A DNA stretch of 64,000 nucleotides from Natrinema sp. HArc-T2 (GTDB lineage Archaea > Halobacteriota > Halobacteria > Halobacteriales > Natrialbaceae), in the NCBI RefSeq assembly GCF_041821085.1, contig NZ_JBGUAZ010000002.1, positions 248,001 to 312,000 of the forward strand, in the 5' to 3' direction. The notes below the pieces were generated by a model. The model was not told the DNA's origin and did no database searches. It saw only the letters and a list, made by a program, of their open reading frames with translations. Shown piece after piece: positions 1 to 64,000 of the stretch; within the stretch, counting starts at the first letter, position 1; every line of letters begins with the position of its first letter. The translations under genes and the position numbers were made by a program.

Positions 1-929
1 TACTCGAGCAGCCAGCTCAATAACGCCTTCTGAGCGTGAAGCCTGTTTTCAGCCTGATCGAAGACGATCGACTGCTCACCCTCGACGACATCGTCGGTAA
101 TCTCTTCGCCGCGGTGGGCCGGGAGACAGTGCATCACGGATGCATCGGGGGCGTGCTCGAGCAGGTCCGCGGAGACCTGGAAACCATCGAAGTCGTTCAT
201 GCGAACGTCGCGTTCGTCTTCCTGGCCCATCGAGATCCAGACGTCCGTGTAGATGACGTCGGCGTCGGTGGCCGCCTCGATGGGGTCGGTCGTCGTCGTC
301 GGATCGCCGCCGAGGTCGCGGGCGCGCTCTAAGACGGCCTCGTCGACTTCGTATCCCTCGGGCGTCGCGATTGTCAGGTCGACACCGGTCAGCGCACAGC
401 CGAGCGCGAACGACTGGGCGACGTTGTTCCCGTCGCCGATCCAGGCTGCCGAGACGTCCTCGAGGCCATCTTCGTGTTCGCGGATCGTCTGCAGATCCGC
501 GAGCGTCTGGCAGGGGTGGGCATCGTCGGTTAGCCCATTGACGATCGGCACCGACGAGTATTCGGCGAGCACCTCGACGTTCTCGTGTTTGAAGACGCGG
601 GCCATTACCGCGTCGACGTATCGCGAGAGTGCCCGCGAGGTGTCTTTCAGCGGTTCGCCCCGTCCGAGCTGGATGTCGTCTTCCCCGAGGAAGATCGCGT
701 GCCCGCCCAGTTGGGTCATCCCCGTCTCGAAGGAGACCCGGGTCCGGGTGCTTGCCTTCTGGAAGAGCATCCCTAAGGTCTGTCCGGACAGGTCGGCGTG
801 GTCCTCGCCGTTCTCGACGGCGTGTTTGTACTCCTCGGCCTTATCGAGAACTGCGAACAGTTCCTCCTCGGAGAGGTCGTCGACGTCGAGGAAATGTCTC
901 GGCTGTGTCTCGTCCGTATCTGTCTTCAT
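1..929 (-). CDS. argF: Ornithine carbamoyltransferase, 3' end at the window edge
   Basis: This enzyme condenses ornithine with carbamoyl phosphate to give citrulline, in the cytoplasm. The translation starts MKTDTDETQPRHFLDVDD and carries the carbamoyl-phosphate motif SFQKASTRTR-type sequence (here FQKASTRTRVSFE) near residue 55, HPCQTLADL near residue 135 and the ornithine-binding MHCLPAHRGEE near residue 265. The last readable codons are LSWLLE, followed by TA at the edge, so at most the stop codon or very little is missing. It is the last gene of the arginine cluster, 32 bases after argE. ATG at 929 is the only start that keeps the conserved N-terminus. Confidence 0.95.
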   Translation of the reverse strand, partial: MKTDTDETQPRHFLDVDDLSEEELFAVLDKAEEYKHAVENGEDHADLSGQTLGMLFQKASTRTRVSFETGMTQLGGHAIFLGEDDIQLGRGEPLKDTSRALSRYVDAVMARVFKHENVEVLAEYSSVPIVNGLTDDAHPCQTLADLQTIREHEDGLEDVSAAWIGDGNNVAQSFALGCALTGVDLTIATPEGYEVDEAVLERARDLGGDPTTTTDPIEAATDADVIYTDVWISMGQEDERDVRMNDFDGFQVSADLLEHAPDASVMHCLPAHRGEEITDDVVEGEQSIVFDQAENRLHAQKALLSWLLE

Positions 930-961
930 AGTATAATAACTCGTCTACGAATACTTAGTGG

Positions 962-2032
962 TCAGTCCTCACTGAGCGTCCGCGCGACGCGCTCTAAGAT
1001 CGACACTGACTGGTCGAACTCCGACAGCGGGAGCCGTTCGTCGGGTGCGTGATCGAGGTCTGAGTTGCCGGGCCCGTAGGTAACCATCGGACAGTCCCAG
1101 GCTCCGGCGTAGATGTTCATGTCGCTGGTGCCGGTCTTTCGTACCAGACGCGGGTCGGCGCCTTCCTGGCGGATGGCAACGCGGAACGCCCGGGCGACCT
1201 CCGTTCGCGGGCTCATCATCACCGGAGGCACCTTGTCCTTCCAGGTGACGGTCCCGACCTCGAGTTCGGCTTCCGCGGCTTCACGGACGGTCTCGACGTC
1301 GAGCGCCGGCGGCACGCGCAACTGGACGTCCATCGTCGTCTCGACGGAGAGGCCGTCCTCGCTGACACCGCCTTCGATGTCGACCGGCTTGGTCGTTACC
1401 TGCTCGAAGATCGGTTCGTACTCGTCGCCTTCGAAGCGCTCCTCGACGGCGGACCACCAGCGAACGGCGTGTTGGATCGCGTTCGGGTCCGGTCGGGAGG
1501 TGTGGCCCGACTCGCTTGTCGCGACGTACGTGCCGGCGATCAATCCGCGATAGCCGAGTGTGATTCCGTCGGCCCCGGAGGGCTCACCGTTGACGACGGC
1601 GTCCGGCGAAGTCTCCCGGTCGTCGACCAGATAGCGCGACCCCTTCGAGTCGACTTCCTCACCGACGACACCGACGAAGGAAACACCGGTACGAACGGCA
1701 GCAGCCGCCATCGCGGCGAGCGGGCCCGTCGCGTCGACGCTGCCACGCCCCCAGAGGATCTCGTCGTCGCCGGTTTCCTCGACCTCGACGGGGATGTCAC
1801 CCGGCACGGTGTCGATGTGTGAGGTGAGGAGGACGGAATCATCCGCTGGCGCGCGGACGTTCCCGACCGCGTCGATCCAGACCTCTCGATCGTGGGCCTC
1901 GAAGAAATCCACGAGGCGTTTGGCCGCCTCGCGTTCCTCGCGGGTCGGCGAGGGAATCGAGACGAGGTCGACCAGCAGCTCTCGAGCCTCCTCGAGCGAG
2001 ACGTCCGTCGGGTCGCCCGTGCTCGCGTTCAT
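962..2032 (-). CDS. argE: [LysW]-ornithine/lysine hydrolase (M20 peptidase family)
   Basis: The protein is a 356-residue M20 family zinc hydrolase that releases ornithine from the LysW carrier, the role of LysK or ArgE in LysW pathways. Metal ligands are visible in SHIDTVPG (His72, Asp74), in GRGSVDATGP near residue 97 and in VVGEEVDSKGSRYL near residue 128. It begins with ATG overlapping the stop of argD by four bases, so translation is coupled. Its placement with lysW, lysX, argC, argB and argD argues for the LysW-linked substrate rather than free acetylornithine; the exact substrate is inferred from context. Confidence 0.92.
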   Translation of the reverse strand: MNASTGDPTDVSLEEARELLVDLVSIPSPTREEREAAKRLVDFFEAHDREVWIDAVGNVRAPADDSVLLTSHIDTVPGDIPVEVEETGDDEILWGRGSVDATGPLAAMAAAAVRTGVSFVGVVGEEVDSKGSRYLVDDRETSPDAVVNGEPSGADGITLGYRGLIAGTYVATSESGHTSRPDPNAIQHAVRWWSAVEERFEGDEYEPIFEQVTTKPVDIEGGVSEDGLSVETTMDVQLRVPPALDVETVREAAEAELEVGTVTWKDKVPPVMMSPRTEVARAFRVAIRQEGADPRLVRKTGTSDMNIYAGAWDCPMVTYGPGNSDLDHAPDERLPLSEFDQSVSILERVARTLSED

Positions 2033-3180
2033 GATTCGGTGTCGTCGGGGGAGATGACCGCGTCTAGCGCGTCCACGAGCTGATCCGCCGCGTCGTTGTC
2101 GATCACCAGCGGCGGAAGCAGGCGCAGGACGGTTCGCCCTGCGGGCAGCGCCAGCACCTGATGCTTCATCGCGAGGTCGCGGGCGACGCGGTTCGACCCC
2201 CGCTTCAACTCGATACCGATGAGCAGCCCCTCACCGCGGATCTCACGCACTTCGTCACCGAGGGTGGCCTCGAGTTCCGTCGTGAGGTAGTCGCCCATCG
2301 AAGCGGCGTGGGCGGGCCACTCCTCCTCGACCAGCGTCGAGATCGTCGCGTGGACCGCCGCGGTGACGACGGGGCCGCCGCTGAATGTCGAATTGTGCGA
2401 GGCCGCGCCGTCGGCGATCCAGTCTCGAACCGCGACGCCGCCGATCGGGAGGCCGTTGCCGAGGCCTTTCGCGGTCGTGAGGATATCGGGGGTGACGCCT
2501 GCGTTCTGGCAGGCCCACATCGACCCCGTCCGTCCCATGCCGGTCTGGACCTCGTCGAAGACCAGCGCCGCGCCGGCCTCGTCGGTGCATTCGCGGGCAG
2601 TCTCGAGGTAGCCCGCTGGCGGGACGTTGATCCCGCCTTCGCCCTGGATCGGCTCGAGGATCACCGCCGCAGTCTCGTCGTCCACGGCGGCTGCAAGCTC
2701 CTCGCCGTCGCCGTAGGGAACGAACTCCACGCCGCCAGCCAGGGGCTCGAACGGCTCCTTGTACTTGTCCTTCCAGGTCGCTGCGAGCGCCCCCATCGTC
2801 CGCCCGTGGAACGAGCGGGTCGCAGCGACGATCTTCGAGTTGCCGGTCGCCGACCGGGCGAACTTCAGCGCGGCCTCGTTAGCCTCGGTTCCAGAGTTAC
2901 AGAACCAGGCCGACTCGAGACCGTCGGGCGTCGACGCGACGAACGCCGCGTAGGCGTCTTCCCGCGACTGGACGGGAAACGAGGAGTCGACGAACGTCAG
3001 ATCGGCGACCTGCTCGGTGACCGCGTCGACGACCGCGGGATGGGAGTGTCCGAGCGGCGTGCAGGCGAAACTCGCGCCCGCGTCGATGTACTCCGTGCCG
3101 TCGGACGTGTAGAGGTACGGTCCCTCACCGCGCTCGATGCCGATCGGCTTGCTGCCGGAGACGAAATCGAGGTCGCTCAT
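2029..3180 (-). CDS. argD: LysW-linked acetylornithine-type aminotransferase (class III)
   Basis: This 383-residue class III PLP aminotransferase converts the LysW-gamma-glutamate semialdehyde (or acetylglutamate semialdehyde) to the ornithine derivative. Visible motifs include FCNSGTEANEAALKFAR near residue 95, the PLP aspartate in VFDEVQTGMGRTG near residue 208, and TTAKGLGNGLPIG, whose lysine near residue 238 should form the Schiff base. The gene overlaps both neighbours by four bases (argB upstream, argE downstream), which marks a tightly coupled operon. The length is normal for ArgD/LysJ. Confidence 0.95.
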   Translation of the reverse strand: MSDLDFVSGSKPIGIERGEGPYLYTSDGTEYIDAGASFACTPLGHSHPAVVDAVTEQVADLTFVDSSFPVQSREDAYAAFVASTPDGLESAWFCNSGTEANEAALKFARSATGNSKIVAATRSFHGRTMGALAATWKDKYKEPFEPLAGGVEFVPYGDGEELAAAVDDETAAVILEPIQGEGGINVPPAGYLETARECTDEAGAALVFDEVQTGMGRTGSMWACQNAGVTPDILTTAKGLGNGLPIGGVAVRDWIADGAASHNSTFSGGPVVTAAVHATISTLVEEEWPAHAASMGDYLTTELEATLGDEVREIRGEGLLIGIELKRGSNRVARDLAMKHQVLALPAGRTVLRLLPPLVIDNDAADQLVDALDAVISPDDTES

Positions 3181-4043
3181 TCTGCGGCCTCCGTTTCAGC
3201 GTCGTCTTCATCCGCGAGCACGCCGGGCTCGAGGGTCGTCCCCTCGCCGTCGAGCGCGCTCGTAATCGGCTCGTCCGCGTTCGCGTCCGCAACGACGACC
3301 GAAGACGCGCCGCCCTCGAGTGCCTCCTCGGCGGCCATGACCTTCTTGGTCATGAATCCCTCGGCGGCGTCCTTGACGCCCTCGAATTCCGCAGGTGTGG
3401 CAGCCGACTCGATCTTGGTCGATTCGTCATCGGGGTCCTCGTAGACACCCGAGACGTCGGTCAACAAGACCAGATCGGCCTCGAGCGCACCGGCGATCGC
3501 CGCCGCAGCGCGGTCGGCGTCGGCATTAACGGCGGTGTAGCCGCCCGACTTCTCCTTGCCGAGGATCGGGACCGAGACGACGGGCGTGTAGCCACCGTCG
3601 AGCGTCGTCTCGAGCAAGTCGGCGTTGACCGACTCGATTTTGCCCGAGTGGTCGCCGCGCTTGATCTTCTTCTTGCCGTCCTCTTTGACGCGGACGGCGG
3701 ACTTGCGTTTGCCAGAGAGTAGTTTGCCGTCAGTACCCGAGAGGCCGACTGCGTCGACACCCTCGTTGTGCAGGCTCTCGACCAGATCGGTGTTGAGCTT
3801 GCCCGGCATCACCATTTTGAAGACGTCCATCGTGCGCTCGTCGGTAAAGCGCCCAACCACTCCTCCTGGAGTCTCGACGTAGGTGGGTTCCTCGCCGAGC
3901 TCCTCTAAGGTCTCGTCGACGGCGGTCGAGCCGCCGTGGGTGAGGACGACGTCTTCGCCGTCTTCGACGAGGCTCGCAACGTCGGCGAGTGCGCCTTCGG
4001 GATCGACGGCGCGTGCACCGCCGACCTTGACGACGACCGTCAT
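3177..4043 (-). CDS. argB: LysW-glutamate / acetylglutamate kinase
   Basis: This amino acid kinase of 288 residues phosphorylates the gamma carboxyl of the carrier-bound glutamate. The N-terminal VVKVGGARAVDP and VLTHGGSTAVDE motifs, the TDGKLLSGKRK segment near residue 105 and the nucleotide-site region ADLVLLTDVSGVYEDPDD near residue 190 are those of the acetylglutamate kinase and LysZ family. The C-terminus is an acidic tail (EDDAETEAAE), common in haloarchaeal enzymes. It follows argC directly and overlaps argD by four bases. Confidence 0.95.
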   Translation of the reverse strand: MTVVVKVGGARAVDPEGALADVASLVEDGEDVVLTHGGSTAVDETLEELGEEPTYVETPGGVVGRFTDERTMDVFKMVMPGKLNTDLVESLHNEGVDAVGLSGTDGKLLSGKRKSAVRVKEDGKKKIKRGDHSGKIESVNADLLETTLDGGYTPVVSVPILGKEKSGGYTAVNADADRAAAAIAGALEADLVLLTDVSGVYEDPDDESTKIESAATPAEFEGVKDAAEGFMTKKVMAAEEALEGGASSVVVADANADEPITSALDGEGTTLEPGVLADEDDAETEAAE

Positions 4044-5090
4044 CTACGGTGCCCCCACGGGGTGGAGTCCCGTAAACTCGAGTCCAGCCGTCTCCTCGAA
4101 GCCCAGCGCAATGTTGGCAGCATGAACCGCCTGGCCCGCGGAGCCTTTCATCATGTTGTCGATGGCCGAGAAGACGACAATGCGTTTGTTCGACGGATCG
4201 AGTTCGAAGCCGACCTCCGCGAGGTTGGTCCCCGCGACCGACTTCGGTTCGGGGTAGCGGTAGACGCCGGAGCCGCCGGCGGCCATGCGGACGAACGGCT
4301 CGTCCTCGTAGCAGCCGCGATACGCTTGCCAGAGGTCGCCCTTCGAGACGGGGCCCGACGGGAAGACGTGGTTCGTCGCACTCGCACCGCGGATCATGTC
4401 CACGGCGTGGCAGGTAAACGACACCGAGGTGCCGAGGAACTGCTCGATCTCGGCCTCGTGGCGGTGGCCCGTCGGCGCGTAGGGGCGGACGACACCCGAG
4501 CGCTCGGGGTGGCTCGAGGCCTCGCCGCCGCCGGCACCCCCTTCCGAGGAGCCGACTTTCACGTCGGTGACGATCTGCTCGCCGCCCTCTAGGATGTCGT
4601 GTTCGAACAGCGGATAGAGCCCGAGGATCGTCGCGGTGGCGTTACAGCCGCCACCCGCGATGAGTTCTGCTCCCTCGAGGTTCTCGCGGTTGATCTCGGG
4701 AAGTGCGTATTCGGCCTTTTCCAAGTACTCGGGGGCCTCGTGGCCGTCATACCACTCGTCGTACTGGTCCTCGCTCTCGAGGCGGAAGTCCGCCGAGAGG
4801 TCTACGACCGTATCCGCGATCTCGAAGAACTCGTCGATCTGACCCATCGAGACGCCGTGTGGCGTCGCCGCAAAGAGGACGTCGACGCTCTCGAGATCGT
4901 CGGGTTCGGTAAAGCGCAGGTCCGTCCCGCGCAACGGCGGGTGGACGGAGCCGACGCTCTTGCCGGCTTTCGACCGGCTCGTGACCTCCGCAAGCTCGAT
5001 GTTCGGGTGGCCGGCGAGCAGTCGCAGGAGCTCGCCGCCCGTAAAGCCCGATCCGCCGATGACGGTCGCGGTGACGGTGTCGGCTGCCAT
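4044..5090 (-). CDS. argC: LysW-glutamyl-phosphate / N-acetyl-gamma-glutamyl-phosphate reductase
   Basis: This NADPH-dependent reductase of 348 residues makes the semialdehyde from the acyl phosphate produced by ArgB. The Rossmann motif GGSGFTGGELLRLLAGHP lies at residues 12-29. The catalytic cysteine is in GGGCNATATILGLYPL near residue 148, and the substrate loop SSEGGAGGGEASSHPERSG follows near residue 180. It overlaps lysX by one base and abuts argB. The LysY and ArgC subfamilies cannot be separated by reading alone; the cluster supports the LysW-linked form. Confidence 0.94.
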   Translation of the reverse strand: MAADTVTATVIGGSGFTGGELLRLLAGHPNIELAEVTSRSKAGKSVGSVHPPLRGTDLRFTEPDDLESVDVLFAATPHGVSMGQIDEFFEIADTVVDLSADFRLESEDQYDEWYDGHEAPEYLEKAEYALPEINRENLEGAELIAGGGCNATATILGLYPLFEHDILEGGEQIVTDVKVGSSEGGAGGGEASSHPERSGVVRPYAPTGHRHEAEIEQFLGTSVSFTCHAVDMIRGASATNHVFPSGPVSKGDLWQAYRGCYEDEPFVRMAAGGSGVYRYPEPKSVAGTNLAEVGFELDPSNKRIVVFSAIDNMMKGSAGQAVHAANIALGFEETAGLEFTGLHPVGAP

Positions 5091-5965
5091 CAGGCGCTCA
5101 CCTCGAGTTCCGGATCGGCCGCCGCGGCTTTCTGCTCGAGCCAGTCGACGACGGTGCCGGCGATGTCGGTCTCGACGGCTTCATCGAGCGCTTTGAACTC
5201 GACGGTGTGGTTGACCTCGTGGACGGTGTAGGAATCACCGGTCTCCATGAGGTCGACGCCGAGTAAGCCGCCACCGACGGCGTCGCTGGCCTTTTCGACG
5301 AGGTCCAGCGCTTCATCGTCGAGGTCGAAGACGTCCGTCTCTGCTCCCTTGGCGGCGTTAGTGATCCAGTGGTCCGACGAGCGGACCATCGCGGCGATCG
5401 GCTCGCCGTCGACCGCGAGCACGCGAATGTCGCGACCGGGTTTCTCGACGAACTCCTGGACGTAGAACACCTTGTGCTCGTAGTGGCCAAGCGTCGCCTT
5501 GTGCTCCAAGATGGCCTCGGCGGCCGACTCGGAGTCGATCTTGGCCATCAGGCGGCCCCACGATCCCACGACGGGTTTGAGGACGCACGGATAGCCGAAG
5601 TCCTCGATGGCTTCCATCGCGGTGTCTTTCGTAAACGCGACTTTCGTCGCGGGCGTGGGTACGCCCGCCTGCTCGAGCGCGAGGCTGTTTTTCACTTTGT
5701 CAGCGCAGATATCGGCGGTCTCGTGGCTGTTGACCACGGGGATGCCGTAGGCCTCGAAGAACTGCGTCGCATAGAGGCTCCGGCTCGTGGCGAGACAGCG
5801 GTCGACGACGATATCGAGATCTGCGAACGCCTCGGGTGCCTCCGAAATGTCGAAGGTCTGCTTGCGAACGTCGATCTTCGTAACCTCGTGATCGCGCTCG
5901 CGAAGCTCGTTCAACAGGAGCTTCTCGTCTTTGCGAATCCGTGAATAGAGTATGCCTACGTTCAC
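5090..5965 (-). CDS. lysX: LysW-glutamate ligase, ATP-grasp (LysX/ArgX)
   Basis: This ATP-grasp ligase attaches glutamate (or aminoadipate) to the C-terminal glutamate of LysW. The N-terminus NVGILYSRIRKDEKLLLNEL, the central PCVLKPVVGSWGRLMAKI near residue 135 and the metal-binding end MVEVNHTVEF-type segment (here YTVHEVNHTVEFK) match LysX. The frame is open from a GTG at 5974, but GTG at 5965 is preferred: it gives the conserved MNVGILYS start and has AGAGGTG as ribosome binding site five bases upstream. Haloarchaea make lysine by the diaminopimelate route, so glutamate and arginine synthesis are the likely role here. Confidence 0.93.
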   Translation of the reverse strand: MNVGILYSRIRKDEKLLLNELRERDHEVTKIDVRKQTFDISEAPEAFADLDIVVDRCLATSRSLYATQFFEAYGIPVVNSHETADICADKVKNSLALEQAGVPTPATKVAFTKDTAMEAIEDFGYPCVLKPVVGSWGRLMAKIDSESAAEAILEHKATLGHYEHKVFYVQEFVEKPGRDIRVLAVDGEPIAAMVRSSDHWITNAAKGAETDVFDLDDEALDLVEKASDAVGGGLLGVDLMETGDSYTVHEVNHTVEFKALDEAVETDIAGTVVDWLEQKAAAADPELEVSA

Positions 5966-6056
5966 GCGAGCCACCTCTGAATGGCTGTGAGGAACTCGCT
6001 ACGAGCCCCTCGGATCGTGTGCGCAGTGCGGGCCGGTGTCGCGCCCGTCTGCAAGG

Positions 6057-6221
6057 TCACTCACCCCAGTCCTCTTCGAGCTCGGGGGCTCGCTCGAGGA
6101 CTGGCGGCTCGGTGTCGACGACTTCCAGCTCGGCACCACAGGTCGTACAGTCAACGATCTCTCCGACTTCCAGATCGTCGTGCAGGGACAGTTCAGCCCC
6201 ACACTCGACGCATTCGGTCAT
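6057..6221 (-). CDS. lysW: Amino-group carrier protein LysW/ArgW
   Basis: This 54-residue zinc-ribbon carrier protein holds the growing amino acid on its C-terminal glutamate. Two CxxC pairs are present at residues 4/7 and 25/28. The C-terminus is acidic and ends in EDWGE, the signature to which LysX adds glutamate. The ATG at 6221 has a TATA-like TTTAAGG about 30 bases upstream, so this small gene opens the lysW-lysX-argCBDEF operon. The gene is short enough to be missed by ordinary length cut-offs. Confidence 0.95.
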   Translation of the reverse strand: MTECVECGAELSLHDDLEVGEIVDCTTCGAELEVVDTEPPVLERAPELEEDWGE

Positions 6222-6247
6222 TGTACTCGCACGTGGGAGCCGCGATC

Positions 6248-6254
6248 CCTTAAA
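6248..6254 (-). promoter_or_regulatory. TATA box of the lysW-argF operon
   Basis: TTTAAGG on the minus strand is centred about 30 bases before the lysW ATG, the archaeal TATA position for a transcript with almost no leader. The rest of the 228-base gap to argH holds no further gene that I can support. Confidence 0.55.
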
Positions 6255-6449
6255 GCCTTCGAACCTAACAGCAAAATTATACTAACTGCACTGCCCTCTA
6301 ACGGACCGTAGACGCCATTTCACCGCAATTCTACTTTGACATATCATGAAGCGAGTAATTCATCCCCTCACGGGGATCGTCGTCGGAGCGGGCGGTCGCC
6401 ACTCCATGACGTCGCCGCCCGTCCCGTTCCGATCGCTCGAGTGACGCGG

Positions 6450-7955
6450 TCAGACATACCCGTTCACCTCCGACCGGAGCGCCTCGTGAGCCGACTCGAG
6501 TGCTGCGGTCAACTCGGCGTGTGCGTCGTCGCCGCCCGCGAGCGCTTCGCGGGCCGCCACGAACTGGTCGTCGACCACCTCGGGGGCGGGACCGCCCTGG
6601 GAGTCACGGCTCGCGACGCTTTTGGCGGGGTCGAGTGCGTCTGCGACGGCGTCGGGGTCGACGTAGGCCTCGAGCGACTCGCCGAGGACCTCCTGAGCGG
6701 CGGCCTCGAGGGCATCGTAGTCCGCACCGGTTTCGGCTGCGATGGCCACCAGTTCGTGTGCAGTACGGAACGGCAGCCCGTTGGCCGCCAACAGGTCCGC
6801 GACGCCGGTCGCGGTCGAGAAACCTTCGCCGGCTTCCGCGGCCAGCGTCTCTTCGTTCCAGTCGGCCGTCGCGACCGCACCCGCGGCGACTTCGCTGGCT
6901 TCGGTCACCGCGTCAACGGTCTCCCAGGCGTGGGCCGTCGCCCGCTGAAGGTCGCGGTTGTACGCACGCGGCAGGCCCTTGAGCGTCGTCGTCAGCCCCT
7001 GGACGCTGCCGGCCGCATCGCCCGCGACCGCGCGGACGAGTTCCAGCGTGTCGGGATTCTTCTTCTGGGGCATGATCGAGGACGTCGACGAATAGTCGTC
7101 CGACAGCTCGACGAAGCCGCGGTTCGCGAAGATGATCACGTCCTCGGCCAGTCCCGACAGCGTCGTCGCGTGCGTCGACAGCGCCTGGACCGTCTCGAGC
7201 AGGAAATCCCGGCTCGAGGAGGCGTCCATCGAGTTCTCGACCACGCCGTCGAAGCCGAGCAAGTCGGCGGTGCGTTCGCGGTCGATGTCGAACGTCGTGC
7301 CCGCGAACGCTGCGCCACCCAGCGGCGATTCGTTGATCCGCGCGTAGGCCTCGAGCAGGCGTTCGGTATCGCGGCGAACGGCCCCCTCGTAGGCCAGCGC
7401 CCAGTGAGCAACGGTGGTCGGCTGGGCGGGCTGAAGGTGGGTGTAGCCAGGCATGATCGTCTCCTGGTGTTCGTCGGCCACGTCGACCAGGGACTCGCGG
7501 AGCGCGAGCGTCGTCTCGATCGCCGCAAGGATGTCCTCGCGCAAGCGGTAGCGGATACAGGCCGCGACCTCGTCGTTGCGCGAGCGCGCGGTGTGCATCT
7601 TGCCGCCGTCGGCGCCAACGCGCTCGATGACGGCTGTCTCGATGGCTTCGTGAACGTCCTCGCCGTCGGGTAGCGAATCGTGACCGTCAACTTCGACTGC
7701 GTCGAGGGCAGTCAAGATCTCACCGGCAACGTCGTCGTCGATGATCCCCTGCTCGGCGAGCATGACCGTGTGCGCGCGGTCGACCGCGAGATCGGCCTGG
7801 AAAATGCGTTCGTCCGCTGCGAGCGAGGAGAGGAAGCTCCGGGCGGGGCCGCCGCTGAAGCGGTCTCGGCGGACGACACCGTCGGATCGTTCACCACCGT
7901 CAGTGAGCACCGGGTCGCGCTCGGGTTCGCCGTCGGGAGCACTCTCCTCAAACAT
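6450..7955 (-). CDS. argH: Argininosuccinate lyase
   Basis: This enzyme of the fumarase/aspartase superfamily (501 residues) splits argininosuccinate into arginine and fumarate. The conserved TARSRNDEVAACIRYRL near residue 118, GYTHLQPAQPTT near residue 168 and the signature SSIMPQKKNPDTLEL near residue 292 are present, the last holding the catalytic serine loop. The first 26 residues are a variable acidic leader before the conserved DRFSGGPARSFLSS. It starts two bases after argG ends, so both lie on one transcript. The ATG at 7955 is accepted, although an internal start could trim the leader. Confidence 0.96.
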   Translation of the reverse strand: MFEESAPDGEPERDPVLTDGGERSDGVVRRDRFSGGPARSFLSSLAADERIFQADLAVDRAHTVMLAEQGIIDDDVAGEILTALDAVEVDGHDSLPDGEDVHEAIETAVIERVGADGGKMHTARSRNDEVAACIRYRLREDILAAIETTLALRESLVDVADEHQETIMPGYTHLQPAQPTTVAHWALAYEGAVRRDTERLLEAYARINESPLGGAAFAGTTFDIDRERTADLLGFDGVVENSMDASSSRDFLLETVQALSTHATTLSGLAEDVIIFANRGFVELSDDYSSTSSIMPQKKNPDTLELVRAVAGDAAGSVQGLTTTLKGLPRAYNRDLQRATAHAWETVDAVTEASEVAAGAVATADWNEETLAAEAGEGFSTATGVADLLAANGLPFRTAHELVAIAAETGADYDALEAAAQEVLGESLEAYVDPDAVADALDPAKSVASRDSQGGPAPEVVDDQFVAAREALAGGDDAHAELTAALESAHEALRSEVNGYV

Positions 7956-7957
7956 TG

Positions 7958-9160
7958 TTACTCGTCGTCCTCGTCGTCGGCGTTCGCAGCGATCGCCTCG
8001 TTCGCGAGGCGGCGCTGGAAGCCGTGGTACTTCGCGACGCCAGTGGCGTCTTCCTGTTTGATCTTGCCGACCGTCTCGGTGTCGAACGAGGCGTGTTCAG
8101 CCGAGTAGGCCGCGAAGTTGCTCTCGCGAGCGACCGGACGGGCCTGGCCGCCTTCGAAACGGATCGTCACCGTGCCGGTGACGCGTTTCTGAGTCTCGTC
8201 GATGAAGCCCTCGAGCGCGCTCACAAGCGGCGCGTCGATCAGGCCCTCGTAGGCCTTCTGGGACCACTGCTGGTCGATCTGGGTCTTGAACTGGCGCTCC
8301 TCCTGGGTGAGGACGAGGCCCTCGAGGGCCTCGTGGGCGGCGAGCAGCGTCGTCGCTCCGGGGTGTTCGTAGTTCTCGCGGACCTTCAACCCGAGAATGC
8401 GGTCCTCCATCATGTCGGTGCGACCGACGCCGTAGCTGCCGGCGAGTTCGTTGAGGTACTCGATAAGTTCGACCGGCTCGTATTCCTCGCCGTCGACGGC
8501 GACAGGGTAGCCGTCCTCGAAGGTGATGTCGATCTCCTCGGTCTCGCTGCCGGGCTCGTCGGTCCACGCGTAGATGTCACGCGGCGGGACGTAGCTCGGG
8601 TCCTCCAGGTCGTCGCCTTCGACCGAGCGGCTCCAGATGTTGGTGTCGATCGACCAGTCGCCGCCGCTACCACCCTCGACGGGCAGGTCCTTCTCGGCGG
8701 CGTACTCCTGTTCCCACTCGCGGGTCAGGCCGAGTTCGCGCACGGGGGCGATGACCTCGAGATCGGAGTCACGCCAGATGGCCTCGAAGCGGAGCTGGTC
8801 GTTACCCTTGCCGGTACAGCCGTGGGCGATGCCGGTACAGCCCTGTTCCTCCGCGACGTCGAGGATCGCTTCGGCGATCACCGGGCGAGCCAGCGCCGTT
8901 CCCAGCGGGTAGCCCTGGTAGGTCGCGTTCGCGCGAACGCTGTCGAGACAGAGATCAGCGAACTCCTCTCGCGCGTCGACGACGTAGTGCTCGAGACCGA
9001 GCGCTTCGGCGGTTTCTTCAGCTTCGTCGAATTCAGAAGCCGGCTGGCCGACGTCGACGGTGACGCCAATCACGTCGTCGTATCCGTATTCCTCCTCGAG
9101 CAGCGGGACACAGACAGTCGTGTCCAGGCCGCCCGAAAACGCAAGTGCCACGCGGGTCAT
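7958..9160 (-). CDS. argG: Argininosuccinate synthase
   Basis: This enzyme joins citrulline and aspartate with ATP. The N-terminal PP-loop is LAFSGGLDTTVCVPLLEEE. GIAHGCTGKGNDQLRFE lies near residue 115 and the binding segment EGGSGGDWSIDTNIWSRS near residue 165. Length is 400 residues, as usual. A TATA-like CTTAAG lies about 30 bases upstream (9189-9196), so argG has its own promoter in addition to a stronger upstream box at 9421-9430. argG leads the argGH pair and the rest of the arginine genes follow on the same strand. Confidence 0.97.
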   Translation of the reverse strand: MTRVALAFSGGLDTTVCVPLLEEEYGYDDVIGVTVDVGQPASEFDEAEETAEALGLEHYVVDAREEFADLCLDSVRANATYQGYPLGTALARPVIAEAILDVAEEQGCTGIAHGCTGKGNDQLRFEAIWRDSDLEVIAPVRELGLTREWEQEYAAEKDLPVEGGSGGDWSIDTNIWSRSVEGDDLEDPSYVPPRDIYAWTDEPGSETEEIDITFEDGYPVAVDGEEYEPVELIEYLNELAGSYGVGRTDMMEDRILGLKVRENYEHPGATTLLAAHEALEGLVLTQEERQFKTQIDQQWSQKAYEGLIDAPLVSALEGFIDETQKRVTGTVTIRFEGGQARPVARESNFAAYSAEHASFDTETVGKIKQEDATGVAKYHGFQRRLANEAIAANADDEDDE

Positions 9161-9305
9161 ATCGTACTCGAGAGAACTGCCAGGAGAGACTTAAGCACAT
9201 TGGTTTCAATTCCGTAAAATAGCGAGAGAGCTGCTGCTAACCGAAAATACTGCAGTTTCGGGAAAGTTGGAACGAACCGGAACAGGGAAGGAAGATAGTA
9301 CGGGC

Positions 9306-9398
9306 TCAAAGGCCCGGTCGGAATCGTCGCGGTCGTCGCCGAGCGACGGTCCCGTCGGTACCGGTGACAGCGAGCGTGGTGCCGACGGTCTGGCTCAT
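9306..9398 (-). CDS. Candidate leaderless 30-residue ORF upstream of argG
   Basis: An open frame of 30 residues beginning MSQTVGTTLAVTGTDGTVAR and ending in an arginine-rich tail (six Arg in the last 12 residues) lies 145 bases before argG. Its ATG sits 27 bases downstream of the centre of a near-ideal TATA box, as expected for a leaderless start. The arginine codons near the end resemble those of a leader peptide, but no attenuator hairpin is obvious and archaeal attenuation is not established. It may instead be a small protein or chance; the 9161-9459 gap holds nothing else I recognise. Confidence 0.35.
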   Translation of the reverse strand: MSQTVGTTLAVTGTDGTVARRRPRRFRPGL

Positions 9399-9420
9399 TG
9401 TCGGAACACTGCGGACCCAC

Positions 9421-9430
9421 AATATTAAAA
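9421..9430 (-). promoter_or_regulatory. Strong TATA box in the argG upstream region
   Basis: TTTTAATATT on the minus strand is an unusually good archaeal TATA element in this GC-rich DNA. Its centre lies about 27 bases before the ATG at 9398 and about 265 bases before argG. Confidence 0.6.
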
Positions 9431-9459
9431 CCTGCTACATCGCGCTCTCGACGACGGCC

Positions 9460-10587
9460 TTACTCGTCGTCGGGCAGTGACAGGACGTTCTCCCGACCGA
9501 TGCGGAAGACCTCGATCTCGTCGTCCTCGCGTAAGTCGCCGACGACCTGACTCGTTTTGGCCTCGGTCCAGTCCAGTTCCGAGACGACTTCCTGCTGTTT
9601 GATCCGTCCGCCGCGTTGCTCGAGCAGTCGCAACACCCGCTCTTCGTTGCTCAACAACTCCGGCGGCGTCTCAGCGATGCTCGAGTCGGCTGCACTCGAG
9701 CCGTCCGCTCGCCACGCGACGTCGGTCTCGCCGTCGGTTCCGCGACTAGGAGGTCGATTGCGACTGCGTAGCCAGCCGGCAACGGCGACGGTCGCCAACA
9801 GGGCCAGCGCGAGGAAGACGATCACCCACGGCATCGGCGGGCCACCGGTGGCTGGCGTCTGTCCCGTCGCCGAGTCGCCGTTTTTGATCAGGACGAGCCG
9901 TGGCTGATCGTCGGGGAAGGTTTTCTCGCCGTCCCACTTCACCAGTGCCTCGGATCGTTCATCCGGGACTGGGTCGACGTGCGGTTCGCCGTCGTCCTCG
10001 TAGATCGTATACTCATCCGGCCAGCGAAACTGCAACGTCGTCTCGTTACTGAGCGTGAACCCGGACAGCGCAGCACCCGCCTCGATCCGATTCAGTTCGA
10101 CGTGGGCGAAGTCCGACCACTGGAACGTGACTTTGGCATGCCCGATCTCCTCCGGTTGCGAGTCTTTTTCGGTCGTAACCGATAGGTTCGAGATGTTCAT
10201 TTCACGCTCCGTGGCGTTTTCACCCTTCGCGACCGTCTCGTTCCAGTCACGTCGTTCCGTCGCGACGTACCAGTCGGTATTCGTCGAGATGTTGGACTGC
10301 AACGACTCCCACCGTGCCATCGACCCGTTCTCGTCAGGATAGAACTGATAATCTGTCGTTACCTGCGCAGAGCCGTTCTCGGCAATGAAGACATCGATAT
10401 GGATTCGGTCGGCGTCCTCGAGTGCCACGGTGTCGTTCGTGGCCGTCTCACCGTCGCCAGCTTGGACCTGTCGCAACACCGTCTCCGTCCCAGCGTCCGC
10501 TGTCGCAGGTGCCACCGGGACGCACGCACCCGAACATGCAACCACCACGAGCAGGCAGACCAGGGCTCGGAGCCCCCTCACCTCCAT
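9460..10587 (-). CDS. Membrane-anchored helix-turn-helix regulator
   Basis: The protein has a hydrophobic N-terminal signal segment (LRALVCLLVVVACSGA), an extracellular region of about 230 residues rich in beta structure and Asp/Thr, one membrane span near residue 265 (WVIVFLALALLATVAVAGWL) and a C-terminal winged helix (LLSNEERVLRLLEQRGGRIK onward). This architecture is common in haloarchaea and suggests a one-component sensor that reads the cell exterior and binds DNA inside. The frame is open to 10650, but ATG at 10587 is 27 bases from a TATA box and gives the proper signal peptide. Ligand and targets are unknown. Confidence 0.8.
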   Translation of the reverse strand: MEVRGLRALVCLLVVVACSGACVPVAPATADAGTETVLRQVQAGDGETATNDTVALEDADRIHIDVFIAENGSAQVTTDYQFYPDENGSMARWESLQSNISTNTDWYVATERRDWNETVAKGENATEREMNISNLSVTTEKDSQPEEIGHAKVTFQWSDFAHVELNRIEAGAALSGFTLSNETTLQFRWPDEYTIYEDDGEPHVDPVPDERSEALVKWDGEKTFPDDQPRLVLIKNGDSATGQTPATGGPPMPWVIVFLALALLATVAVAGWLRSRNRPPSRGTDGETDVAWRADGSSAADSSIAETPPELLSNEERVLRLLEQRGGRIKQQEVVSELDWTEAKTSQVVGDLREDDEIEVFRIGRENVLSLPDDE

Positions 10588-10610
10588 TACGAACATATGC
10601 CGTGGCCTCA

Positions 10611-10618
10611 CAAATAGG
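10611..10618 (-). promoter_or_regulatory. TATA box of the membrane-anchored regulator
   Basis: CCTATTTG on the minus strand is centred 27 bases before ATG 10587 and supports that start as leaderless. A second box, TATATTTTT at 10639-10647 on the plus strand, serves the divergent small membrane gene at 10675, so the two promoters lie back to back within about 90 bases. Confidence 0.5.
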
Positions 10619-10674
10619 TCTTTCCGACACAGAAGCAGTATATTTTTCATACAGTCGTGCGAATATTAGCACAT

Positions 10675-10869
10675 ATGTCTGACATTCGCGGCGAACTTGG
10701 GGTTGAAACGCTGCTGAAACTCGTCCTCGGGCTGGTCGCCGTCTTGCTCGTCCTCGAGATCGTAGAGACGGTGATCAGTGGGCTCGCCTGGCTGCTCGGT
10801 CCGTTCGTCGTGGTCGTCCAACTCGCGGTTGCCATCCTGATCGTGCTCTGGTTGCTCGACCGCATCTAA
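10675..10869 (+). CDS. Small two-span membrane protein
   Basis: The product has 64 residues. It has a short polar start (MSDIRGELGVETLLK), then two hydrophobic segments, LVLGLVAVLLVLEIV and LLGPFVVVVQLAVAILIVLW, and ends LLDRI. No known catalytic motif is visible. It is transcribed divergently from the membrane-anchored regulator at 9460-10587 with back-to-back promoters, so the two may be co-regulated. I do not recognise a function. Confidence 0.7.
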   Translation: MSDIRGELGVETLLKLVLGLVAVLLVLEIVETVISGLAWLLGPFVVVVQLAVAILIVLWLLDRI

Positions 10870-10940
10870 AGTGATCAAAAGCGGACTGTCGGGCCAGAGA
10901 CCACCAGACTGATAGCCACTTCGGCCAAACATCGACCGAA

Positions 10941-11441
10941 GTGTACAGCGTCAACGTCCCGGTCCCCGGTCGTGTCCGCCAGCTCGCGGATCGCCTCTAT
11001 CCCGAGCTGGTCGGCTTCGAAACCGTCCGCGAGGACCACTCGTGTCTACTCAAGCGACTCGGCGAGGCCGACCACGTCGCACAGCTACAACACCGCGCCC
11101 ACCGCGCGCTCGAGGGCGCTCCCGCCGTCGAGGCCGAAATTACGGGGATCGACTACTTCGAGGACCCGCCACTGGGGTCAGCGCCGGTCGTCTATCTGGC
11201 CGTCGAGAGTCCCGGTCTCGAGGGGATCCACGCCGACCTCACCGAGGCCTTCGACGTCGTCGAGGGACTCGAGGGCGCGGACTACGTCCCCCACGTGACG
11301 CTGGCCCGCGGCGGCGACATCGAGACCGCACGGCGGCTGGCCGATCGCGAGATCGAGCCCGTCCGGTGGACGGTCAGCGAACTCGAGTTCTGGGACGGGA
11401 CGTACAAGTTGCCGGTCAGTCGCGTCTCCTTGCCGTCGTAG
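10941..11441 (+). CDS. 2'-5' RNA ligase / cyclic phosphodiesterase family protein
   Basis: The 166-residue protein looks like a 2H phosphoesterase, with the second His motif clear as YVPHVTLARG near residue 118 and a possible first motif DHSCLLKRL near residue 33, where the threonine or serine position is not canonical. Members act on 2',3'-cyclic or 2'-5' linked RNA ends. It starts with GTG, giving VYSVNVPVPGRVRQLADRLY. A second member, thpR, occurs at 44937-45494 with both motifs canonical, so this copy may have a different substrate. Confidence 0.8.
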   Translation: MYSVNVPVPGRVRQLADRLYPELVGFETVREDHSCLLKRLGEADHVAQLQHRAHRALEGAPAVEAEITGIDYFEDPPLGSAPVVYLAVESPGLEGIHADLTEAFDVVEGLEGADYVPHVTLARGGDIETARRLADREIEPVRWTVSELEFWDGTYKLPVSRVSLPS

Positions 11442-11660
11442 GGGTCGTCACACACGCTGTCGGCCGAAGCGCATGACACAGCGCGTCCGAGGTTCCCGCA
11501 AATATCGCGGCTATCGCCGTTGGCGACTGCAGCGACCCGTCACTGCGAGTGGCGTTCTAGTCGGACAAAACGCCCGAATTCGGCCATGAGAGTCGTCAAG
11601 AGTCCGGGTAGCGTCAGCCGGCTCGCTGTGGATTAAGTCCATCTGGCTACTGGTTCCGAT

Positions 11661-12833
11661 GTGGTCGCAACGCTACTCGTCGCAGCGGTCGTGGGACTCG
11701 CCCTCGGAGCCTTCCTCCAGAAGGGGCGGTTCTGCTTCGTCAACGCCTTCCGGGACTTCTTCGCGTACAAGGACTCCCGGGTCACGAAAGGCGCCCTCGC
11801 AGCGACGTTTCTGACGATGATCTTCTGGGGTATCGCCTACCAACTGGGCTACTATCAGGGGTTCTGGACGCCCAACTGGGGGCTGACGGGACTCGTCGGC
11901 GGCTTCATCTTCGGCGTGGGCATGACCTACGCCGGTGGCTGTGCCAGCGGCACGCTCTACCGCGCCGGCGAAGGCTATCTGCAGTTCTGGCTCACGCTGC
12001 TGTTCATGGGCGTCGGCTACGCTGGCTTCACCGTCGCCTTCCCGACGCTCGAGCGCACGTACTTCGGGCCGCTGACGTTCGGTGAGGGCGTGAGCCTGTT
12101 TACCGTTACGTCCGTCCCGGCCAGCCTGGTCGGCATCGCGATCGCCGGCGCCGGCCTGCTCGTCTACGCCACGCTGGTCGGTCGCTCGTCGACGGGGACC
12201 GCCTTCGGCGAGCGCGCTGACGTGGCCCAGTTCACGCCGAGTACGCTGTCCGCACCGGTCGTGGGCCTTCGTGGGTTCGCACACGGCACGACAGCGTACG
12301 TCCGCGGGCTCGTCCACGCGTGGCGACACCCAATTGCCGCGAGCAAGCAGCCGTGGGACCCCCGCACTGCGGCGCTCGGAATCACCGCCGCCGCCGTGCT
12401 CTGGTTCACCCAGGTCTCGATCGTCGGCGTCACCGGCCCCGAGGCCCGCTGGACGGGCTATCTCCTCTCGCAGGTCGGCGTCGACGCCGGCTCGTTCGAG
12501 TACTGGGGCTCGATCCTCTTTCAGGGCCAGGGCGTCGGCGTGACCGTCGACATGGTGATGATCGCGTTCGTCATCGTCGGCGCGTTCCTCGCCGCCGTCT
12601 GGAGCGGTGACTTCGCCCTGCGCGTCCCGAAGCGCCGACGGCTCCCCAACGCCGTCGTCGGCGGCCTCATGATGGGGGCGGGCTCGCGGCTCGCCCCCGG
12701 CTGCAACATCGGGAACATCTACTCCGGCATCGCGGAGCTGTCGGTCCACTCGTTCATCGCGGCCGTCGGTATCGTTGCCGGCGTCTACGTGATGACCCAC
12801 TGGATCTACCGCGACGTCGGCTGTGCGATCTGA
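11661..12833 (+). CDS. YeeE/YedE-family sulfur (thiosulfate) transporter
   Basis: This is a 390-residue integral membrane protein built of two homologous halves. The conserved cysteine loops are KGRFCFVNAFRD near residue 22, TYAGGCASGTLYRAGEG near residue 93 and GSRLAPGCNIGNIYSG near residue 345. These match the YeeE/YedE (TsuA-like) family that imports thiosulfate or related sulfur compounds. The GTG start at 11661 lies 26 bases from the TATA-like GGATTAAG at 11632-11639, so it is probably leaderless. TusA and rhodanese genes follow directly, which supports a sulfur uptake and relay operon. Confidence 0.88.
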   Translation: MVATLLVAAVVGLALGAFLQKGRFCFVNAFRDFFAYKDSRVTKGALAATFLTMIFWGIAYQLGYYQGFWTPNWGLTGLVGGFIFGVGMTYAGGCASGTLYRAGEGYLQFWLTLLFMGVGYAGFTVAFPTLERTYFGPLTFGEGVSLFTVTSVPASLVGIAIAGAGLLVYATLVGRSSTGTAFGERADVAQFTPSTLSAPVVGLRGFAHGTTAYVRGLVHAWRHPIAASKQPWDPRTAALGITAAAVLWFTQVSIVGVTGPEARWTGYLLSQVGVDAGSFEYWGSILFQGQGVGVTVDMVMIAFVIVGAFLAAVWSGDFALRVPKRRRLPNAVVGGLMMGAGSRLAPGCNIGNIYSGIAELSVHSFIAAVGIVAGVYVMTHWIYRDVGCAI

Positions 12834-12870
12834 ATCGTTCGCTCACTGAACGCCACCATTACAACAGACA

Positions 12871-13167
12871 ATGCCATCCATCGACGACGTCACGAACACG
12901 CCAGACGAACTGACCGACGACGAAGCCGAAGCGCTGCTCGAGGATGCCGACCTCGTCCAGGACATGACCGGCGAGGTTTGTCCCTACCCGCAGGTCGAGG
13001 CCAAGAAAGGCCTGCAGGACCTCGAGGCGGGCGACCTGCTCGTCCAGGAGACCGATCACGTCCCCTGTACCGAGAACGTGCCCCGCGCCGTCGGCGACGA
13101 CGCCGAGGCACAGGTCTGGCGCAGCGGCGACGCGACCTACCGCATCTACCTCCGAAAGCAAGCATGA
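12871..13167 (+). CDS. TusA-family sulfur carrier
   Basis: This 98-residue protein has the TusA/SirA fold signature TGEVCPYPQVEAKKGLQDL with the CPxP active cysteine near residue 36, and a second motif HVPCTENVPRAVG near residue 69. TusA proteins accept persulfide sulfur and pass it on. The gene lies 37 bases after the transporter and overlaps the rhodanese gene by four bases (ATGA). The N-terminal 30 residues form an acidic extension. Confidence 0.9.
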   Translation: MPSIDDVTNTPDELTDDEAEALLEDADLVQDMTGEVCPYPQVEAKKGLQDLEAGDLLVQETDHVPCTENVPRAVGDDAEAQVWRSGDATYRIYLRKQA

Positions 13168-13481
13168 TCGAGGAAGTCTCCACCGAGACGATTCGCGAAC
13201 GCCTCGAGCGCGGCGACGAGTTCGACCTGATCGACATCCGTGAGGACGAGGACTACGCCGACGGCCACCTCCCCGAGGCCGACCACGTCACCATCGACGA
13301 ACTCGAGGAGACCGTCGTCGAGCGCGACTGGGCCGACGAAGTGGTCGTCTACTGTTACAGGGGCAACTCGTCGATCCAGGCGGCCCGGCTCATCGCGAAG
13401 TACGGCGATGCCGAGCGCGTCGTGAGTATGGCCGGCGGCTACCAGGAGTGGGAGCCACTCGCGACAGTGGCTGCCGACTGA
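13164..13481 (+). CDS. Single-domain rhodanese
   Basis: This 105-residue sulfurtransferase has one rhodanese domain, including DLIDIREDEDYADGHLPEA near residue 22 and the active loop VVYCYRGNSSIQAARL with the persulfide cysteine near residue 70. It is translationally coupled to the TusA gene. Together with the upstream transporter the three genes form an uptake, transfer and relay set for sulfane sulfur. Confidence 0.92.
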   Translation: MIEEVSTETIRERLERGDEFDLIDIREDEDYADGHLPEADHVTIDELEETVVERDWADEVVVYCYRGNSSIQAARLIAKYGDAERVVSMAGGYQEWEPLATVAAD

Positions 13482-13489
13482 TCTGGCTG

Positions 13490-15658
13490 TTAGGGTGCCG
13501 GCGGCTCGCCGTCGTACGCGTCGTGGTCGCCGTAGAAGTTCCGCATCGCGAACTTGAGTTTGTCCGGCTCGATATCGATCAGTTCCTCGCGTTCCTCGTG
13601 GGGAAAGATGCCGTTGACGCTGTACTTGCCCAGCTCCGATTTCGCCCGCCGCGAGTAGCGTCGATCGAGGAGCGCGCGGACGCCGACCTCCTCGGGTGAG
13701 CGAAGGACCCGACCCAGTGCCTGTCTCGTCTTTCGAACCGTCGGGATCTCGACGGCGTAGCGCCAGCCGGTGTCGGTGCCGTCGAAGGCGGCGTCGTAGG
13801 CCTCTTGGACTGCCTCAGCACGGTCATCCAGATGTGGATAGGGGACGCCGACGACCAGCACCGTGTTCGCGTCGTCGCCGTCGAAACTCACTCCTTCCGC
13901 GAGAGTGCCCCACAGCGAGGTACACAACACCGCGTCGTCGTCCGCGATGAACTGCTGGCGAAGGTCTTCGACGGACTGGCCCGGCTCGTCGACGTACACC
14001 GACCGGTCGCTCCGGCCTGCGATCCGATCGGCATACCGGCTCGCCTCGGCGTAGTTGGGGAAGAACGCGAGCGTATTGCCGGGAGTCATCCGAACGGCGT
14101 CGTGGATCGTCTCGGTCACCGCCTCCTGGACCGCAGGATCGTCGCGATCCGACGAGAACAACGGCGGCGTCTCGACGGCGTACGTGCGGCGGTTCGCTTC
14201 GGGGAAGCCGAGCCCGTAGGCCATCGTCACGGCGTCCTCGAGCCCCAGTACGTCCTTGGTGACCTCGAACGGCTGGATGGTCGCGCTCATCAGGACCGTC
14301 GCGTGGACCTCCTCGAACAGCCGACCGGTTACCTGTCGCGGGAGGCAGGTGTAGAGTTCCGCGCGACCGTAGACCTCGTCGGTGCCGGCGTCTCGGGTGA
14401 CGGAGACGACCGGGTAGAGCCCCTCCTTCGAGCCCTCGTTCATCCAAGCGCTGACAAAGGCCGCGGCCTGCAGGGTCTGACACTCCGTCCGCGTGGCCGT
14501 CTCGCCCTCTCGGTAGGCCTCCTCGTACTCCTCGTCTAACTCCTGACCGAGTTTCATCGCAGCCTCGAGGTCCTCGCTGATTCCCCGCCCGGAGTAGCGC
14601 TGGAGAAACTCGAGAGTCAGGTCGTCCTTGCGGTCGTCGTTGGCGATAGATACGTCCGTCCAGTTCTCGGCGATCTGCTCGCGTTCGCCGAAGCCGAAGG
14701 ATTCCTCGTAGGTTTCGACGACCGCGCGGTGAAACGCCGAGAGGACGTTCGCAGCGTCTTCTGAACGAGGATCATCGGTGTCGGCGAGTTCGTCGAGCGC
14801 CGAGTCGAACGTGCGCTCGGAGCAGGTCCGGGTAGCGTGCTCGCGAGCGGCGTCCTCGACGTTGTGGGCCTCGTCGAAGACGGCGATCACGTCGTCAGGA
14901 TCGCGACCCAACCACCGGAAGAACTGCTCGCGAATCGTCGAATCGAGCAGGTGGTGGTAGTTACAGACGACCAGATCGACGCCCTCGATTCCCTCCTTCA
15001 AGAGTTCGTACCCACAGAGCTCCTGTCGGTCAGCGTACTCGTAGATCTCGTCGGGCGTGCGGACGTCCTCGAAGAGCCACGCGAAGAAGTCGTCCGTATC
15101 CTGTGTCAGGTTGTTCCGGTAGTACTCGCAGACGTTCTGTTCCTCGAGATCAGCGAGGCGCTCCTCGATGGTCTCGAGTTCGTCCATCACCGCTGCGCGG
15201 GCATCAGCCGCCGCGCCGTCGCCGTCCTGGCTTTCGGCCAGCAGTTCGCGCTGGCGGCGCTCGAGTTGGGCTTGGTCGCGTTCGGCGTCGACGACGGCGC
15301 GGGTGTTGTCCCGCAGGGCCTGACACTCCTCGTAGCCGACGTCGATGTGACACATCGAGGACTTGCCCTTGAAGACGACCGCGCGGATCTGTTCTTCGCG
15401 CGTGATCGCGCGGGCCTCGGCGACGAACTGGCGCATCTGCTGGTGGACATTGGTCGTGATGACGACCGTCTTGTCCTGCTCGCGGGCCACCTCGAGGGCC
15501 GGCACGAGCGACGAGAGGGTCTTGCCGGTCCCACAGGCACCCTCGAAGAGGACGTTCTGGCCCCGCGTGAGGGCGTTGTGGATGCGGTCCATCGCCTCGC
15601 GCTGATTCTCGTACGGCCGATCGTACGGGAAAAAGCGCAGATACCCGGTCTCGGACAC
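13490..15658 (-). CDS. XPD/Rad3-like (DinG-type) superfamily 2 DNA helicase
   Basis: The helicase has 722 residues from the preferred start. Walker A is EGACGTGKTLSS near residue 40, the DEAH box is AVFDEAHNVEDAA near residue 280, and the C-terminal half has LMSATIQPF and LGRVLRSPEE for motifs III and VI. Four cysteines (SSMCHI, EECQ, NVCEYY, ELCGYE) between motifs I and II could hold an Fe-S cluster as in XPD; this is inferred from position. The frame is open to a TTG at 15706, but GTG at 15658 is 28 bases from a TATA box and yields the conserved SETGYLRFFPYDRPYENQ start. Confidence 0.9.
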   Translation of the reverse strand: MSETGYLRFFPYDRPYENQREAMDRIHNALTRGQNVLFEGACGTGKTLSSLVPALEVAREQDKTVVITTNVHQQMRQFVAEARAITREEQIRAVVFKGKSSMCHIDVGYEECQALRDNTRAVVDAERDQAQLERRQRELLAESQDGDGAAADARAAVMDELETIEERLADLEEQNVCEYYRNNLTQDTDDFFAWLFEDVRTPDEIYEYADRQELCGYELLKEGIEGVDLVVCNYHHLLDSTIREQFFRWLGRDPDDVIAVFDEAHNVEDAAREHATRTCSERTFDSALDELADTDDPRSEDAANVLSAFHRAVVETYEESFGFGEREQIAENWTDVSIANDDRKDDLTLEFLQRYSGRGISEDLEAAMKLGQELDEEYEEAYREGETATRTECQTLQAAAFVSAWMNEGSKEGLYPVVSVTRDAGTDEVYGRAELYTCLPRQVTGRLFEEVHATVLMSATIQPFEVTKDVLGLEDAVTMAYGLGFPEANRRTYAVETPPLFSSDRDDPAVQEAVTETIHDAVRMTPGNTLAFFPNYAEASRYADRIAGRSDRSVYVDEPGQSVEDLRQQFIADDDAVLCTSLWGTLAEGVSFDGDDANTVLVVGVPYPHLDDRAEAVQEAYDAAFDGTDTGWRYAVEIPTVRKTRQALGRVLRSPEEVGVRALLDRRYSRRAKSELGKYSVNGIFPHEEREELIDIEPDKLKFAMRNFYGDHDAYDGEPPAP

Positions 15659-15682
15659 AGTCCATGAGTGGTTCGCGCTGCG

Positions 15683-15689
15683 ATAAAAA
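15683..15689 (-). promoter_or_regulatory. TATA box of the XPD-like helicase
   Basis: TTTTTAT on the minus strand is centred 28 bases before GTG 15658 and supports the shorter, leaderless start. Confidence 0.5.
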
Positions 15690-15801
15690 CGTTCGTCTCG
15701 ATTCAATCGGCACTTGCCGATCGGGCGAGGGCGCGGACCTCAGCCGACCGGCCAGCAACCGCGCGGTACAGGGACATATATCTCGAGACGCTGCCTCCGG
15801 T

Positions 15802-16212
15802 ATGGCAATCCCTGGATACGATGCCAGTACCGTCGCGGAATACAGCCTCAAGCACGCGGGTGCCCGCGTCGACCTCGTGGCGAGCGTGGTCCCGGAGGCG
15901 TTCGGCCTCGCCCGAAGCGACAGCGAACCGCCGGCGGCTGCGCTGGGCGAGCCGGTCGACCTCGTGGCGTGTGACGAGCTTCGAGCGGTCGAAGCGCTCC
16001 GGGTCGTGCTCGATTACGATCCGACGGCCCTGCCGGCGGGAGCGAGTCCGACCGACGTCGCGGTCGCCGTCGAGACCGGGGACGAGTGGCAGCGACTCCA
16101 CTCGGCGGTCGATCTCGAGGAGACGACGGTCACGGCAGTGCTCAACGAGCGACCGCCGGGAGCGACAGTTGTCGCCGTCTACGACGATCGTGGCGAGAAA
16201 GCCGGCGAGTAG
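15802..16212 (+). CDS. Hypothetical haloarchaeal protein
   Basis: The 136-residue acidic protein starts MAIPGYDASTVAEYSLKHAG and shows alternating alpha/beta character with no recognisable motif. ATG 15802 lies about 25 bases from CATATATC at 15775-15782, which fits a leaderless start. Its coding frame has normal haloarchaeal codon use. It is transcribed divergently from the helicase and converges on the CDF transporter. Function unknown. Confidence 0.7.
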   Translation: MAIPGYDASTVAEYSLKHAGARVDLVASVVPEAFGLARSDSEPPAAALGEPVDLVACDELRAVEALRVVLDYDPTALPAGASPTDVAVAVETGDEWQRLHSAVDLEETTVTAVLNERPPGATVVAVYDDRGEKAGE

Positions 16213-16223
16213 CGTTCGGGCGG

Positions 16224-17168
16224 CTACGATTCGGGTTCGATGTAGATGCGCTGGATCTGGTCGTCGTGGGCTTTCAGGGCGCGCTCGAGGTCGGTGATGC
16301 GGTCATCGATCGTCTCGGCGTCGAGGTCGGACTCGAAGGCAACGTCAGCGGTGACGAGCAGTTCTTCGGCGCCGAAGTAGACGGTCCGGAAGTCGACGAG
16401 GTCGATGACGCCATCCCACTCGCTGACGATCGTCCGGAGTTCGTCTTCGTCGGCTTTCGGAAGGCTCTCGCCGAGGATGAGTCGCTTGTTCTCCCAGGCA
16501 AGCGCGACGGCAAAGCCCATGAGCATAAGCCCGATGACGAGCGCCGCGCCAGCGTCGTAGGTCGGATTGCCGGTGGTCCGCGTGAGGTAGACCCCGAGCA
16601 GCGCGATGCCCGCGCCGGCGAGTGCGATGGTGTCCTCGGTAAGCGCTGTCAGCGTCGTCACGTCGCTGGTCTTCCGGAACGCTTCCCGAAGGCTCGTCCA
16701 GCCGTACTCGTCCATCTGGCGGCTGATCCCCTGGTAGGCCTTCCAGAGTGCGTAGGACTCGAAAAGGATCGCCCCGAGCAGGACGGCGTAGTTGACGTAG
16801 ACTGGGTCGAACGTCGCCCCCAGCAGCGTGACGTCCTCGCTGGCGCGGTGGACGCCACCCGCTCGCAGCGCGCTGATCCCGTGGCGCGCGCTCTCCCAGC
16901 CGGCGATGCCAAAGAGCATGACGCTGACCAGCAGACTGTAGAAGAACTGGGCCTTACCGTGGCCGAACGGGTGACTGCGGGTGGCTTCCTGTGCGCCGTA
17001 CTTGATCCCGACCAACAGGAAGACCTGATTGCCCGTATCCGAAATCGAGTGATACGTCTCCGACAACATCGCGGGACTCCCCGTGAGCAGAAAGCCGCCG
17101 AACTTCAGCACCGCGATCGCACCGTTTGCGAACAGGGCGGCGAGAACGACGGAGGTACTACTGGCCAT
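16224..17168 (-). CDS. Cation diffusion facilitator (CDF) transporter
   Basis: The protein is a 314-residue membrane transporter that exports divalent metals in exchange for protons. The metal-site motif SETYHSISDTGNQ near residue 36 (His and Asp spaced as in CDF helix II), HPFGHGKAQFFYS near residue 66 and about six membrane spans are visible. The last 95 residues form the cytoplasmic ferredoxin-like domain (ESLPKADEDELRTIV onward). The helix-II motif has H-x3-D, which fits zinc or iron/manganese members; the metal cannot be fixed by reading. Confidence 0.9.
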   Translation of the reverse strand: MASSTSVVLAALFANGAIAVLKFGGFLLTGSPAMLSETYHSISDTGNQVFLLVGIKYGAQEATRSHPFGHGKAQFFYSLLVSVMLFGIAGWESARHGISALRAGGVHRASEDVTLLGATFDPVYVNYAVLLGAILFESYALWKAYQGISRQMDEYGWTSLREAFRKTSDVTTLTALTEDTIALAGAGIALLGVYLTRTTGNPTYDAGAALVIGLMLMGFAVALAWENKRLILGESLPKADEDELRTIVSEWDGVIDLVDFRTVYFGAEELLVTADVAFESDLDAETIDDRITDLERALKAHDDQIQRIYIEPES

Positions 17169-17324
17169 CGCCGGTGACTACGGGTGGCTCTCCCAAAAGT
17201 ATAAGCCAATCTAGGGACACTCAGTTCGAATTCGACCCAATCAGCAGACCCCCAGCAGCACGCGTCGACGGACAGCGGCGATCGTATCCGAAAGGAACCT
17301 GTCACCGTGGGCCGAACGACGACC

Positions 17325-17840
17325 ATGATCGCGATCTTTTCGGATACACACAGTCGCCGCGGCCACGAACTCGAGGACGAGGCGCTGACCGCGGCCCGCG
17401 AAGCCGACGTCGTCGTCCACGCGGGCGATTTCACGAGTGAAGCCGCACTCGAGGACTTCCAGAGGGAGTGTGACCGTTTCTTTGCAGTCCACGGAAACGC
17501 CGACAGCGCCGCAGTTCGAGAACGACTGCCGATGGCCCGCGTCGTCGAAGCGGGAGGTGTCCGCATCGCCGTCACCCACCGACAGGACGGCGGCGAAACT
17601 GGCCTCGCCATGTTTGGCCGCTCGCGCGGTGCCGACCTCGTCGTCTTTGGGCACAGTCATCGACCGACAGTCGTCGAAGCCGACGACATCTCCCTGCTCA
17701 ATCCCGGCAGTCACGCCGATCCACGCGGAAACCGACCGGGATTTGCCGTCCTCGAGGAACGTGACGACGGCGGACTCGACGGATCGATCCGACAGCTGGA
17801 CGGAACGCCTATCGAGTCGGTCGCAATTCGCCCGGCGTGA
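17325..17840 (+). CDS. YfcE/MJ0936-type metallophosphoesterase
   Basis: This calcineurin-like phosphodiesterase has 171 residues. Metal-binding motifs are MIAIFSDTHSRRGHE at the N-terminus, VVVHAGDFTSEAAL near residue 37, FAVHGNADS near residue 61 and LVVFGHSHRP near residue 108. The ATG at 17325 puts the DTH motif at residue 8 as in the family, so an upstream GTG at 17307 is not preferred. The natural substrate of archaeal members is not settled. Confidence 0.9.
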   Translation: MIAIFSDTHSRRGHELEDEALTAAREADVVVHAGDFTSEAALEDFQRECDRFFAVHGNADSAAVRERLPMARVVEAGGVRIAVTHRQDGGETGLAMFGRSRGADLVVFGHSHRPTVVEADDISLLNPGSHADPRGNRPGFAVLEERDDGGLDGSIRQLDGTPIESVAIRPA

Positions 17841-18167
17841 CTCGGGGGACAGAAACAGGGTCCGAACGTGACACGGGACCAGCGCGCAACGTCAGCGGGG
17901 AGTGGTTTGTGAAGATGTCAGAGGGAGCCTGCCGTCAGCAGGGGTCGGCTGTCAGACGGCGGACGGGCAGACGGCAGGGGGTCACAGGGGAAGGCAACAG
18001 GCCTCACGGTCGCGGTCGCCTGCGTCGAGGCCTATCCGAAGGAAGGAGCCGTGCCACATTATAGTCGGCGCAAGCTGAAATTCCGATTTTAGTTACAGAC
18101 GTGTCGGCGCGGATACAACCGGTCGAGGTCGAAACGGTTAACCACAGTGACAGTGTAGCGGTCGCGT
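17841..18167. other. Intergenic stretch without a recognised gene
   Basis: About 327 bases follow the phosphoesterase. The left two thirds are GA/GC-rich without convincing coding frames. The right part has AT-rich patches (18058-18063 and 18087-18094) and GGTTAACC at 18137-18144, which is placed as the TATA box for the small gene at 18168. I see no RNA gene that I can name. Confidence 0.4.
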
Positions 18168-18314
18168 ATGCTGGATCCCATCATCGGTCTCCTTCCCGAC
18201 GATCCCGTCATCATCGCGGTCGTCGCCATTTTGCTATCGCTGGTCTTTTTCGCGTATCTCCTCTTGCGACGAACCGTCCTCGAGTTCCGCGATGGCATGC
18301 GCGGCGAGCGCTGA
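18168..18314 (+). CDS. Small single-span membrane protein
   Basis: This 48-residue ORF begins MLDPIIGLLPDDPV, has one strong membrane span (IIAVVAILLSLVFFAYLLL) and ends in a basic amphipathic tail with the last residues RGER. ATG 18168 is 28 bases from the centre of GGTTAACC, consistent with leaderless transcription. Hydrophobicity pattern and promoter spacing support a real gene. Function unknown. Confidence 0.6.
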   Translation: MLDPIIGLLPDDPVIIAVVAILLSLVFFAYLLLRRTVLEFRDGMRGER

Positions 18315-18419
18315 GACGGGGTGACAGTCGTCCGTCCGAGCCAATCCGACTCGAGTCCGTCTCGTCGCCGACTGTCCGCATCACGAACCGTTTTTTCCCT
18401 CCCCTTCTAATACCGGAGC

Positions 18420-19514
18420 ATGGACCCACGCATTCGGGAACACGCCGAGATCATCGCCAACCACTCGGTCGATCTGGAGGAGGGCGACAACGTCATCATC
18501 GACGCCCACCCGGTCGCCGAAGATTTGGTCGTCGCACTCCACGAAGTGATCGGTGATCAGGGGGCAAACCCCGTCACGACGAGCCAGCGAACCGGCAAGC
18601 GCAGCCAGCGGGCCTTCCTGCGGGCGTCCGACGGCGAGTTCGAGACGCCCGAGCACGAACGCGCGCTCGTCGAGCACAGCGACGTCTACATCGCGATCCG
18701 GGCAAGCGACAACGTCACCCAGACCAGCGACGTTGACCCCGAGATCAGCGCGGCCTACCAGCAGGCCCACCGCCCAATCCTGAACGAACGCCTCTCCAAA
18801 CGCTGGTGTCTCACGCAGTTCCCTGCGCCCGCCAACGCCCAGCTCGCAGAAATGAGCACCGAGGGCTACGAGAACTTCGTCTGGGACGCCGTCAACAAAG
18901 ACTGGGAGGCTCAGCGCGAACACCAGGAGAACATGGTCGAAATCATGGACCCCGCCGACGAGGTCCGTATCGTCAGCGGCGACACGACCGACGTGACCAT
19001 GTCTGTCGCGGGCAATCCGACGCTGAACGACCACGGCGAACACAACCTCCCCGGCGGTGAGGTCTTTACTGCGCCCCAACCCGACAGCGTCGAGGGTGAG
19101 GTCCTGTTCGACATGCCGCTGTACCACCAGGGCCGCGAGATCACGGATGTCTTCCTCGAGTTCGAAGACGGCGAAGTCGTCTCCCACTCGGCGGCGAAAA
19201 ACGAGGACGTCCTGACGGAGGTCCTCAATACCGACGACGGTGCGCGCCGGCTGGGCGAGCTCGGCATCGGGATGAACCGCGATATCGACCAGTTCACCTA
19301 CAACATGCTGTTCGACGAGAAGATGGGCGACACCGTCCACATGGCCGTCGGTCGAGCCTACGACGACACCGTCGGCGAGGACAACGAACAGAACGACTCG
19401 GCAGTCCACGTCGACATGATCGTCGACATGAGCGAGGATTCGTTCATCGAGGTCGACGGCGAAGTCGTCCAGCGAAACGGCACGTTCCGATTCGAAGACG
19501 GGTTCGAGGAGTAG
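18420..19514 (+). CDS. M29-family metal aminopeptidase
   Basis: The 364-residue protein resembles thermophilic (AmpS/PepS, M29) metallo-aminopeptidases. Typical features are the N-terminal HAEIIANHSVDLEEGDNVII, the LPGGEVFTAPQPDSVEG segment near residue 215 with the metal-ligand glutamate, YHQGREITDVFLEFEDG, LGELGIGMN near residue 280 and the C-terminal HVDMIVDM. It should remove N-terminal residues from peptides in the cytoplasm. The ATG at 18420 is the first in frame. Confidence 0.92.
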   Translation: MDPRIREHAEIIANHSVDLEEGDNVIIDAHPVAEDLVVALHEVIGDQGANPVTTSQRTGKRSQRAFLRASDGEFETPEHERALVEHSDVYIAIRASDNVTQTSDVDPEISAAYQQAHRPILNERLSKRWCLTQFPAPANAQLAEMSTEGYENFVWDAVNKDWEAQREHQENMVEIMDPADEVRIVSGDTTDVTMSVAGNPTLNDHGEHNLPGGEVFTAPQPDSVEGEVLFDMPLYHQGREITDVFLEFEDGEVVSHSAAKNEDVLTEVLNTDDGARRLGELGIGMNRDIDQFTYNMLFDEKMGDTVHMAVGRAYDDTVGEDNEQNDSAVHVDMIVDMSEDSFIEVDGEVVQRNGTFRFEDGFEE

Positions 19515-19671
19515 CGCGGTTCGGAGCGAACAAAGTAAGCGAGAACCGCGAGACCCGACGTGCTCCGTTCTCGAGGCAGTTTTGTCGAAGCGTTTTCACG
19601 GGAGAAGCGAGCCGCGAAGCCGATCGGTCGCCATCGGGCGGGTTTATGATCCTGAAACGCCGATCACAGGT

Positions 19672-20088
19672 ATGGCAATACTCGTCGCGTACGATGGCTC
19701 CGCACCCGCACAGAAGGCAGTCGAACACGCGTTCACCACGTATCCCGACGAGGAGATCGTGTTGTTGCGCGTCATCGAAGCGGCGGACGGCTCCACGGGT
19801 GCCGGGATCATGGCCGCACAGGAAATGCTCCGAGACCGCGAAGAGAAAGTCTCCGAGGAACTCCCCGAAGAGATCGACGAGTTCGTCAGCGACCCCGACC
19901 TCGACTTTCGAACCGAAACAGCCGTCGGCAAGCCCGCACGCGAGGTCGTCCGCTTCGCCGAGGACAACGACATCGACCACATCATCATCGGCAGCCACGG
20001 TCGATCCGGCCTCTCGCGGGTCTTACTCGGCAGCGTCGCGGAAAAGATCGTCCGTCGTTCGCCTGTCCCGGTAACCGTCTTTCGCTGA
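19672..20088 (+). CDS. UspA-family universal stress protein
   Basis: This 138-residue single-domain Usp begins MAILVAYDGSAPAQKAVEHA and has the ATP-binding glycine pattern IIIGSHGRSGLSRVLLGSVA near residue 104, followed by SPVPVTVFR at the end. The glycine motif suggests an ATP-binding Usp. ATG 19672 lies 27 bases after the TATA-like TTTATGA, which fits a leaderless mRNA. It stands alone between the aminopeptidase and the convergent esterase. Confidence 0.93.
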   Translation: MAILVAYDGSAPAQKAVEHAFTTYPDEEIVLLRVIEAADGSTGAGIMAAQEMLRDREEKVSEELPEEIDEFVSDPDLDFRTETAVGKPAREVVRFAEDNDIDHIIIGSHGRSGLSRVLLGSVAEKIVRRSPVPVTVFR

Positions 20089-20131
20089 TCCGACGCTTCC
20101 GCTGACCTGACGCAGGTCTCGAGCGTAGTCG

Positions 20132-20791
20132 CTATCGGTCGTCGGTGAGGTCCGCAACCATTTCCGAGACGACCGCCATCTCGTCCTCGTTGATGCCGTG
20201 GCCCATCCCCTCGTAGAGACGTTTCGTCACGTCAGCGTCCATCGACTCGAAGACGGCAGCCGTCTCGTGGACCCGTTCTTCGGGAATATGGGGATCGACG
20301 TCGCTACAGCCCAGAAAGATCGGCGTCCCCTCGAGATCGCCGGGATACTCGTCGTCCAGTTCCTCGCCGATGAGCCCACCGCTGAGGGCGACCAATCCGC
20401 CGTAGCGGCGCGGGTTGCGCGCAAGGTATTCGCTGGCGAGACAGGCACCCTGCGAGAAGCCGACCAGCATGACCCGCTCGGTCGGGATGCCGGCGTCGTT
20501 CGCCTCGGCAATCGCGTCACTGATCGCCTGCAGCCCTGACGATCGGCCGGGCTCGTTTTGCTTGACGGGCGCGAGAAACGAGTTCGGATACCACGTCCGG
20601 CGGGCCGCCTGGGGGGCGAGGGCGGCGACGCCATCCTGCTGGACCTCCTCGGCCAACTGGATCATCCCGCGGGCGGTCGCGCCACGACCGTGGGTGAGGA
20701 CGAGCGCCGCCTCGGCGTCCGCGAGGTCGGTCCCGCCGGTGACGAGTTGCTGGCCCTGATGGGGGCCGTCGCCGCGCCCGTCAGCGCTCAT
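20132..20791 (-). CDS. Phospholipase/carboxylesterase-type alpha/beta hydrolase
   Basis: The protein is a 219-residue serine hydrolase of the carboxylesterase/phospholipase family. VLTHGRGATARGM near residue 30 forms the oxyanion region, MLVGFSQGACLASEYL near residue 108 contains the nucleophile serine, and GCSDVDPHIP and GMGHGINEDE supply the Asp and His. It is the last gene of a three-gene operon and overlaps the upstream VOC gene by four bases. The pairing resembles bacterial mhqO-mhqD modules for quinone stress; this is an inference. Confidence 0.9.
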   Translation of the reverse strand: MSADGRGDGPHQGQQLVTGGTDLADAEAALVLTHGRGATARGMIQLAEEVQQDGVAALAPQAARRTWYPNSFLAPVKQNEPGRSSGLQAISDAIAEANDAGIPTERVMLVGFSQGACLASEYLARNPRRYGGLVALSGGLIGEELDDEYPGDLEGTPIFLGCSDVDPHIPEERVHETAAVFESMDADVTKRLYEGMGHGINEDEMAVVSEMVADLTDDR

Positions 20792-21408
20792 TCGAGACCA
20801 CCGACGCCGGCGCTGGCGTCGGGCAGGTCGTGTTCGACGACCTCGAGCCCGACGGCCTCGATCGCACCGCGAAGGTGCTCGTCTTTGGCGTAGTCAGCCC
20901 CGTCTTCCTCGCGAAGTTCCTGGGCTTTCGCCAGCACTTCGCCCCGGCGGTCGTCGGGGATCTCGTATTTGTCCGTCGAGAGTTCGATCACGAGGCCGTT
21001 GTTGTCGCGGGTGTAGATCGAGTGGAAGATCCCCCGGTCGAAGACGTTGTAGCCGTGGCCGGCGTCCTCGAGTGCGTCCATCGTATCCTCGTACTCGTCG
21101 GGATCGATGCTGAAACAGAGGTGATGCACCGCGCCGACGCCGGCGCGCTGGCCGCGGGCGGACGGGCGGTCGTCGCTGACAAAGAAGGTCAAGATGCGGC
21201 CATCACCCGTATCGAAGAACAGGTGAGTTTGCGAGGGATCGTCGAGGTTCGGCTGGCGCAAGACCAGCGGCATCCCGAGTAGGTCCTGGTAGAACTCGAT
21301 CGTGTCTTCTTCGTTGGATCCCCAGATGGTGATGTGGTCGGTCCCCGACGTGTGGACGGGGCTGTCGGGCAGTTCGTGCGTGACTGGAGTGGGTTCGTCG
21401 TGAGACAT
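20788..21408 (-). CDS. VOC-superfamily protein (glyoxalase / ring-cleavage-type)
   Basis: The 206-residue protein carries one vicinal-oxygen-chelate domain: TSGTDHITIWGSNEEDTIEF near residue 24, FFDTGDGRILTFF near residue 67, VGAVHHLCFSID near residue 94 and the ligand-like ENGL/VIELST segment (here NGLVIELST) near residue 144. The His and Glu positions suit a metal site. The open frame reaches 21597, but ATG 21408 begins a sensible MSHDEPTPVTHELPDS leader. It is followed by an overlapping esterase gene and preceded by a flavoprotein gene on the same strand. Confidence 0.88.
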   Translation of the reverse strand: MSHDEPTPVTHELPDSPVHTSGTDHITIWGSNEEDTIEFYQDLLGMPLVLRQPNLDDPSQTHLFFDTGDGRILTFFVSDDRPSARGQRAGVGAVHHLCFSIDPDEYEDTMDALEDAGHGYNVFDRGIFHSIYTRDNNGLVIELSTDKYEIPDDRRGEVLAKAQELREEDGADYAKDEHLRGAIEAVGLEVVEHDLPDASAGVGGLE

Positions 21409-21458
21409 AGTAGGGTTGTGTGAGTCGGTTCGGTCGAATGGGTCGGCTGGTGTCGCGA

Positions 21459-22067
21459 TTACTCCGCGACGTGCTCGCCGAAGACGCGCGCGGCGTCGTC
21501 GGGAACGTCGAAGTCGTGGTAGTGTTCTCCTTTTACCGTCGAGAGGATGTTGAGCGCCGCGGCAGCACCGTCGCCCACGGAGATGGCGGCCTGCCACTCC
21601 TCGGGGCGGACCATCGCGCCGGTCGCGTACGCGCCGTCGACGCTCGTCTCCATGTCGACGCCGACGTCGACGGTGTCGTCGTCAGAAAACGCACAGCCCA
21701 AGTCGTCGGCGAGGTCGCGGTTCGCGCCGGTCGCGAGCACGACGAAGTCGGCCTCGTATTCGCCGTCCTCGGTTTCGACGACGAAGCCGTCGCCGGACTC
21801 GCTGACCGCGGTCACTACCTCGTCCTGTCGGCGGTCGACGCCGAAGTCGTCGACCTGTTGGCGGGCCGTCGCCATGAACTCGCTGCCGCCGACCGAGCCG
21901 ATCCCGAGGTAGTTGAACAGGTGGGCCTTGTGCATCCACGTCTCGTCGATGTCGAACACCGTCGTCTCGAGGCCGTTTTTCTCTGTGAACAGCGCCGCAC
22001 TCAGTCCAGCAGGGCCGCCGCCGACAACGATCACCGATACGTCGTCCGGAGTGGTCTCGTCGCTCAT
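21459..22067 (-). CDS. Short thioredoxin-reductase-like FAD/NAD(P) oxidoreductase
   Basis: The protein has 202 residues and starts with a dinucleotide fold VSVIVVGGGPAGLSAALFTE. A second family motif is FVVLATGANRDLADDLG near residue 105, and a C-terminal FAD segment VDGAYATGAMVRPEEWQAA follows near residue 143. It lacks the central NADPH domain and the redox CxxC pair of thioredoxin reductase, so it is about two thirds of the usual length and not a classical TrxB. It heads the operon with the VOC and esterase genes. Confidence 0.85.
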   Translation of the reverse strand: MSDETTPDDVSVIVVGGGPAGLSAALFTEKNGLETTVFDIDETWMHKAHLFNYLGIGSVGGSEFMATARQQVDDFGVDRRQDEVVTAVSESGDGFVVETEDGEYEADFVVLATGANRDLADDLGCAFSDDDTVDVGVDMETSVDGAYATGAMVRPEEWQAAISVGDGAAAALNILSTVKGEHYHDFDVPDDAARVFGEHVAE

Positions 22068-22377
22068 CTGTAGTTACACAATGTTACTGCAGACGTATCA
22101 ATCTAGCAGCGGCCCCGGAGCAACCACGTAACACTGGTGTCAGTGGCCCCGGAGATGCTCCGAGTGAGTGCTGGCAACAGCCATCACGACTTGCCGGTGC
22201 AGGCTCAACCCCTTCGCGTGGCTCGTGCATACCGCCACATCCCACAGGAGAACGACCGGCGGACGGGTCGACTGCCGTGCCTTCGGTACGGCCGTCGATC
22301 ACCGACTGCCGGTCACCAGAGATGGCCCGGTGACGGATTGCTCGAGGGCCAGTCACTCCGCTCCAACGAAGACATCT
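22068..22377. other. Spacer with short repeats upstream of the GCS2 ligase
   Basis: The 310-base gap between two divergent genes holds a direct repeat GGCCCCGGAG (22111-22120 and 22145-22154) and, between the copies, a hairpin CACTG-GTGT-CAGTG (22132-22145). No gene is supported. The frame of the downstream ligase is open back to 22168 but that extension lacks family similarity. Confidence 0.45.
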
Positions 22378-23487
22378 ATGAAAACCAGCCTCGAAGTGGA
22401 ATACTGGGTCGTTGACGACGACGGCGAACTCGCCCCACCCGAGACACTGCTCGACGTCTCGGATCAGGTCGATCCTGAGTTCGTCGAGCCGATGCTCGAG
22501 ATCAAGACAACCCCGTGTGAGTCGATGACCGAACTCCGCGAGGAGCTACGCGACCGGATCGGTCGCGTCGTCGACGCGGCACACGACCAGCACAAGCGGC
22601 TCGTCCCATTGGCGACACCGCTGTCCGCCTCGCCTGCCGACATCCCCTACCGCGAGAAGGACAGTACTGACCTCCAGCGACGGATCGTCGGGCCGACGTT
22701 CGACGACGCGCGGTTCTGTGCCGGGACACACGTCCACTTCGAACAATCGAACGTCGTCGACCAGCTCAACGCCCTGACCGCGATCGATCCGGCCTTCGCG
22801 CTCGTCAACAGCGCCGCACACTACCGCGGCGAACGCATCCTCGAGTGCGCCCGACCGTTCCTCTACCGTCGCTCGTGCTACGAGACCTGCCCCGAACAGG
22901 GCCAGCTCTGGCCCTACGTCGACAGCGTCGCCGAGTGGGAGCAGCGACTCGAAGATGCCTACAACTCGTTTCGGGAGCGTGCGCTGGAGCGTGGCGTCGA
23001 CCGGGCTACCTTCGAAGCCGAATTCAGCCCCTACGACGCGGTCTGGAACCCGGTTCGACTGCGAACCGCGATGCCCACGGTCGAGTGGCGCTCGCCCGAC
23101 ACGGCCCTGCCGAGTCAGGTGCTGCAACTCGCAGGCGCAGTCCGATCGATCGTCTCGCAGGCCGACGCCAACGGAACAGTTGTCGACGACTCAGCGGCCA
23201 TCGCTTCGGACGCAGCCGTCGACTCGAGAGGGGCCCGCGACCCGCTTTCCCTCCCCGCGTTCGACACCGTCGAGTCGGTCACCGACGCGGCCATCTACGA
23301 TGGACTCGACGGCACGGGGGTCCAACGCTACCTGCGCGGACTCGGGTTCACGCCGTCGGCGTACGACCCCCTTGCCGACCGCATGCCCGACTCGCGGCTC
23401 ACCGACCGGCAGGCACGGAACCTGCGACTCCGAGCCGCCGATCGGCTCGAAGCCGACCTCGAGCACCACCGCGTTCGAGTTACCTAA
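22378..23487 (+). CDS. gshA: GCS2-family glutamate-cysteine ligase
   Basis: This 369-residue carboxylate-amine ligase begins MKTSLEVEYWVVDDDGELAP with the family E-x-E motif. FCAGTHVHFEQSNVVDQL near residue 113 and the late TAMPTVEWRSPDTALPSQ near residue 227 match the GCS2/YbdK group that includes haloarchaeal gamma-glutamylcysteine synthetase. Haloarchaea use gamma-glutamylcysteine as a low-molecular-weight thiol, so the likely reaction is Glu + Cys + ATP. The exact amine substrate of YbdK-like members is less certain. Its TAA overlaps the stop of the convergent Yip1-like gene. Confidence 0.85.
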   Translation: MKTSLEVEYWVVDDDGELAPPETLLDVSDQVDPEFVEPMLEIKTTPCESMTELREELRDRIGRVVDAAHDQHKRLVPLATPLSASPADIPYREKDSTDLQRRIVGPTFDDARFCAGTHVHFEQSNVVDQLNALTAIDPAFALVNSAAHYRGERILECARPFLYRRSCYETCPEQGQLWPYVDSVAEWEQRLEDAYNSFRERALERGVDRATFEAEFSPYDAVWNPVRLRTAMPTVEWRSPDTALPSQVLQLAGAVRSIVSQADANGTVVDDSAAIASDAAVDSRGARDPLSLPAFDTVESVTDAAIYDGLDGTGVQRYLRGLGFTPSAYDPLADRMPDSRLTDRQARNLRLRAADRLEADLEHHRVRVT

Positions 23488-24149
23488 ACCGGCCCGACGA
23501 CGAGCACCGTCGGCACGGCGACGACGGCAAGTCCCTGTCGAAGCGTCAGCCCGCGAGCCGCGGTGATAGCATGGGCCCACAGATAGCCCGACCAGAGCGT
23601 ACAGCCCACGCCGACGACGGTCGTCGCCGCGAACAACGGATCGAACCCGGGTGGCGACGCGTAGATCCGCGCCGGGGGCGTAACGCCGAGCCGCCAGATC
23701 TCGGTCGGCGTCGCCGGAAAGGCGACGAACAGCGCGACGAGTGTGACGCCGTTCGCGAGAAGCTGGGGAACGAACCCCCAGGCGACGAGACTGACAGTGC
23801 GGTCGAACCCGGATACGCTTGCGATCGGCCACGAGAGCAGGTAAAACAGCGCTGCGAACGCGATCCAGGCGACCAGCGGTAACACGAGCACCGCCCCGAG
23901 GAGAATCCCCACGGTTCCGGGGAGCGAAACCGCCCAGTCGGCCGTAACGTACTGAATCGGCGGAAACGCATCGAAGACCACCTCGTCGGGGATCACCGGC
24001 GATTCAAGCAACGAGAGCACCGGTGGAATCACCCCCAGACATACCGCGCCGGTCGCGATGAGCACGCCGACCGACTGCGAAAGTGCGGGCGCTTCGGCGT
24101 CGAAAAACGCCGCCGGATCGACGAGGAGTTGCCACACGCGACCGTCCAT
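23484..24149 (-). CDS. Yip1-domain integral membrane protein
   Basis: The 221-residue protein begins with a short amphipathic MDGRVWQLLVDPAAFFDAEA segment typical of Yip1-like proteins and has about five membrane spans (for example VGVLIATGAVCLGVIPPVLS and LFAATTVVGVGCTLWSGYLW). Function in archaea is unknown. ATG 24149 is preferred over the open upstream frame because the FFDAEAP start is family-like. It converges on the ligase with a shared stop tetranucleotide. Confidence 0.8.
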   Translation of the reverse strand: MDGRVWQLLVDPAAFFDAEAPALSQSVGVLIATGAVCLGVIPPVLSLLESPVIPDEVVFDAFPPIQYVTADWAVSLPGTVGILLGAVLVLPLVAWIAFAALFYLLSWPIASVSGFDRTVSLVAWGFVPQLLANGVTLVALFVAFPATPTEIWRLGVTPPARIYASPPGFDPLFAATTVVGVGCTLWSGYLWAHAITAARGLTLRQGLAVVAVPTVLVVGPV

Positions 24150-24209
24150 ACGATCGTGTTGGTGGCCCGATTCTTGAGGGTTTGTGCTCGAGGACGACAA
24201 ACAAGGGCC

Positions 24210-24280
24210 GGGCACGATGGGATTTGAACCACGCCGTCGGCTCGCTACGCTCGCCGCCGTCTAGTTCAAATCCATCTCAG
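24210..24280 (-). repeat. Duplicated tRNA-Arg 3' end with an inverted partner
   Basis: Positions 24210-24230 repeat the last 21 bases of the tRNA at 24321-24341 exactly (T-arm and acceptor 3' strand). A mirrored, imperfect copy of the T-arm and neighbouring bases lies at about 24254-24277, so 24213-24277 can fold into a long hairpin. A truncated tRNA 3' end 111 bases from the intact gene is what integration at a tRNA attachment site, followed by loss of the element, would leave. No integrase gene remains. Confidence 0.65.
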
Positions 24281-24319
24281 TTCACTGTTCGCTCGTCACG
24301 TCCGTTCCTCGCAGAACAG

Positions 24320-24394
24320 CGGGCACGATGGGATTTGAACCCACGACCGTCGGATTAGAAGTCCGACGCTCTTTCCGGACTGAGCTACGTGCCC
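24320..24394 (-). tRNA. tRNA-Arg (anticodon TCT)
   Basis: The minus strand reads as a complete cloverleaf: acceptor GGGCACG paired with CGTGCCC, D-arm with AGCTCAGTCCGG, anticodon stem CGTCGGA with loop containing TCT, and T-loop GGTTCAAATCC. The discriminator is G and CCA is not encoded. No intron is visible. It reads AGA/AGG-type arginine codons. Confidence 0.93.
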
Positions 24395-24524
24395 TCGAGT
24401 CAGCATCCACGATGGAACAGTATAAGCAATTGGGATTCCGGCGGCCAGTACCCGACGCGAGCGGGCGAATCGTCTGAAAAAGAGAACCAGATTACGAGCG
24501 CGTCACCGGTGTCGCTGACCGGCG

Positions 24525-24863
24525 TCAGAACTCGACCTCGGACTCGTCGTCGCTCTCGTTTTCGGTGACGGTGTCGCCGTCTGACTCGTTGCTCGAGTCG
24601 GTGTTTCCGTCGTCAGACTCGTTACCCAGTCCGTCGTCGGACTCGTTCCCGAGCCCACCGTCGTCAGATTCATTTCCAAGTCCACCGCCGTCGGACTCGT
24701 TTTCGTCGGCACCGAAGCCACCGGACCCGCCGGATCCATCGTTCGTTCCGCCCGACGTTTCGTCACTGGATTCACCGCTGTCCATACAACCTGCCACTGC
24801 AGCGACCAGTCCAGCGCCGACTCCGGCCGTGAACCGACGCCTGTCGATGATCTTGTCTGTCAT
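24525..24863 (-). CDS. Tat-exported lipoprotein with Asn-Glu-Ser-Asp repeats
   Basis: The 112-residue protein has a twin-arginine signal (MTDKIIDRRRFTAGVGAG) and a lipobox VAGC with the lipid cysteine near residue 28. The rest is low-complexity and very acidic, with about five tandem copies of a GLGNESDDG-like unit. It is probably anchored outside the cell membrane as a flexible acidic tether or spacer. No folded domain is visible. The frame is open further upstream, but the signal peptide fixes ATG 24863. Confidence 0.7.
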   Translation of the reverse strand: MTDKIIDRRRFTAGVGAGLVAAVAGCMDSGESSDETSGGTNDGSGGSGGFGADENESDGGGLGNESDDGGLGNESDDGLGNESDDGNTDSSNESDGDTVTENESDDESEVEF

Positions 24864-25165
24864 GATACGGCACCTGTCTCTGTTCCTGACAGCCACATAA
24901 CGGCGTATCTCCGTTTCAGCTATCAATCGGAGTTTGCTCGAATTATGCAGAGTTCGGACGGTTGAGCGAGATACGACCGTCGAACGCGTCGGTTCCACGT
25001 GAGAAATCGATCGATAGCGGACGCATAAGATACACCGAACCGGATTGCAACGCAGTAAAACCGGAGATAAAACCGTTGCAGCGACCCGGGAACGGCAGTC
25101 GCGGGCCACAATGGTGCGAGCGACGAACACAGCGTTTATGCACGTCTCGACGGTACGTTCCTCCG

Positions 25166-25747
25166 ATGCACGTCATCGGAACGGTGGGACTGCCCGGCAG
25201 CGGGAAGGGCGAGGCCGCCACCGTCGCACGCGAAGACGGAATCCCGGTGGTGACGATGGGCGACGTCGTCCGCCAGGAGACGGCCGACCGCGGGCTCGAT
25301 CCCGCGAAAGACCACGGGACGGTCGCACAGGCGCTGCGCGAGGAAAACGGCCCGACAGCGATCGCCGAGCGGTCGCTGCCGATGATCGAGGACCGCCTCG
25401 CGGACCACGACACGGTGCTGGTCGATGGCATCCGCTCGGACGTCGAGGTCGACGTCTTCGAAGACGAGTTCGGCGACGCGTTCACGCTGGTCAGCATCGA
25501 GGCTCCCTTCGAGGTTCGGGCCGAGCGGATCGACGACCGCGGCCGGGACGCAAGCGCCGCGGAGGGTGGCGAAGACCTAGCCACCCGCGACGAGCGCGAG
25601 CGCGGCTTCGGGATGGACGACGCGATGGACCGGGCTGACGTCGTCGTCGAGAACACCGACTCGCTCGAGGCGTTCCACGAGCAAATCCGCTCGCTCATCC
25701 GCGGAACCGACGACGAAAAACGTGCGGAGGCCGAAGCCGACCCATGA
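25166..25747 (+). CDS. UPF0200-family P-loop NTP-binding protein (dephospho-CoA-kinase-like)
   Basis: This 193-residue kinase-like protein begins MHVIGTVGLPGSGKGEAATV, with a P-loop GLPGSGKG at residues 8-15, followed by VVTMGDVVRQET and VLVDGIRSDVEVDVFE. The family is related to adenylate and dephospho-CoA kinases, but the substrate is not established. ATG 25166 lies 29 bases from GTTTATG, supporting a leaderless start. It overlaps the UPF0201 gene by four bases, a pairing often seen in archaea. Confidence 0.88.
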   Translation: MHVIGTVGLPGSGKGEAATVAREDGIPVVTMGDVVRQETADRGLDPAKDHGTVAQALREENGPTAIAERSLPMIEDRLADHDTVLVDGIRSDVEVDVFEDEFGDAFTLVSIEAPFEVRAERIDDRGRDASAAEGGEDLATRDERERGFGMDDAMDRADVVVENTDSLEAFHEQIRSLIRGTDDEKRAEAEADP

Positions 25748-26157
25748 GCGAGATCTACCGCGTCGACGTCGAGATCACGGCACCGATCTACGACACCGAG
25801 GTTACGAGCCGCGTGATCGACGCCGTCGCGAATATCTTTCCCAACGCTGATATCGAAGAGGAGTTCGGCGAGGTCCGCGCCGAGGCCCACGCGATGGACC
25901 ACTTCTCCGAGCTACTCCACCGCCAAGAGATTCTGGATACCGCCCGCGGCGAGTTCTTTGCGAACCGCGAGGGAGATACCTTCAGCTTCGCGCTGAAGAA
26001 GCAGGCCGCCTTCGAGGACCGCGTCAATTTCTCGGTTGGCGAGCCCGACGAGCTCGGCGAGATCGCCGTCCGCGTCCGGGTCGACGAGCCGAGCCTCGAG
26101 GAATTTATCGACCACATTGCGCCGCCGACCGAAGACGGGCGACCGGTCGACGCCTGA
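25744..26157 (+). CDS. UPF0201-family protein
   Basis: The 137-residue protein starts MSEIYRVDVEITAPIYDTEV and matches the UPF0201 pattern of an archaeal alpha/beta protein with VANIFPNADIEEEFGEVRAE near residue 30 and LDTARGEFFANREGDTFSF near residue 65. It is proposed in databases to resemble RNA-binding folds, but no function is proven. It overlaps the UPF0200 kinase gene. The last base of its TGA is the first base of the palindromic element at 26157. Confidence 0.85.
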   Translation: MSEIYRVDVEITAPIYDTEVTSRVIDAVANIFPNADIEEEFGEVRAEAHAMDHFSELLHRQEILDTARGEFFANREGDTFSFALKKQAAFEDRVNFSVGEPDELGEIAVRVRVDEPSLEEFIDHIAPPTEDGRPVDA

Positions 26158-26237
26158 TACGGTCTGCTGTCACTGGTTACCGGCGCACCCCAGCCCGTCA
26201 TGCGGGTGCGCCGGAAATGACGTACAGTAGTCCGTCT
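26157..26237 (+). repeat. 81-bp palindromic element, copy 1 (core B)
   Basis: Outer arms ATACGGTCTGCTGT and ACAGTAGTCCGTCT pair with 11 of 14 matches. An inner stem CCGGCGCACCC (26180-26190) pairs perfectly with GGGTGCGCCGG (26204-26214). The element begins on the last base of the stop codon of the UPF0201 gene. The same first 34 bases recur, inverted, in copy 2 at 30154-30235. Confidence 0.8.
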
Positions 26238-26332
26238 GATTCGGTTCGACATCGGAAGGACATCTTGTAGCCCCGGTCGCACGACGAGAAGGGCACAATG
26301 ACTGATGAGGTTCGACCACGTAGTGTCGTCAA

Positions 26333-27283
26333 ATGTACGACACGATCCCAGTCACCGAGATCATGGTCGAGGACGTCGTCACCGCCCCGCCGGATGCGAC
26401 CGCGACTGAGGCGGCGACGCTGTTGCGCGACGAGGGCGTCAGTTCGGTGATCGTGGCTCGAGACGGCGACCCCGTCGGCATCGTCACGGAAGGTGACTTC
26501 GCGACACAGTTGTGCGAACGGCGAGACCTCGGCCACGTCGAACTGTCGGCAGTCATGTCGACGCCGCTGACGACAGTCGAGTCGACCGCATCCATCGTCG
26601 ATGCCGTCGAGTTGCTGCAGTCGTCGGACATCGAACACCTACCGGTCGTCGACGGTGGGAATACCGATGACCACGGCCCGCTCGTGGGGATCATCACGAC
26701 GACGGAACTCTCCTATTACGTCCCACACCTGGCCCGCGAACGTGGCCGACCCGAGACCACACTGACACGCCGACAGGTCAGGACCGATACGAAATACGAG
26801 CGTGACGACTGGGCGTTCGAGTACCACAGTGCAGACGAGTCGACCGTCGCGGTCGGCGACACCGCTCGCTTCTCGAAGTCGATCACCGACGACGACGTCG
26901 AGGCCTTCGCGGACGTGACCGGCGACACCAATCGGCTCCACCTCGAGAACGACTACGCGGCTGAGACACGCTTCGGTGAGCGAATCGTCCACGGCGTCCT
27001 CGCAAACGGACTGATCAGCGCGGCACTCGCCCGACTTCCGGGGCTGACGATCTACCTCTCACAGGAGAGTAGTTTCCGTGCACCGTTACCGATCGGTGAT
27101 CGTGCCACCGCAGTTTGCGAAGTCGTCGAAGACCTCGGGGGATCGAAGTACCGGATCGAGACCGTCGTGCTCGACGGCGACGACACGACGGTGCTCGAGG
27201 GGAGTGCAGTCGTTTTGATCGACGACCTCCCGCCGATCGCTGTCAACGAACGCGATGCGGCGACAACCGAATCGTCCGATTAG
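26333..27283 (+). CDS. CBS-pair / MaoC-like hydratase fusion
   Basis: The 316-residue protein joins two CBS repeats (residues about 5-60 and 70-130, for example VTEIMVEDVVTAPPDATATE and SAVMSTPLTTVESTASIVDA) to a C-terminal MaoC/R-hydratase hot-dog domain (about 175-300). The hydratase motif is DVTGDTNRLHLENDYAAETR with the Asp and His of the active site, followed by RIVHGVLANGLISAAL. CBS pairs bind adenosyl ligands, so this may be an enoyl-CoA hydratase gated by AMP, ATP or SAM. Its stop shares bases with the convergent lipoprotein gene. Confidence 0.85.
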   Translation: MYDTIPVTEIMVEDVVTAPPDATATEAATLLRDEGVSSVIVARDGDPVGIVTEGDFATQLCERRDLGHVELSAVMSTPLTTVESTASIVDAVELLQSSDIEHLPVVDGGNTDDHGPLVGIITTTELSYYVPHLARERGRPETTLTRRQVRTDTKYERDDWAFEYHSADESTVAVGDTARFSKSITDDDVEAFADVTGDTNRLHLENDYAAETRFGERIVHGVLANGLISAALARLPGLTIYLSQESSFRAPLPIGDRATAVCEVVEDLGGSKYRIETVVLDGDDTTVLEGSAVVLIDDLPPIAVNERDAATTESSD

Positions 27284-28272
27284 TCGGCACAGTTCCCGAC
27301 CGCCTCGAGTTCGTCTTCGCCCTCGGACTGGTAGGTTCTGGCAGCCGGATCGCCGTCGGCTGCGGCGGCTGCCCCGTCCGCGAACGCCGTTGCCGCGTCG
27401 GCGAGATGGCGGTTCTGGCAGGTTGCCGTCTCGAAGTAGCCGGTAAGCCCGTCCGGGGCCTCGGTCTGGCCGGCCTCGAGTCGATCGAGCGATGTCGAAA
27501 ACGTCGCCTCGGCGGTCTCGAAGGCGGCCTGTGCGGCCTCGTACTCGCCGTTATCGACGTGTGTCTGCCCACTCTCGAGTGCGCCGTATCCGTCGTCGGC
27601 GTCCAGGGTCGCGTCGTACGCACCCGCGAGCGTCTCCAGCGCAGTCACTGCATCGCCGAGCGCCGCCGCCCCGTCCTCGAGGTCGGCGAGTTTGACTCCG
27701 GAGAGTTCGGTGAGTCGGTCACTGTCGATATCCGCAATCGTCGCGTCCACCTGCTCGTAGCGTTGGCGTGCGTCGCCAAGTTTCGTGTAGCGAGTATCGA
27801 TGATCTCGTTTGCTCGCTCGAGATCGCCGCTTTCCTCGAGTGTCGCATTGACGTGGTCGATGTCGTCGGCGATCGTCTCGTCGGTAACGGTCACGGTCAC
27901 CGAAACGAGCCCGTCGAGGGCGTTCGCATACGAGCGCAGCGTTTCGATGTCTGCCGCGCGGTCATCGCCCAGTTCGGTTTCGGCCGTCTGGAGGTGATCG
28001 CGAGCCGTCTCGAGGTGGTCACGCGGTTCGGTCGGATCGAACTCGACTTCCTCGGGATTCTCGAGGCCTGTGAGTTCTTCGAGTGACTGTGCGGCCTTGT
28101 TCAGACTGCCTGCGGCGCGGTCGAGTGCGCGTTCACCCGTTCGATCGCTGACCGCGACGGTGGGTTCGTCCGACGATCCGGGAAGGCTACCGAGACAGCC
28201 GGAGAGTGACGCTATGAGGCCTGTGCTCACACCGGCCGCGCCGGTGCGGGCGAGATACTGCCGACGGTTCAT
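27280..28272 (-). CDS. Tat-exported helical lipoprotein
   Basis: The 330-residue protein begins MNRRQYLARTGAAGVSTGLI with a Tat-type signal and the lipobox SGC near residue 26. The mature part is acidic and almost wholly helical, with long stretches such as EPRDHLETARDHLQTAETEL and TPR-like DNGEYEAAQAAFETAEATFS near residue 245. Only two further cysteines (residues about 298 and 327) could form a disulfide. It is likely a cell-surface protein of unknown role. Confidence 0.8.
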   Translation of the reverse strand: MNRRQYLARTGAAGVSTGLIASLSGCLGSLPGSSDEPTVAVSDRTGERALDRAAGSLNKAAQSLEELTGLENPEEVEFDPTEPRDHLETARDHLQTAETELGDDRAADIETLRSYANALDGLVSVTVTVTDETIADDIDHVNATLEESGDLERANEIIDTRYTKLGDARQRYEQVDATIADIDSDRLTELSGVKLADLEDGAAALGDAVTALETLAGAYDATLDADDGYGALESGQTHVDNGEYEAAQAAFETAEATFSTSLDRLEAGQTEAPDGLTGYFETATCQNRHLADAATAFADGAAAAADGDPAARTYQSEGEDELEAVGNCAD

Positions 28273-28380
28273 TCTACGAGAAGGTTCGTCTAGAACGATA
28301 TTAACGTAGTGGCAACAGAAACGTCGGTTTCGGTATGTGTTTCGGGAGCTGCTGTCGGTGGGAAAAGCGTCGGAAACCGA

Positions 28381-29772
28381 TCAGAACGGGCCCATCCCGC
28401 CCATGCCACCACCGCCACCGCCGCCTTGCTGTTGCATCTGTTGCATCATGCGCTGCATCTCCTTGTCGGAGCCCATCCCCTGGAACTGCTTGATGGTCTT
28501 CTCCATCATCTTGTACTGCTCGAGCAGTTCTCGGACCTGCTCCTCGCTGGTGCCCGACCCGCGAGCGATGCGTTCGATCTGGCTCGCACCGATGGCCTTG
28601 GGATACTCCTTTTCGGCCTCGGTCATCGAGTCCATGATGACGCTGAACGTACGCATCCGCTGTTGCGTGACGTCCATCGCGTCGTCGGGTAACTGATCTT
28701 TGATCCCGCCGCCGAAGCCGGGGATCATGTCCATCACCTGGTCAAGCGGCCCCATGTTGTTCATCGCCTCCATCTGCTTTTGCATGTCGTTCAGGGTGAA
28801 CTGCCCCTGCAACATGTCCTCGGGGTCCCAGTCGTCTTCCTCGATCTCGGTCTGCTCCATCGCGCGTTCGACGCGTTCGGCGAGCTGGCTGAGATCGCCC
28901 ATCCCCAGCAGCCGCGAGATGAAGCCATCGGGCTCGAAACGCTCGATGTCCTGGACCTCCTCGCCGGTCCCGAGGAAGGCGATCGAGGAGTCGGTCTGAT
29001 CGACCGCGGTCAGCGCACCGCCACCTTTCGCCGTCCCGTCGAGTTTCGTGATGACGACGCCGTCGATCCCGATCGACTCGTCGAACTGCTGGGCCTGATC
29101 CTTCGCACCCTGCCCGATCGCAGCGTCCAAGACGAGCAAAGAGGTGTCGGGCTCGACGACATCCTCGATGTCTTCGATCTCGTCGATCAGGTCGTCCTCG
29201 AGCGCGTGGCGACCCGCCGTGTCCACGATGTGGACGTCGGCTTCGCTGGTCTCCTCGAGGCCCTTGCGGGCGATCTCGACCGGATCGTCGTTGTCCGGGT
29301 TGCCGTAGAAGTCGACCTCGGCGCGACCGGCCATCTCCTCGGCCTGCTGGTAGGCACCGGGCCGGAAGGTGTCGGTCTGAATGACCGCCGGACGCAGCCC
29401 CTTCGTCGAGAACCACCAGGCCATCTTCGCGGCGGAGGTCGTCTTCCCCGACCCCTGCAGCCCTGCCAGCAGAATCGTCTGTTCCTCGAGGGGCAGTTCG
29501 GTCGACTCGCCGATGAGATCGACCAACTCCTCGTAGACGATGCGGAGGACGAAGTCCCGTGCCGGGGTGCCGGCGGGGGGTTCTTCCTCGAGTGCACGTT
29601 CTTTGATGCTGTCCGACAGCTCCATCACGAGCGAGACGTCGACGTCGGCGGAGAGCAGCGATCGCTGAATCTCCTTGACGATCTCCTCGATGTCTTCTTC
29701 GCTGAGTCGCGACTTCCCGCGGAGCTTGTCCAGGGTGCCCCGCAGAGAACTCCCGAGATCGTCGAGTACCAT
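28381..29772 (-). CDS. ffh: Signal recognition particle 54 kDa protein
   Basis: The SRP GTPase has 463 residues and binds 7S RNA and signal peptides. The N domain (residues 1-95) is followed by the G domain with [18 protein letters not shown] near residue 105, [17 protein letters not shown] near residue 190 and [15 protein letters not shown] near residue 245. The M domain from about residue 300 is methionine-rich and ends [18 protein letters not shown]. It works with FtsY, encoded at 40922-42553. Confidence 0.97.
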
Positions 29773-29899
29773 TTGCTCGGTCTACGGGGCGATGGCGTTA
29801 AAGGCTTTTTCTACAGCCGATACGAGTTGCCGGAGCGGCCATGACGAGAAGCCGAACCGCGTCGGTGAGTATTTCACCCGACCGCGACAACGCCCGCGT

Positions 29900-30121
29900 A
29901 TGAGCTCCGACGCAGACGTAGACCCCTCCGAGTACGAGGCGCTCGCGGACGCGGACGTGACCATGCGCCAAAACGAGCACGGCCTCCACATCGCCGACGA
30001 CGAGGTGACTGGCGTCTCGAGCCAGGGACAGACGCCCGAGGAGGCCATCGCAAACCTCGCGGCGGCGGTCGAGTCGTACAAGGAAGCGACCGCCGACGAT
30101 CCGGGCGACGACTGGCTGTAG
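29900..30121 (+). CDS. HicB-like small protein without a HicA partner
   Basis: The 73-residue protein has the HicB partial-RNase-H-like pattern: DVTMRQNEHGLHIADDEVTG followed by VSSQGQTPEEAIANLAAAVE. In toxin-antitoxin pairs HicB neutralises the HicA mRNA interferase, but no HicA-sized ORF with a dsRBD-like fold lies next to it, and there is no C-terminal DNA-binding domain. ATG 29900 lies about 27 bases from a TATTTC box. It may be a solo HicB used for another purpose. Confidence 0.75.
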   Translation: MSSDADVDPSEYEALADADVTMRQNEHGLHIADDEVTGVSSQGQTPEEAIANLAAAVESYKEATADDPGDDWL

Positions 30122-30153
30122 GTGCGGCCATCCCGACCATGTCATAGTGTGTG

Positions 30154-30235
30154 ATACGGACTCCTGTCAGTCAGTTCCGGCGCATCCGCAACCGGTCATG
30201 CGGGTGCGCCGGTAACCAGTGACAGCAGACCGTAT
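30154..30235 (-). repeat. 82-bp palindromic element, copy 2 (core B, inverted)
   Basis: Read on the minus strand this copy starts ATACGGTCTGCTGTCACTGG and matches copy 1 through its first 34 bases. Arms end at ATACGG (30154) and CCGTAT (30235). The inner stem has a CCGGCGCA-type half paired with a TGCGCCGG half. It sits in the 161-base gap between the HicB-like gene and the flavin reductase, just upstream of that gene's TATA box. Confidence 0.8.
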
Positions 30236-30282
30236 GAATCGCAGGCGCCCGTTTTACGCGACCGTCCGTGGACGATGCCGAT

Positions 30283-31716
30283 ATGGAGGCATACGACATC
30301 GTCGTACTCGGTGGCGGCTCGGGCAGTCAGGTCGCCACCGCAGGCGCCCAGCAGGGTCTTGAGACCGCCGTCGTCGAACCCGGACCACTCGGCGGCGCGT
30401 GTATCACACGTGGTTGCGTTCCCTCGAAGGCACTCATCCACCGTGCAGACGTGCTCGAGGAGGTACGGAGTGCCGAAGCGGTCGGCGTCGACGCACAGGC
30501 GACGGACGTCGACTACGACGAGATCACGTCCTCGATCCACGACACGGTCTACGAGCAGGCAGCGAACAAGGCCGCGAACCTGCGAGCCGGCGATAACGTC
30601 ACTCTCTACCGCGGTGTGGGTCGATTCGTCGACGATCGCACGATCGAAATCGACCCGACCGACGAGACGACGAACACGGAGCGGATCCGCGGCGAGACGG
30701 TCATCATTGCCGTCGGCGGTCGACCAATGGAACCCCCGATCGACGGCCTCGAGGACATCGACTACCGCACGAGCGACGACGTGCTCTTCCTCGACGAACG
30801 ACCCGACGAGCTGGTGATCGTCGGCGGCGGCTACATCGGTGCCGAACTGGGCTATTTTTTCGGCGCACTCGATGCCGACGTGTCGATCATCGGTCGGAGC
30901 GATCAACTCGTCCCCCGCGAGGACGACGATGTCAGCGCCGTCGTGACCGACTCACTCGAGACACACTGCGACGTGTATACGGGCTACGAGGCGGTCGCAG
31001 TCGACGAGGCAAACGGCAGTATCACCGTGACCGCTGAACCGACGGATGACGAGAGCGACGACACTGTCACCCTCGACGCCGACGAGCTGCTGATCGCGAC
31101 CGGTCGGCAGCCGAACACTGACACGCTCGACCTCGAGGCGACGGGCGTCAAAACCGACGAAACGGGTGCCGTCGAGACTGACGAGTTCCTAAAGACAACC
31201 GCGGACGGGATCTGGGCGCTCGGCGACGCGATCGGTGCGCCGCCGTTCAAGCACGCCGCAGACTACGAAACCCGCATCGTCACCGAAAACGTTCTCGAGG
31301 AGAGCCAGCGGGCCGTCGACTACGAGGCGATGCCCCACGCGATATTCACCGATCCGCAGGTCGCCAGCGTGGGCCGGACGGAAGGCGGCCTTGAGGACGA
31401 GGGCCGCGAGTACGAGGGCGTCACCGTCCCGTACGGGGCTGCACCGCTCGGGATGATCCTGGCGGCCGACGACGGGTTCGTCAAGGCACTCGCTGGACCG
31501 GACGGCGAAATTCTGGGCTGTCACATCGTTGGTCCACAGGCATCGACGCTGCTGCACGAGGTAGTCGTCGCGATGGACGGCGGCGGCACCGTCGACGATG
31601 TCGTGGACCCGGTTCACGTCCACCCCGCGCTAAACGAGGTCGTCTACGCGGCGTTCGACGAACTGTCCGAGACGACCTACTCGACGGCGCCGGACTGGCG
31701 AGACGTGAGCGGTTAG
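30283..31716 (+). CDS. Class I pyridine nucleotide-disulfide oxidoreductase
   Basis: The 477-residue flavoprotein has the FAD fold YDIVVLGGGSGSQVATAG, the redox-active disulfide GGACITRGCVPSKALIH near residue 38 (CxxxxC), an NAD(P) fold LVIVGGGYIGAELGYFFGAL near residue 173 and the C-terminal dimer motif HVHPALNEVVYAAF with the catalytic His near residue 447. This places it with dihydrolipoamide dehydrogenase and mercuric-reductase-like enzymes. No 2-oxoacid dehydrogenase genes are nearby, so the substrate is open. ATG 30283 is 28 bases from TTTTACG and preferred over GTG 30268. Confidence 0.9.
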   Translation: MEAYDIVVLGGGSGSQVATAGAQQGLETAVVEPGPLGGACITRGCVPSKALIHRADVLEEVRSAEAVGVDAQATDVDYDEITSSIHDTVYEQAANKAANLRAGDNVTLYRGVGRFVDDRTIEIDPTDETTNTERIRGETVIIAVGGRPMEPPIDGLEDIDYRTSDDVLFLDERPDELVIVGGGYIGAELGYFFGALDADVSIIGRSDQLVPREDDDVSAVVTDSLETHCDVYTGYEAVAVDEANGSITVTAEPTDDESDDTVTLDADELLIATGRQPNTDTLDLEATGVKTDETGAVETDEFLKTTADGIWALGDAIGAPPFKHAADYETRIVTENVLEESQRAVDYEAMPHAIFTDPQVASVGRTEGGLEDEGREYEGVTVPYGAAPLGMILAADDGFVKALAGPDGEILGCHIVGPQASTLLHEVVVAMDGGGTVDDVVDPVHVHPALNEVVYAAFDELSETTYSTAPDWRDVSG

Positions 31717-32513
31717 TCGTCGACGGGGCCACTTTCGACCGCGCCGTCGTGTTCGAGCCACTCTGTGAGACTGCCCTCGTAGAAGTGGACATCCTCGTAG
31801 CCCAACGCCGTCAGAACCACGTAGGTGTGACTGATCCGGCGGGCGGTGTTGCAGTAGAGGACGATCTCGCGGTCGGGCGTGATTCCACGGTCGGCGAGCA
31901 GGTCCTCGAGGTCGGCCTCGGGTTTCAGCCGCCGGGACTGCTCGTCGACGACCTCGCGCCAGTCGAACCGCACGGCACCCGGCAGACGCGCCTCCTCGAA
32001 TTCGTCTTGCTCGCGCGTGTCGACGAAGACGGCGTCACGCTCGAGGGCGTCCGCGACCGTGTCGTAGCCGACGAGCGGGCTTTCCTCTGGTTCAAGAGGG
32101 GCGGGTTCGTAGTTGGTCGGTTCGATCTCGGGCGTCTCGCTGGTCGTCTCGTGCTCGCGGTTCCAGGCGCTGAAATCGCCGTCGAGCAGCCGTACGTCGT
32201 CGTGGCCGTACTCGATAGCAGTGAGTACGAAGCGGGCAGCGAAGACGCCGTGGGTGTCGTCGTAGGCGACGATCGTGTCGTCCTCGCTGATACCTGCGTC
32301 GCCGAGCAGGTCGGCAAAGGCTGCGGAACCGGGTAAGGTGCCCCGGTCGACATCGCTGTCGTCGCGGTAGCTGTCGAACGGGACGCTCACTGCGCCCGGC
32401 AGGTGTCCGATCCCGTCGTACTCCCAGGCGTCTCTGACGTCGACGACGTGTACGGTCGGATCGTCCAGCCGCGTGGCGAGCCAGTCGGGGGACACGATAA
32501 CGGATTCGTCCAT
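31713..32513 (-). CDS. Two-domain thiosulfate sulfurtransferase (rhodanese)
   Basis: The 266-residue protein has two rhodanese domains. VHVVDVRDAWEYDGIGHLPG lies near residue 19 in the inactive domain, and the C-terminal active loop IVLYCNTARRISHTYVVL near residue 218 holds the persulfide cysteine. It follows the disulfide reductase convergently and shares the TTAG stop overlap. A second two-domain rhodanese is divergently encoded at 32793. Confidence 0.92.
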   Translation of the reverse strand: MDESVIVSPDWLATRLDDPTVHVVDVRDAWEYDGIGHLPGAVSVPFDSYRDDSDVDRGTLPGSAAFADLLGDAGISEDDTIVAYDDTHGVFAARFVLTAIEYGHDDVRLLDGDFSAWNREHETTSETPEIEPTNYEPAPLEPEESPLVGYDTVADALERDAVFVDTREQDEFEEARLPGAVRFDWREVVDEQSRRLKPEADLEDLLADRGITPDREIVLYCNTARRISHTYVVLTALGYEDVHFYEGSLTEWLEHDGAVESGPVDD

Positions 32514-32792
32514 GAGTCGGCCATACGTGGCGCAGATCCGTGTACGCACCGATATTACGGCGAGTGGCGGCTACCGAGACAGAGGCAATTTTTGCTTGTT
32601 CTGGAGGGCGATTCGATCGCTGTCACGCACGGTGCACTCGCGTGCGCCTCGAGGCCGCTGAATACAGGCCCCGTCCGAACACCCGCCAAGATCGACATGG
32701 AAAGCATCGGCAAGTGTTTCCGACACGGTCGACCGGTGTCCGAATTGACCGGTTAGGCAGTTCCTTTGTGTATCCCAGGTGTAGAGCTGTGT

Positions 32793-33650
32793 ATGGCAAA
32801 CGACTACGCTAACGACGCACTCGTCACGGCTGACTGGGTCGAGGAGCGCCTCGACGACTTCCAAGACGGCGATTCCGACCACCGACTCGTCGAAGTCGAC
32901 GTCGACACGGAAGCCTACGACGAAGCACACGCCCCCGGCGCGATCGGCTTCAACTGGGAAACCCAGCTGCAAGACCAGACCACCCGCGACATTCTCACGA
33001 AAGCGGATTTCGAGGACCTGCTGGGCAGCCACGGCATCAGCGAGGACGACACGGTCGTCCTCTACGGCGACAACGCAAACTGGTTCGCCGCCTACGCCTA
33101 CTGGCAGTTCAAGTACTACGGCCACGAGGACGTCTATCTGCTCGACGGCGGTCGCGAATACTGGCTCGAGAACGACTATCCGACCACCGACAAGGTACCC
33201 GAGTTCTCCGAAACCGAATACGACGCCGCCGGGCCGCGCGAGACCATTCGCGCCTACCGCGACGACGTCGAGAAGGCGATCGAACGCGGCGTCCCCCTCG
33301 TCGACGTCCGCTCGCCCGAGGAGTACTCCGGCGAAGTGCTGGCCCCGCCAGGACTCCAGGAGACCGCACAGCGTGGCGGCCACATCCCCGGCGCGAAGAA
33401 CATCTCGTGGGCCGCCGTCACCAACGACGACGGCACTTTCAAAACGCGCGAGGAACTCGAGGACCTCTACGCGGAGGAAGGCATTACGGGTAGCGAGACG
33501 ACCGTCGCCTACTGCCGCATCGGCGAGCGCTCGTCGGTCGCGTGGTTCGCGCTGCACGAGCTGCTCGGCTACGAGGACGCCGTCAACTACGACGGCTCCT
33601 GGACCGAGTGGGGCAACCTCGTCAGCGCACCGATCGAGAAAGGCAACTAA
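32793..33650 (+). CDS. Two-domain thiosulfate sulfurtransferase (rhodanese)
   Basis: The 285-residue protein has an N-terminal domain with VTADWVEERLDDFQDGDSDH and a catalytic C-terminal domain with VPLVDVRSPEEYSGEVLAPP and the active loop VAYCRIGERSSVAWFALHEL (cysteine near residue 233). The active loop CRIGERSS is that of thiosulfate-type enzymes. ATG 32793 lies about 26 bases after TTTGTGTATC. The two rhodaneses differ in sequence, so they are not a recent duplication. Confidence 0.92.
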   Translation: MANDYANDALVTADWVEERLDDFQDGDSDHRLVEVDVDTEAYDEAHAPGAIGFNWETQLQDQTTRDILTKADFEDLLGSHGISEDDTVVLYGDNANWFAAYAYWQFKYYGHEDVYLLDGGREYWLENDYPTTDKVPEFSETEYDAAGPRETIRAYRDDVEKAIERGVPLVDVRSPEEYSGEVLAPPGLQETAQRGGHIPGAKNISWAAVTNDDGTFKTREELEDLYAEEGITGSETTVAYCRIGERSSVAWFALHELLGYEDAVNYDGSWTEWGNLVSAPIEKGN

Positions 33651-33770
33651 ACCGCGCGCTGACGGAGCCGTTTTCCCCATCCCCGCGTATCGACGGCTAT
33701 CGCCAGCGTAGACGGCTTTTGCATGCATCGTCACGATAGACCTAACTCGAGCCCTCACGAAGCATTCGCT

Positions 33771-34406
33771 ATGACTGATCCAGAAACGTTCGTCGAAACC
33801 GTTAGTGATGAGAACCAGACCGCGCTCTCGCGGCTTGGCTCCTCGAAGTCGCTTTACGCCGACACCGGCGGCGACATCGACACCGAGCCGGTCCTCGAGG
33901 CGACCACCGACGCCGAGTACGCTGCTTGGCAGACGTTCAGCGCGTGGGCCGACGACGAGAGCGACGACGAGGCACAGGCAGCCTTCGAGACCACAGCCGA
34001 GGAGGAACAGAGCCACTACGAGACCGTCGACGAGAAACTCGCCGACGGCGACTACGAACCACAGGAGACGCCACAGCTCCACGAGTACCTGCGCGAGCGC
34101 GCCGACACTGTCGACCGTGTCGGCGCGCTCGTCGGTCGCATCCTCGCGAGCCAGCGGTCGAAAAACCAGGTCGTCGGCTACTTCGTCGGCGACGCCGACC
34201 CCCAGACAGCCAGCCTGTTCCGCGAGTTCGGCGCGGACTTAGATGACCAGCTTGAACGCGCGAAATCGCTGCTCGAGACGGTCTGTGAGACCGACGAGGA
34301 CTGGAACCGGGCCGAAGACGCGGCAGCGGGCGCGATCGAGGCCGCCTACGACGAGTACGTCGAGTCGCTCGAGGCAATGGGAGCGAACCCCAAGCCGGTC
34401 TGCTGA
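33771..34406 (+). CDS. Rubrerythrin / ferritin-like family protein
   Basis: The 211-residue, highly acidic protein is all helical. Candidate diiron ligands occur in AEYAAWQTFSAWADDE near residue 47 and TTAEEEQSHYETVDEKL near residue 75 (E-x2-H). Related haloarchaeal proteins are annotated as rubrerythrin family. There is no C-terminal rubredoxin CxxC domain; the only cysteines are in TVCETDE and at the C-terminus. A role in oxidative stress or iron handling is likely but unproven. Confidence 0.7.
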   Translation: MTDPETFVETVSDENQTALSRLGSSKSLYADTGGDIDTEPVLEATTDAEYAAWQTFSAWADDESDDEAQAAFETTAEEEQSHYETVDEKLADGDYEPQETPQLHEYLRERADTVDRVGALVGRILASQRSKNQVVGYFVGDADPQTASLFREFGADLDDQLERAKSLLETVCETDEDWNRAEDAAAGAIEAAYDEYVESLEAMGANPKPVC

Positions 34407-34538
34407 CTCCCCTCGCTCGACGGCGTCCGTTTTCGAGCTGTCGCCACCGTACGTGGGCGGCGAAAGCGACTGCCGTCGAGTTCTACCAGTAGTGTGATCC
34501 GGCACCGCCGTGTGCGTGCTTCTGCTCTCGAGCGGTGG

Positions 34539-35330
34539 TTAGATTATCGCGATCGCGACGATGGACACCCCGGCAGTGCCAGCGAGGAGGCCGACCGCAC
34601 GTGCCAGGCGCTCACCCCACGCAACTGTCCGTTCGAGCGAGAGTACCACCGCGATGAGCGCCATCCAGACGATGTTCATCGAGCCCACGATCACCATAAA
34701 CGCGAACAGCGCCCAACAGCAGCCCACGCAGAAGACGCTGAACTGCCAACTCATCCGGACAGCACCCCGAACCCCTGGCTGGTGGTGACTCATAAGGAAC
34801 CCGAGCGGTGAGCGGCAATATCGGAGACATCGATGTTTGTACGGGGACAACTGGTAACCCGACAGGAGCACCAGCGTTCCGCCCATCAAGAGCCCCCCGT
34901 GGGCGGTCGCGAGACTGGCAACCGGGACGAACGCGTTGACGACAAGCGGGACGATCCCCGTCAGTGTCCAGACGAGTGCGTATGTCCCGAGAAACGCTCC
35001 GCATCGCGCTACTTTCCCAGTAGTCGTCGTTCCCTCGAGCGTCTCAGCGTACAGTCGGAAGAGCGGGACCGATGAGGGATACATCATGGCAACCATCATC
35101 ACGCCCCACATGAACAGGTACAGGCTGATCCCCCACACCCCGTTCGAGAGAGCCATCGCCTCAGGCGCCCCCGGATCAGACATCTGCATGTCCGTCCTCC
35201 CACCGGGCATCGGCAGCCAGCGACCGATGATCGCCGCCCACGCAAGGAGCGCAATCACATAGGTGACGAGCGCGACAATCGGGACCCGCCGATGGGTGAT
35301 CGTATCGTGGAGAGAGTCATATGCACCCAT
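34539..35330 (-). CDS. DUF2182 integral membrane protein
   Basis: The 263-residue protein has about six to seven membrane spans and the family motifs MWGVMMVAMMYPSSVPLFRL near residue 74 and SGYQLSPYKHRCLRYCRSPL near residue 157, the latter with Cys/His residues that could bind metal. SVFCVGCCWALFAF near residue 197 adds three more cysteines. The family is described as a predicted metal-binding membrane protein; function is unknown. It follows the DUF1326 gene by 32 bases and is surely in the same operon. Confidence 0.88.
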   Translation of the reverse strand: MGAYDSLHDTITHRRVPIVALVTYVIALLAWAAIIGRWLPMPGGRTDMQMSDPGAPEAMALSNGVWGISLYLFMWGVMMVAMMYPSSVPLFRLYAETLEGTTTTGKVARCGAFLGTYALVWTLTGIVPLVVNAFVPVASLATAHGGLLMGGTLVLLSGYQLSPYKHRCLRYCRSPLGFLMSHHQPGVRGAVRMSWQFSVFCVGCCWALFAFMVIVGSMNIVWMALIAVVLSLERTVAWGERLARAVGLLAGTAGVSIVAIAII

Positions 35331-35362
35331 AACTGATCGTCTGGATTGCTGGATAGCCGGCG

Positions 35363-35974
35363 TCAGGCGTTTGCCAACTCGAAATCACCGAGGTAGGCGT
35401 TATTTCCCGAGACATCCCACGTGAACCGATCGTCGTAGGAGACGGTGGCAGTCGTCGACTTCCCGGTCTGTACCTCGTGGTCGTTCGTCAGCGGGTGTGG
35501 AGAGATCGTGCCAACCTCCTCGTTAAACCCGACTGCGCCATTCGCGTCCATTTCGAGGACGTCCTCGATCTCGACGGAGAAGTCCGTACCATCCCGTGAG
35601 AAGGTAATCGGAACGGTCGCCATCTCGGCAGATCTGACGTGCGTGTCAGCGACGGGCGCCCAGATCCCGCCTGCGCGACCGAAGTAGATGTCCTCGATGG
35701 CCTCGCGCTGGTCATCATCTGCCTCCTCGTCGACGAGGAGCACGACATCCCACTTCGTCTCCGGAGCAAACATGACGCCCTCATCGGTCGAGATGAGCAT
35801 GCCAACGTCCATTCCACTCAGGTCGACGTCGCCGTAGTTTCCCTCCTCGATGTGCCACGCCAGCGAGACAGTACAGATATCATCGTCCGGTGACTCCAGC
35901 CACACGCACTGGCATGCGACATCGCAGTTGCAGGCTTCGACGTAATCCCCCTTGATGGTCCATTCTTGTGTCAT
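35363..35974 (-). CDS. DUF1326 protein
   Basis: The 203-residue protein begins MTQEWTIKGDYVEACNCDVA and continues with CQCVWLES, so four cysteines cluster as C-x-C-x3-C-x-C near residue 15, a plausible metal or thiol site. The rest is beta-rich with ISTDEGVMFAPETKWDVVLL near residue 62. DUF1326 and DUF2182 genes occur side by side in many bacteria. The ATG at 35974 is chosen because it starts the conserved domain; the frame is open much further upstream through AT-rich DNA that looks non-coding. Confidence 0.88.
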   Translation of the reverse strand: MTQEWTIKGDYVEACNCDVACQCVWLESPDDDICTVSLAWHIEEGNYGDVDLSGMDVGMLISTDEGVMFAPETKWDVVLLVDEEADDDQREAIEDIYFGRAGGIWAPVADTHVRSAEMATVPITFSRDGTDFSVEIEDVLEMDANGAVGFNEEVGTISPHPLTNDHEVQTGKSTTATVSYDDRFTWDVSGNNAYLGDFELANA

Positions 35975-36184
35975 TGGCAGACAACCATGTAATACGACAT
36001 CATGTACCACGATAAAGCTATCAATGGTATCTATAACCGTCCAACAACCACTATACAGTATTCTAATAAAGGCATAAAATAAATTGTTGTGTGGTTTTCT
36101 GAAATCGCAGGAGCCGCCTGCCACGGCGTATTCGACGGTGAAACAGGCCACGTGGTCCGTGTGCGAACCCGCCGCTCGAGCGCC
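35975..36184. other. AT-rich spacer upstream of the DUF1326 operon
   Basis: About 36000-36100 is strikingly AT-rich for this chromosome, with runs such as AATAAAGGCATAAAATAAATTG. CTTTATCG on the minus strand near 36015 can serve as TATA box for the DUF1326-DUF2182 operon. The composition break suggests that the pair was acquired. Confidence 0.6.
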
Positions 36185-36457
36185 CTACACGCCCTCAACC
36201 GTCTCCCGGAACGCGCTGATCGACTCGAGCGCGTCCTCGAGGTTCGTCGCGACGGCACCGCCCTCGTCGTCCGCGATGTCGTTCAGGATGTGTTCGTGGC
36301 GTGCGAGCTGGCCGTGGTCTGGACCGCGGTCGGCATCGGCGTAGTCGTCGACCGTCGCTGCCTGATTCTGGAGTCGGTCCTGTGTCTCGTCGTCGGCTGC
36401 AGCGTCGGCTGCCTGTCGGATCGATTCGGCCGCGTTCTCGAGTTCGTCTCGACTCAT
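36185..36457 (-). CDS. Small acidic helical protein
   Basis: The 90-residue protein starts MSRDELENAAESIRQAADAA and is predicted to be a helical bundle rich in Asp, Glu and Ala, with HGQLARHEHILNDIADDEGG in the middle. ATG 36457 lies about 30 bases from TGTTTTGA, fitting a leaderless start. It resembles small haloarchaeal conserved proteins of unknown function and has no catalytic motif. Confidence 0.75.
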   Translation of the reverse strand: MSRDELENAAESIRQAADAAADDETQDRLQNQAATVDDYADADRGPDHGQLARHEHILNDIADDEGGAVATNLEDALESISAFRETVEGV

Positions 36458-36546
36458 ACAACTCGCTTCGTCCGCGGGTGTCAAAACAGTTTCAATAGCT
36501 GTCGGCTCGAGGGAACGCTGCCTGAAGTGAGATTAAGTCCTCGCGC

Positions 36547-37377
36547 TCAGAGCACCTGCTCGAGTTGCTCCTCGAGATCGAACTCGGCGACAGCCTCGGC
36601 CGTCATGTCGGCAACGGCGTCACGGAAGTTCGTCCGGTAGCTGCCCGGCCCCATATGATCCATCTCGGCCGCCCGCTGGCCGGCAAGTCCAAAGGCGAGC
36701 GTGCCGTGGACGGCAGCAGTATGGGCGTCCTCGAGGGCGCCACAGAAGGTCGCGACGGTCGCACCGAGCATACAGCCGGTGCCGACGACCTCGCCGAGCA
36801 TCTCGTGGCCGGCGGCGAGTCGGACGGCACCGTCGGCATCCGCGACGACGTCGTCGACGCCCGAGGCGACGACGAGCGCATCGGTCGACTCGGCGAGCGA
36901 ACTGGCCGTCCGCTCGATGTCTTCGTAGTCGCCGACGGACTCGACGCCCTTGACCTCAGCTTCGACACCCGTGAGGGCGGCGATTTCGCCGTAGTTGCCC
37001 TTGATAGCGGTGAACTCGATCTCGGAGAGGAGGCTTTCGGCGACCGCCTCGCGCGAGGGCGTCGACCCGACGCCGACCGGATCGAGGACGACCGGAATGT
37101 CGCGCTCGTTTGCCTTTCGCCCGGCTTCGTGCATCGCCTCGACGCGGCTCTCCGGTATCTGACCGGTGTTTATCAGGAGGGCGCTCGCGAGATTGGCCAT
37201 TTCGCCAGCGTCACCGGGCGAGTCGGCCATCACTGGTAGCCCACCCCAGTGGAGGCTCACGTTCGCGACGTCGTTGATCGTCACCGTGTTGGTCAGCGAC
37301 TGGACGAGCGGTTCGGTCTCGCGAACCGTCCGGATCGAATTCGCGAGGGCAGCGGCGTCGATATCGGTTACACTCAT
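36547..37377 (-). CDS. thiM: Hydroxyethylthiazole kinase
   Basis: The 276-residue kinase phosphorylates 4-methyl-5-(2-hydroxyethyl)thiazole in thiamine salvage. Family motifs include VQSLTNTVTINDVANVSLHW near residue 24, PVVLDPVGVGSTPSR near residue 94, AIKGNYGEIAALTG near residue 123 and the ATP-site GTGCMLGATVATFCGA near residue 204, where the cysteine-glycine pattern is that of ThiM. It overlaps thiE by four bases. Confidence 0.95.
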   Translation of the reverse strand: MSVTDIDAAALANSIRTVRETEPLVQSLTNTVTINDVANVSLHWGGLPVMADSPGDAGEMANLASALLINTGQIPESRVEAMHEAGRKANERDIPVVLDPVGVGSTPSREAVAESLLSEIEFTAIKGNYGEIAALTGVEAEVKGVESVGDYEDIERTASSLAESTDALVVASGVDDVVADADGAVRLAAGHEMLGEVVGTGCMLGATVATFCGALEDAHTAAVHGTLAFGLAGQRAAEMDHMGPGSYRTNFRDAVADMTAEAVAEFDLEEQLEQVL

Positions 37378-38039
37378 CGTCCGTGTTCTCCGGTAGCAAC
37401 TGACTTTGTCGTTTCGATGACATCGGCGAGCGCCTCGGTCGCGGCGCGGGGCCGTGAGGCTGCCGTAATCTCGCTGATGACGGCGACGCTGGACGCACCC
37501 GCCTCGACGACTTCCCCCGCGTTGTCGACCGTAATGCCGCCGATGCCGACGATCGGAATCGAGACCGCGTCGGTGATGGCAGCGATCCGCGCCGGGCCGA
37601 CGCCGTCGTTCTCGTCGTCGACATCCTTCGAGGAAGTGCCGTAGACGGCTCCGACGCCAAGGTAGTCCGCCCCATCGGCTGCCGCTTTGCGAGCGGCGGC
37701 GACTGTCGACGTCGAACAGCCGACGATCGCATCCGGCCCGAGCATGTCACGGGCAGTCGCGACCGGGAGATCCGACTGGCCGACGTGGACGCCGTCGGCG
37801 TCAATCGCCTGTGCGATATCGAGTCGGTCGTTGACGATCAGGTCGACGCCCGCCTCGGCCGTGAGTTCGCGCAGTTCGTGACCGAGTTCGTACCGGGAAC
37901 GGGCACTCGTCTCCTTTTCGCGCAACTGGACGGCGTCGATCCCACCGTCGATGGCCGCACGAACGATCTCCGGGGTCGTCCGATCACCCGACAACGACGC
38001 CTGCGTGACGAGGTACGTCCGCCAGTTCGATGGATTCAC
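37374..38039 (-). CDS. thiE: Thiamine phosphate synthase
   Basis: This 221-residue TIM-barrel enzyme couples HMP pyrophosphate and thiazole phosphate. Signatures are AVQLREKETSARSRYELGHE near residue 36, LIVNDRLDIAQAIDADGVHV near residue 65, VGCSTSTVAAARKAAADGAD near residue 102 and IVGIGGITVDNAGEVVEAGA near residue 163. The GTG start at 38039 is 26 bases from GCTTAGTAC on the minus strand, so it is probably leaderless. No TPP riboswitch is visible upstream. Confidence 0.95.
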   Translation of the reverse strand: MNPSNWRTYLVTQASLSGDRTTPEIVRAAIDGGIDAVQLREKETSARSRYELGHELRELTAEAGVDLIVNDRLDIAQAIDADGVHVGQSDLPVATARDMLGPDAIVGCSTSTVAAARKAAADGADYLGVGAVYGTSSKDVDDENDGVGPARIAAITDAVSIPIVGIGGITVDNAGEVVEAGASSVAVISEITAASRPRAATEALADVIETTKSVATGEHGR

Positions 38040-38164
38040 GGGAGATACCAGTCGGTAGTCGTACTAAGCGGCTTCGGTCGCTTCGGCACGCAGACTCTCG
38101 TTCGACCGGTTTGCCGGCGGAACGAACGGGCCACGTTCTTGTCACTCCCCCACATACTCCCGCC

Positions 38165-38854
38165 ATGGCATTCGATCCCGACCGCGTCACGACGATCACG
38201 TTCGACTCCTACAGCACGCTCGTCGACGTCGATGCGACCGCAGCCGCGCTCACAGAGCACGCCGACATCGACGACCCGACATCGGTCTCGCAGACGTGGC
38301 GGGAACGCTCGATGCAGTATACGCTCGTCGCGAACCACCTCGAGGAGTACGAGACGTTCTACGAGATCAACCGGGACGCGCTCGCGTACGCACTCGCAGC
38401 CCACGGACTCGACGTGCCCGCCGACGACCGCGAGGCGATCCTCGAAGTGTACCACGAACTCGAGGTCTTCGACGACGTTCGCGAGAGCATCGAACGGCTA
38501 CACGAGGCCGGCTACGACACCTATGTGCTCTCGAACGGCAACCCGGAGATGCTCGACTCGATGGTCGACCACGCCGGGATCGAGGACCTCGTCGTCGACA
38601 CGATCAGCGCCGACGAACTCGAGACGTTCAAACCCGATTCAGATCTCTACCGCCACGCCGCCGATCGCACGGGAACGCCGATCGACGAACTCGCCCACGT
38701 CTCGGCGCTGTGGTTCGACGTGCAGGGAGCGATCCACGCCGGCATGCAAGGCGTCTGGCTCGACCGGAAATCGACGCCGTGGGAGCCCTTCGGCCCGGAA
38801 CCAGATCTGATTACCGAGGGGATCGCAGAGTTGGCAGACCGGCTAGAGCGTTGA
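38165..38854 (+). CDS. HAD-superfamily hydrolase, haloacid dehalogenase type II
   Basis: The 229-residue protein starts MAFDPDRVTTITFDSYSTLV with the HAD nucleophile motif, where Asp14 is in FDSYSTLVD. Motif II is TYVLSNGNPEML near residue 120 and motif IV ALWFDVQGAIHAGMQGVWLD near residue 180, followed by a WEPFGPEPDLI end typical of type II haloacid dehalogenases. Asn in SNGN agrees with that group. The physiological substrate is unknown. Confidence 0.9.
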   Translation: MAFDPDRVTTITFDSYSTLVDVDATAAALTEHADIDDPTSVSQTWRERSMQYTLVANHLEEYETFYEINRDALAYALAAHGLDVPADDREAILEVYHELEVFDDVRESIERLHEAGYDTYVLSNGNPEMLDSMVDHAGIEDLVVDTISADELETFKPDSDLYRHAADRTGTPIDELAHVSALWFDVQGAIHAGMQGVWLDRKSTPWEPFGPEPDLITEGIAELADRLER

Positions 38855-38909
38855 ACAGTGCGTCGATCAATCGCAACTGGTGTGCGATCGGCAGTTCGAA
38901 TCGCGGCTA

Positions 38910-38989
38910 ATACTGCCGGACGAAACGGTTCATCCCTCGGTCGCACTCGAGACGCGATCGAGTATTCACTGACTGTTGTCCGGTAGTAT
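38910..38989. repeat. 80-bp element with inverted ends
   Basis: ATACTGCCGGAC (38910-38921) is an inverted repeat of GTCCGGTAGTAT (38978-38989) with 11 of 12 matches. The size is close to that of the 81-bp palindromes elsewhere in the window, but the arms and core differ. It lies in the 379-base gap between the HAD and AEC genes. Confidence 0.55.
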
Positions 38990-39096
38990 GAAAGGCACCG
39001 CTGGGCAATCGAAATCACTCGAGAATGACCGGTCTCCCGTCATAGCTTCATTTTGTCGCCAGAAGCACTTAAAAAGACGAGCGGTGAGAGACGACG

Positions 39097-39342
39097 ATGT
39101 CGGACGATCCCGCAATCGGAAGCCCCATAGCGGACGCAGGAAGTATCTGCCTCCGTAATGCAGAGAGCGATCGTCGCACGATCGAGGAACCCTTCGAACC
39201 GAACGCCCCAACCCGGACGACAAGCACGAACAGATGGCTGATCTGGTGGCCATCTTCGGATCCGCAGTCGGACCGATCATCGCCATCGCGGGCGTCGGCT
39301 ACGTACTCGCGACCGTCAAGGAGATCGATCCGGAGCCGCTGA
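39097..39342 (+). other. Possible leaderless upstream ORF overlapping the AEC gene start
   Basis: An ATG at 39097 lies 25 bases after TTAAAAA (39069-39075) and opens a frame of 81 codons (MSDDPAIGSPIADAGSICL) that overlaps the start of the AEC transporter out of frame. Its second half is only the transporter's other frame. It may be a short upstream ORF, or the transporter simply has a leader of about 135 bases. Confidence 0.2.
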
Positions 39343-40193
39343 ACACGGCCGTCGTCTACGTACTGGCACCCGCACTGGTCTTTCACAGCCTCGCCACCAC
39401 ACAACTCGAGGCGGCGACGCTGCTTCGCGTCACAGTCGGGATCGTCGCGTTCACCGCAGTGATGTGGGGGATCGCCGAGCTCGTCGGGCGCGCCGTCGGC
39501 GAGGAAGAGCCGGCGCTGAGCGCATTGGTACTGGTCGCGATCTTCTGTAACTCGGGGAACCTCGGCATTCCTGTCTCCGATTTCGCGTTCGGCGACCTCG
39601 GACGCGGGACGGCCGTCCTCTTTCTCTCGATCCAGTCGGTGTTGATGTACACCGTCGGCGTCTACCTCGCCTCCCGAAGCAGCGGGTCGGCCGGGTTCGC
39701 GGGCGTCCGCCGGGTGTTCTACATTCCGCTGGTCTACGCCGTCGGCGCGGCGCTGCTCGCGCGGACACTGGATCTGGTCCCACCCGAGGAGACGGCGGCG
39801 ATGGAGACGCTCCAACTCGTCGGCGACGCCGCGATCCCGCTCATGTTGCTCATTCTGGGAATCCAGCTCGCACGCACCGACACCGCCGCGGCGGTCTCGC
39901 GGGCCTGGCCCGCGACGGCGCTCAAGATGGGTGTTGCACCAATCGTCGGCCTCGGGATCGCGCTCGCGCTGGGCTTTCAGCAGCCGACCGTCGCGCGCGT
40001 GTTCGTCCTCGAGACTGCGATGCCCGCCGCGGTGACGCCGCTCATTCTCGTCATCGAGTTCGCCGGTAGCGCCCGCACCGAGGGGGTGCTCGTCTCCGAA
40101 TACGTCTCGACGTGTGTGTTCCTGACGACACTGCTTTCGATCCCGTCGCTGACACTCCTCATTGCGATCTTACAGTCCGGCGTCGTTATCTGA
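39234..40193 (+). CDS. AEC-family transporter (auxin-efflux-carrier-like)
   Basis: The 319-residue protein has about ten membrane spans in two groups. Visible features include AVVYVLAPALVFHSLATTQL near residue 43, NSGNLGIPVSDFAFGDLGRG near residue 104 and the C-terminal ETAMPAAVTPLILVIEFA near residue 260, which are typical of the AEC family that exports organic anions. Substrate unknown. The ATG at 39234 gives the expected hydrophobic N-terminus. Confidence 0.9.
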   Translation: MADLVAIFGSAVGPIIAIAGVGYVLATVKEIDPEPLNTAVVYVLAPALVFHSLATTQLEAATLLRVTVGIVAFTAVMWGIAELVGRAVGEEEPALSALVLVAIFCNSGNLGIPVSDFAFGDLGRGTAVLFLSIQSVLMYTVGVYLASRSSGSAGFAGVRRVFYIPLVYAVGAALLARTLDLVPPEETAAMETLQLVGDAAIPLMLLILGIQLARTDTAAAVSRAWPATALKMGVAPIVGLGIALALGFQQPTVARVFVLETAMPAAVTPLILVIEFAGSARTEGVLVSEYVSTCVFLTTLLSIPSLTLLIAILQSGVVI

Positions 40194-40207
40194 CCACGCC
40201 AGCCTTT

Positions 40208-40837
40208 TCAACCGAAGCAGGCCACGAGCTCGCCGTGCGTTCGCGGATCTGGTTTGAACGACAGTTCGTCGGCGACGCCGTTGTATTGTGCCCGAAGAAC
40301 GACGTGCTCGTCGACGTAGTAGACGGTGTGGACGTCCCACTGGTCACGCGGGCCGGTAGCTGACTGTTGGGTCCCCAGCCGGAGATCGTAGCGGATCGCC
40401 ACCAGGATCGCCGGCTTCGACGACGAGCCGAGCGTCCTCGTTCGGTAGTCCGTCCGTCGGAGTTCGAACGCTCGTGTCGTCGTACCGTACCGGGCGAGAA
40501 ATTCGTTCTGCCGATACGCACGCTCGAACTCGGTGACGTACGCGACCGGCTCGTCGTCGCTGGGAGACGAGCCGGTCGATCGGTCGCGAGTCGCGGCGGG
40601 GCCCATCGTCGATGGCGGTGCTGGATACGGTTTGGGCGCGAGTGCATCGTCGTTGGTCGGTGCAGTCGGCTCGGGACGTGTGACCGAACTGCACTCGTAC
40701 CAGTCGGCGGATACGGTTCCGGACTCGAGTGGCGGTGTGTCCGTGGCGTTCGATGCGTACTCGAAACCGCCCGTCGCAACCGCCACCGTCGCCGACACCG
40801 ACGTGAGGAGTGCACGTCGAGAGCGAGGGCGGTTCAT
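40208..40837 (-). CDS. Hypothetical exported protein
   Basis: The 209-residue protein begins MNRPRSRRALLTSVSATVAV, a Tat-like signal with twin arginines. A variable proline- and serine-rich stretch (residues about 55-95) leads to a beta-rich domain with ILVAIRYDLRLGTQ and VHTVYYVDEHVVLRAQYNGV. Such proteins are common and uncharacterised in haloarchaea. It converges on the AEC gene. Confidence 0.7.
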   Translation of the reverse strand: MNRPRSRRALLTSVSATVAVATGGFEYASNATDTPPLESGTVSADWYECSSVTRPEPTAPTNDDALAPKPYPAPPSTMGPAATRDRSTGSSPSDDEPVAYVTEFERAYRQNEFLARYGTTTRAFELRRTDYRTRTLGSSSKPAILVAIRYDLRLGTQQSATGPRDQWDVHTVYYVDEHVVLRAQYNGVADELSFKPDPRTHGELVACFG

Positions 40838-40921
40838 ACATCAATATTTCAGACTCACAATAAGTGTCTTCTGAAAGAGTGTTCAGCCGAGAGACTGATA
40901 CGACGATCGCCAGTCGGCGAG

Positions 40922-42553
40922 CTACTCGTCGCCTAGGAGCCGGTCGAGCATCTCTTCGGGGTCGAACCGCTCCAAGTCGTCGTAGCCCTGCCCGACGCCG
41001 AGGAACAGGATCGGCTTTCCGGTGACGTGTGCGATCGAAATCGCCGCCCCGCCGTTGGAGTCGGCGTCCGCTTTCGTCAGGATTGCGCCGTCGATCTCGG
41101 CTGCATCGTTGAACTCGCGGGCGCGGTTGACCGCGTCCTGTCCGGCGACAGCCTCGTCGACGAACAGCGTCATGTCCGGCCCGACGACGCGGTCGATCTT
41201 CTCGAGTTGGTCCATCAGCCCCTCGTCGGTGTGGAGTCGACCCGCCGTATCACCGAGGACGATGTCGATGTCGTTGGCCTCGGCGTACTCGACGGCGTCG
41301 TACAGCACCGCGGCGGGATCGCCGCCCTGTTCGTGACTGATACACTTCGTATCCAGCGCGTCGGCGTGTTCCTGAATCTGCTCGTTGGCCCCGGCACGGT
41401 AAGTGTCGCCGTTGGCCATCACCGTCGAGTAGCCGCGTTCCTCGAAGTAGCGGCTCAGCTTGGCGATCGTCGTCGTCTTGCCGACGCCGTTGACGCCGGT
41501 GAAGACGAGGGTGACCGGCTTGTCCTCGATGGCGATCCGTTCGTTGAAATCGAACTGACCGACGCTGATCACGTCGTAGATCGCATCGTGCAAGGCCTCC
41601 TCGACGACCTCGCCAGTCGAGGTCGTAAACGTCCGCGTCTCGCCGATCAGTTCGTCGCGGATGTTGTCAAGGATCTCCTCGGCGACGCCCATCTCCACGT
41701 CGCTCGAGAGCAACGCCATCTCGAGTTCGTGCAAGGGCCCCTCGAGGTCCTCCTCTTCGATGACGAACTTCCCTTTGACGAGGGATTTGGCCTTCGCACC
41801 GAAGCCGGTTCTGCGACCGGTCGCGGCGTCAGCGTCGGGTTCTTCCTCGTCGGTGTCCGCGTCGACGGTCGACTTCTCGTCGACCTGCTGGTCGCGGTCG
41901 TCGACCGCCTCGGTCGGTTCGGCGGACGACGGTGTGTCGGGTTGGTCCTCGTCGGGAGCCACCGCGTCAGCGTCCGTATCCGATTCCACGTCGTCAGCGT
42001 CGGCATCGGCATCTGTGTCGTCGCTGGAGCCACCGAAGAGGGAACGGGCCTTGGCACCGATGCCGAGCCCGCCACCGCTGTCTTCCTCGGCGGCTTCGTC
42101 TTCCAGTTCCTCGGCGGCTTCGTCTTCCAGTTCCTCGGCGACTTCGCCTTCCGGTTCATCGGCGACTGCCGCTGTCTCTGCCGGTTCGTCACCAGCAGTC
42201 TCCGAGACCGAATCAGCGTCGTCGGCCTCGAGACGATCGCGGTCGGAATCGGTTGTCGGCTCCTGGCCGGCAGATCCAGCCGCGCCACCAGCTGCGGGCT
42301 CGGTCGTCGCTGGCTCTGACGCCGGCTCTGGCTCTGTCTCGGTCGTAACCGCTGCCGGGTCGGCTGTCTCGTCGGCCCCCGATTCAGGGGTAGTATCGGT
42401 GGCTTCCGCAGCGTCGGACTCCGTCTCCGACTCGACGTCCTCGAGTGCTTCCTCCTCGAGATCCGCTTCGTCGACGTCCTCGACGTTCTCTTCAGCGGCT
42501 TCTTCAGCGCTGTCGCGGAAGCTTCCGAGCTTCTCTTTCAGGTTATCGAACAT
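40922..42553 (-). CDS. ftsY: SRP receptor GTPase FtsY with long acidic N-terminus
   Basis: The protein has 543 residues. Its C-terminal NG domain has GVNGVGKTTTIAKLSRYF near residue 354, DTAGRLHTDEGLMDQLEKID near residue 434 and ILTKADADSNGGAAISIA near residue 495. It docks SRP-ribosome complexes at the membrane. The first 255 residues are an Asp/Glu/Ala-rich acidic region, longer than usual, and contain tandem AEELEDEA units. Genes for prefoldin alpha and L18Ae lie just upstream on the same strand, 24 bases away. Confidence 0.96.
   Translation of the reverse strand: MFDNLKEKLGSFRDSAEEAAEENVEDVDEADLEEEALEDVESETESDAAEATDTTPESGADETADPAAVTTETEPEPASEPATTEPAAGGAAGSAGQEPTTDSDRDRLEADDADSVSETAGDEPAETAAVADEPEGEVAEELEDEAAEELEDEAAEEDSGGGLGIGAKARSLFGGSSDDTDADADADDVESDTDADAVAPDEDQPDTPSSAEPTEAVDDRDQQVDEKSTVDADTDEEEPDADAATGRRTGFGAKAKSLVKGKFVIEEEDLEGPLHELEMALLSSDVEMGVAEEILDNIRDELIGETRTFTTSTGEVVEEALHDAIYDVISVGQFDFNERIAIEDKPVTLVFTGVNGVGKTTTIAKLSRYFEERGYSTVMANGDTYRAGANEQIQEHADALDTKCISHEQGGDPAAVLYDAVEYAEANDIDIVLGDTAGRLHTDEGLMDQLEKIDRVVGPDMTLFVDEAVAGQDAVNRAREFNDAAEIDGAILTKADADSNGGAAISIAHVTGKPILFLGVGQGYDDLERFDPEEMLDRLLGDE
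42087..42158 (-). repeat. 24-bp tandem repeat in the acidic region of ftsY
   Basis: Two exact 24-base units (42087-42110 and 42111-42134) and a third diverged unit (42135-42158) encode repeated EELEDEAA. The in-frame unit length suggests slippage growth of the linker. Confidence 0.75.
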
Positions 42554-42577
42554 AGGTATCGAGTGAAGGCCGCCGCG

Positions 42578-43027
42578 TTACTCGTCGGGGCCCTGGCCCT
42601 GTCCCATCTGCTGCATCTGCTGTTGCATCGCCTGCTGCTGGAGCTGCTGGGCCTGCTGTTCGAGCTCGCTGCTCTCGGTCTCGAGTTCGGCGATCTCCTC
42701 GTTGAGCTCGTCGATCTGCTCGTCGAGGCGTTCTTTCTTGTTCTCGAGGGCGTCGACGGCGTCGTCTTCCTCGAACTCCGCGGCGTAGTCAGCGCCGAGC
42801 TCGACGATCACTTCGTCGATGTTCTCGATCGTCGTGCGGAGGTAGGCGCCGCCGCCAAGCGGCATCTGGACGGTCGAGCCGGTCTCGAGCGTCTCGACCG
42901 CTTCGATAGCCTCGTCGACGTTGGTTTTCTCCTGCTGGATGGCCTCGACGTTCGTCTGAAGGCCTTCGATCTGTTCTTCGAGCTCCTGGAGTTGCTGGGA
43001 GAGCTGCTGGAGTTGCTGCTGGCTCAT
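42578..43027 (-). CDS. pfdA: Prefoldin subunit alpha
   Basis: The 149-residue chaperone subunit has an N-terminal coiled coil (QQLQELEEQIEGLQTNVEAI), the central beta-hairpin region MPLGGGAYLRTTIENIDEVI near residue 53 and a second coiled coil ending in a Gln/Met-rich tail. It assembles with prefoldin beta to hand unfolded proteins to the thermosome. It overlaps the L18Ae gene by four bases and precedes ftsY. Confidence 0.95.
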   Translation of the reverse strand: MSQQQLQQLSQQLQELEEQIEGLQTNVEAIQQEKTNVDEAIEAVETLETGSTVQMPLGGGAYLRTTIENIDEVIVELGADYAAEFEEDDAVDALENKKERLDEQIDELNEEIAELETESSELEQQAQQLQQQAMQQQMQQMGQGQGPDE

Positions 43028-43200
43028 TGTTCGGATACCTCGTCGAGTTTGATTTCGGTTCGCTTGAGTCCGTGCTGGCTCCCGAGCTGGGAGAGCGTGT
43101 GTTCGCGGGCGACGTTCTCGTTTTCGGCCTCGATGCTCGTCTCGAACGGCGCGTAGCCGTCGCGGCTCTTGAACCGTCCACTGACCGTAAATTGACTCAT
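43024..43200 (-). CDS. rpl18a: Large ribosomal subunit protein L18Ae (LX)
   Basis: This 58-residue ribosomal protein starts MSQFTVSGRFKSRDGYAPFE and ends GLKRTEIKLDEVSEQ, the archaeal LX pattern. ATG 43200 is the family start. It is coupled to pfdA by an ATGA overlap, and the pair is followed by ftsY, an arrangement conserved in haloarchaea. Confidence 0.95.
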   Translation of the reverse strand: MSQFTVSGRFKSRDGYAPFETSIEAENENVAREHTLSQLGSQHGLKRTEIKLDEVSEQ

Positions 43201-43352
43201 GGCTATCCCTCCGGCAGGCAGTCGGAAGAATCTTCCCTTCCGGTTCTGCCGTTCGGAACCGACACAAGGGGATGCCGATCCTGACGGCGACCGGAGACAT
43301 ACCCACCGATGGAGGGTCAACGATTTTACCGCGTCGGGCCAAATCCGCGGGC

Positions 43353-43664
43353 ATGAGCGAACTCGAGCCCAGCGAGTTGCTGCCCAGTGAGCGAATGCAA
43401 ACCCAGGTTCTCGAGGGCGAGGTCACCCAGATCCACCGCGGCACCCAGTACGCCGAGGAAGGCGATACGTTCACGATCGACGGGACGACCTTCGAGGTGA
43501 CCGACATCCGCGAGCGCACGCTCGGCGATCTGACCGACGCGGACGCACGGGCCGAAGGGATGGACGACCTCGCGGCCTACGAGCGCTTGCTCGAGCGTGC
43601 CCACGAGAACTTCGAGTGGGACGACGACAGTGAGGTCGTGTTACACCGCTTCGAGCGCCGGTGA
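43353..43664 (+). CDS. ASCH-domain protein
   Basis: The 103-residue protein starts MSELEPSELLPSERMQTQVL and shows the small beta-barrel ASCH pattern, with GDTFTIDGTTFEVTDIRERT in the middle and the DADARAEGMDDLAAYERLLE helix after it. ASCH domains are thought to bind RNA or modified nucleic acid bases. ATG 43353 is 27 bases from GATTTTAC, so it is likely leaderless. It lies inside the ribosomal/SRP gene cluster on the opposite strand, which fits an RNA-related role. Confidence 0.8.
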   Translation: MSELEPSELLPSERMQTQVLEGEVTQIHRGTQYAEEGDTFTIDGTTFEVTDIRERTLGDLTDADARAEGMDDLAAYERLLERAHENFEWDDDSEVVLHRFERR

Positions 43665-43748
43665 GAACACGACCTGCCGAGATCTCGCGTGGCGACATCT
43701 AGCCGGTCGTCTGATAGGGGGTCGTCGAAAAGTGAAATCGCAATCGAG

Positions 43749-44414
43749 TCAGTCGAGATAGCCCAGCGCGTCTTCGATCCGGCCCAGTTCGGGTCCGGTC
43801 GTGTCCTCGCCGACGACGTAGCCGGCGTCGTTGGCGATCAGCCCGGAGCCAACCAGCGGTGCGCCGTAGTTGACCGTCCCGACGTCGGCTCGCACGTCGA
43901 GGGCGTCCTCGAGCGCGTCGAGTTCTGCGTCGGTGGCCTTGGGATGGCAGAGCACGCCAGTGTTGTTCGCGACGGCGGCGGTGCCGACGGTTTGGACGCC
44001 GGCGAGGTCGCCGCGTTCGACGGGCACCTCGAGCGTGTCCGTGACGATTTGGACCGCCTCGCGGGGCAGGTCCGGGTGGACGTAGGCCCCGTAATCGTTC
44101 GCGAGAACGACGTTGCCGGCGGCGTTGATACTGCCCGGCAGTTCGGCGACGGGCACGTCGACTGCCTCCTCGATCGCCTCGCGTTCGTACTCGAGGACGC
44201 GGGAACTGACGAGCAGGCCGTTTTCGTTACCCGTCGCTAGCGCGCCGACCGTCGAGGAGCCGCCGACGGTCGTCGGAACCGCGGGCACCTCGAGTTCGTC
44301 GGTCAGGTCGGCGACGACATCGTCGTCGACGTCGTGGCGAACGAGTACACACGAGTCGGTCGCACGGGCGAAGACGCCGACGTAGGACGACCCGGCGAAG
44401 GCGAGGCGTTGCAA
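43749..44414 (-). CDS. tif6: Translation initiation factor aIF6
   Basis: The 221-residue anti-association factor binds the large ribosomal subunit. It has the five-fold repeated pentein pattern, for example [21 protein letters not shown] near residue 45 and [20 protein letters not shown] near residue 180. The start is TTG at 44414, two bases after the rpl31e stop, giving [20 protein letters not shown]. It lies downstream of rpl39e and rpl31e in a conserved order. Confidence 0.96.
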
Positions 44415-44416
44415 GT

Positions 44417-44695
44417 TTAGTCGGCGACCTCGGCTTCGACGACGGCTTCACCCTCTTCGTCGAAGCGCGCTGCGCGGACGCGCAGCTTTCGCGGCGGGTT
44501 GGAGCGCCCGTTCGCCCAGACTGCCTCGTTGATCGAGGGGTCCAGGCGGATGGCGTCTTCGTCGACCGCGAAGTGTTTCGCGAGGTGTTCACGGACCAGC
44601 CGCATCGCGTAGTCGGCGGCCTCGTGGTTGGCTCCCTTCTTGACATCACGCAGCGGAACGGTTACGACGCGTTCCTCGAAATCACTTGCACTCAT
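44417..44695 (-). CDS. rpl31e: Large ribosomal subunit protein L31e
   Basis: The 92-residue protein shows [20 protein letters not shown] near residue 9 and [20 protein letters not shown] near residue 52, both diagnostic of L31e. It is located near the exit tunnel. The haloarchaeal form has an acidic C-terminus ([14 protein letters not shown]). It lies two bases from both rpl39e and aIF6 genes in one operon. Confidence 0.97.
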
Positions 44696-44697
44696 CG

Positions 44698-44850
44698 TTA
44701 TTCGTCAGTGTCGTTGCGCCGCCAGTTGCGTCGCTTCGGGTTGCGCTGGACGTCCATGTCGGTCTTCATCATGACCCAGGCCGGCACGCGGCTGTTCTGG
44801 TTCTCGAGTTTGGCAAGACGCTTCTTCTTGCCCTTCGATTTTTTACCCAT
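44698..44850 (-). CDS. rpl39e: Large ribosomal subunit protein L39e
   Basis: The 50-residue basic protein begins [20 protein letters not shown] and ends [15 protein letters not shown], the tunnel protein L39e. It is one of the few basic products in the window. ATG 44850 is 27 bases from TTTTAAG on the minus strand, so it heads the rpl39e-rpl31e-tif6 operon as a leaderless gene. Confidence 0.97.
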
Positions 44851-44936
44851 AGTGGCCGGACGTAGCCCGCGGTGGCTTAAAATCTTGTCCATCTTGCAGG
44901 GACGCCGACGGACCCATAGAATCCGACGCTGGTCGC

Positions 44937-45494
44937 CTACTCGAGCGGGAACGGTTCGACCGTCGAGTAGACCGGCCCGTCCTCGGTGAGGGTGCTTTCG
45001 GTCAGGCGAACCTCGTCGACGCGGGTCTCGCCGATCGTCGGATCACGCTCCTCGACGAGCTTCTGGACCAGTTCCTTGCCGCCGGCGTGTTCCATCCGCG
45101 CGAGCGTGACGTGAGGCGTGAAATCGTGTGATTCGGGGTCGAAGCCCAGATCCGTCGTCCGACCCTCGATAGCTTCGTGGAGTCGGGTAAGCTCATCGCC
45201 GCCGTCTTCGACGCCCAGCCAGAGGACGCTGATGTACTCGAGAGTCGGAAACACGCCGAGGCCGCCGTAGCGAACGGTAAAGGGATCGATATCGGCATCG
45301 TCGACGGCTGCCTCGAGTTCGCGCTCCAAGTCGGGAACGCGGTCCTCGTCGACATCGCCGAGGAACTTCATCGTGAGATGTGCCTGCTCGGGGTCCGTAA
45401 ACGAGAGCCCGCTGGCCTCGGCGAACTCGGCTTGCAGGTCGGCGACCGGCTCGGCGAAGTCGTCGGGGAGGTCGACGCTGACGAACAGTCGCAT
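44937..45494 (-). CDS. thpR: RNA 2',3'-cyclic phosphodiesterase ThpR
   Basis: This 2H phosphoesterase of 185 residues has both catalytic motifs: [11 protein letters not shown] near residue 39 and [14 protein letters not shown] near residue 127. It opens 2',3'-cyclic phosphates on RNA, and relatives can ligate 2'-5' tRNA halves in vitro. It lies just beyond the ribosomal protein operon. A shorter, less canonical relative is at 10941-11441. Confidence 0.92.
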
Positions 45495-45538
45495 ACTCGA
45501 GCCATCGTGGGCAGCCCACTCAAGCGTGACGGGCAGTG

Positions 45539-45619
45539 AGACGGGTTGCTGTCACGAGGTCCCCGGCCGACCGCAGGGCGGTCGCAGTCCCACCGACACT
45601 GACTGACAGGAGACCGTAT
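45539..45619 (+). repeat. 81-bp palindromic element, copy 3 (core A)
   Basis: Arms AGACGGGTTGCTGTCA and TGACAGGAGACCGTAT are inverted relative to each other. The core contains CCGCAGGGCGGTCGCAG, identical over 17 bases to copy 5 and close to copy 4. It sits between divergent genes thpR and the FAD amine-oxidase-like gene. Confidence 0.78.
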
Positions 45620-45675
45620 GAGCCGTTCGTGGTTAGGGACGCTGGTTATGTGGATAGCTCTCGCACGTGATTACA

Positions 45676-47346
45676 ATGACAGACGTTGCCGTGGTCGGTG
45701 GTGGAATCGGTGGTCTGACTGCAGCCCACGAACTCGCTGAGCGCGGCTTCGACGTGACCGTCCTCGAGGCCAACGACCGCTTCGGTGGGAAGGCCCGGTC
45801 GATGCCGATCAGCGACGACCCCGACGCGTTACAGGGCGAACACGGCTTCCGCTTCTTCCCGGCGTTCTACCGCCACGTCATCGACACGATGGAACGAATC
45901 CCTGACGGCGACGGCACCGTCGCGGACAACCTCGTCGAGACCGAGGCGACGCTGATCGCGGAGACGACCGGACCGGGCCGGATCGCCGAAACGCGCACGC
46001 CCGACACGGTACGTGGCTGGCTCGAGGCGCTGCGTCCGGCCTTTGCCGAGGACCTGCCCCGCGAGGACGTTCACTTCTTACTCGAGCGACTGTTGTATCT
46101 GCTGACCGCCTGCGACGACCGCCGCGAGGAGGAACTCGACGAGATTTCGTGGTGGACGTTCATCGACGCCGAGAACCGCTCGCAGACGTTTCGCGACCGC
46201 CTCGCATCCACTACGCAGGCGCTGGTCGCCCTCCGACCGCAGGTCGGGAGCGCCCGAACGATCGGCACGATCTACCTCCAACTGTTGTTCGGCCAGCTCG
46301 ACCCGACCCAGCCGACCGAGCGCATCCTGAACGCACCGACGAACGAGGCCTGGATCGATCCCTGGGTGTGCCACCTCGAGTCCCTCGGCGTCGACTGCCG
46401 GCAGAACGCCCCCGTCGAGCGACTCGCGTCCGACAGGACCCACGTCACCGGCGTCGTGCTGGCTGACGGCGAAACAGTCAGCGCCGACGAGTACGTGCTG
46501 GCTGTGCCGGTCGAGGCCGCTCCCGCGTTCGTCACGCCGACGCTGGAGCGGCTCGCGCCGGAACTGGGTCGCATCGACCGGCTGGACACGGCCTGGATGA
46601 ACGGCATTCAGTTTTACCTCTCCGAGCCCGTCGACCTGCCACGAGGCCACCAGGTCTACGCCGACGCGCCGTGGGCGCTGACCTCGATCGCCCAACGCGA
46701 GTTCTGGACCGGCTACGACCTCGAGGCACACGGCCCCGACGACGTCGTGGGCGTCCTCTCGGTGATCGCCTCTGACTGGAATACGCCGGGGATCCTGTAC
46801 GAAAAGCCGGCTCGAGCGTGTACGCGCGAGGAGATAGCCGACGAGATCTGGGCGCAACTGAAAGCCCACCTGAACGCCGCCGGGGAGCGTCTGACCGACG
46901 AGTTGCTCGTCGACTGGTTTCTCGATCCGGCGATCGTCGAGAACGGCGGTTCGTTGGAGACACAACGGGAAGGCGGTGACGCCGTCACCGACGACCGCGT
47001 CGAGAACCGCTCGCCGTTGCTGATCAACACCGTCGGCTCGCTACGGAACCGACCGCCAGCCGACGTCGGCGTTCGGAATCTGACGCTGGCGAGCGACTAC
47101 GTGCGGACGAACTCGGATCTGGCCTCGATGGAGTCGGCAAACGAAGCCGGTCGCCGTGCGGCCAACGCGATCTGTGACCGACACGGGGCGCGCGGCCGGG
47201 CGCGAATCTGGGAACTCGAGGAGCCCGCGGTGTTCGAACCGTTCAAGCGGCAGGACCGGGTCCGGTACCGTCTCGGGCTGCCCCATCCGGCGGCAGTGAC
47301 ACAATCGCTTCGGGGCGTCACCAGACGCTTCGGCGGACGCGCCTAG
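45676..47346 (+). CDS. FAD-dependent amine-oxidase-like dehydrogenase (hydroxysqualene dehydroxylase-like)
   Basis: The 556-residue flavoprotein starts MTDVAVVGGGIGGLTAAHEL with a Rossmann FAD motif and continues VTVLEANDRFGGKARSMPIS, typical of the phytoene desaturase and amine oxidase superfamily. A C-terminal FAD segment, NLTLASDYVRTNSDLASMES, lies near residue 471. Haloarchaeal members are often annotated as hydroxysqualene dehydroxylase, which would fit isoprenoid membrane chemistry, but other desaturase substrates are possible. ATG 45676 is 26 bases from GGTTATGTG and preferred over GTG 45667. Confidence 0.82.
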   Translation: MTDVAVVGGGIGGLTAAHELAERGFDVTVLEANDRFGGKARSMPISDDPDALQGEHGFRFFPAFYRHVIDTMERIPDGDGTVADNLVETEATLIAETTGPGRIAETRTPDTVRGWLEALRPAFAEDLPREDVHFLLERLLYLLTACDDRREEELDEISWWTFIDAENRSQTFRDRLASTTQALVALRPQVGSARTIGTIYLQLLFGQLDPTQPTERILNAPTNEAWIDPWVCHLESLGVDCRQNAPVERLASDRTHVTGVVLADGETVSADEYVLAVPVEAAPAFVTPTLERLAPELGRIDRLDTAWMNGIQFYLSEPVDLPRGHQVYADAPWALTSIAQREFWTGYDLEAHGPDDVVGVLSVIASDWNTPGILYEKPARACTREEIADEIWAQLKAHLNAAGERLTDELLVDWFLDPAIVENGGSLETQREGGDAVTDDRVENRSPLLINTVGSLRNRPPADVGVRNLTLASDYVRTNSDLASMESANEAGRRAANAICDRHGARGRARIWELEEPAVFEPFKRQDRVRYRLGLPHPAAVTQSLRGVTRRFGGRA

Positions 47347-47423
47347 GGGGGCGAGCTACGTAGCGAAACGCCGTCGGTAGCCGGGTCGCAGCCCTTAACA
47401 GTCGTCGCTGCCACATGCAACTA

Positions 47424-48338
47424 ATGACTGACCGAGACGACGATCGCGACCATCGCTTCTCCGAGGGAGAGGGATTCGGCGATCCCTACGAGGAGTTCGA
47501 TCTGGATCCGCCAGAGCTAGGCGTCGACCCGTCGAAGGTCGACCCCGTCGACTCCCGCGTCGTCACCGACACGTTAGACGCACACAACATCGATCGGGAC
47601 GACGTCGACGCGAGCGAACTGCTCGACGTCGGCCTGAACTATATGCAGATCAACCGTTACGAGCAGGCCACCGATGCCTTCGAGCGGACCGCCCGCTTCG
47701 CCGAGGACGACAAACTCGCACAGGAGGCCTGGGTAAACAAAGGCGTCGCCCACGGCGAACTCGAGGAGTGGGACGAAGCGATCGGAGCCCACCGCGAGGC
47801 CCTGCGGATCGACGATTCGAGCGAACACGCCGCGACCGCCGAAACGAATCTCGCGTACGCACTCTGGGAGTTCGGCGAGACGTCCGAAGCGCTCGAGCAC
47901 GCCGAACGCGCCGTCGAGATCGACGAGCGCTTCGCCGCCGCCTGGTTCAACCGCGCCTTTTTCCTCTCGGAGCGCGGCCTGGCCGAAGAGGCGCTCAACT
48001 GCATCGACAACGCGATCCGGCTCGGCCTGCGCAACGCCAAGGTAATCGAAGAAAAGGCCGAAATTCTCGAGGAACTCGGCGAGTACGATCAGGCCGAAGA
48101 ACTCGCCGACGAGGCAAACCGGATGCGCGAGCAGGCCGAACAGGAGATGATCGACGACCACGAGGAGCAGTACGGGCAAGCGCCCGGCGGCGCTGGCACC
48201 GGTGGCGGACGCGGCATGGGCGGTCAGTCGCCACCGCAGCGACCGAGCGATATCGGGCTGGACGACCTCGGGCTTGGCAACCTCGGCGCGGACGATCGTG
48301 AGAGCGACGAGGACGACCGCGAGTGGGAACTCGAGTAA
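47424..48338 (+). CDS. Tetratricopeptide repeat protein
   Basis: The 304-residue acidic protein has about four TPR units between residues 70 and 240, for example GLNYMQINRYEQATDAFERT and LAEEALNCIDNAIRLGLRNA. It has an acidic N-terminus (FDLDPPELGVDPSKVDP) and a Gly/Gln-rich flexible tail ending EDDREWELE. TPRs act as protein-binding scaffolds. ATG 47424 is 28 bases from CTTAACA. A DUF424 gene follows three bases after its stop, so they are probably co-expressed. Confidence 0.88.
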   Translation: MTDRDDDRDHRFSEGEGFGDPYEEFDLDPPELGVDPSKVDPVDSRVVTDTLDAHNIDRDDVDASELLDVGLNYMQINRYEQATDAFERTARFAEDDKLAQEAWVNKGVAHGELEEWDEAIGAHREALRIDDSSEHAATAETNLAYALWEFGETSEALEHAERAVEIDERFAAAWFNRAFFLSERGLAEEALNCIDNAIRLGLRNAKVIEEKAEILEELGEYDQAEELADEANRMREQAEQEMIDDHEEQYGQAPGGAGTGGGRGMGGQSPPQRPSDIGLDDLGLGNLGADDRESDEDDREWELE

Positions 48339-48341
48339 CGA

Positions 48342-48632
48342 ATGATCGTCAACGAACGACAGACACAGGAGGGGCTACTGGTCGCCGTCTGCGACGAGGA
48401 GGTCCTCGGTGAAACCTTCGAGGAGGGCGACCTCTCGTTGACCGTTACCGAGGAGTTCTACGGCGGCGACCCGGTCGACGAGCGTGCAGTCGTCGAGAGC
48501 CTCTCGGAGGCCGCCGTCGCCAACATCGTCGGCACCCGCGCCGTCGAACTCGCCGTCGAGGAGGGCTTTATCGACGAAGCGAACGTCATCGAGGTCGAGA
48601 CGACGTTGCACGCACAGCTGTTGCGGATGTAA
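48342..48632 (+). CDS. DUF424 domain protein
   Basis: The 96-residue archaeal protein starts MIVNERQTQEGLLVAVCDEE and contains VLGETFEEGDLSLTVTEEFY and VANIVGTRAVELAVEEGFID, matching the DUF424 family. Its function is unknown, though conservation in archaea suggests a housekeeping role. It is coupled to the TPR gene. Confidence 0.87.
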   Translation: MIVNERQTQEGLLVAVCDEEVLGETFEEGDLSLTVTEEFYGGDPVDERAVVESLSEAAVANIVGTRAVELAVEEGFIDEANVIEVETTLHAQLLRM

Positions 48633-48688
48633 GCGCGACCGCCGCGAGAAACCCAGCGGAAACCGCTATTTGTGGGTGACTCGAGGGG

Positions 48689-49564
48689 CTACAGGCCCGT
48701 TCGCCTGAACCGGTAGTAGCCGATCGCGACGGGCACGACCAGCCAACAGAGCATGACGACGACGCCGAACCAGTCCTGCAGGTAAAACGGCGCGTCACCG
48801 GGGTAGCGCTCGACCGGCGTCATTCCAGCGGCTTGCATCTCCTGGAGCCCATACTGAAATCGAAAGGGGTAGACAGAGTTCTCGAGGATGGAACTGGCCA
48901 CATTCGAATACGCGAAGAGCGGGTTGAACTGCTCGAGGACCAGATACCACGTCTCGGCCTCGACGGGGACGGCCTCGTCGTAAATAAGGTAGTAGGGGCC
49001 GGCAGTCAACAGCTCCCAGAGGGCGACGAACACCATGTAGAGCCCGACGACGAGGGCCATCGATTTGCCTCGGGTGGAGACGCTGGCGGAGACGCCGACG
49101 GCCAGTCCGACGAAGGTCAGCCCGAACAGCAAGGAGACGGCGGCGAAGCCGAGCCAGTCGATGAGCGGGATCGAGCCGAAGAGGGCAGCTCCGAGGACCA
49201 GCGAGACGAGGAAGGCCAGCCCGACGGCCAGTCCGACGACGCCCATGCGCCCGAGTAGCTTGCCGACGACGACGTCGGTCCGGTTGGGCGGCAGGCCCAG
49301 CAGGATCTTGATGCTTCCCGAGCGACGCTCGCCGACGACGGCCATGTAGCCGGCGATCAGCGCTGCGACCGGCAGGATCACCTGCAGTGGGACCCCGAGG
49401 AAGCTCAGCACCTCAGCCGCGGTGGTGTCGTCGACCGTCTGCCAGATCGCGACGTAGCCGATGACAACGATTCCGACGAGCAGCCCGATCAACGACCAGA
49501 GGAGTTTCGAGCGACCGGCATCCTCGAACTCCTTGCGGGCGACAGTCGAGATGTGCGAGCTCAT
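48689..49564 (-). CDS. ABC-2 type transporter permease
   Basis: The 291-residue membrane protein has about six spans, with a cytoplasmic N-terminus MSSHISTVARKEFEDAGRSK typical of ABC-2 permeases and the VGERRSGSIKILLGLPPNRT coupling segment near residue 77. It overlaps the ATPase gene by four bases and is its partner. The transported substrate is unknown; ABC-2 systems usually export drugs, lipids or polymers. Confidence 0.9.
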   Translation of the reverse strand: MSSHISTVARKEFEDAGRSKLLWSLIGLLVGIVVIGYVAIWQTVDDTTAAEVLSFLGVPLQVILPVAALIAGYMAVVGERRSGSIKILLGLPPNRTDVVVGKLLGRMGVVGLAVGLAFLVSLVLGAALFGSIPLIDWLGFAAVSLLFGLTFVGLAVGVSASVSTRGKSMALVVGLYMVFVALWELLTAGPYYLIYDEAVPVEAETWYLVLEQFNPLFAYSNVASSILENSVYPFRFQYGLQEMQAAGMTPVERYPGDAPFYLQDWFGVVVMLCWLVVPVAIGYYRFRRTGL

Positions 49565-50535
49565 CGTGCCACCTCCGGTTCCGTCGCGATCGCATCGGCT
49601 GGGTCGGCCTCCCTCGAGCCGTCGGCGTCGCCGTTTGTCAGCGCCGTAAACAGCGACTCGAGCGAAACTTCCTCGATCCGCACGTCCCGTATCGTCGCGC
49701 CAGCGTCGGCGAGTGTGGTCACCAGCCGCGCCTTCGCGGTCGGATCAGTGATCGTACACTCGAGGGTCCGCCCCGACGCGGTGACGTCGGTGACGCCCTG
49801 TAACTCGGCGGCGACCGCTTGGACCTCGGCGGCAGCGTCGGTCAGCGTGAGCGTCATCGTCGCGCCGCTGCCGAACTGCTCGCGAAGGCTCCCGATCGTG
49901 TCGACGGCGACGAGTTCTCCCTCGTTCAAAACGCCGACGCGGTCACAGACCGCCTCGACGTGCTCCAAGATGTGACTCGAGAAGAAGACGGTCGTCCCCC
50001 GTTCGGCCTCGCTGCGGACGAGGTCTTGCATCTCGCTGATGCCGTTGGGATCGAGCCCGCTCGAGGGTTCGTCCATGATCAGCAAGTCGGGGTCGCCGAC
50101 CAGCGCGATACCGGTTGCGAGGCGCTGGCGCATCCCTTTCGAGTAGTCGCCGGCTGGTCGTGCGGCATCGGCAGCCGAAAGCCCGACCCGCTCGATGAGT
50201 TCGTCGGGATCGTCAGCAGCGCCCTTCGTCTTGATCGCGAACTCGATATGCCGGCGGCCAGAGAGCCGCGGGTAGATGTCGAACCCCTCGGGGAGGACGC
50301 CGACGCGGGGACTGATCGCATCAGCCTCGGCCTGTGCATCGTAGCCCAGTACCGTGGCTGACCCGGCGGTCGGTCGCGTAAAGTCCAGTAACATGTTGAT
50401 CGTCGTCGACTTCCCGGCCCCGTTCGGACCCAGAAAGCCGAACACCTCGCCCTCGTCGACGGTGAGGTCGAGGTCGTCAACGGCGGTCAACTCGCCGTAC
50501 TCCTTCGTCAGACCGGACGTGTCTATCGCGGTCAT
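49561..50535 (-). CDS. ABC transporter ATP-binding protein
   Basis: The 324-residue ATPase has Walker A FLGPNGAGKSTTINMLLDF near residue 38, signature YSKGMRQRLATGIALVGDPD near residue 134 and Walker B LLIMDEPSSGLD directly after it. A C-terminal domain of about 100 residues (MTLTLTDAAAEVQAVAAELQ) is typical of ABC-2 exporters such as DrrA. ATG 50535 lies about 30 bases from CCTATGTG, so the open frame up to 50565 is not used. It is divergent from the HTH operon, with a palindrome in between. Confidence 0.93.
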   Translation of the reverse strand: MTAIDTSGLTKEYGELTAVDDLDLTVDEGEVFGFLGPNGAGKSTTINMLLDFTRPTAGSATVLGYDAQAEADAISPRVGVLPEGFDIYPRLSGRRHIEFAIKTKGAADDPDELIERVGLSAADAARPAGDYSKGMRQRLATGIALVGDPDLLIMDEPSSGLDPNGISEMQDLVRSEAERGTTVFFSSHILEHVEAVCDRVGVLNEGELVAVDTIGSLREQFGSGATMTLTLTDAAAEVQAVAAELQGVTDVTASGRTLECTITDPTAKARLVTTLADAGATIRDVRIEEVSLESLFTALTNGDADGSREADPADAIATEPEVAR

Positions 50536-50577
50536 CTCGGTCGGTGCTACACTCGGCAGACACATAGGGCGGCAGTC

Positions 50578-50600
50578 ACAGTTTCACGGTCGGAAACTGT
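50578..50600. promoter_or_regulatory. Operator-like inverted repeat between divergent promoters
   Basis: ACAGTTTC-7-GAAACTGT is a perfect 8-bp inverted repeat with a 7-base spacer. It lies between the TATA-like CCTATGTG of the ABC operon (about 50560-50567, minus strand) and the TATA box of the HTH gene (50607-50617), where one dimeric regulator could control both. The adjacent winged-helix protein is the obvious candidate binder; this is an inference. Confidence 0.6.
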
Positions 50601-50606
50601 GGACGC

Positions 50607-50617
50607 TTTTATATTAT
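50607..50617 (+). promoter_or_regulatory. TATA box of the HTH-led operon
   Basis: TTTTATATTAT is a strong TATA element centred 26 bases before ATG 50638, favouring that ATG over the one at 50635 as a leaderless start. Confidence 0.6.
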
Positions 50618-50637
50618 CCTTCCATACGACCAACATG

Positions 50638-50979
50638 ATGAGCGACGATGAGGACCAGGAGGTACTCGCGTTACTCGACGACGAGTACGCCCGCCGGATC
50701 CTCATCGCAGCCAGCGAGGAACCGATGTCTGTCGATCGACTCACCGATCGCTGTGACGCCTCGCCGCCGACGATCTACCGACGGATCGACCGGCTCGAGG
50801 CGGAAGGGTTCCTCGAGACGTATCAGGAACTCGATCCCGATGGACACCACTACAAGACCTACAGTACGCGACTCGAGCGCGTGGCGATCGAGATCGCCGA
50901 GGGCTCGATGGAGATCGACGTGTACCGCCGCGACGAGGATCCCGCAGACCGGTTCACCCGGCTTTTCGAGGACCTGTGA
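50638..50979 (+). CDS. Winged-helix transcriptional regulator
   Basis: The 113-residue protein is an ArsR-like winged helix: LDDEYARRILIAASEEPMSV is followed by the recognition region LTDRCDASPPTIYRRIDRLE, then wing and C-terminal helix. The C-terminus (DVYRRDEDPADRFTRLFEDL) has no ligand motif. It opens a four-gene operon with two similar small membrane proteins and a sensor-domain membrane protein. Such regulators are usually repressors of their own locus. Confidence 0.9.
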   Translation: MSDDEDQEVLALLDDEYARRILIAASEEPMSVDRLTDRCDASPPTIYRRIDRLEAEGFLETYQELDPDGHHYKTYSTRLERVAIEIAEGSMEIDVYRRDEDPADRFTRLFEDL

Positions 50980-51302
50980 TCACGATGGCCGGGCCTGTCC
51001 TCCAAACTGTCACGGGCGGCGACGCATCGGTCGCGATCGCCGTCTTCGTCGGACAGACCGTCGCGTTCGTAATCGCCTGCTGGATCGCGAAACGCGCCTA
51101 CGACGGCTACCGAGAAGCGCGCCGCCCGCCGTTGCTCTGGCTCGCATTCGGGATCGCGCTGTTGGCTGCCGTGCCGACGGCCATCCGCTTTCTGTTCCCG
51201 ACGGTGTTCGGTGCATCCTCACTGACGACGACCGTTCTCGCAACCACGAGCGAGATCGTTGGGCTCACGGCGATCCTCTACACGGTCTACGGTCGCCCGT
51301 GA
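50976..51302 (+). CDS. Small three-span membrane protein, first of a paralogous pair
   Basis: The 108-residue protein starts with GTG overlapping the regulator's stop (ATG at 50985 is an alternative). It has three spans: VAIAVFVGQTVAFVIACWIA, PLLWLAFGIALLAAVPTAIR and SEIVGLTAILYTVYGRP. The layout and the motif AYDGYREARRPPLLWLAFGI match the next gene (AYRGYARNDSQPMLFLAIGV), so the two arose by duplication. Function unknown. Confidence 0.8.
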   Translation: MITMAGPVLQTVTGGDASVAIAVFVGQTVAFVIACWIAKRAYDGYREARRPPLLWLAFGIALLAAVPTAIRFLFPTVFGASSLTTTVLATTSEIVGLTAILYTVYGRP

Positions 51303-51342
51303 TCCAGCTGAATCGCTCGCGTCAAGAGACGAGGTGGCTTCA

Positions 51343-51687
51343 ATGAGCGTTCCGACCGACCTCGAGGAAGGAGCCCTCGTCGCGCCGCTCGAAACGACGG
51401 TACTCGGCCTCGACGAGTCGACGGCAATTTTCTTCATCGGGATGGCAAGCGCCGTCCTCGGCACCGTCGTCGCGTGGACGGCCTATCGGGGCTACGCCCG
51501 CAACGACAGCCAGCCGATGCTGTTTCTGGCGATCGGCGTCGCGTTCCTCACGGCGGTGCCGTTCGTGCTCTCGCATACGATCGACCGGGTGACCGACGCA
51601 ACCGACGCGATCGTGTTACTGGTCGTCACCGCCTGCCACCTATTTGGTCTCGTCGCGATCGTTCGCTCATTTCGGAGGCCCAACTGA
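51343..51687 (+). CDS. Small three-span membrane protein, second of a paralogous pair
   Basis: The 114-residue protein has the same three-span plan as its neighbour, with FFIGMASAVLGTVVAWTAYR, MLFLAIGVAFLTAVPFVLSH and IVLLVVTACHLFGLVAIVRS. GAGGTGG at 51331-51337 is a good ribosome binding site for ATG 51343, as expected for an internal operon gene. A role in sensing or in forming a membrane complex with the downstream sensor protein is a guess. Confidence 0.8.
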   Translation: MSVPTDLEEGALVAPLETTVLGLDESTAIFFIGMASAVLGTVVAWTAYRGYARNDSQPMLFLAIGVAFLTAVPFVLSHTIDRVTDATDAIVLLVVTACHLFGLVAIVRSFRRPN

Positions 51688-51692
51688 CACCC

Positions 51693-52547
51693 ATGTCCGC
51701 GTCACAACCGTTCTCGACGGACCAAACCGCTCTCGAGCGTGCTCGCGCCATCTGCCGCTGGTTCGTCGGCGTCGCCGCTCGGAAACGGACGTACGCTAAC
51801 ATGGCGTATCTCTTCCTCACCTTTCCGCTCGGGATCGGCTACTTTACGGTCCTCGTGACCGGCTTTGCGATCCCGGTTGGACTCCTGTTTGCGATCGTCG
51901 AAATCGCCAGAAGCGACCCCTTCGCACTCCTGGTCGCCGGGATTCCGATCGCGCTCGTCATGGTGTGTCTCGGGGTCCCGGTCGCGTTCTGTACGCTGTT
52001 TGCCTCGATCGAGTTGAGCGCACTCGAGCGCCGACTCGCCGATCGATTGCTGGGAACCGACATCCCGACGACCGACCCGGCCACTGGCCTCCGAACGTGG
52101 GCACGGCGAGTCGTCGCCGATCGCGGGACGTGGAAAGGTGTCGGCTACCTGTTCAGCAAGTTCGTACTCGGGATCGCCTCGTTCGTCCTCCTCGTCGTCG
52201 GGATGACGGTTACGTACACGCTGATCGCTGCCCCGCTTCATTATCGGAATCAAACCGTCGGTATCCACCTCGCGGACTCGATCGAGTTCGTCCCCGAGTT
52301 TACCTACCAACACGACGGCTGGACGGTCGACGTCTCTCCGATCACACTCTCGATCGCCGACGGCGAACTGCTTTCGCTGTACGTCGACTCAGTCGTAGCG
52401 GCGCTTGCCGTCTCCGCGGTCGGCGTCGTTGTCGGTCTCGTCGTCTTGCACCTGTTCAACGCCGTCGCGTGGCTCCTCGCACGGTACACGAAGCTTTTGC
52501 TTCGAAACACACAGCCGTCGATCGTGAGCGAGCCACCCGAACTGTAG
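51693..52547 (+). CDS. Sensor-domain (PF13796-like) membrane protein
   Basis: The 284-residue protein has two pairs of membrane spans, LFLTFPLGIGYFTVLVTGFA and LVAGIPIALVMVCLGVPVAF, then a second set near residues 150-185 and 230-255. The repeated YLFLTFPLG and YLFSKFVLG pattern is that of the putative-sensor family (PF13796) found in actinobacteria and haloarchaea, usually next to ABC exporters or regulators. Here it ends the HTH-led operon, five bases after the second small membrane protein. Confidence 0.8.
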   Translation: MSASQPFSTDQTALERARAICRWFVGVAARKRTYANMAYLFLTFPLGIGYFTVLVTGFAIPVGLLFAIVEIARSDPFALLVAGIPIALVMVCLGVPVAFCTLFASIELSALERRLADRLLGTDIPTTDPATGLRTWARRVVADRGTWKGVGYLFSKFVLGIASFVLLVVGMTVTYTLIAAPLHYRNQTVGIHLADSIEFVPEFTYQHDGWTVDVSPITLSIADGELLSLYVDSVVAALAVSAVGVVVGLVVLHLFNAVAWLLARYTKLLLRNTQPSIVSEPPEL

Positions 52548-52916
52548 GCAGTCAGTGTGTCCGCCCGACGTATCGCGGCGACGATCGCAGCCACACGACG
52601 GCGGATCGGCGGGCCAAATTTATTTGGAGATACTGGTTTCTTCGGAAGGCACTAAGACAGAACTGCGGCAGGGAAGTCTCCCAACGTACCCCCACCCCAC
52701 TCCCACTTCCTTGCCGTCAGTCTTCCGACCACCCATCCCACTGTCCCCGTTTCCCCTTCCCACCGCAGTCCCCCTCGTTTCGTGGCCGTGTTCGATCGAT
52801 TCGACGCCGAGACCAGTGCGACCACAGCGCCACGAGCGACCGGTTCGTTTCGATTCCGGAAACCGAAGTTCGCCGGATCGAAGGAGTGTTTTGTGTGCGG
52901 CCCATCCTAGTCACCA
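52548..52916. other. Non-coding region upstream of sufS with palindrome and C-rich tracts
   Basis: No gene is supported. CCAAATTTATTTGG at 52614-52627 is a perfect 6-bp inverted repeat around TT. Between 52680 and 52774 the plus strand has ten C-runs of three to five; four successive runs with short loops occur twice, so the minus strand fits the G-quadruplex pattern. The sufS TATA-like TTTTGTG lies at 52889-52895, 26 bases before ATG. Confidence 0.6.
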
Positions 52917-54161
52917 ATGAGCCAGCAGAACCTCGAGTCGCTCGACGTCGAGGCGATCCGCAAGGAGTTCCCCATTCTCGAGCGAGAATTTGACGGCGAT
53001 CAGGTCGTCTACCTTGACAACGCGGCGACGACCCAGACGCCCGATCCAGTCGTCGACGCGATGAGCGACTACTACCGCGAGTACAACGCCAACGTCCACC
53101 GCGGCATCCACCATCTGAGCCAGGAGGCGTCAATCGCCTACGAGGAGGCACACGACCGCGTCGCCGAGTTCATCGGCGCGGATGGCCGCGAGGAAGTGAT
53201 TTTCACGAAGAACACGACCGAAGCCGAGAACCTGGTGGCCTACGCGTGGGGGCTGAACGAACTCGGTCCCGGCGACGAGATCGTCCTCACCGAGATGGAA
53301 CATCACGCCTCGCTGGTCACGTGGCAACAGATCGGCAAGCAGACCGGCACTGACGTCAAGTACATCCGGGTGACGGAGGACGGGCGACTCGACATGGACC
53401 ACGCCCGCGAGGTCATCAGCGACGACACCGCGATGCTCTCGGCGGTCCACGTCTCGAACACGCTCGGCACCGTCAACCCCGTTTCCGAACTCGTCGATAT
53501 CGCCCACGAGCACGACGCGCTGGCGTTCATCGACGGCGCACAGGCCGTCCCCAACCGGCCCGTCGACGTCGACGCAATCGACGCCGACTTCTACGCGTTC
53601 TCCGGGCACAAGATGGCCGGCCCGACCGGCATCGGCGCACTCTACAGCAAACAGGACCTACTCGAGGAGATGGAGCCCTACCTCTACGGTGGCGGCATGA
53701 TCCGCAAGGTCACCTTCGAGGACTCGAGTTGGGACGACCTGCCCTGGAAGTTCGAGCCCGGCACGCCACAGATCGCCGAAGCCGTCGGCCTCGTCGCCGC
53801 GATCGACTGGCTCGAGGAGATCGGCATGGGCCGGATCCAGGCTCACGAAGAGGAAATTACCCGCTACGCCTACGAGCAACTCGCGGCCGAACCCGACGTG
53901 GAGATCTACGGCCCCGAACCCGGCTCGGAGCGGGCCGGCCTCGTCGGCTTCAACTTAGAGAGCGTCCACGCCCACGACCTGGCCTCGATCATGAACGACC
54001 ACGCGGTCGCGATCCGCGCCGGCGACCACTGTACCCAGCCGCTGCACGACAAACTGGGGGTCGCGGCGTCGGCTCGAGCCTCGTTCTACGTCTACAACAC
54101 GAAAGACGAGGTCGACAAACTGGTTGCGGCCATCGACGATGCACGTCAGTTGTTCGCGTAA
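52917..54161 (+). CDS. sufS: Cysteine desulfurase SufS
   Basis: The class V PLP enzyme has 414 residues and moves cysteine sulfur to the Fe-S assembly machinery. Signatures are VYLDNAATTQTPDPVVDAMS near residue 27, EMEHHASLVTWQQIGK near residue 125, AFIDGAQAVPNRPVDVDA near residue 204, the PLP lysine in YAFSGHKMAGPTGIG near residue 231 and the catalytic cysteine in IRAGDHCTQPLHDKLGV near residue 370. The second conserved region fits SufS rather than IscS. sufU lies 1.4 kb downstream with two unrelated genes between. Confidence 0.96.
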   Translation: MSQQNLESLDVEAIRKEFPILEREFDGDQVVYLDNAATTQTPDPVVDAMSDYYREYNANVHRGIHHLSQEASIAYEEAHDRVAEFIGADGREEVIFTKNTTEAENLVAYAWGLNELGPGDEIVLTEMEHHASLVTWQQIGKQTGTDVKYIRVTEDGRLDMDHAREVISDDTAMLSAVHVSNTLGTVNPVSELVDIAHEHDALAFIDGAQAVPNRPVDVDAIDADFYAFSGHKMAGPTGIGALYSKQDLLEEMEPYLYGGGMIRKVTFEDSSWDDLPWKFEPGTPQIAEAVGLVAAIDWLEEIGMGRIQAHEEEITRYAYEQLAAEPDVEIYGPEPGSERAGLVGFNLESVHAHDLASIMNDHAVAIRAGDHCTQPLHDKLGVAASARASFYVYNTKDEVDKLVAAIDDARQLFA

Positions 54162-54325
54162 GCGAACACTGACTGCGAGGAGATGTCGACGTCTTGCCGA
54201 GCATGCGAGGCAAGGCTCGAAGCGGCCTCGCCGCTTCGTAGATGTCTTCGCGAACGAAGTGAGCGAAGGGCAACGAGATCCCCGCTCTCGTTAGGTGCGT
54301 CAGTTGTTCGCGTAAGCGAACACTG
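54144..54325. repeat. Direct repeat of the sufS end flanking a run of hairpins
   Basis: A 28-base sequence containing the last sufS codons (54144-54171) recurs exactly at 54298-54325, 154 bases apart, with weaker similarity for about ten more bases. Each copy holds the hairpin GTTCGC-GTAA-GCGAAC (54152-54167, 54306-54321). Between them lie four more hairpins: 54193-54214, 54218-54238, 54246-54268 and 54272-54292, with stems of 6 to 8 bp. The sufS stop codon falls in the first hairpin loop. Confidence 0.75.
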
Positions 54326-54444
54326 GCCGCGAAGAACAACGCGATCGAATCATCGGCGGTGATCGCTCCACAGCGTTCGCCAGATGAGAGTGTTCAGCAA
54401 GCGTGACCGGGCCGTTTTACCGACGCACACGCTATCTGGTGGAG

Positions 54445-54897
54445 ATGGCCACGGACGGTACGCAGCCGAGCGACCCGATCGATATTCTATTAGTCGAACC
54501 GAACCCCGGCGACAGTCGCCTCTTCGAGGAGAACTTTCGAGACGCAAAACTGCTCAACACTATCCATACCGTCTCCGACGGGGAGTCCGCACTCGAGTTC
54601 GTCCACCAGCGTGGCGAGTACGCGACCGAGCCGTGTCCGGATATCGTCTTGCTCGAGCCACAGCTCCCCGGCAAACGCGGAATGGATGTCCTTTCGGAGC
54701 TGAAAAACGAGCCGTCGCTCGAGGAGATCTCGGTCGTCGTGCTCACGAGTTCGGATTCGGGCGAGGAGATCATCCGGTCTCACGGACTCGAGGCGGACAC
54801 CTACATGCGGAAGCCGATCGAGCCCGAGGAGTTCGTCGAGTTCGTCCAGTCCATCGAGGAGTTCTGGTTTGCGATCGTCCAGAAGCAGTCTCAGTGA
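54445..54897 (+). CDS. Single-domain response regulator
   Basis: The 150-residue receiver protein has IDILLVEPNPGDSRLFEENF near residue 12, but the usual phosphoacceptor is seen as DIVLLEPQLPGKRGMDVL near residue 65, where Glu replaces Asp after LL; D at the start of the motif precedes it. VVVLTSSDSGEEIIRS and YMRKPIEPEEFVEFV supply the Thr/Ser and Lys positions. If the acceptor Asp is really absent this is a pseudo-receiver. ATG 54445 is 29 bases from GTTTTAC, so the open frame to 54403 is not used. Confidence 0.85.
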   Translation: MATDGTQPSDPIDILLVEPNPGDSRLFEENFRDAKLLNTIHTVSDGESALEFVHQRGEYATEPCPDIVLLEPQLPGKRGMDVLSELKNEPSLEEISVVVLTSSDSGEEIIRSHGLEADTYMRKPIEPEEFVEFVQSIEEFWFAIVQKQSQ

Positions 54898-54950
54898 TCC
54901 ATACTCGAGAGTAGCGCGTTTATCATCCGGTCGGAGAAACACGAGCGACG

Positions 54951-55487
54951 ATGCTCGAGGCAGTCCGAACCCGCGCCCGTCCCTATTTCGAGGACGCACC
55001 GCCGGCCCACGACTGGTACCACGTCCAGCGGGTCGAAACACTCGCCGAGACACTCGTCAAGCGCCATTCGGAGCCGGTCGATGAGCGCGTGGTTCGACTC
55101 GCCGTCGTCCTCCACGACATCGGCCGAACGCGGGAGGACCGAGGTGAGATCGACGGTCACGCGCGGTGGGGAGCACGGAAAGCCGGGACGATTCTGCGCG
55201 ACTGCGGAGCCGGCGCGGACGATCTCGACGCGCTGGGCGCAGTCGGTATCGCTCGGGCGTTCGCCCACGGTGGTGCGATCGGCTCACCGATTTACGACCC
55301 CGCCTGTCCGGTCTCCGAGGACGACACCGACGGCGGCGCGACTCAGTACAATCACGTTTCCAAGAAGCTTCTCGCGCTACCAGCGCGGCTGCACACCGAC
55401 GTGGGTCACGACCTCGCCGTCGACCGCGTGGCGTTCGTTCAGGACTTCCTCAAGCAATTCGAGAGGGAAGTCGACGGCGACCGCTGA
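54951..55487 (+). CDS. HD-domain phosphohydrolase
   Basis: The 178-residue protein has HDWYHVQRVETLAETL near residue 18, the HD pair in RLAVVLHDIGRTREDRG near residue 46 and a further His in GHARWGARKAG, matching YedJ/YpgQ-type HD hydrolases. These bind two metals and split phosphoesters or nucleotides. ATG 54951 is 29 bases from GTTTATC. It is in the segment separating sufS from sufU. Confidence 0.9.
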   Translation: MLEAVRTRARPYFEDAPPAHDWYHVQRVETLAETLVKRHSEPVDERVVRLAVVLHDIGRTREDRGEIDGHARWGARKAGTILRDCGAGADDLDALGAVGIARAFAHGGAIGSPIYDPACPVSEDDTDGGATQYNHVSKKLLALPARLHTDVGHDLAVDRVAFVQDFLKQFEREVDGDR

Positions 55488-55578
55488 CGGAGTGGGCAGA
55501 ATCCGTCGCAGACCGACGCGAACCCAGGTTTCAGCCCCGGAACCCTTTTACAACTCACTGACTTAGCCGTGTTCAACG

Positions 55579-55998
55579 ATGGGACTGGGCTCCGATATGT
55601 ACCGACAGCAGATCCTCGACCACTACAAGAACCCCCGGAACTACGGGAAACTCGAGGATCCCACGTTCACTCACATCGGCGAGAACCCGATGTGTGGCGA
55701 CGAGATTCGCATGGACGTCAAACTCGACGACGAGGAGACGATCGAGCAGGTCGCCTTCTCCGGCGACGGCTGTGCGATCAGCCAGGCCTCCGCCAGCATG
55801 CTCTCGGGCGAGCTCCGGGGCAAGAGTGTCGACGAGTTACTCGAGATGGACCGCGACGACGTGATCGACATGCTCGGCGTCGACATCTCGCCGATGCGGG
55901 TCAAGTGTGCGGTCTTAGCCGAGAAGGTCGCCCAGGACGGCGCGGAGATCTATCAGGGAGACCTCGACGTCGACAAGACCACGACCGAGGACGACTGA
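55579..55998 (+). CDS. sufU: Iron-sulfur scaffold SufU (NifU-like)
   Basis: The 139-residue protein begins MGLGSDMYRQQILDHYKNPR and has the three scaffold cysteines in NPMCGDEIRMD near residue 37, GDGCAISQASASM near residue 62 and MRVKCAVLAEKV near residue 108. It partners with SufS by accepting sulfur. ATG 55579 is 29 bases from CTTTTACAAC. The palindromic element copy 4 starts on the last base of its stop codon. Confidence 0.95.
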   Translation: MGLGSDMYRQQILDHYKNPRNYGKLEDPTFTHIGENPMCGDEIRMDVKLDDEETIEQVAFSGDGCAISQASASMLSGELRGKSVDELLEMDRDDVIDMLGVDISPMRVKCAVLAEKVAQDGAEIYQGDLDVDKTTTEDD

Positions 55999-56078
55999 TA
56001 CGGTCTACTGTCACGAGTTCCCGGTGGGACCGCAGGGCGGGCGCGGTCCCACCGGAACTGACTGACAGCAGTCCGTAT
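55998..56078 (+). repeat. 81-bp palindromic element, copy 4 (core A, best preserved)
   Basis: Arms ATACGGTCTACTGTCA and TGACAGCAGTCCGTAT pair with 14 of 16 matches. The inner stem CCGGTGGGACCGC pairs perfectly (13 bp) with GCGGTCCCACCGG around the loop AGGGCGGGC-like bases. It begins on the last base of the sufU stop codon. Confidence 0.85.
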
Positions 56079-56218
56079 GATGGTTCCTGCTGTTTTCGCG
56101 GTGTTCGATCTCCGATCGGTTTCACGTCTCGATAGCATCGTCTCGAGGCGGGAGCGGTCGTCGGTCGAAATGAGACTGCTAGGAAAAACGCCGCTGGTTC
56201 TGTCAGCCGGGGCGTTGC

Positions 56219-57250
56219 TTATTCCGGCTTCAGGCCCTCGTCTTGGACGCGCATGACCGCCTCGCCGTCGGCGAGGTTCGGCGCGTCGACCAGCCGGACG
56301 ATCCGCTTGTCGCCTTTGGACTTGCGCAGATAGATCCGGAACGTCGACTTGTGTCCCAGAATGTTGCCACCGATAGGCTGGGTCGGGTCGCCGAAGAACG
56401 AGTCGGGATTCGACGCGACCTGATTCGTGACGATGACGGAGCAGTTGTAGAGGTTGCCGACCTTATCGAGGTCGTGAAGGTGTTTGTTGAGCTTCTGCTG
56501 GCGATCGGCGAGTTCGCCACGACCGACGTACTCCGCACGGAAGTGGGCGGTCAGCGAGTCGACACAGAGCAGGCGAACCGGATACTCTGACTCCTCGTGT
56601 TCGCCCGCGAGTTCCTTTGCCTTCTCGGCCAGCAGCATCTGGTGATTGGAGTTGAACGCCTTCGCGACGTGGATCTTCTCGAGGACGTCCTCGACGAGGT
56701 CGTCGATGGCATCCTCGTCGTCAGGCGAGCCCTCGATTTCGCGGTCCTCGAGGGCTGCATCGATCGCTTCATCCGGCAGTCCCCGTACCATGTCGTCGAT
56801 CCGCTCGGGGCGGAACGTGTCCTCGCTGTCGACGAAGATACAGGAGCCGTGGAGGCCGCCGACCTCTTTCGGGAGCTGGACGTTGACGGCCATCTGGTGG
56901 GTCACCTGGGACTTGCCGGCACCGAACTCGCCGTAGACCTCGGTGATCGACTGGGTTTCGATGCCACCGCCAAGCAGGTCGTCGACCTCGTCGATATGCC
57001 AGCTGAGCTTGCCGATCTCGTTGCGGCGTTCGAGGACTGTCGAGCCAGTCTCGAAGCCGCCGATGTCGGCGGCGTCGCGGGCGGCGCGGACGATGTCCGA
57101 TGCGGTAGACTCGCCAACGTCGGCTGTATTCGAAAGTTCAGAGGGAGAGGCGACGGCGAGGCTCTGGAAGGAGTCGAAGCCTGCGTCGTGGAGTTTGTCT
57201 GCGGTCGCCGGTCCGACGCCGGGGAGCGTCTCGAGATCTGCTTCGGGCAT
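56219..57250 (-). CDS. radA: DNA repair and recombination protein RadA
   Basis: This archaeal RecA/Rad51 recombinase has 343 residues. The N-terminal helix-hairpin-helix [20 protein letters not shown] is followed by Walker [21 protein letters not shown] near residue 104, the Walker B region [20 protein letters not shown] near residue 220 and the L2 loop [20 protein letters not shown] near residue 278. No intein interrupts it. GGAGGA (57256-57261) is a ribosome binding site before ATG 57250 and CTTTATGG is a TATA box about 30 bases upstream. Confidence 0.98.
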
Positions 57251-57398
57251 ACTCCTCCGTTGTGCCGGACCCCCCATAAAGCCTCGTTAACAGGGAAGTG
57301 AAAGTGAAAGTGCTGGCATGCGTCGGGGTGCTCCGAATCGGATGCACTAGCTTTACAACGGAAGGCGCATCGTCGCGGGAAGAATCGACACCAGTCTC

Positions 57399-58586
57399 TC
57401 AGCGCAGCGACTCGTCCGTGTCCCACTCGAGACAGGTGAGCCGCTCGGCGTCGCTGCCGACGTAGAGCCGACCGGGTGCGACCGCAGGCGTTCCGCTGAC
57501 GGCGTCCGCAAGGGAGACGTGCCACTGCGGGTCGGCATCGTCGACGTCGATACCGTAGATCGAGCCGGTTGCATCGCCGACACAGCAGATGTCGCCGACG
57601 ACGACGGGACAGGATCGAACCGGCCCGTCAAGTTCGATCCCTTTCTGCGAGAACAGCCAGCCACGCAGTTTGCGCCGACCGACGGTCGTATCGGTGACGT
57701 GGCAGTAGCCGTCTCCAGCCCCGACGAACGCCGTCTCGGCGACCGTGAGTACGGTCGGCGACGTGGTGAATCCAGCCTGTATCTCGTAGGTGAACCACGT
57801 CTGGCCGGTGGCGGCATCCAGCGCGAGCATCGTCCCCGCGTCGTCGGCGACGTAGACCCGATCTGCGGCGATCGTCGGTCCGGCCACGACCGCACCGCCG
57901 GTCGGCGCAGTCCAGACCGCCTCGCCGGTCTCGGCCTCGAGTGCGACCACCGTCCCGTCCGCGGTCGCGGCGAACACCCGCTCGTCGATCCACTGCTGGT
58001 CCGGCTCCGACAGCCGGTCGTCCTCGAGCAGGGTCGGCTCGTCGGGCTCCGAGAGCGGAGAGTCTGCCGATCGGCCCCGATCCACGTCTCGCCCGTCGGC
58101 GACCGCCGGAGTGGCAGCGACTGCCGACTCAGTCTCGTACGTCCACAGCTCCGTTCCAGTCTCGGCTTCGAGCGCGGTCAACCCGTCGGCGTGCCCGGCA
58201 TACAGTCGGCCATCGGCGAACGCGAGCGCGGATGCAAGCGAGCCTGGCAGGCCGGTCTGCCACGCCACCTCGCCGGTGGCAGGATCGAGCGCTGAGATCG
58301 TTCCGTCGCCGGCTCCCACGTAGAGTCGGTCGCGAGTGACGACCGGCGTCGCGTCGGTCGCCGCCGTCGTCTCGAAACCCCATCGTCTGTGGCCCGTCTC
58401 GGCCTCGAGCGCGTAGCAGTTCCCACGAGTCGTCCCGACGTAGACGGTGTCGTGATCGCACACCGGCGAGCCCGGCGAGCCGACGAGGTCGACCGTCCAC
58501 GCGTCGGTCACGCGGGTGGGGCCCTCGAGGTCGCGCCGGAGTCCGGAGTGCTGCGAATCACCCTTGTACTGGTTCCACTCAGTCAC
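57399..58586 (-). CDS. PQQ-binding-like beta-propeller repeat protein
   Basis: The 395-residue protein is made of WD/PQQ-type blades, for example TVYVGTTRGNCYALEAETGH near residue 47 and GTISALDPATGEVAWQTGLP near residue 115, with a tryptophan-docking YALDAATG pattern. No signal peptide is seen, so it is probably cytoplasmic. Such proteins act as scaffolds or substrate-binding units; no redox role is shown. GTG 58586 is 28 bases from CATTATATC and is likely a leaderless start. Confidence 0.88.
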   Translation of the reverse strand: MTEWNQYKGDSQHSGLRRDLEGPTRVTDAWTVDLVGSPGSPVCDHDTVYVGTTRGNCYALEAETGHRRWGFETTAATDATPVVTRDRLYVGAGDGTISALDPATGEVAWQTGLPGSLASALAFADGRLYAGHADGLTALEAETGTELWTYETESAVAATPAVADGRDVDRGRSADSPLSEPDEPTLLEDDRLSEPDQQWIDERVFAATADGTVVALEAETGEAVWTAPTGGAVVAGPTIAADRVYVADDAGTMLALDAATGQTWFTYEIQAGFTTSPTVLTVAETAFVGAGDGYCHVTDTTVGRRKLRGWLFSQKGIELDGPVRSCPVVVGDICCVGDATGSIYGIDVDDADPQWHVSLADAVSGTPAVAPGRLYVGSDAERLTCLEWDTDESLR

Positions 58587-58853
58587 TGCATGTGGCTACC
58601 GACCCTACCGATATAATGGATGGGAAGCACGCACTGCTTACATTCTCGGCACGAGCCACACGGCCAAGATTTAACCACGGTTGCAGTGGTAGACAGTCGA
58701 CAGCGCTTCGATGTGTCTCCTGACGACCGGCGAGCGATCCACGCGAGCACCGTCGGATGTGAGCCGCCCCGGCGGTGGCCGATGGCTGTTACCGACAGCA
58801 CTCCGTCGGTCGATTTTGAATGGGTCGACACGTACTGCGTCGGTGAACGAGCC

Positions 58854-59471
58854 ATGAGATTCCTCGAGGTGTTGCCGCTGGTGTTCGTGATGGTTGCGGG
58901 CCCGCAGATCCTCAGTGCGATCTTCCTCGCAACGAGCGACGACTGGCGGCGAAACTCCGCTGCGTTCGTCGCTGGCGCAGCCATCTCGATCTCGCTCGTC
59001 GTCACGATTGCGTACGGGTTAAGCGCCGGTGTAACCGACCAGGGAGAATCGAATACGACGCTCAGCGCGATCGTCCTCGTCGCGCTCGTGCTCGCGATGG
59101 GCCACACCTACCGCACGCGAGAGACGTCGGAGCCGCCGCGGTGGATGGGGGCACTCCAGACGGCGACGCCGCGGTTTTCGTTCAGGCTCGGCTTTCTCCT
59201 GATGGGGTTTTTCCCGACTGATATCTTCACGTCGGTTGCCGTCGGCTCCTATCTGGCGGCCCGCGGTGCATCGTTGCTCGAGGCCATCCCGTTTATCCTG
59301 TGTACGCTGCTGGTGCTTGCAATCCCATCGCTCACGCTGGTTGCCTTCAGCGAGCGCGCCGAAACCGTCCTGCCGACGGTTCGCAACTGGATGGACGCGA
59401 ACTCGTGGATCGTCAACGAACTCGTGCTCCTCTTTTTCATCGCGATGACGCTCAACAACCTGCTGGGCTAA
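58854..59471 (+). CDS. GAP-family (SfLAP-like) membrane protein
   Basis: The 205-residue protein has six membrane spans, starting MRFLEVLPLVFVMVAGPQIL. LGFLLMGFFPTDIFTSVAVG near residue 120 and the closing NSWIVNELVLLFFIAMTLNN match the GAP/SfLAP family, whose mycobacterial members help export glycolipids. The frame is open from 58620, but the membrane segment begins at ATG 58854. The palindromic element copy 5 starts on the last base of its TAA. Confidence 0.82.
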   Translation: MRFLEVLPLVFVMVAGPQILSAIFLATSDDWRRNSAAFVAGAAISISLVVTIAYGLSAGVTDQGESNTTLSAIVLVALVLAMGHTYRTRETSEPPRWMGALQTATPRFSFRLGFLLMGFFPTDIFTSVAVGSYLAARGASLLEAIPFILCTLLVLAIPSLTLVAFSERAETVLPTVRNWMDANSWIVNELVLLFFIAMTLNNLLG

Positions 59472-59551
59472 CATGACCTGCTGTCACGATATCCAAGTGG
59501 GTCCGCAGGGCGGTCGCAGGCCAACCGGTACTGCCAGACGGGCGTCCGTCT
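59471..59551 (+). repeat. 81-bp palindromic element, copy 5 (core A, degenerate)
   Basis: CTGCTGTCACGA and a TCCGTCTGA end flank the core CCGCAGGGCGGTCGCAG, identical over 17 bases to copy 3. The arms are poorly paired, so this copy looks eroded. The rest of the gap to 59824 shows no gene that I can support. Confidence 0.7.
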
Positions 59552-59824
59552 GAGCGACTGTACTCTCCGGACATGCCGAAACGAGCGTTACCAACTCTGG
59601 AAGCCATTGGCTCGCGGTCTAAAGGGGGGGACGGCAGGAGAAGGGAGCAACTGGTGTATGGCGCAGTTGTCGTGATGATGTGACGTTCGGTGATGTGACG
59701 TCTGGTTTCCTGCCGCGTATCTCCTCGTACTCGTCGAACTGCAATACCACTATCTCCAAAAGAATTTGGTACCTGTACCCGCGTTCCGTTCGGGACGCCG
59801 AACCGACTTCGGTCGCTGAATCGA

Positions 59825-60430
59825 TCACTCCCAGGGGTGGGTCCCGCCCTCGCTAGGCCAGAGCGGGTACCAGTACTCCTTCTCACGTTCGATCTCGAGT
59901 TCACCGTCTAAGGCCGACTCGAGGGTAAACTCCGTACTCGAATCGCGTTCCCGACCGGCTCGCGGGACGAACGGATAGAAGCGGCCACGTCGGAAGGAGT
60001 AGATCCAGTAGGCAGGCCCGTCCCGGTTTCTGTACGCGAACACGGCAGCGAGCAATCGCGAGCCGTAGCCGTGTTCGATGAACGTATCGGCGGCGAAGTG
60101 CATGCTCGTAATGAGGTTCTCCGGGTCGTCGTCCTCGAGGACGACCCAGTGGTAGCCGTGGTCGTCCGACGTGACCGAGAAGTCGGTGCCGGTCTCCTCC
60201 TGGCCGGCCTCGAGGATCGCTTCGACCTCGTCAACGGCGTCCCGAAAGTCGGCCGAGTCGACGCCTGAAAAGCAGAGTGCACCGACGTCGAGCGACTCGT
60301 AGCCCAGGTCGGCCTCCATCGTGAGGTAGGCGGTGCTCATCCCGAAGAGGTCGTCAGGGTCGGCGTCGCGTCCGGCGTCAGTCTCGGCGCGCATCCCGAG
60401 CACGGCGCGGAGTCCGTCCAGCAGTCCCAT
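59825..60430 (-). CDS. pspAB: PspA-associated protein PspAB
   Basis: The 201-residue protein begins MGLLDGLRAVLGMRAETDAG and contains DDHGYHWVVLEDDDPENLIT near residue 88 and the aromatic YWIYSFRRGRFYPFVPRAGR near residue 140, features of the PspAB family. The family is linked to envelope-stress systems and often sits beside htpX, as here: it follows htpX by 24 bases. It has no obvious catalytic motif. The start is the first ATG. Confidence 0.85.
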   Translation of the reverse strand: MGLLDGLRAVLGMRAETDAGRDADPDDLFGMSTAYLTMEADLGYESLDVGALCFSGVDSADFRDAVDEVEAILEAGQEETGTDFSVTSDDHGYHWVVLEDDDPENLITSMHFAADTFIEHGYGSRLLAAVFAYRNRDGPAYWIYSFRRGRFYPFVPRAGRERDSSTEFTLESALDGELEIEREKEYWYPLWPSEGGTHPWE

Positions 60431-60454
60431 AGGTCCTGTGAGCGGCGCGATCCC

Positions 60455-61342
60455 TTAGAAGGTCTGCATTTCGCGCTCGAGATCGCGGAGCTGTTCGACG
60501 CGCCGTTCGGTCGGTGGATGCGTGCTGAAGAGCCGCCCGACGACGCCGGACTTGATCGGGATGATGAAGAAGGCGTTCATCTCGGCCTCCTCGCGCATGT
60601 CGTCTTTGGGGACCTTGTCCATCTGGCCCGAAATCTTCAGCAGTGCGGAGGCCAGCGCCGACGGGTTGCCGGTGATTGCGGCTGCGCCGCGGTCAGCAGC
60701 GAACTCGCGATACCGCGAGAGCGCCCGGATCAGCAGATAGCTGATGATCCAGACGACCAGCGAGACGAGGATGGCGACGATAATGCCGCTGCCTCCGCCC
60801 TCGCGGCCACGGCCATGCCCGCCGCCGAAGAAGGCCCCCCAGCGGACCATCATGAACGCGATCGTCGAGAGAAAGGAGGCGATCGTCATCACCATCATGT
60901 CCCGATTCTTGACGTGGGCGAGTTCGTGTGCGAGGACGCCGTCGAGTTCGTCCCGCTCGAGCGTGTTCATGAGCCCGGTCGTCACGCAGACGGCCGCGTT
61001 GCGCTGGTTGCGCCCGGTCGCGAAGGCGTTGGGTACCTTGGAGTCGACGACCGCCACCTTCGGCTTCGGGAGGTCGGCCTGCTGTGAGAGCCGTTCGATC
61101 GAGGCGTGCAGTTGCGGATACTCGTCGCGCGAGACCGTCTTCGCGCCCATACTCCGCAGCGTGAGCGTGTCGCTGAAGTAGTACTGGACCAGCGAGAACC
61201 CGCCGAACAGGAGCGCGAACACCAGCAGTCCGCCGCCGACGTAGGCGGTGATCACGCCGGCGAAGACGATGTACAGCGCAAACAACAGAAACATCGTCAC
61301 GAACATCCGAAAGCGTAGTCCCCAGTCCGCCTGCCAGTTCAT
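60455..61342 (-). CDS. htpX: HtpX membrane zinc metalloprotease
   Basis: This 295-residue M48 protease degrades damaged membrane proteins. Two N-terminal spans (MFVTMFLLFALYIVFAGVIT) are followed by the zinc motif DGVLAHELAHVKNRDMMVMT near residue 127 with HELAH, and a third ligand Glu in YREFAADRGAAAITG near residue 208. ATG 61342 is 28 bases from ACTTATTC. It leads the htpX-pspAB pair. Confidence 0.95.
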   Translation of the reverse strand: MNWQADWGLRFRMFVTMFLLFALYIVFAGVITAYVGGGLLVFALLFGGFSLVQYYFSDTLTLRSMGAKTVSRDEYPQLHASIERLSQQADLPKPKVAVVDSKVPNAFATGRNQRNAAVCVTTGLMNTLERDELDGVLAHELAHVKNRDMMVMTIASFLSTIAFMMVRWGAFFGGGHGRGREGGGSGIIVAILVSLVVWIISYLLIRALSRYREFAADRGAAAITGNPSALASALLKISGQMDKVPKDDMREEAEMNAFFIIPIKSGVVGRLFSTHPPTERRVEQLRDLEREMQTF

Positions 61343-61601
61343 ATCGTCAATTACGGGACGCGACGGAATAAGTATCACCACCTGACCCGCCGCGAGGCGA
61401 CCCTATTCTCGCAGCGACGATCGAACCCCTTCGTTTCGGATGGAGACCGTGTGACTGAGTCACGTCTGACGCGCTCGAACCGAGCGGCCGTCCGACGAGC
61501 GTCTGCCGCGTTCGCCGTCTCGAGCGAACGAGCGACACGAGTGGCACAACGCAACGGGTCAAGACGGGTCGCTTAACTCCGTGAGATCCCAAACAGGGAT
61601 A

Positions 61602-62726
61602 ATGAGTGAGTCGCGTGCGTTCTGTCCCCGGTGTGGGGACGCGGTGCCCGAGCGGTCGGCGAGCGACGCGAACGATCCGTTGCGGCCCGGTGCGGAGGTC
61701 GAACTCTGCGATTCGTGTTACTTCGAGGACTTCGACTTCGTGGACGCGCCGGACCGGATCGACGTTCGCGTCTGTGCCCAGTGTGGGGCGGTCTACCGCG
61801 GCAACCGGTGGGTCGACGTCGGTGCGGAAGACTACACCGACATCGCCATCGAGGAGGTCAGTCAGGCGCTTGCCGTCCACGTCGACGTCGAAGACGTCGC
61901 CTGGCAGATCGATCCCGAACAGGTCGACCAGAACACGATCCGGATGCACTGTTTCTTTACTGGCGTCGTTCGCGGGACGCCAGTCGAGGAGCAGGTGACA
62001 GTGCCGGTCAAGATCGCCCGCCAGACCTGTACGCGGTGTGGGCGGATCGCCGGCGACTACTACGCCAGCATCGTCCAGATCCGCGCCGAGGACCGGACAC
62101 CGACGAGCGACGAGATGGATCGGGCAAAGGAAATCGCAAACCAGACCGTCGCGGACATGGAGGCCACGGGCGACCGCAACGCCTTCGTCACCGAGGTCGG
62201 CGAGACCGACGACGGACTGAACATCAAGGTCTCGACGAACAAGATCGGCAAGAAGATCTCGAACAAGATGATCGAGGAATTCAGCGGCACCGTCAACGAC
62301 GCCGAAACGCTCGTCACGGAAGACGAGGACGGCAACGAGGTCTATCGGGTCACCTTCGCCGTCCGCCTGCCACCGTACACGCCCGGCGACATCATCGACC
62401 TCGACGACGACGACGGCGGCCCCGTCCTCGTCCGCAGCGCCCACGGAAATCTCAAGGGCATCCGCGTCACGACCGGCGAGCGCTACGAGGCGAGCTACGA
62501 GGAAGGGAATTCGCCCGACGCACGGAAACTGGGCGACCTCGAGGACGCGACCGACGCGACGGTCGTCACGGTCGAAGACGACAACGCGGTGCAGCTCCTC
62601 GACCCCGAGACCTTCCAGGCGGAAACCGTCGCGCGACCGGACTACTTCGATCCCGAGGCCGAGACGGTGCCCGTGCTGAAGAGCCGGGCCGGACTGCACA
62701 TCCTGCCCGACGAGCGCGATGACTGA
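61602..62726 (+). CDS. nmd3: NMD3-like zinc-ribbon protein of ribosome/mRNA quality control
   Basis: The 374-residue protein begins MSESRAFCPRCGDAVPERSA, has zinc CxxC pairs at about residues 8/11, 36/39, 59/62 and 148/151, and a central alpha/beta part with NKIGKKISNKMIEEFSGTVN near residue 215. In eukaryotes NMD3 adapts 60S subunits for export; archaeal homologues are thought to bind the large subunit. ATG 61602 is 29 bases from GCTTAACTC. It overlaps the downstream Tyw2-like gene by eight bases. Confidence 0.9.
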   Translation: MSESRAFCPRCGDAVPERSASDANDPLRPGAEVELCDSCYFEDFDFVDAPDRIDVRVCAQCGAVYRGNRWVDVGAEDYTDIAIEEVSQALAVHVDVEDVAWQIDPEQVDQNTIRMHCFFTGVVRGTPVEEQVTVPVKIARQTCTRCGRIAGDYYASIVQIRAEDRTPTSDEMDRAKEIANQTVADMEATGDRNAFVTEVGETDDGLNIKVSTNKIGKKISNKMIEEFSGTVNDAETLVTEDEDGNEVYRVTFAVRLPPYTPGDIIDLDDDDGGPVLVRSAHGNLKGIRVTTGERYEASYEEGNSPDARKLGDLEDATDATVVTVEDDNAVQLLDPETFQAETVARPDYFDPEAETVPVLKSRAGLHILPDERDD

Positions 62727-63876
62727 GGACGAAGACGATGGGGCCGCAAGCGAGACGGACCCCGACCTCGAGCCGGCAGCCGATGCCGTTCTCGAGCGAA
62801 CGAACGCGGACGCGCCGCTGGCAGCGATCGTCGACAAACCGCGGACGGAGGCGGCCATCGAGTCGCTGCGCGCCGAGGGCGTCTACGACGAGTCGCGACG
62901 CGTCTGCGAGGACGGCCCCGACAGGAACGCCCTCCCGATTACGGCACCGCCGGCAGAAACGCAGGTCCGCGAGGTCGTCCGGCAACTCGAGCCCGAACCC
63001 CGAAATCCGGATCTCGAGGACCTGCTGGCCGAGCGGGGCTGGAGCGACGACGACCTCGAGTCGGCCCCGGGTTCGTGGGCGGTGATCGGCTCGGTAATCT
63101 TGGTGACCGTTCCCGAGGACTGCCCCGACGAGGCGGCGGTCGGCGAAGCCCTGCTCGAACTCCACGGCGAGGCCGACAGCGTGCTGGCCGACGAGGGGAT
63201 CGCGAACGACGGCACAGCGGGCACCTACCGCGAGCCCCGCTCGCGATTGCTCGCCGGGAGCAGCGACACGGAGACGATCCACACTGAGCACGGAACGCGA
63301 TACGGCCTCGATCCCACGAAAGTCATGTTCTCGCCGGGCAATCAGGCCGAGCGCGCTCGGATGGGCGAGATCGTCGGCGACGACGAACACGTCTTCGATA
63401 TGTTCGCCGGGATCGGCTACTTTACGCTGCCGATAGCGCGGGCCGGCGCGCAAGTCACTGCGACCGAACTCAACCCGACGGCGTTTCGCTATCTGCTCGA
63501 GAACGCCATGCTCAACGACGTCGGCGATCGGGTCGACGCCTACATGACCGATTGTCGCGACCTCGCCGGCGACCTCACGGTCGACCGGGTCGTCATGGGC
63601 TACTACGGCAGTTCGGACGGCGACAGCGAGGACGACGGGACACGAACCGACGAAGCCCACGAGTTCCTCCCCGACGCGCTCGCGGCGCTGGCCCCCGGCG
63701 GCATCGTCCACTACCACGAGGCGACGCCGGACTCACGGCTGTGGGACCGGCCGCTCGCACGGCTCGAGCGAGCCGCCGACGCGGCCGACCGCGACCTCGA
63801 GATCCTCGAGAAACGCCGGGTCAAAAGCCACAGTGCCGGCGTCGCACACGTCGTCGTCGACGCCCGCTTCGACTAA
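62719..63876 (+). CDS. taw2: Tyw2/Trm5-family SAM-dependent tRNA transferase
   Basis: The 385-residue protein has an N-terminal RNA-binding-like region and a Rossmann fold with VFDMFAGIGYFTLPIARAGA near residue 228. After DRVVMGYYGSSDGDSEDDGT, where Trm5 has NPP-type residues, the sequence shows MGYY instead, and a GGIVHYHEATPDSRLW end follows. These features favour the 3-amino-3-carboxypropyl transferase Taw2 of wyosine synthesis over the Trm5 methyltransferase. It starts inside the nmd3 gene, so both are coupled. Confidence 0.8.
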   Translation: MTEDEDDGAASETDPDLEPAADAVLERTNADAPLAAIVDKPRTEAAIESLRAEGVYDESRRVCEDGPDRNALPITAPPAETQVREVVRQLEPEPRNPDLEDLLAERGWSDDDLESAPGSWAVIGSVILVTVPEDCPDEAAVGEALLELHGEADSVLADEGIANDGTAGTYREPRSRLLAGSSDTETIHTEHGTRYGLDPTKVMFSPGNQAERARMGEIVGDDEHVFDMFAGIGYFTLPIARAGAQVTATELNPTAFRYLLENAMLNDVGDRVDAYMTDCRDLAGDLTVDRVVMGYYGSSDGDSEDDGTRTDEAHEFLPDALAALAPGGIVHYHEATPDSRLWDRPLARLERAADAADRDLEILEKRRVKSHSAGVAHVVVDARFD

Positions 63877-63927
63877 GTGGTCCCTCCGGTCGTGACATTG
63901 ATACTTGCGGGCCTCTTGTCGTCGATT

Positions 63928-64000
63928 ATGGACAAGAATCAGGTCATCGCGCTCCTCTTTGCGTTCCTCATGGTGTCCTCGATGGTCGCCTGGGGCGCGA
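63928..64000 (+). CDS. Start of a membrane or exported protein, cut by the window edge
   Basis: The visible 24 residues, MDKNQVIALLFAFLMVSSMV and AWGA, are one hydrophobic segment after a short charged start. The ATG lies 28 bases after TTGATACTT near 63900, consistent with a leaderless gene. The rest lies outside the window and no family can be assigned. Confidence 0.6.
   Translation, partial: MDKNQVIALLFAFLMVSSMVAWGA

Follow-up and report, generated by a model that had tools for sequence, protein, structure and literature searches.

A Conserved Inverted Repeat Between a Divergent ABC Exporter and a Winged-Helix Operon of Natrinema: A Candidate Operator Shared by Two Promoters

Organization of the Locus

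The stretch of DNA analyzed in this work (the window; 64,000 nucleotides from Natrinema sp. HArc-T2) contains two divergent gene clusters. The plus strand carries an operon whose first gene (50638..50979) codes for a winged-helix protein of 113 aa, hereafter HTH, which is the likely binder of the site described below. It is followed by two genes for DUF7521 proteins (PF24365), the first (50976..51302, E 9e-7) having a GTG start that overlaps the HTH stop codon, an ATG being possible at 50985, and the second located at 51343..51687 (E 1e-10). The last gene (51693..52547) encodes a protein of the PF13796 “putative sensor” family (E 6e-32), predicted to be helical and membrane-like; the label Sensor is used here by family name only. 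Its AlphaFold model is helical (pLDDT 79), and no match better than E 2 was found for it in the PDB. The minus strand carries the genes of a DrrA-like ABC exporter ATPase (49561..50535) and of an ABC-2 type permease (48689..49564; PF12679, E 4e-46). The ATPase lies above the Pfam cut-off for PF00005 and below that for PF13732, and its 222 bits against the drrA model are under the cut-off of 312. Full-text literature searches, in which subscription journals are thinly covered, returned no recognizable published account of this locus or of DUF7521.

AlphaFold predicts the 113-aa regulator to be a confident winged helix (pLDDT 87). Its best Foldseek match is Phr of Pyrococcus (2p4w, E 4e-6), the further nearest folds being PH1932, NolR, and CzrA/SmtB; the matches to NolR, CzrA, and SmtB (E ~5e-4 to 4e-3, TM to query ~0.5) place it in the ArsR winged-helix fold. 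The closest solved structures are thus Phr by fold and PH1932 (1uly, E 5e-8) by profile comparison, both of which have about 190–200 aa and an extra C-terminal part, as opposed to 113 aa, and share 22–26% identity with it in the Foldseek alignments. At the family level, the protein reaches 30 bits against HTH_20 (PF12840, E 5e-7), over the gathering cut-off of 27; it scores 19.4 bits against the ArsR metalloregulator model NF033788 (curated cut-off 55) and 22 against the MarR Pfam family (gathering cut-off 24.6), and it contains one cysteine. Counting the query, HTH has 11 matches in the genome.

Sequence, Position, and Conservation of the Repeat

A preliminary description of this region had placed an inverted repeat between the two clusters, and the repeat lies exactly there (50578–50600), at the distances then given from the ABC ATG (43 bases; 50535) and from the HTH ATG (38 bases; 50638). 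It is, however, one base pair longer on each side than described, so that the candidate operator common to the two divergent promoters, CACAGTTTC-N7-GAAACTGTG, has 9-bp arms and spans 50577..50601, on neither strand in particular; in full it reads CACAGTTTC-ACGGTCG-GAAACTGTG. No other match with up to three mismatches occurs in the window, where 0.09 would be expected. The palindromy of the repeat is, by itself, not beyond chance and unremarkable: with arms of at least 9 bp and spacers of 0–12, the window contains 23 palindromes (nested registers counted apart) versus 11.25 in shuffled sequences (maximum 18), and those with a spacer of 7 are two versus 0.95. What makes the repeat significant is its position and its conservation. 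An Rfam search over 47000–53500 gave no match to a structured RNA, and no relatives were found in viral contigs. A second inverted repeat with 9-bp arms and a spacer of 7, TCGCGGATC-N7-GATCCGCGA, lies at 478–502 of the window.

Conservation at orthologous loci had been set beforehand as the test on which the proposal of an operator could fail; the test was run, and the repeat is conserved. An alignment was made of the sequences upstream of HTH at 26 orthologous loci, from 22 of the 29 genomes of the genus and four genomes of three other genera, and the site occupies the same place in all of them. The 18 arm columns have a mean information content of 1.85 bits, compared with 1.96 for the HTH TATA box and 0.96 for the other 75 intergenic columns. 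The HTH-proximal (right) arm GAAACTGTG is unchanged in 25 of the 26 loci, and a perfect palindrome with 9-bp arms is present in just four, because positions 50580–50581 of the left arm vary. The feature is, therefore, a conserved imperfect palindrome that is perfect in this genome by happenstance.

It might be argued that the repeat is a chance palindrome, or that it is conserved merely as part of conserved promoters: palindromes of such length are common in the window, and close relatives, with near-duplicates such as G157/G169/G211, G228/G334, and G049/G050, inflate the counts. This explanation is very unlikely, given the excess of information in the arms over the rest of the intergenic region, the occurrence of unlinked copies of the site before ABC gene pairs in several families (see below), and the site scores, which range from 28.2 to 34.5 at the 26 intact loci, whereas among random 200-bp segments drawn from the window, up to 2000 in number, the top score is 14.2.

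Distribution of the Site in Haloarchaeal Genomes

The pattern CACNNTTTC-N7-GAAACTGTG, with at most one mismatch, was searched for in 391 haloarchaeal genomes purely at the DNA level. It matched in 55 of them, giving 63 distinct sites, which were tallied by hand together with their neighbors; the reversed control pattern gave five matches. Within the genus, 16 of 17 sites are located at the HTH locus, and in the sampled genus genomes the site was found in 16/16 with an HTH ortholog and in 0/5 without one. In G061 (genus Natrinema), a second, strong site (L096:3068-3092, score 28.2) precedes the gene of a 367-aa protein without Pfam match.

Outside the genus, 46 sites were recovered. Fifteen lie at HTH-DUF7521 loci, five before ABC pairs that have no HTH upstream (G049, G050, G158, G231, and G259), three before MMPL genes (G164, G246, and G328), and two before DUF4097 lipoprotein-like genes (G157 and G211); the other 21 adjoin none of these and are probably either chance matches or unknown targets. 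In G049 and G050, which belong to one genus, the exporter is not beside HTH; there HTH retains the site, and the unlinked ABC pair carries its own, 41 bp from the start codon, a distance also seen in the window. Across the same operator, Halopiger has another ABC, with 55% identity. The sites before MMPL/RND-type exporter genes (L094:3019-3043, L093:3032-3056, and L097:3031-3055) lie 5–7 bp upstream of TATA; the three genomes span two families, and the MMPL identity was confirmed. In G211 and G157 (L103:3062-3086 and L104:3017-3041) a variant of the site stands before a TAT/lipobox gene, which in G211, the one of the two run against Pfam, matches DUF4097 (“Toastrack”), hinting at an envelope-related regulon. 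At one further locus (G001, L084:1501-1525), an HTH-DUF7521 pair and a Sensor gene diverge from the site, so that the Sensor gene itself may be a target. On the whole, the scan hints at a wider regulon in other haloarchaea.

In the genome from which the window comes, 12 places match the 23-bp pattern with up to three mismatches; three of the 11 non-perfect ones were inspected (L002–L004) as candidates for a wider regulon and rejected, each being covered by an ORF. The second ABC pair of this genome (L120, 58%) and its MMPL loci (L149–L152) carry no site.

Natural Losses and Phylogeny of the Regulator

All 22 genus members that possess HTH also possess the exporter, and four more lack orthologs of both. 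Three genomes (G068, G077, and G078), picked because the HTH operon is missing, have kept the exporter (81–83% identical) without an intact HTH operon, a broken HTH remnant persisting in G077 and a relic of Sensor in G078. At these loci (L115, L116, and L117) the sites are weakened unequally; their scores, in descending order 27.4, 19.3, and 11.9, all fall below the range of the intact loci. In G059 (L118:3096-3542; L044 as well), an in-frame deletion has removed both DUF7521 genes and left a fusion of about 90 N-terminal HTH residues with the Sensor C-terminus; the operator is retained (score 29.2).

In a maximum-likelihood phylogeny of 105 HTH proteins, eight changes suffice for the operator label, compared with 32.4 in shuffles, none of 500 being as low; the label was assigned to scores of at least 15 (40/105), a threshold chosen after the scores were seen, and near-copies add to the clustering. 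The near-clade homologs L122 (12.0) and L124 (1.3) fall under this threshold despite having palindromes at the same place.

A different possibility is that the site belongs to a regulator encoded elsewhere and that HTH is only one of its targets. The homologs L031, L032, and L137 of genus g2 share the recognition helix ASPPTIYRRIDRL and carry a different palindrome at the same place, so that the recognition helix alone cannot explain specificity, and this point speaks for an external regulator. However, the site follows the HTH clade on the tree, scores low where HTH has been lost, and within the genus accompanies HTH in every sampled genome, being absent wherever HTH is; we thus regard an external regulator as improbable. 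From the neighbors found in the scan and from the drop in site score upon HTH loss, we regard the ArsR-fold protein as very probably binding the site; it probably also controls both divergent promoters, a step about which we are slightly less sure.

In the HTH paralogs L049, L132, L047, and L147, the corresponding promoter position is taken by palindromes of different sequence, CGATTTGCTGAACCAGCAAATCG in L049 being an example; it is as though every regulator had an operator code to itself. In a survey of distant homologs (47, non-redundant), the odd spacers (1–9) each gave palindromes in 8–9 promoters, versus ~1.1–1.4 in shuffled sequences, the different spacers overlapping within the same sites.

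Promoter Architecture

The HTH operon has a strong TATA box, CTTTTATAT (50606..50614, plus strand), which lies 5 bp from the edge of the operator and is identical at 50607–50614 in 26/26 loci. That of the ABC promoter is a weak TATA-like element, CCTATGT on the minus strand (50562..50568), whose position was inferred by aligning relatives; it reads CCTATG in this genome and TTATAC in several relatives. The candidate operator lies upstream of a TATA-like element at 29/29 promoters, with a gap of 0–12 bp (mostly 5–9). These promoters, selected by the analyst as carriers of the site and including three (L084, L095, and L088) for which the automatic TATA call is doubtful, span five target types (HTH, ABC, MMPL, DUF4097, and L096), and the operator never covers the TATA element or the start. 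The operator–TATA spacing is constant even where the start codon is 86–136 bp away; hence, the operator is tied to TATA and not to the gene. With inferred rather than mapped transcription start sites, the centers of the site would fall at about −48 (HTH) and −51 (ABC). A comparison with only nine control promoters did not show the BRE to be weak.

Discussion

Four things can be read directly from the sequences: that the site exists, that it is conserved, that it goes with this clade of regulators and with exporters, and that it holds a constant place on the upstream side of TATA. They agree with two proposals of the preliminary description, that is, that the repeat is an operator-like site of the winged-helix protein encoded at 50638 and that it links the exporter to the HTH operon; the former is backed by conservation and by the tracking of the HTH clade, the latter by the presence of the conserved site at unlinked ABC pairs as well, in both cases at the level of sequence. 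The third proposal, repression of both sides, is not supported, the geometry of the 29 promoters being closer to that of activators.

As to the sign of this putative regulation, ArsR-fold regulators adjoining exporters are mostly repressors, autoregulation beside an exporter is a common repressor layout, and Phr of Pyrococcus is itself a repressor. The same protein acting at the same site might, therefore, repress both promoters, blocking TFB at the adjacent BREs until released by a toxic compound or a membrane signal in a LmrR/MarR-like manner. The ArsR-fold structure of the regulator and the strong HTH TATA, with the edge of the site only 5 bp away, are in agreement with this idea; since the site ends a few bases before the BRE, steric blocking is possible. 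Against it stands the position of the site, upstream of TATA for all five target types and never over TATA or the start. In the published archaeal cases, a site upstream of TATA is associated more with activation than with repression; for TrmB of Haloarcula, motifs overlap the BRE in repressed genes and lie upstream in activated ones, with one exception. The CsmR site of Haloferax also lies upstream of BRE/TATA, and yet its targets reportedly rise upon csmR deletion, so that position does not settle the sign. On balance, the site position suggests that the genes may be switched on rather than off, and our analysis modestly favors activation over repression. Repression by the regulator remains a serious contender at somewhat less than even odds, and its specific form through blocked TFB and release by a signal receives marginally less credit still.

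Several published systems can be compared. TFB-RF1 (PF1088) of Pyrococcus furiosus activates two operons, its own and that of an ABC drug exporter, from a palindrome that a conserved distance separates from a weak BRE/TATA downstream. The window resembles it in that the regulator gene is in one operon with a gene for a membrane protein (there PF1089, with four predicted TMS), that an exporter is among the likely targets (there a PF00005+PF13732 ATPase and an ABC-2 permease), and that the palindrome precedes BRE/TATA by a conserved interval; the targets in the window, its own membrane-protein operon and an ABC drug-type exporter, are predicted from gene content and site positions. The two differ in the operator (TCTG-N5-CAGA versus CACNNTTTC-N7-GAAACNGTG), in the arrangement of the two targets (unlinked there, around one central site here), in the place of the regulator gene (second in its operon there, first here), and in the BRE, whose weakness was shown for TFB-RF1, whereas in the window it did not emerge from the few controls mentioned above. 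In the Halobacterium gvp region, GvpE provides a haloarchaeal example: its site lies between divergent promoters, next to the BRE/TATA elements of both and on their upstream side, and activation of both promoters has been demonstrated there; GvpE is, however, a bZIP protein and not an ArsR-fold winged helix, and it acts through two 20-nt UAS overlapping in a 35-nt region instead of a single palindrome. The LmrR/LmrCD system likewise couples a small regulator to itself and to an ABC exporter, as predicted for the window; LmrR binds drugs itself and represses, whereas the window locus has further operon proteins and a site geometry that does not point to repression.

The reading that we prefer, to which we assign a probability of about 50% as a whole, combines a central dimer-bound site with autoactivation and activation of the exporter. 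A dimer of the 113-residue protein would bind the palindrome, and this one site would govern the back-to-back promoters of the regulator's own operon and of the ABC exporter. The bound regulator would be placed at about −48 to −51, just upstream of the BRE/TATA of each promoter, where it would most likely aid the recruitment of TFB/TBP to both; a signal, perhaps relayed by the DUF7521 and Sensor proteins, would activate it. The locus would, thus, be a local autoregulated exporter–regulator system resembling the TFB-RF1 regulon of Pyrococcus.

To our knowledge, few haloarchaeal exporter regulators have a defined operator. The locus provides a testable site together with its likely regulator and a regulon predicted for several haloarchaeal families, and it is a clean case in which to ask about the effect, activating or repressing, that a single site common to two BREs and upstream of both has in archaea; the DUF7521 family, of unknown function, and the archaeal PF13796 proteins gain a regulatory context. 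More speculatively, and in a form that we consider rather unlikely to hold in every part, the haloarchaeal winged-helix/DUF7521 family might consist of autoactivators, each with its own odd-spaced palindrome just ahead of the BRE and each held by DUF7521/Sensor membrane partners; in the window, the exporter and the regulator's own operon would be switched on from one central site, and in relatives the regulon would include MMPL exporters and DUF4097 envelope proteins as well, which together would amount to an envelope/export stress response operating via TFB recruitment.
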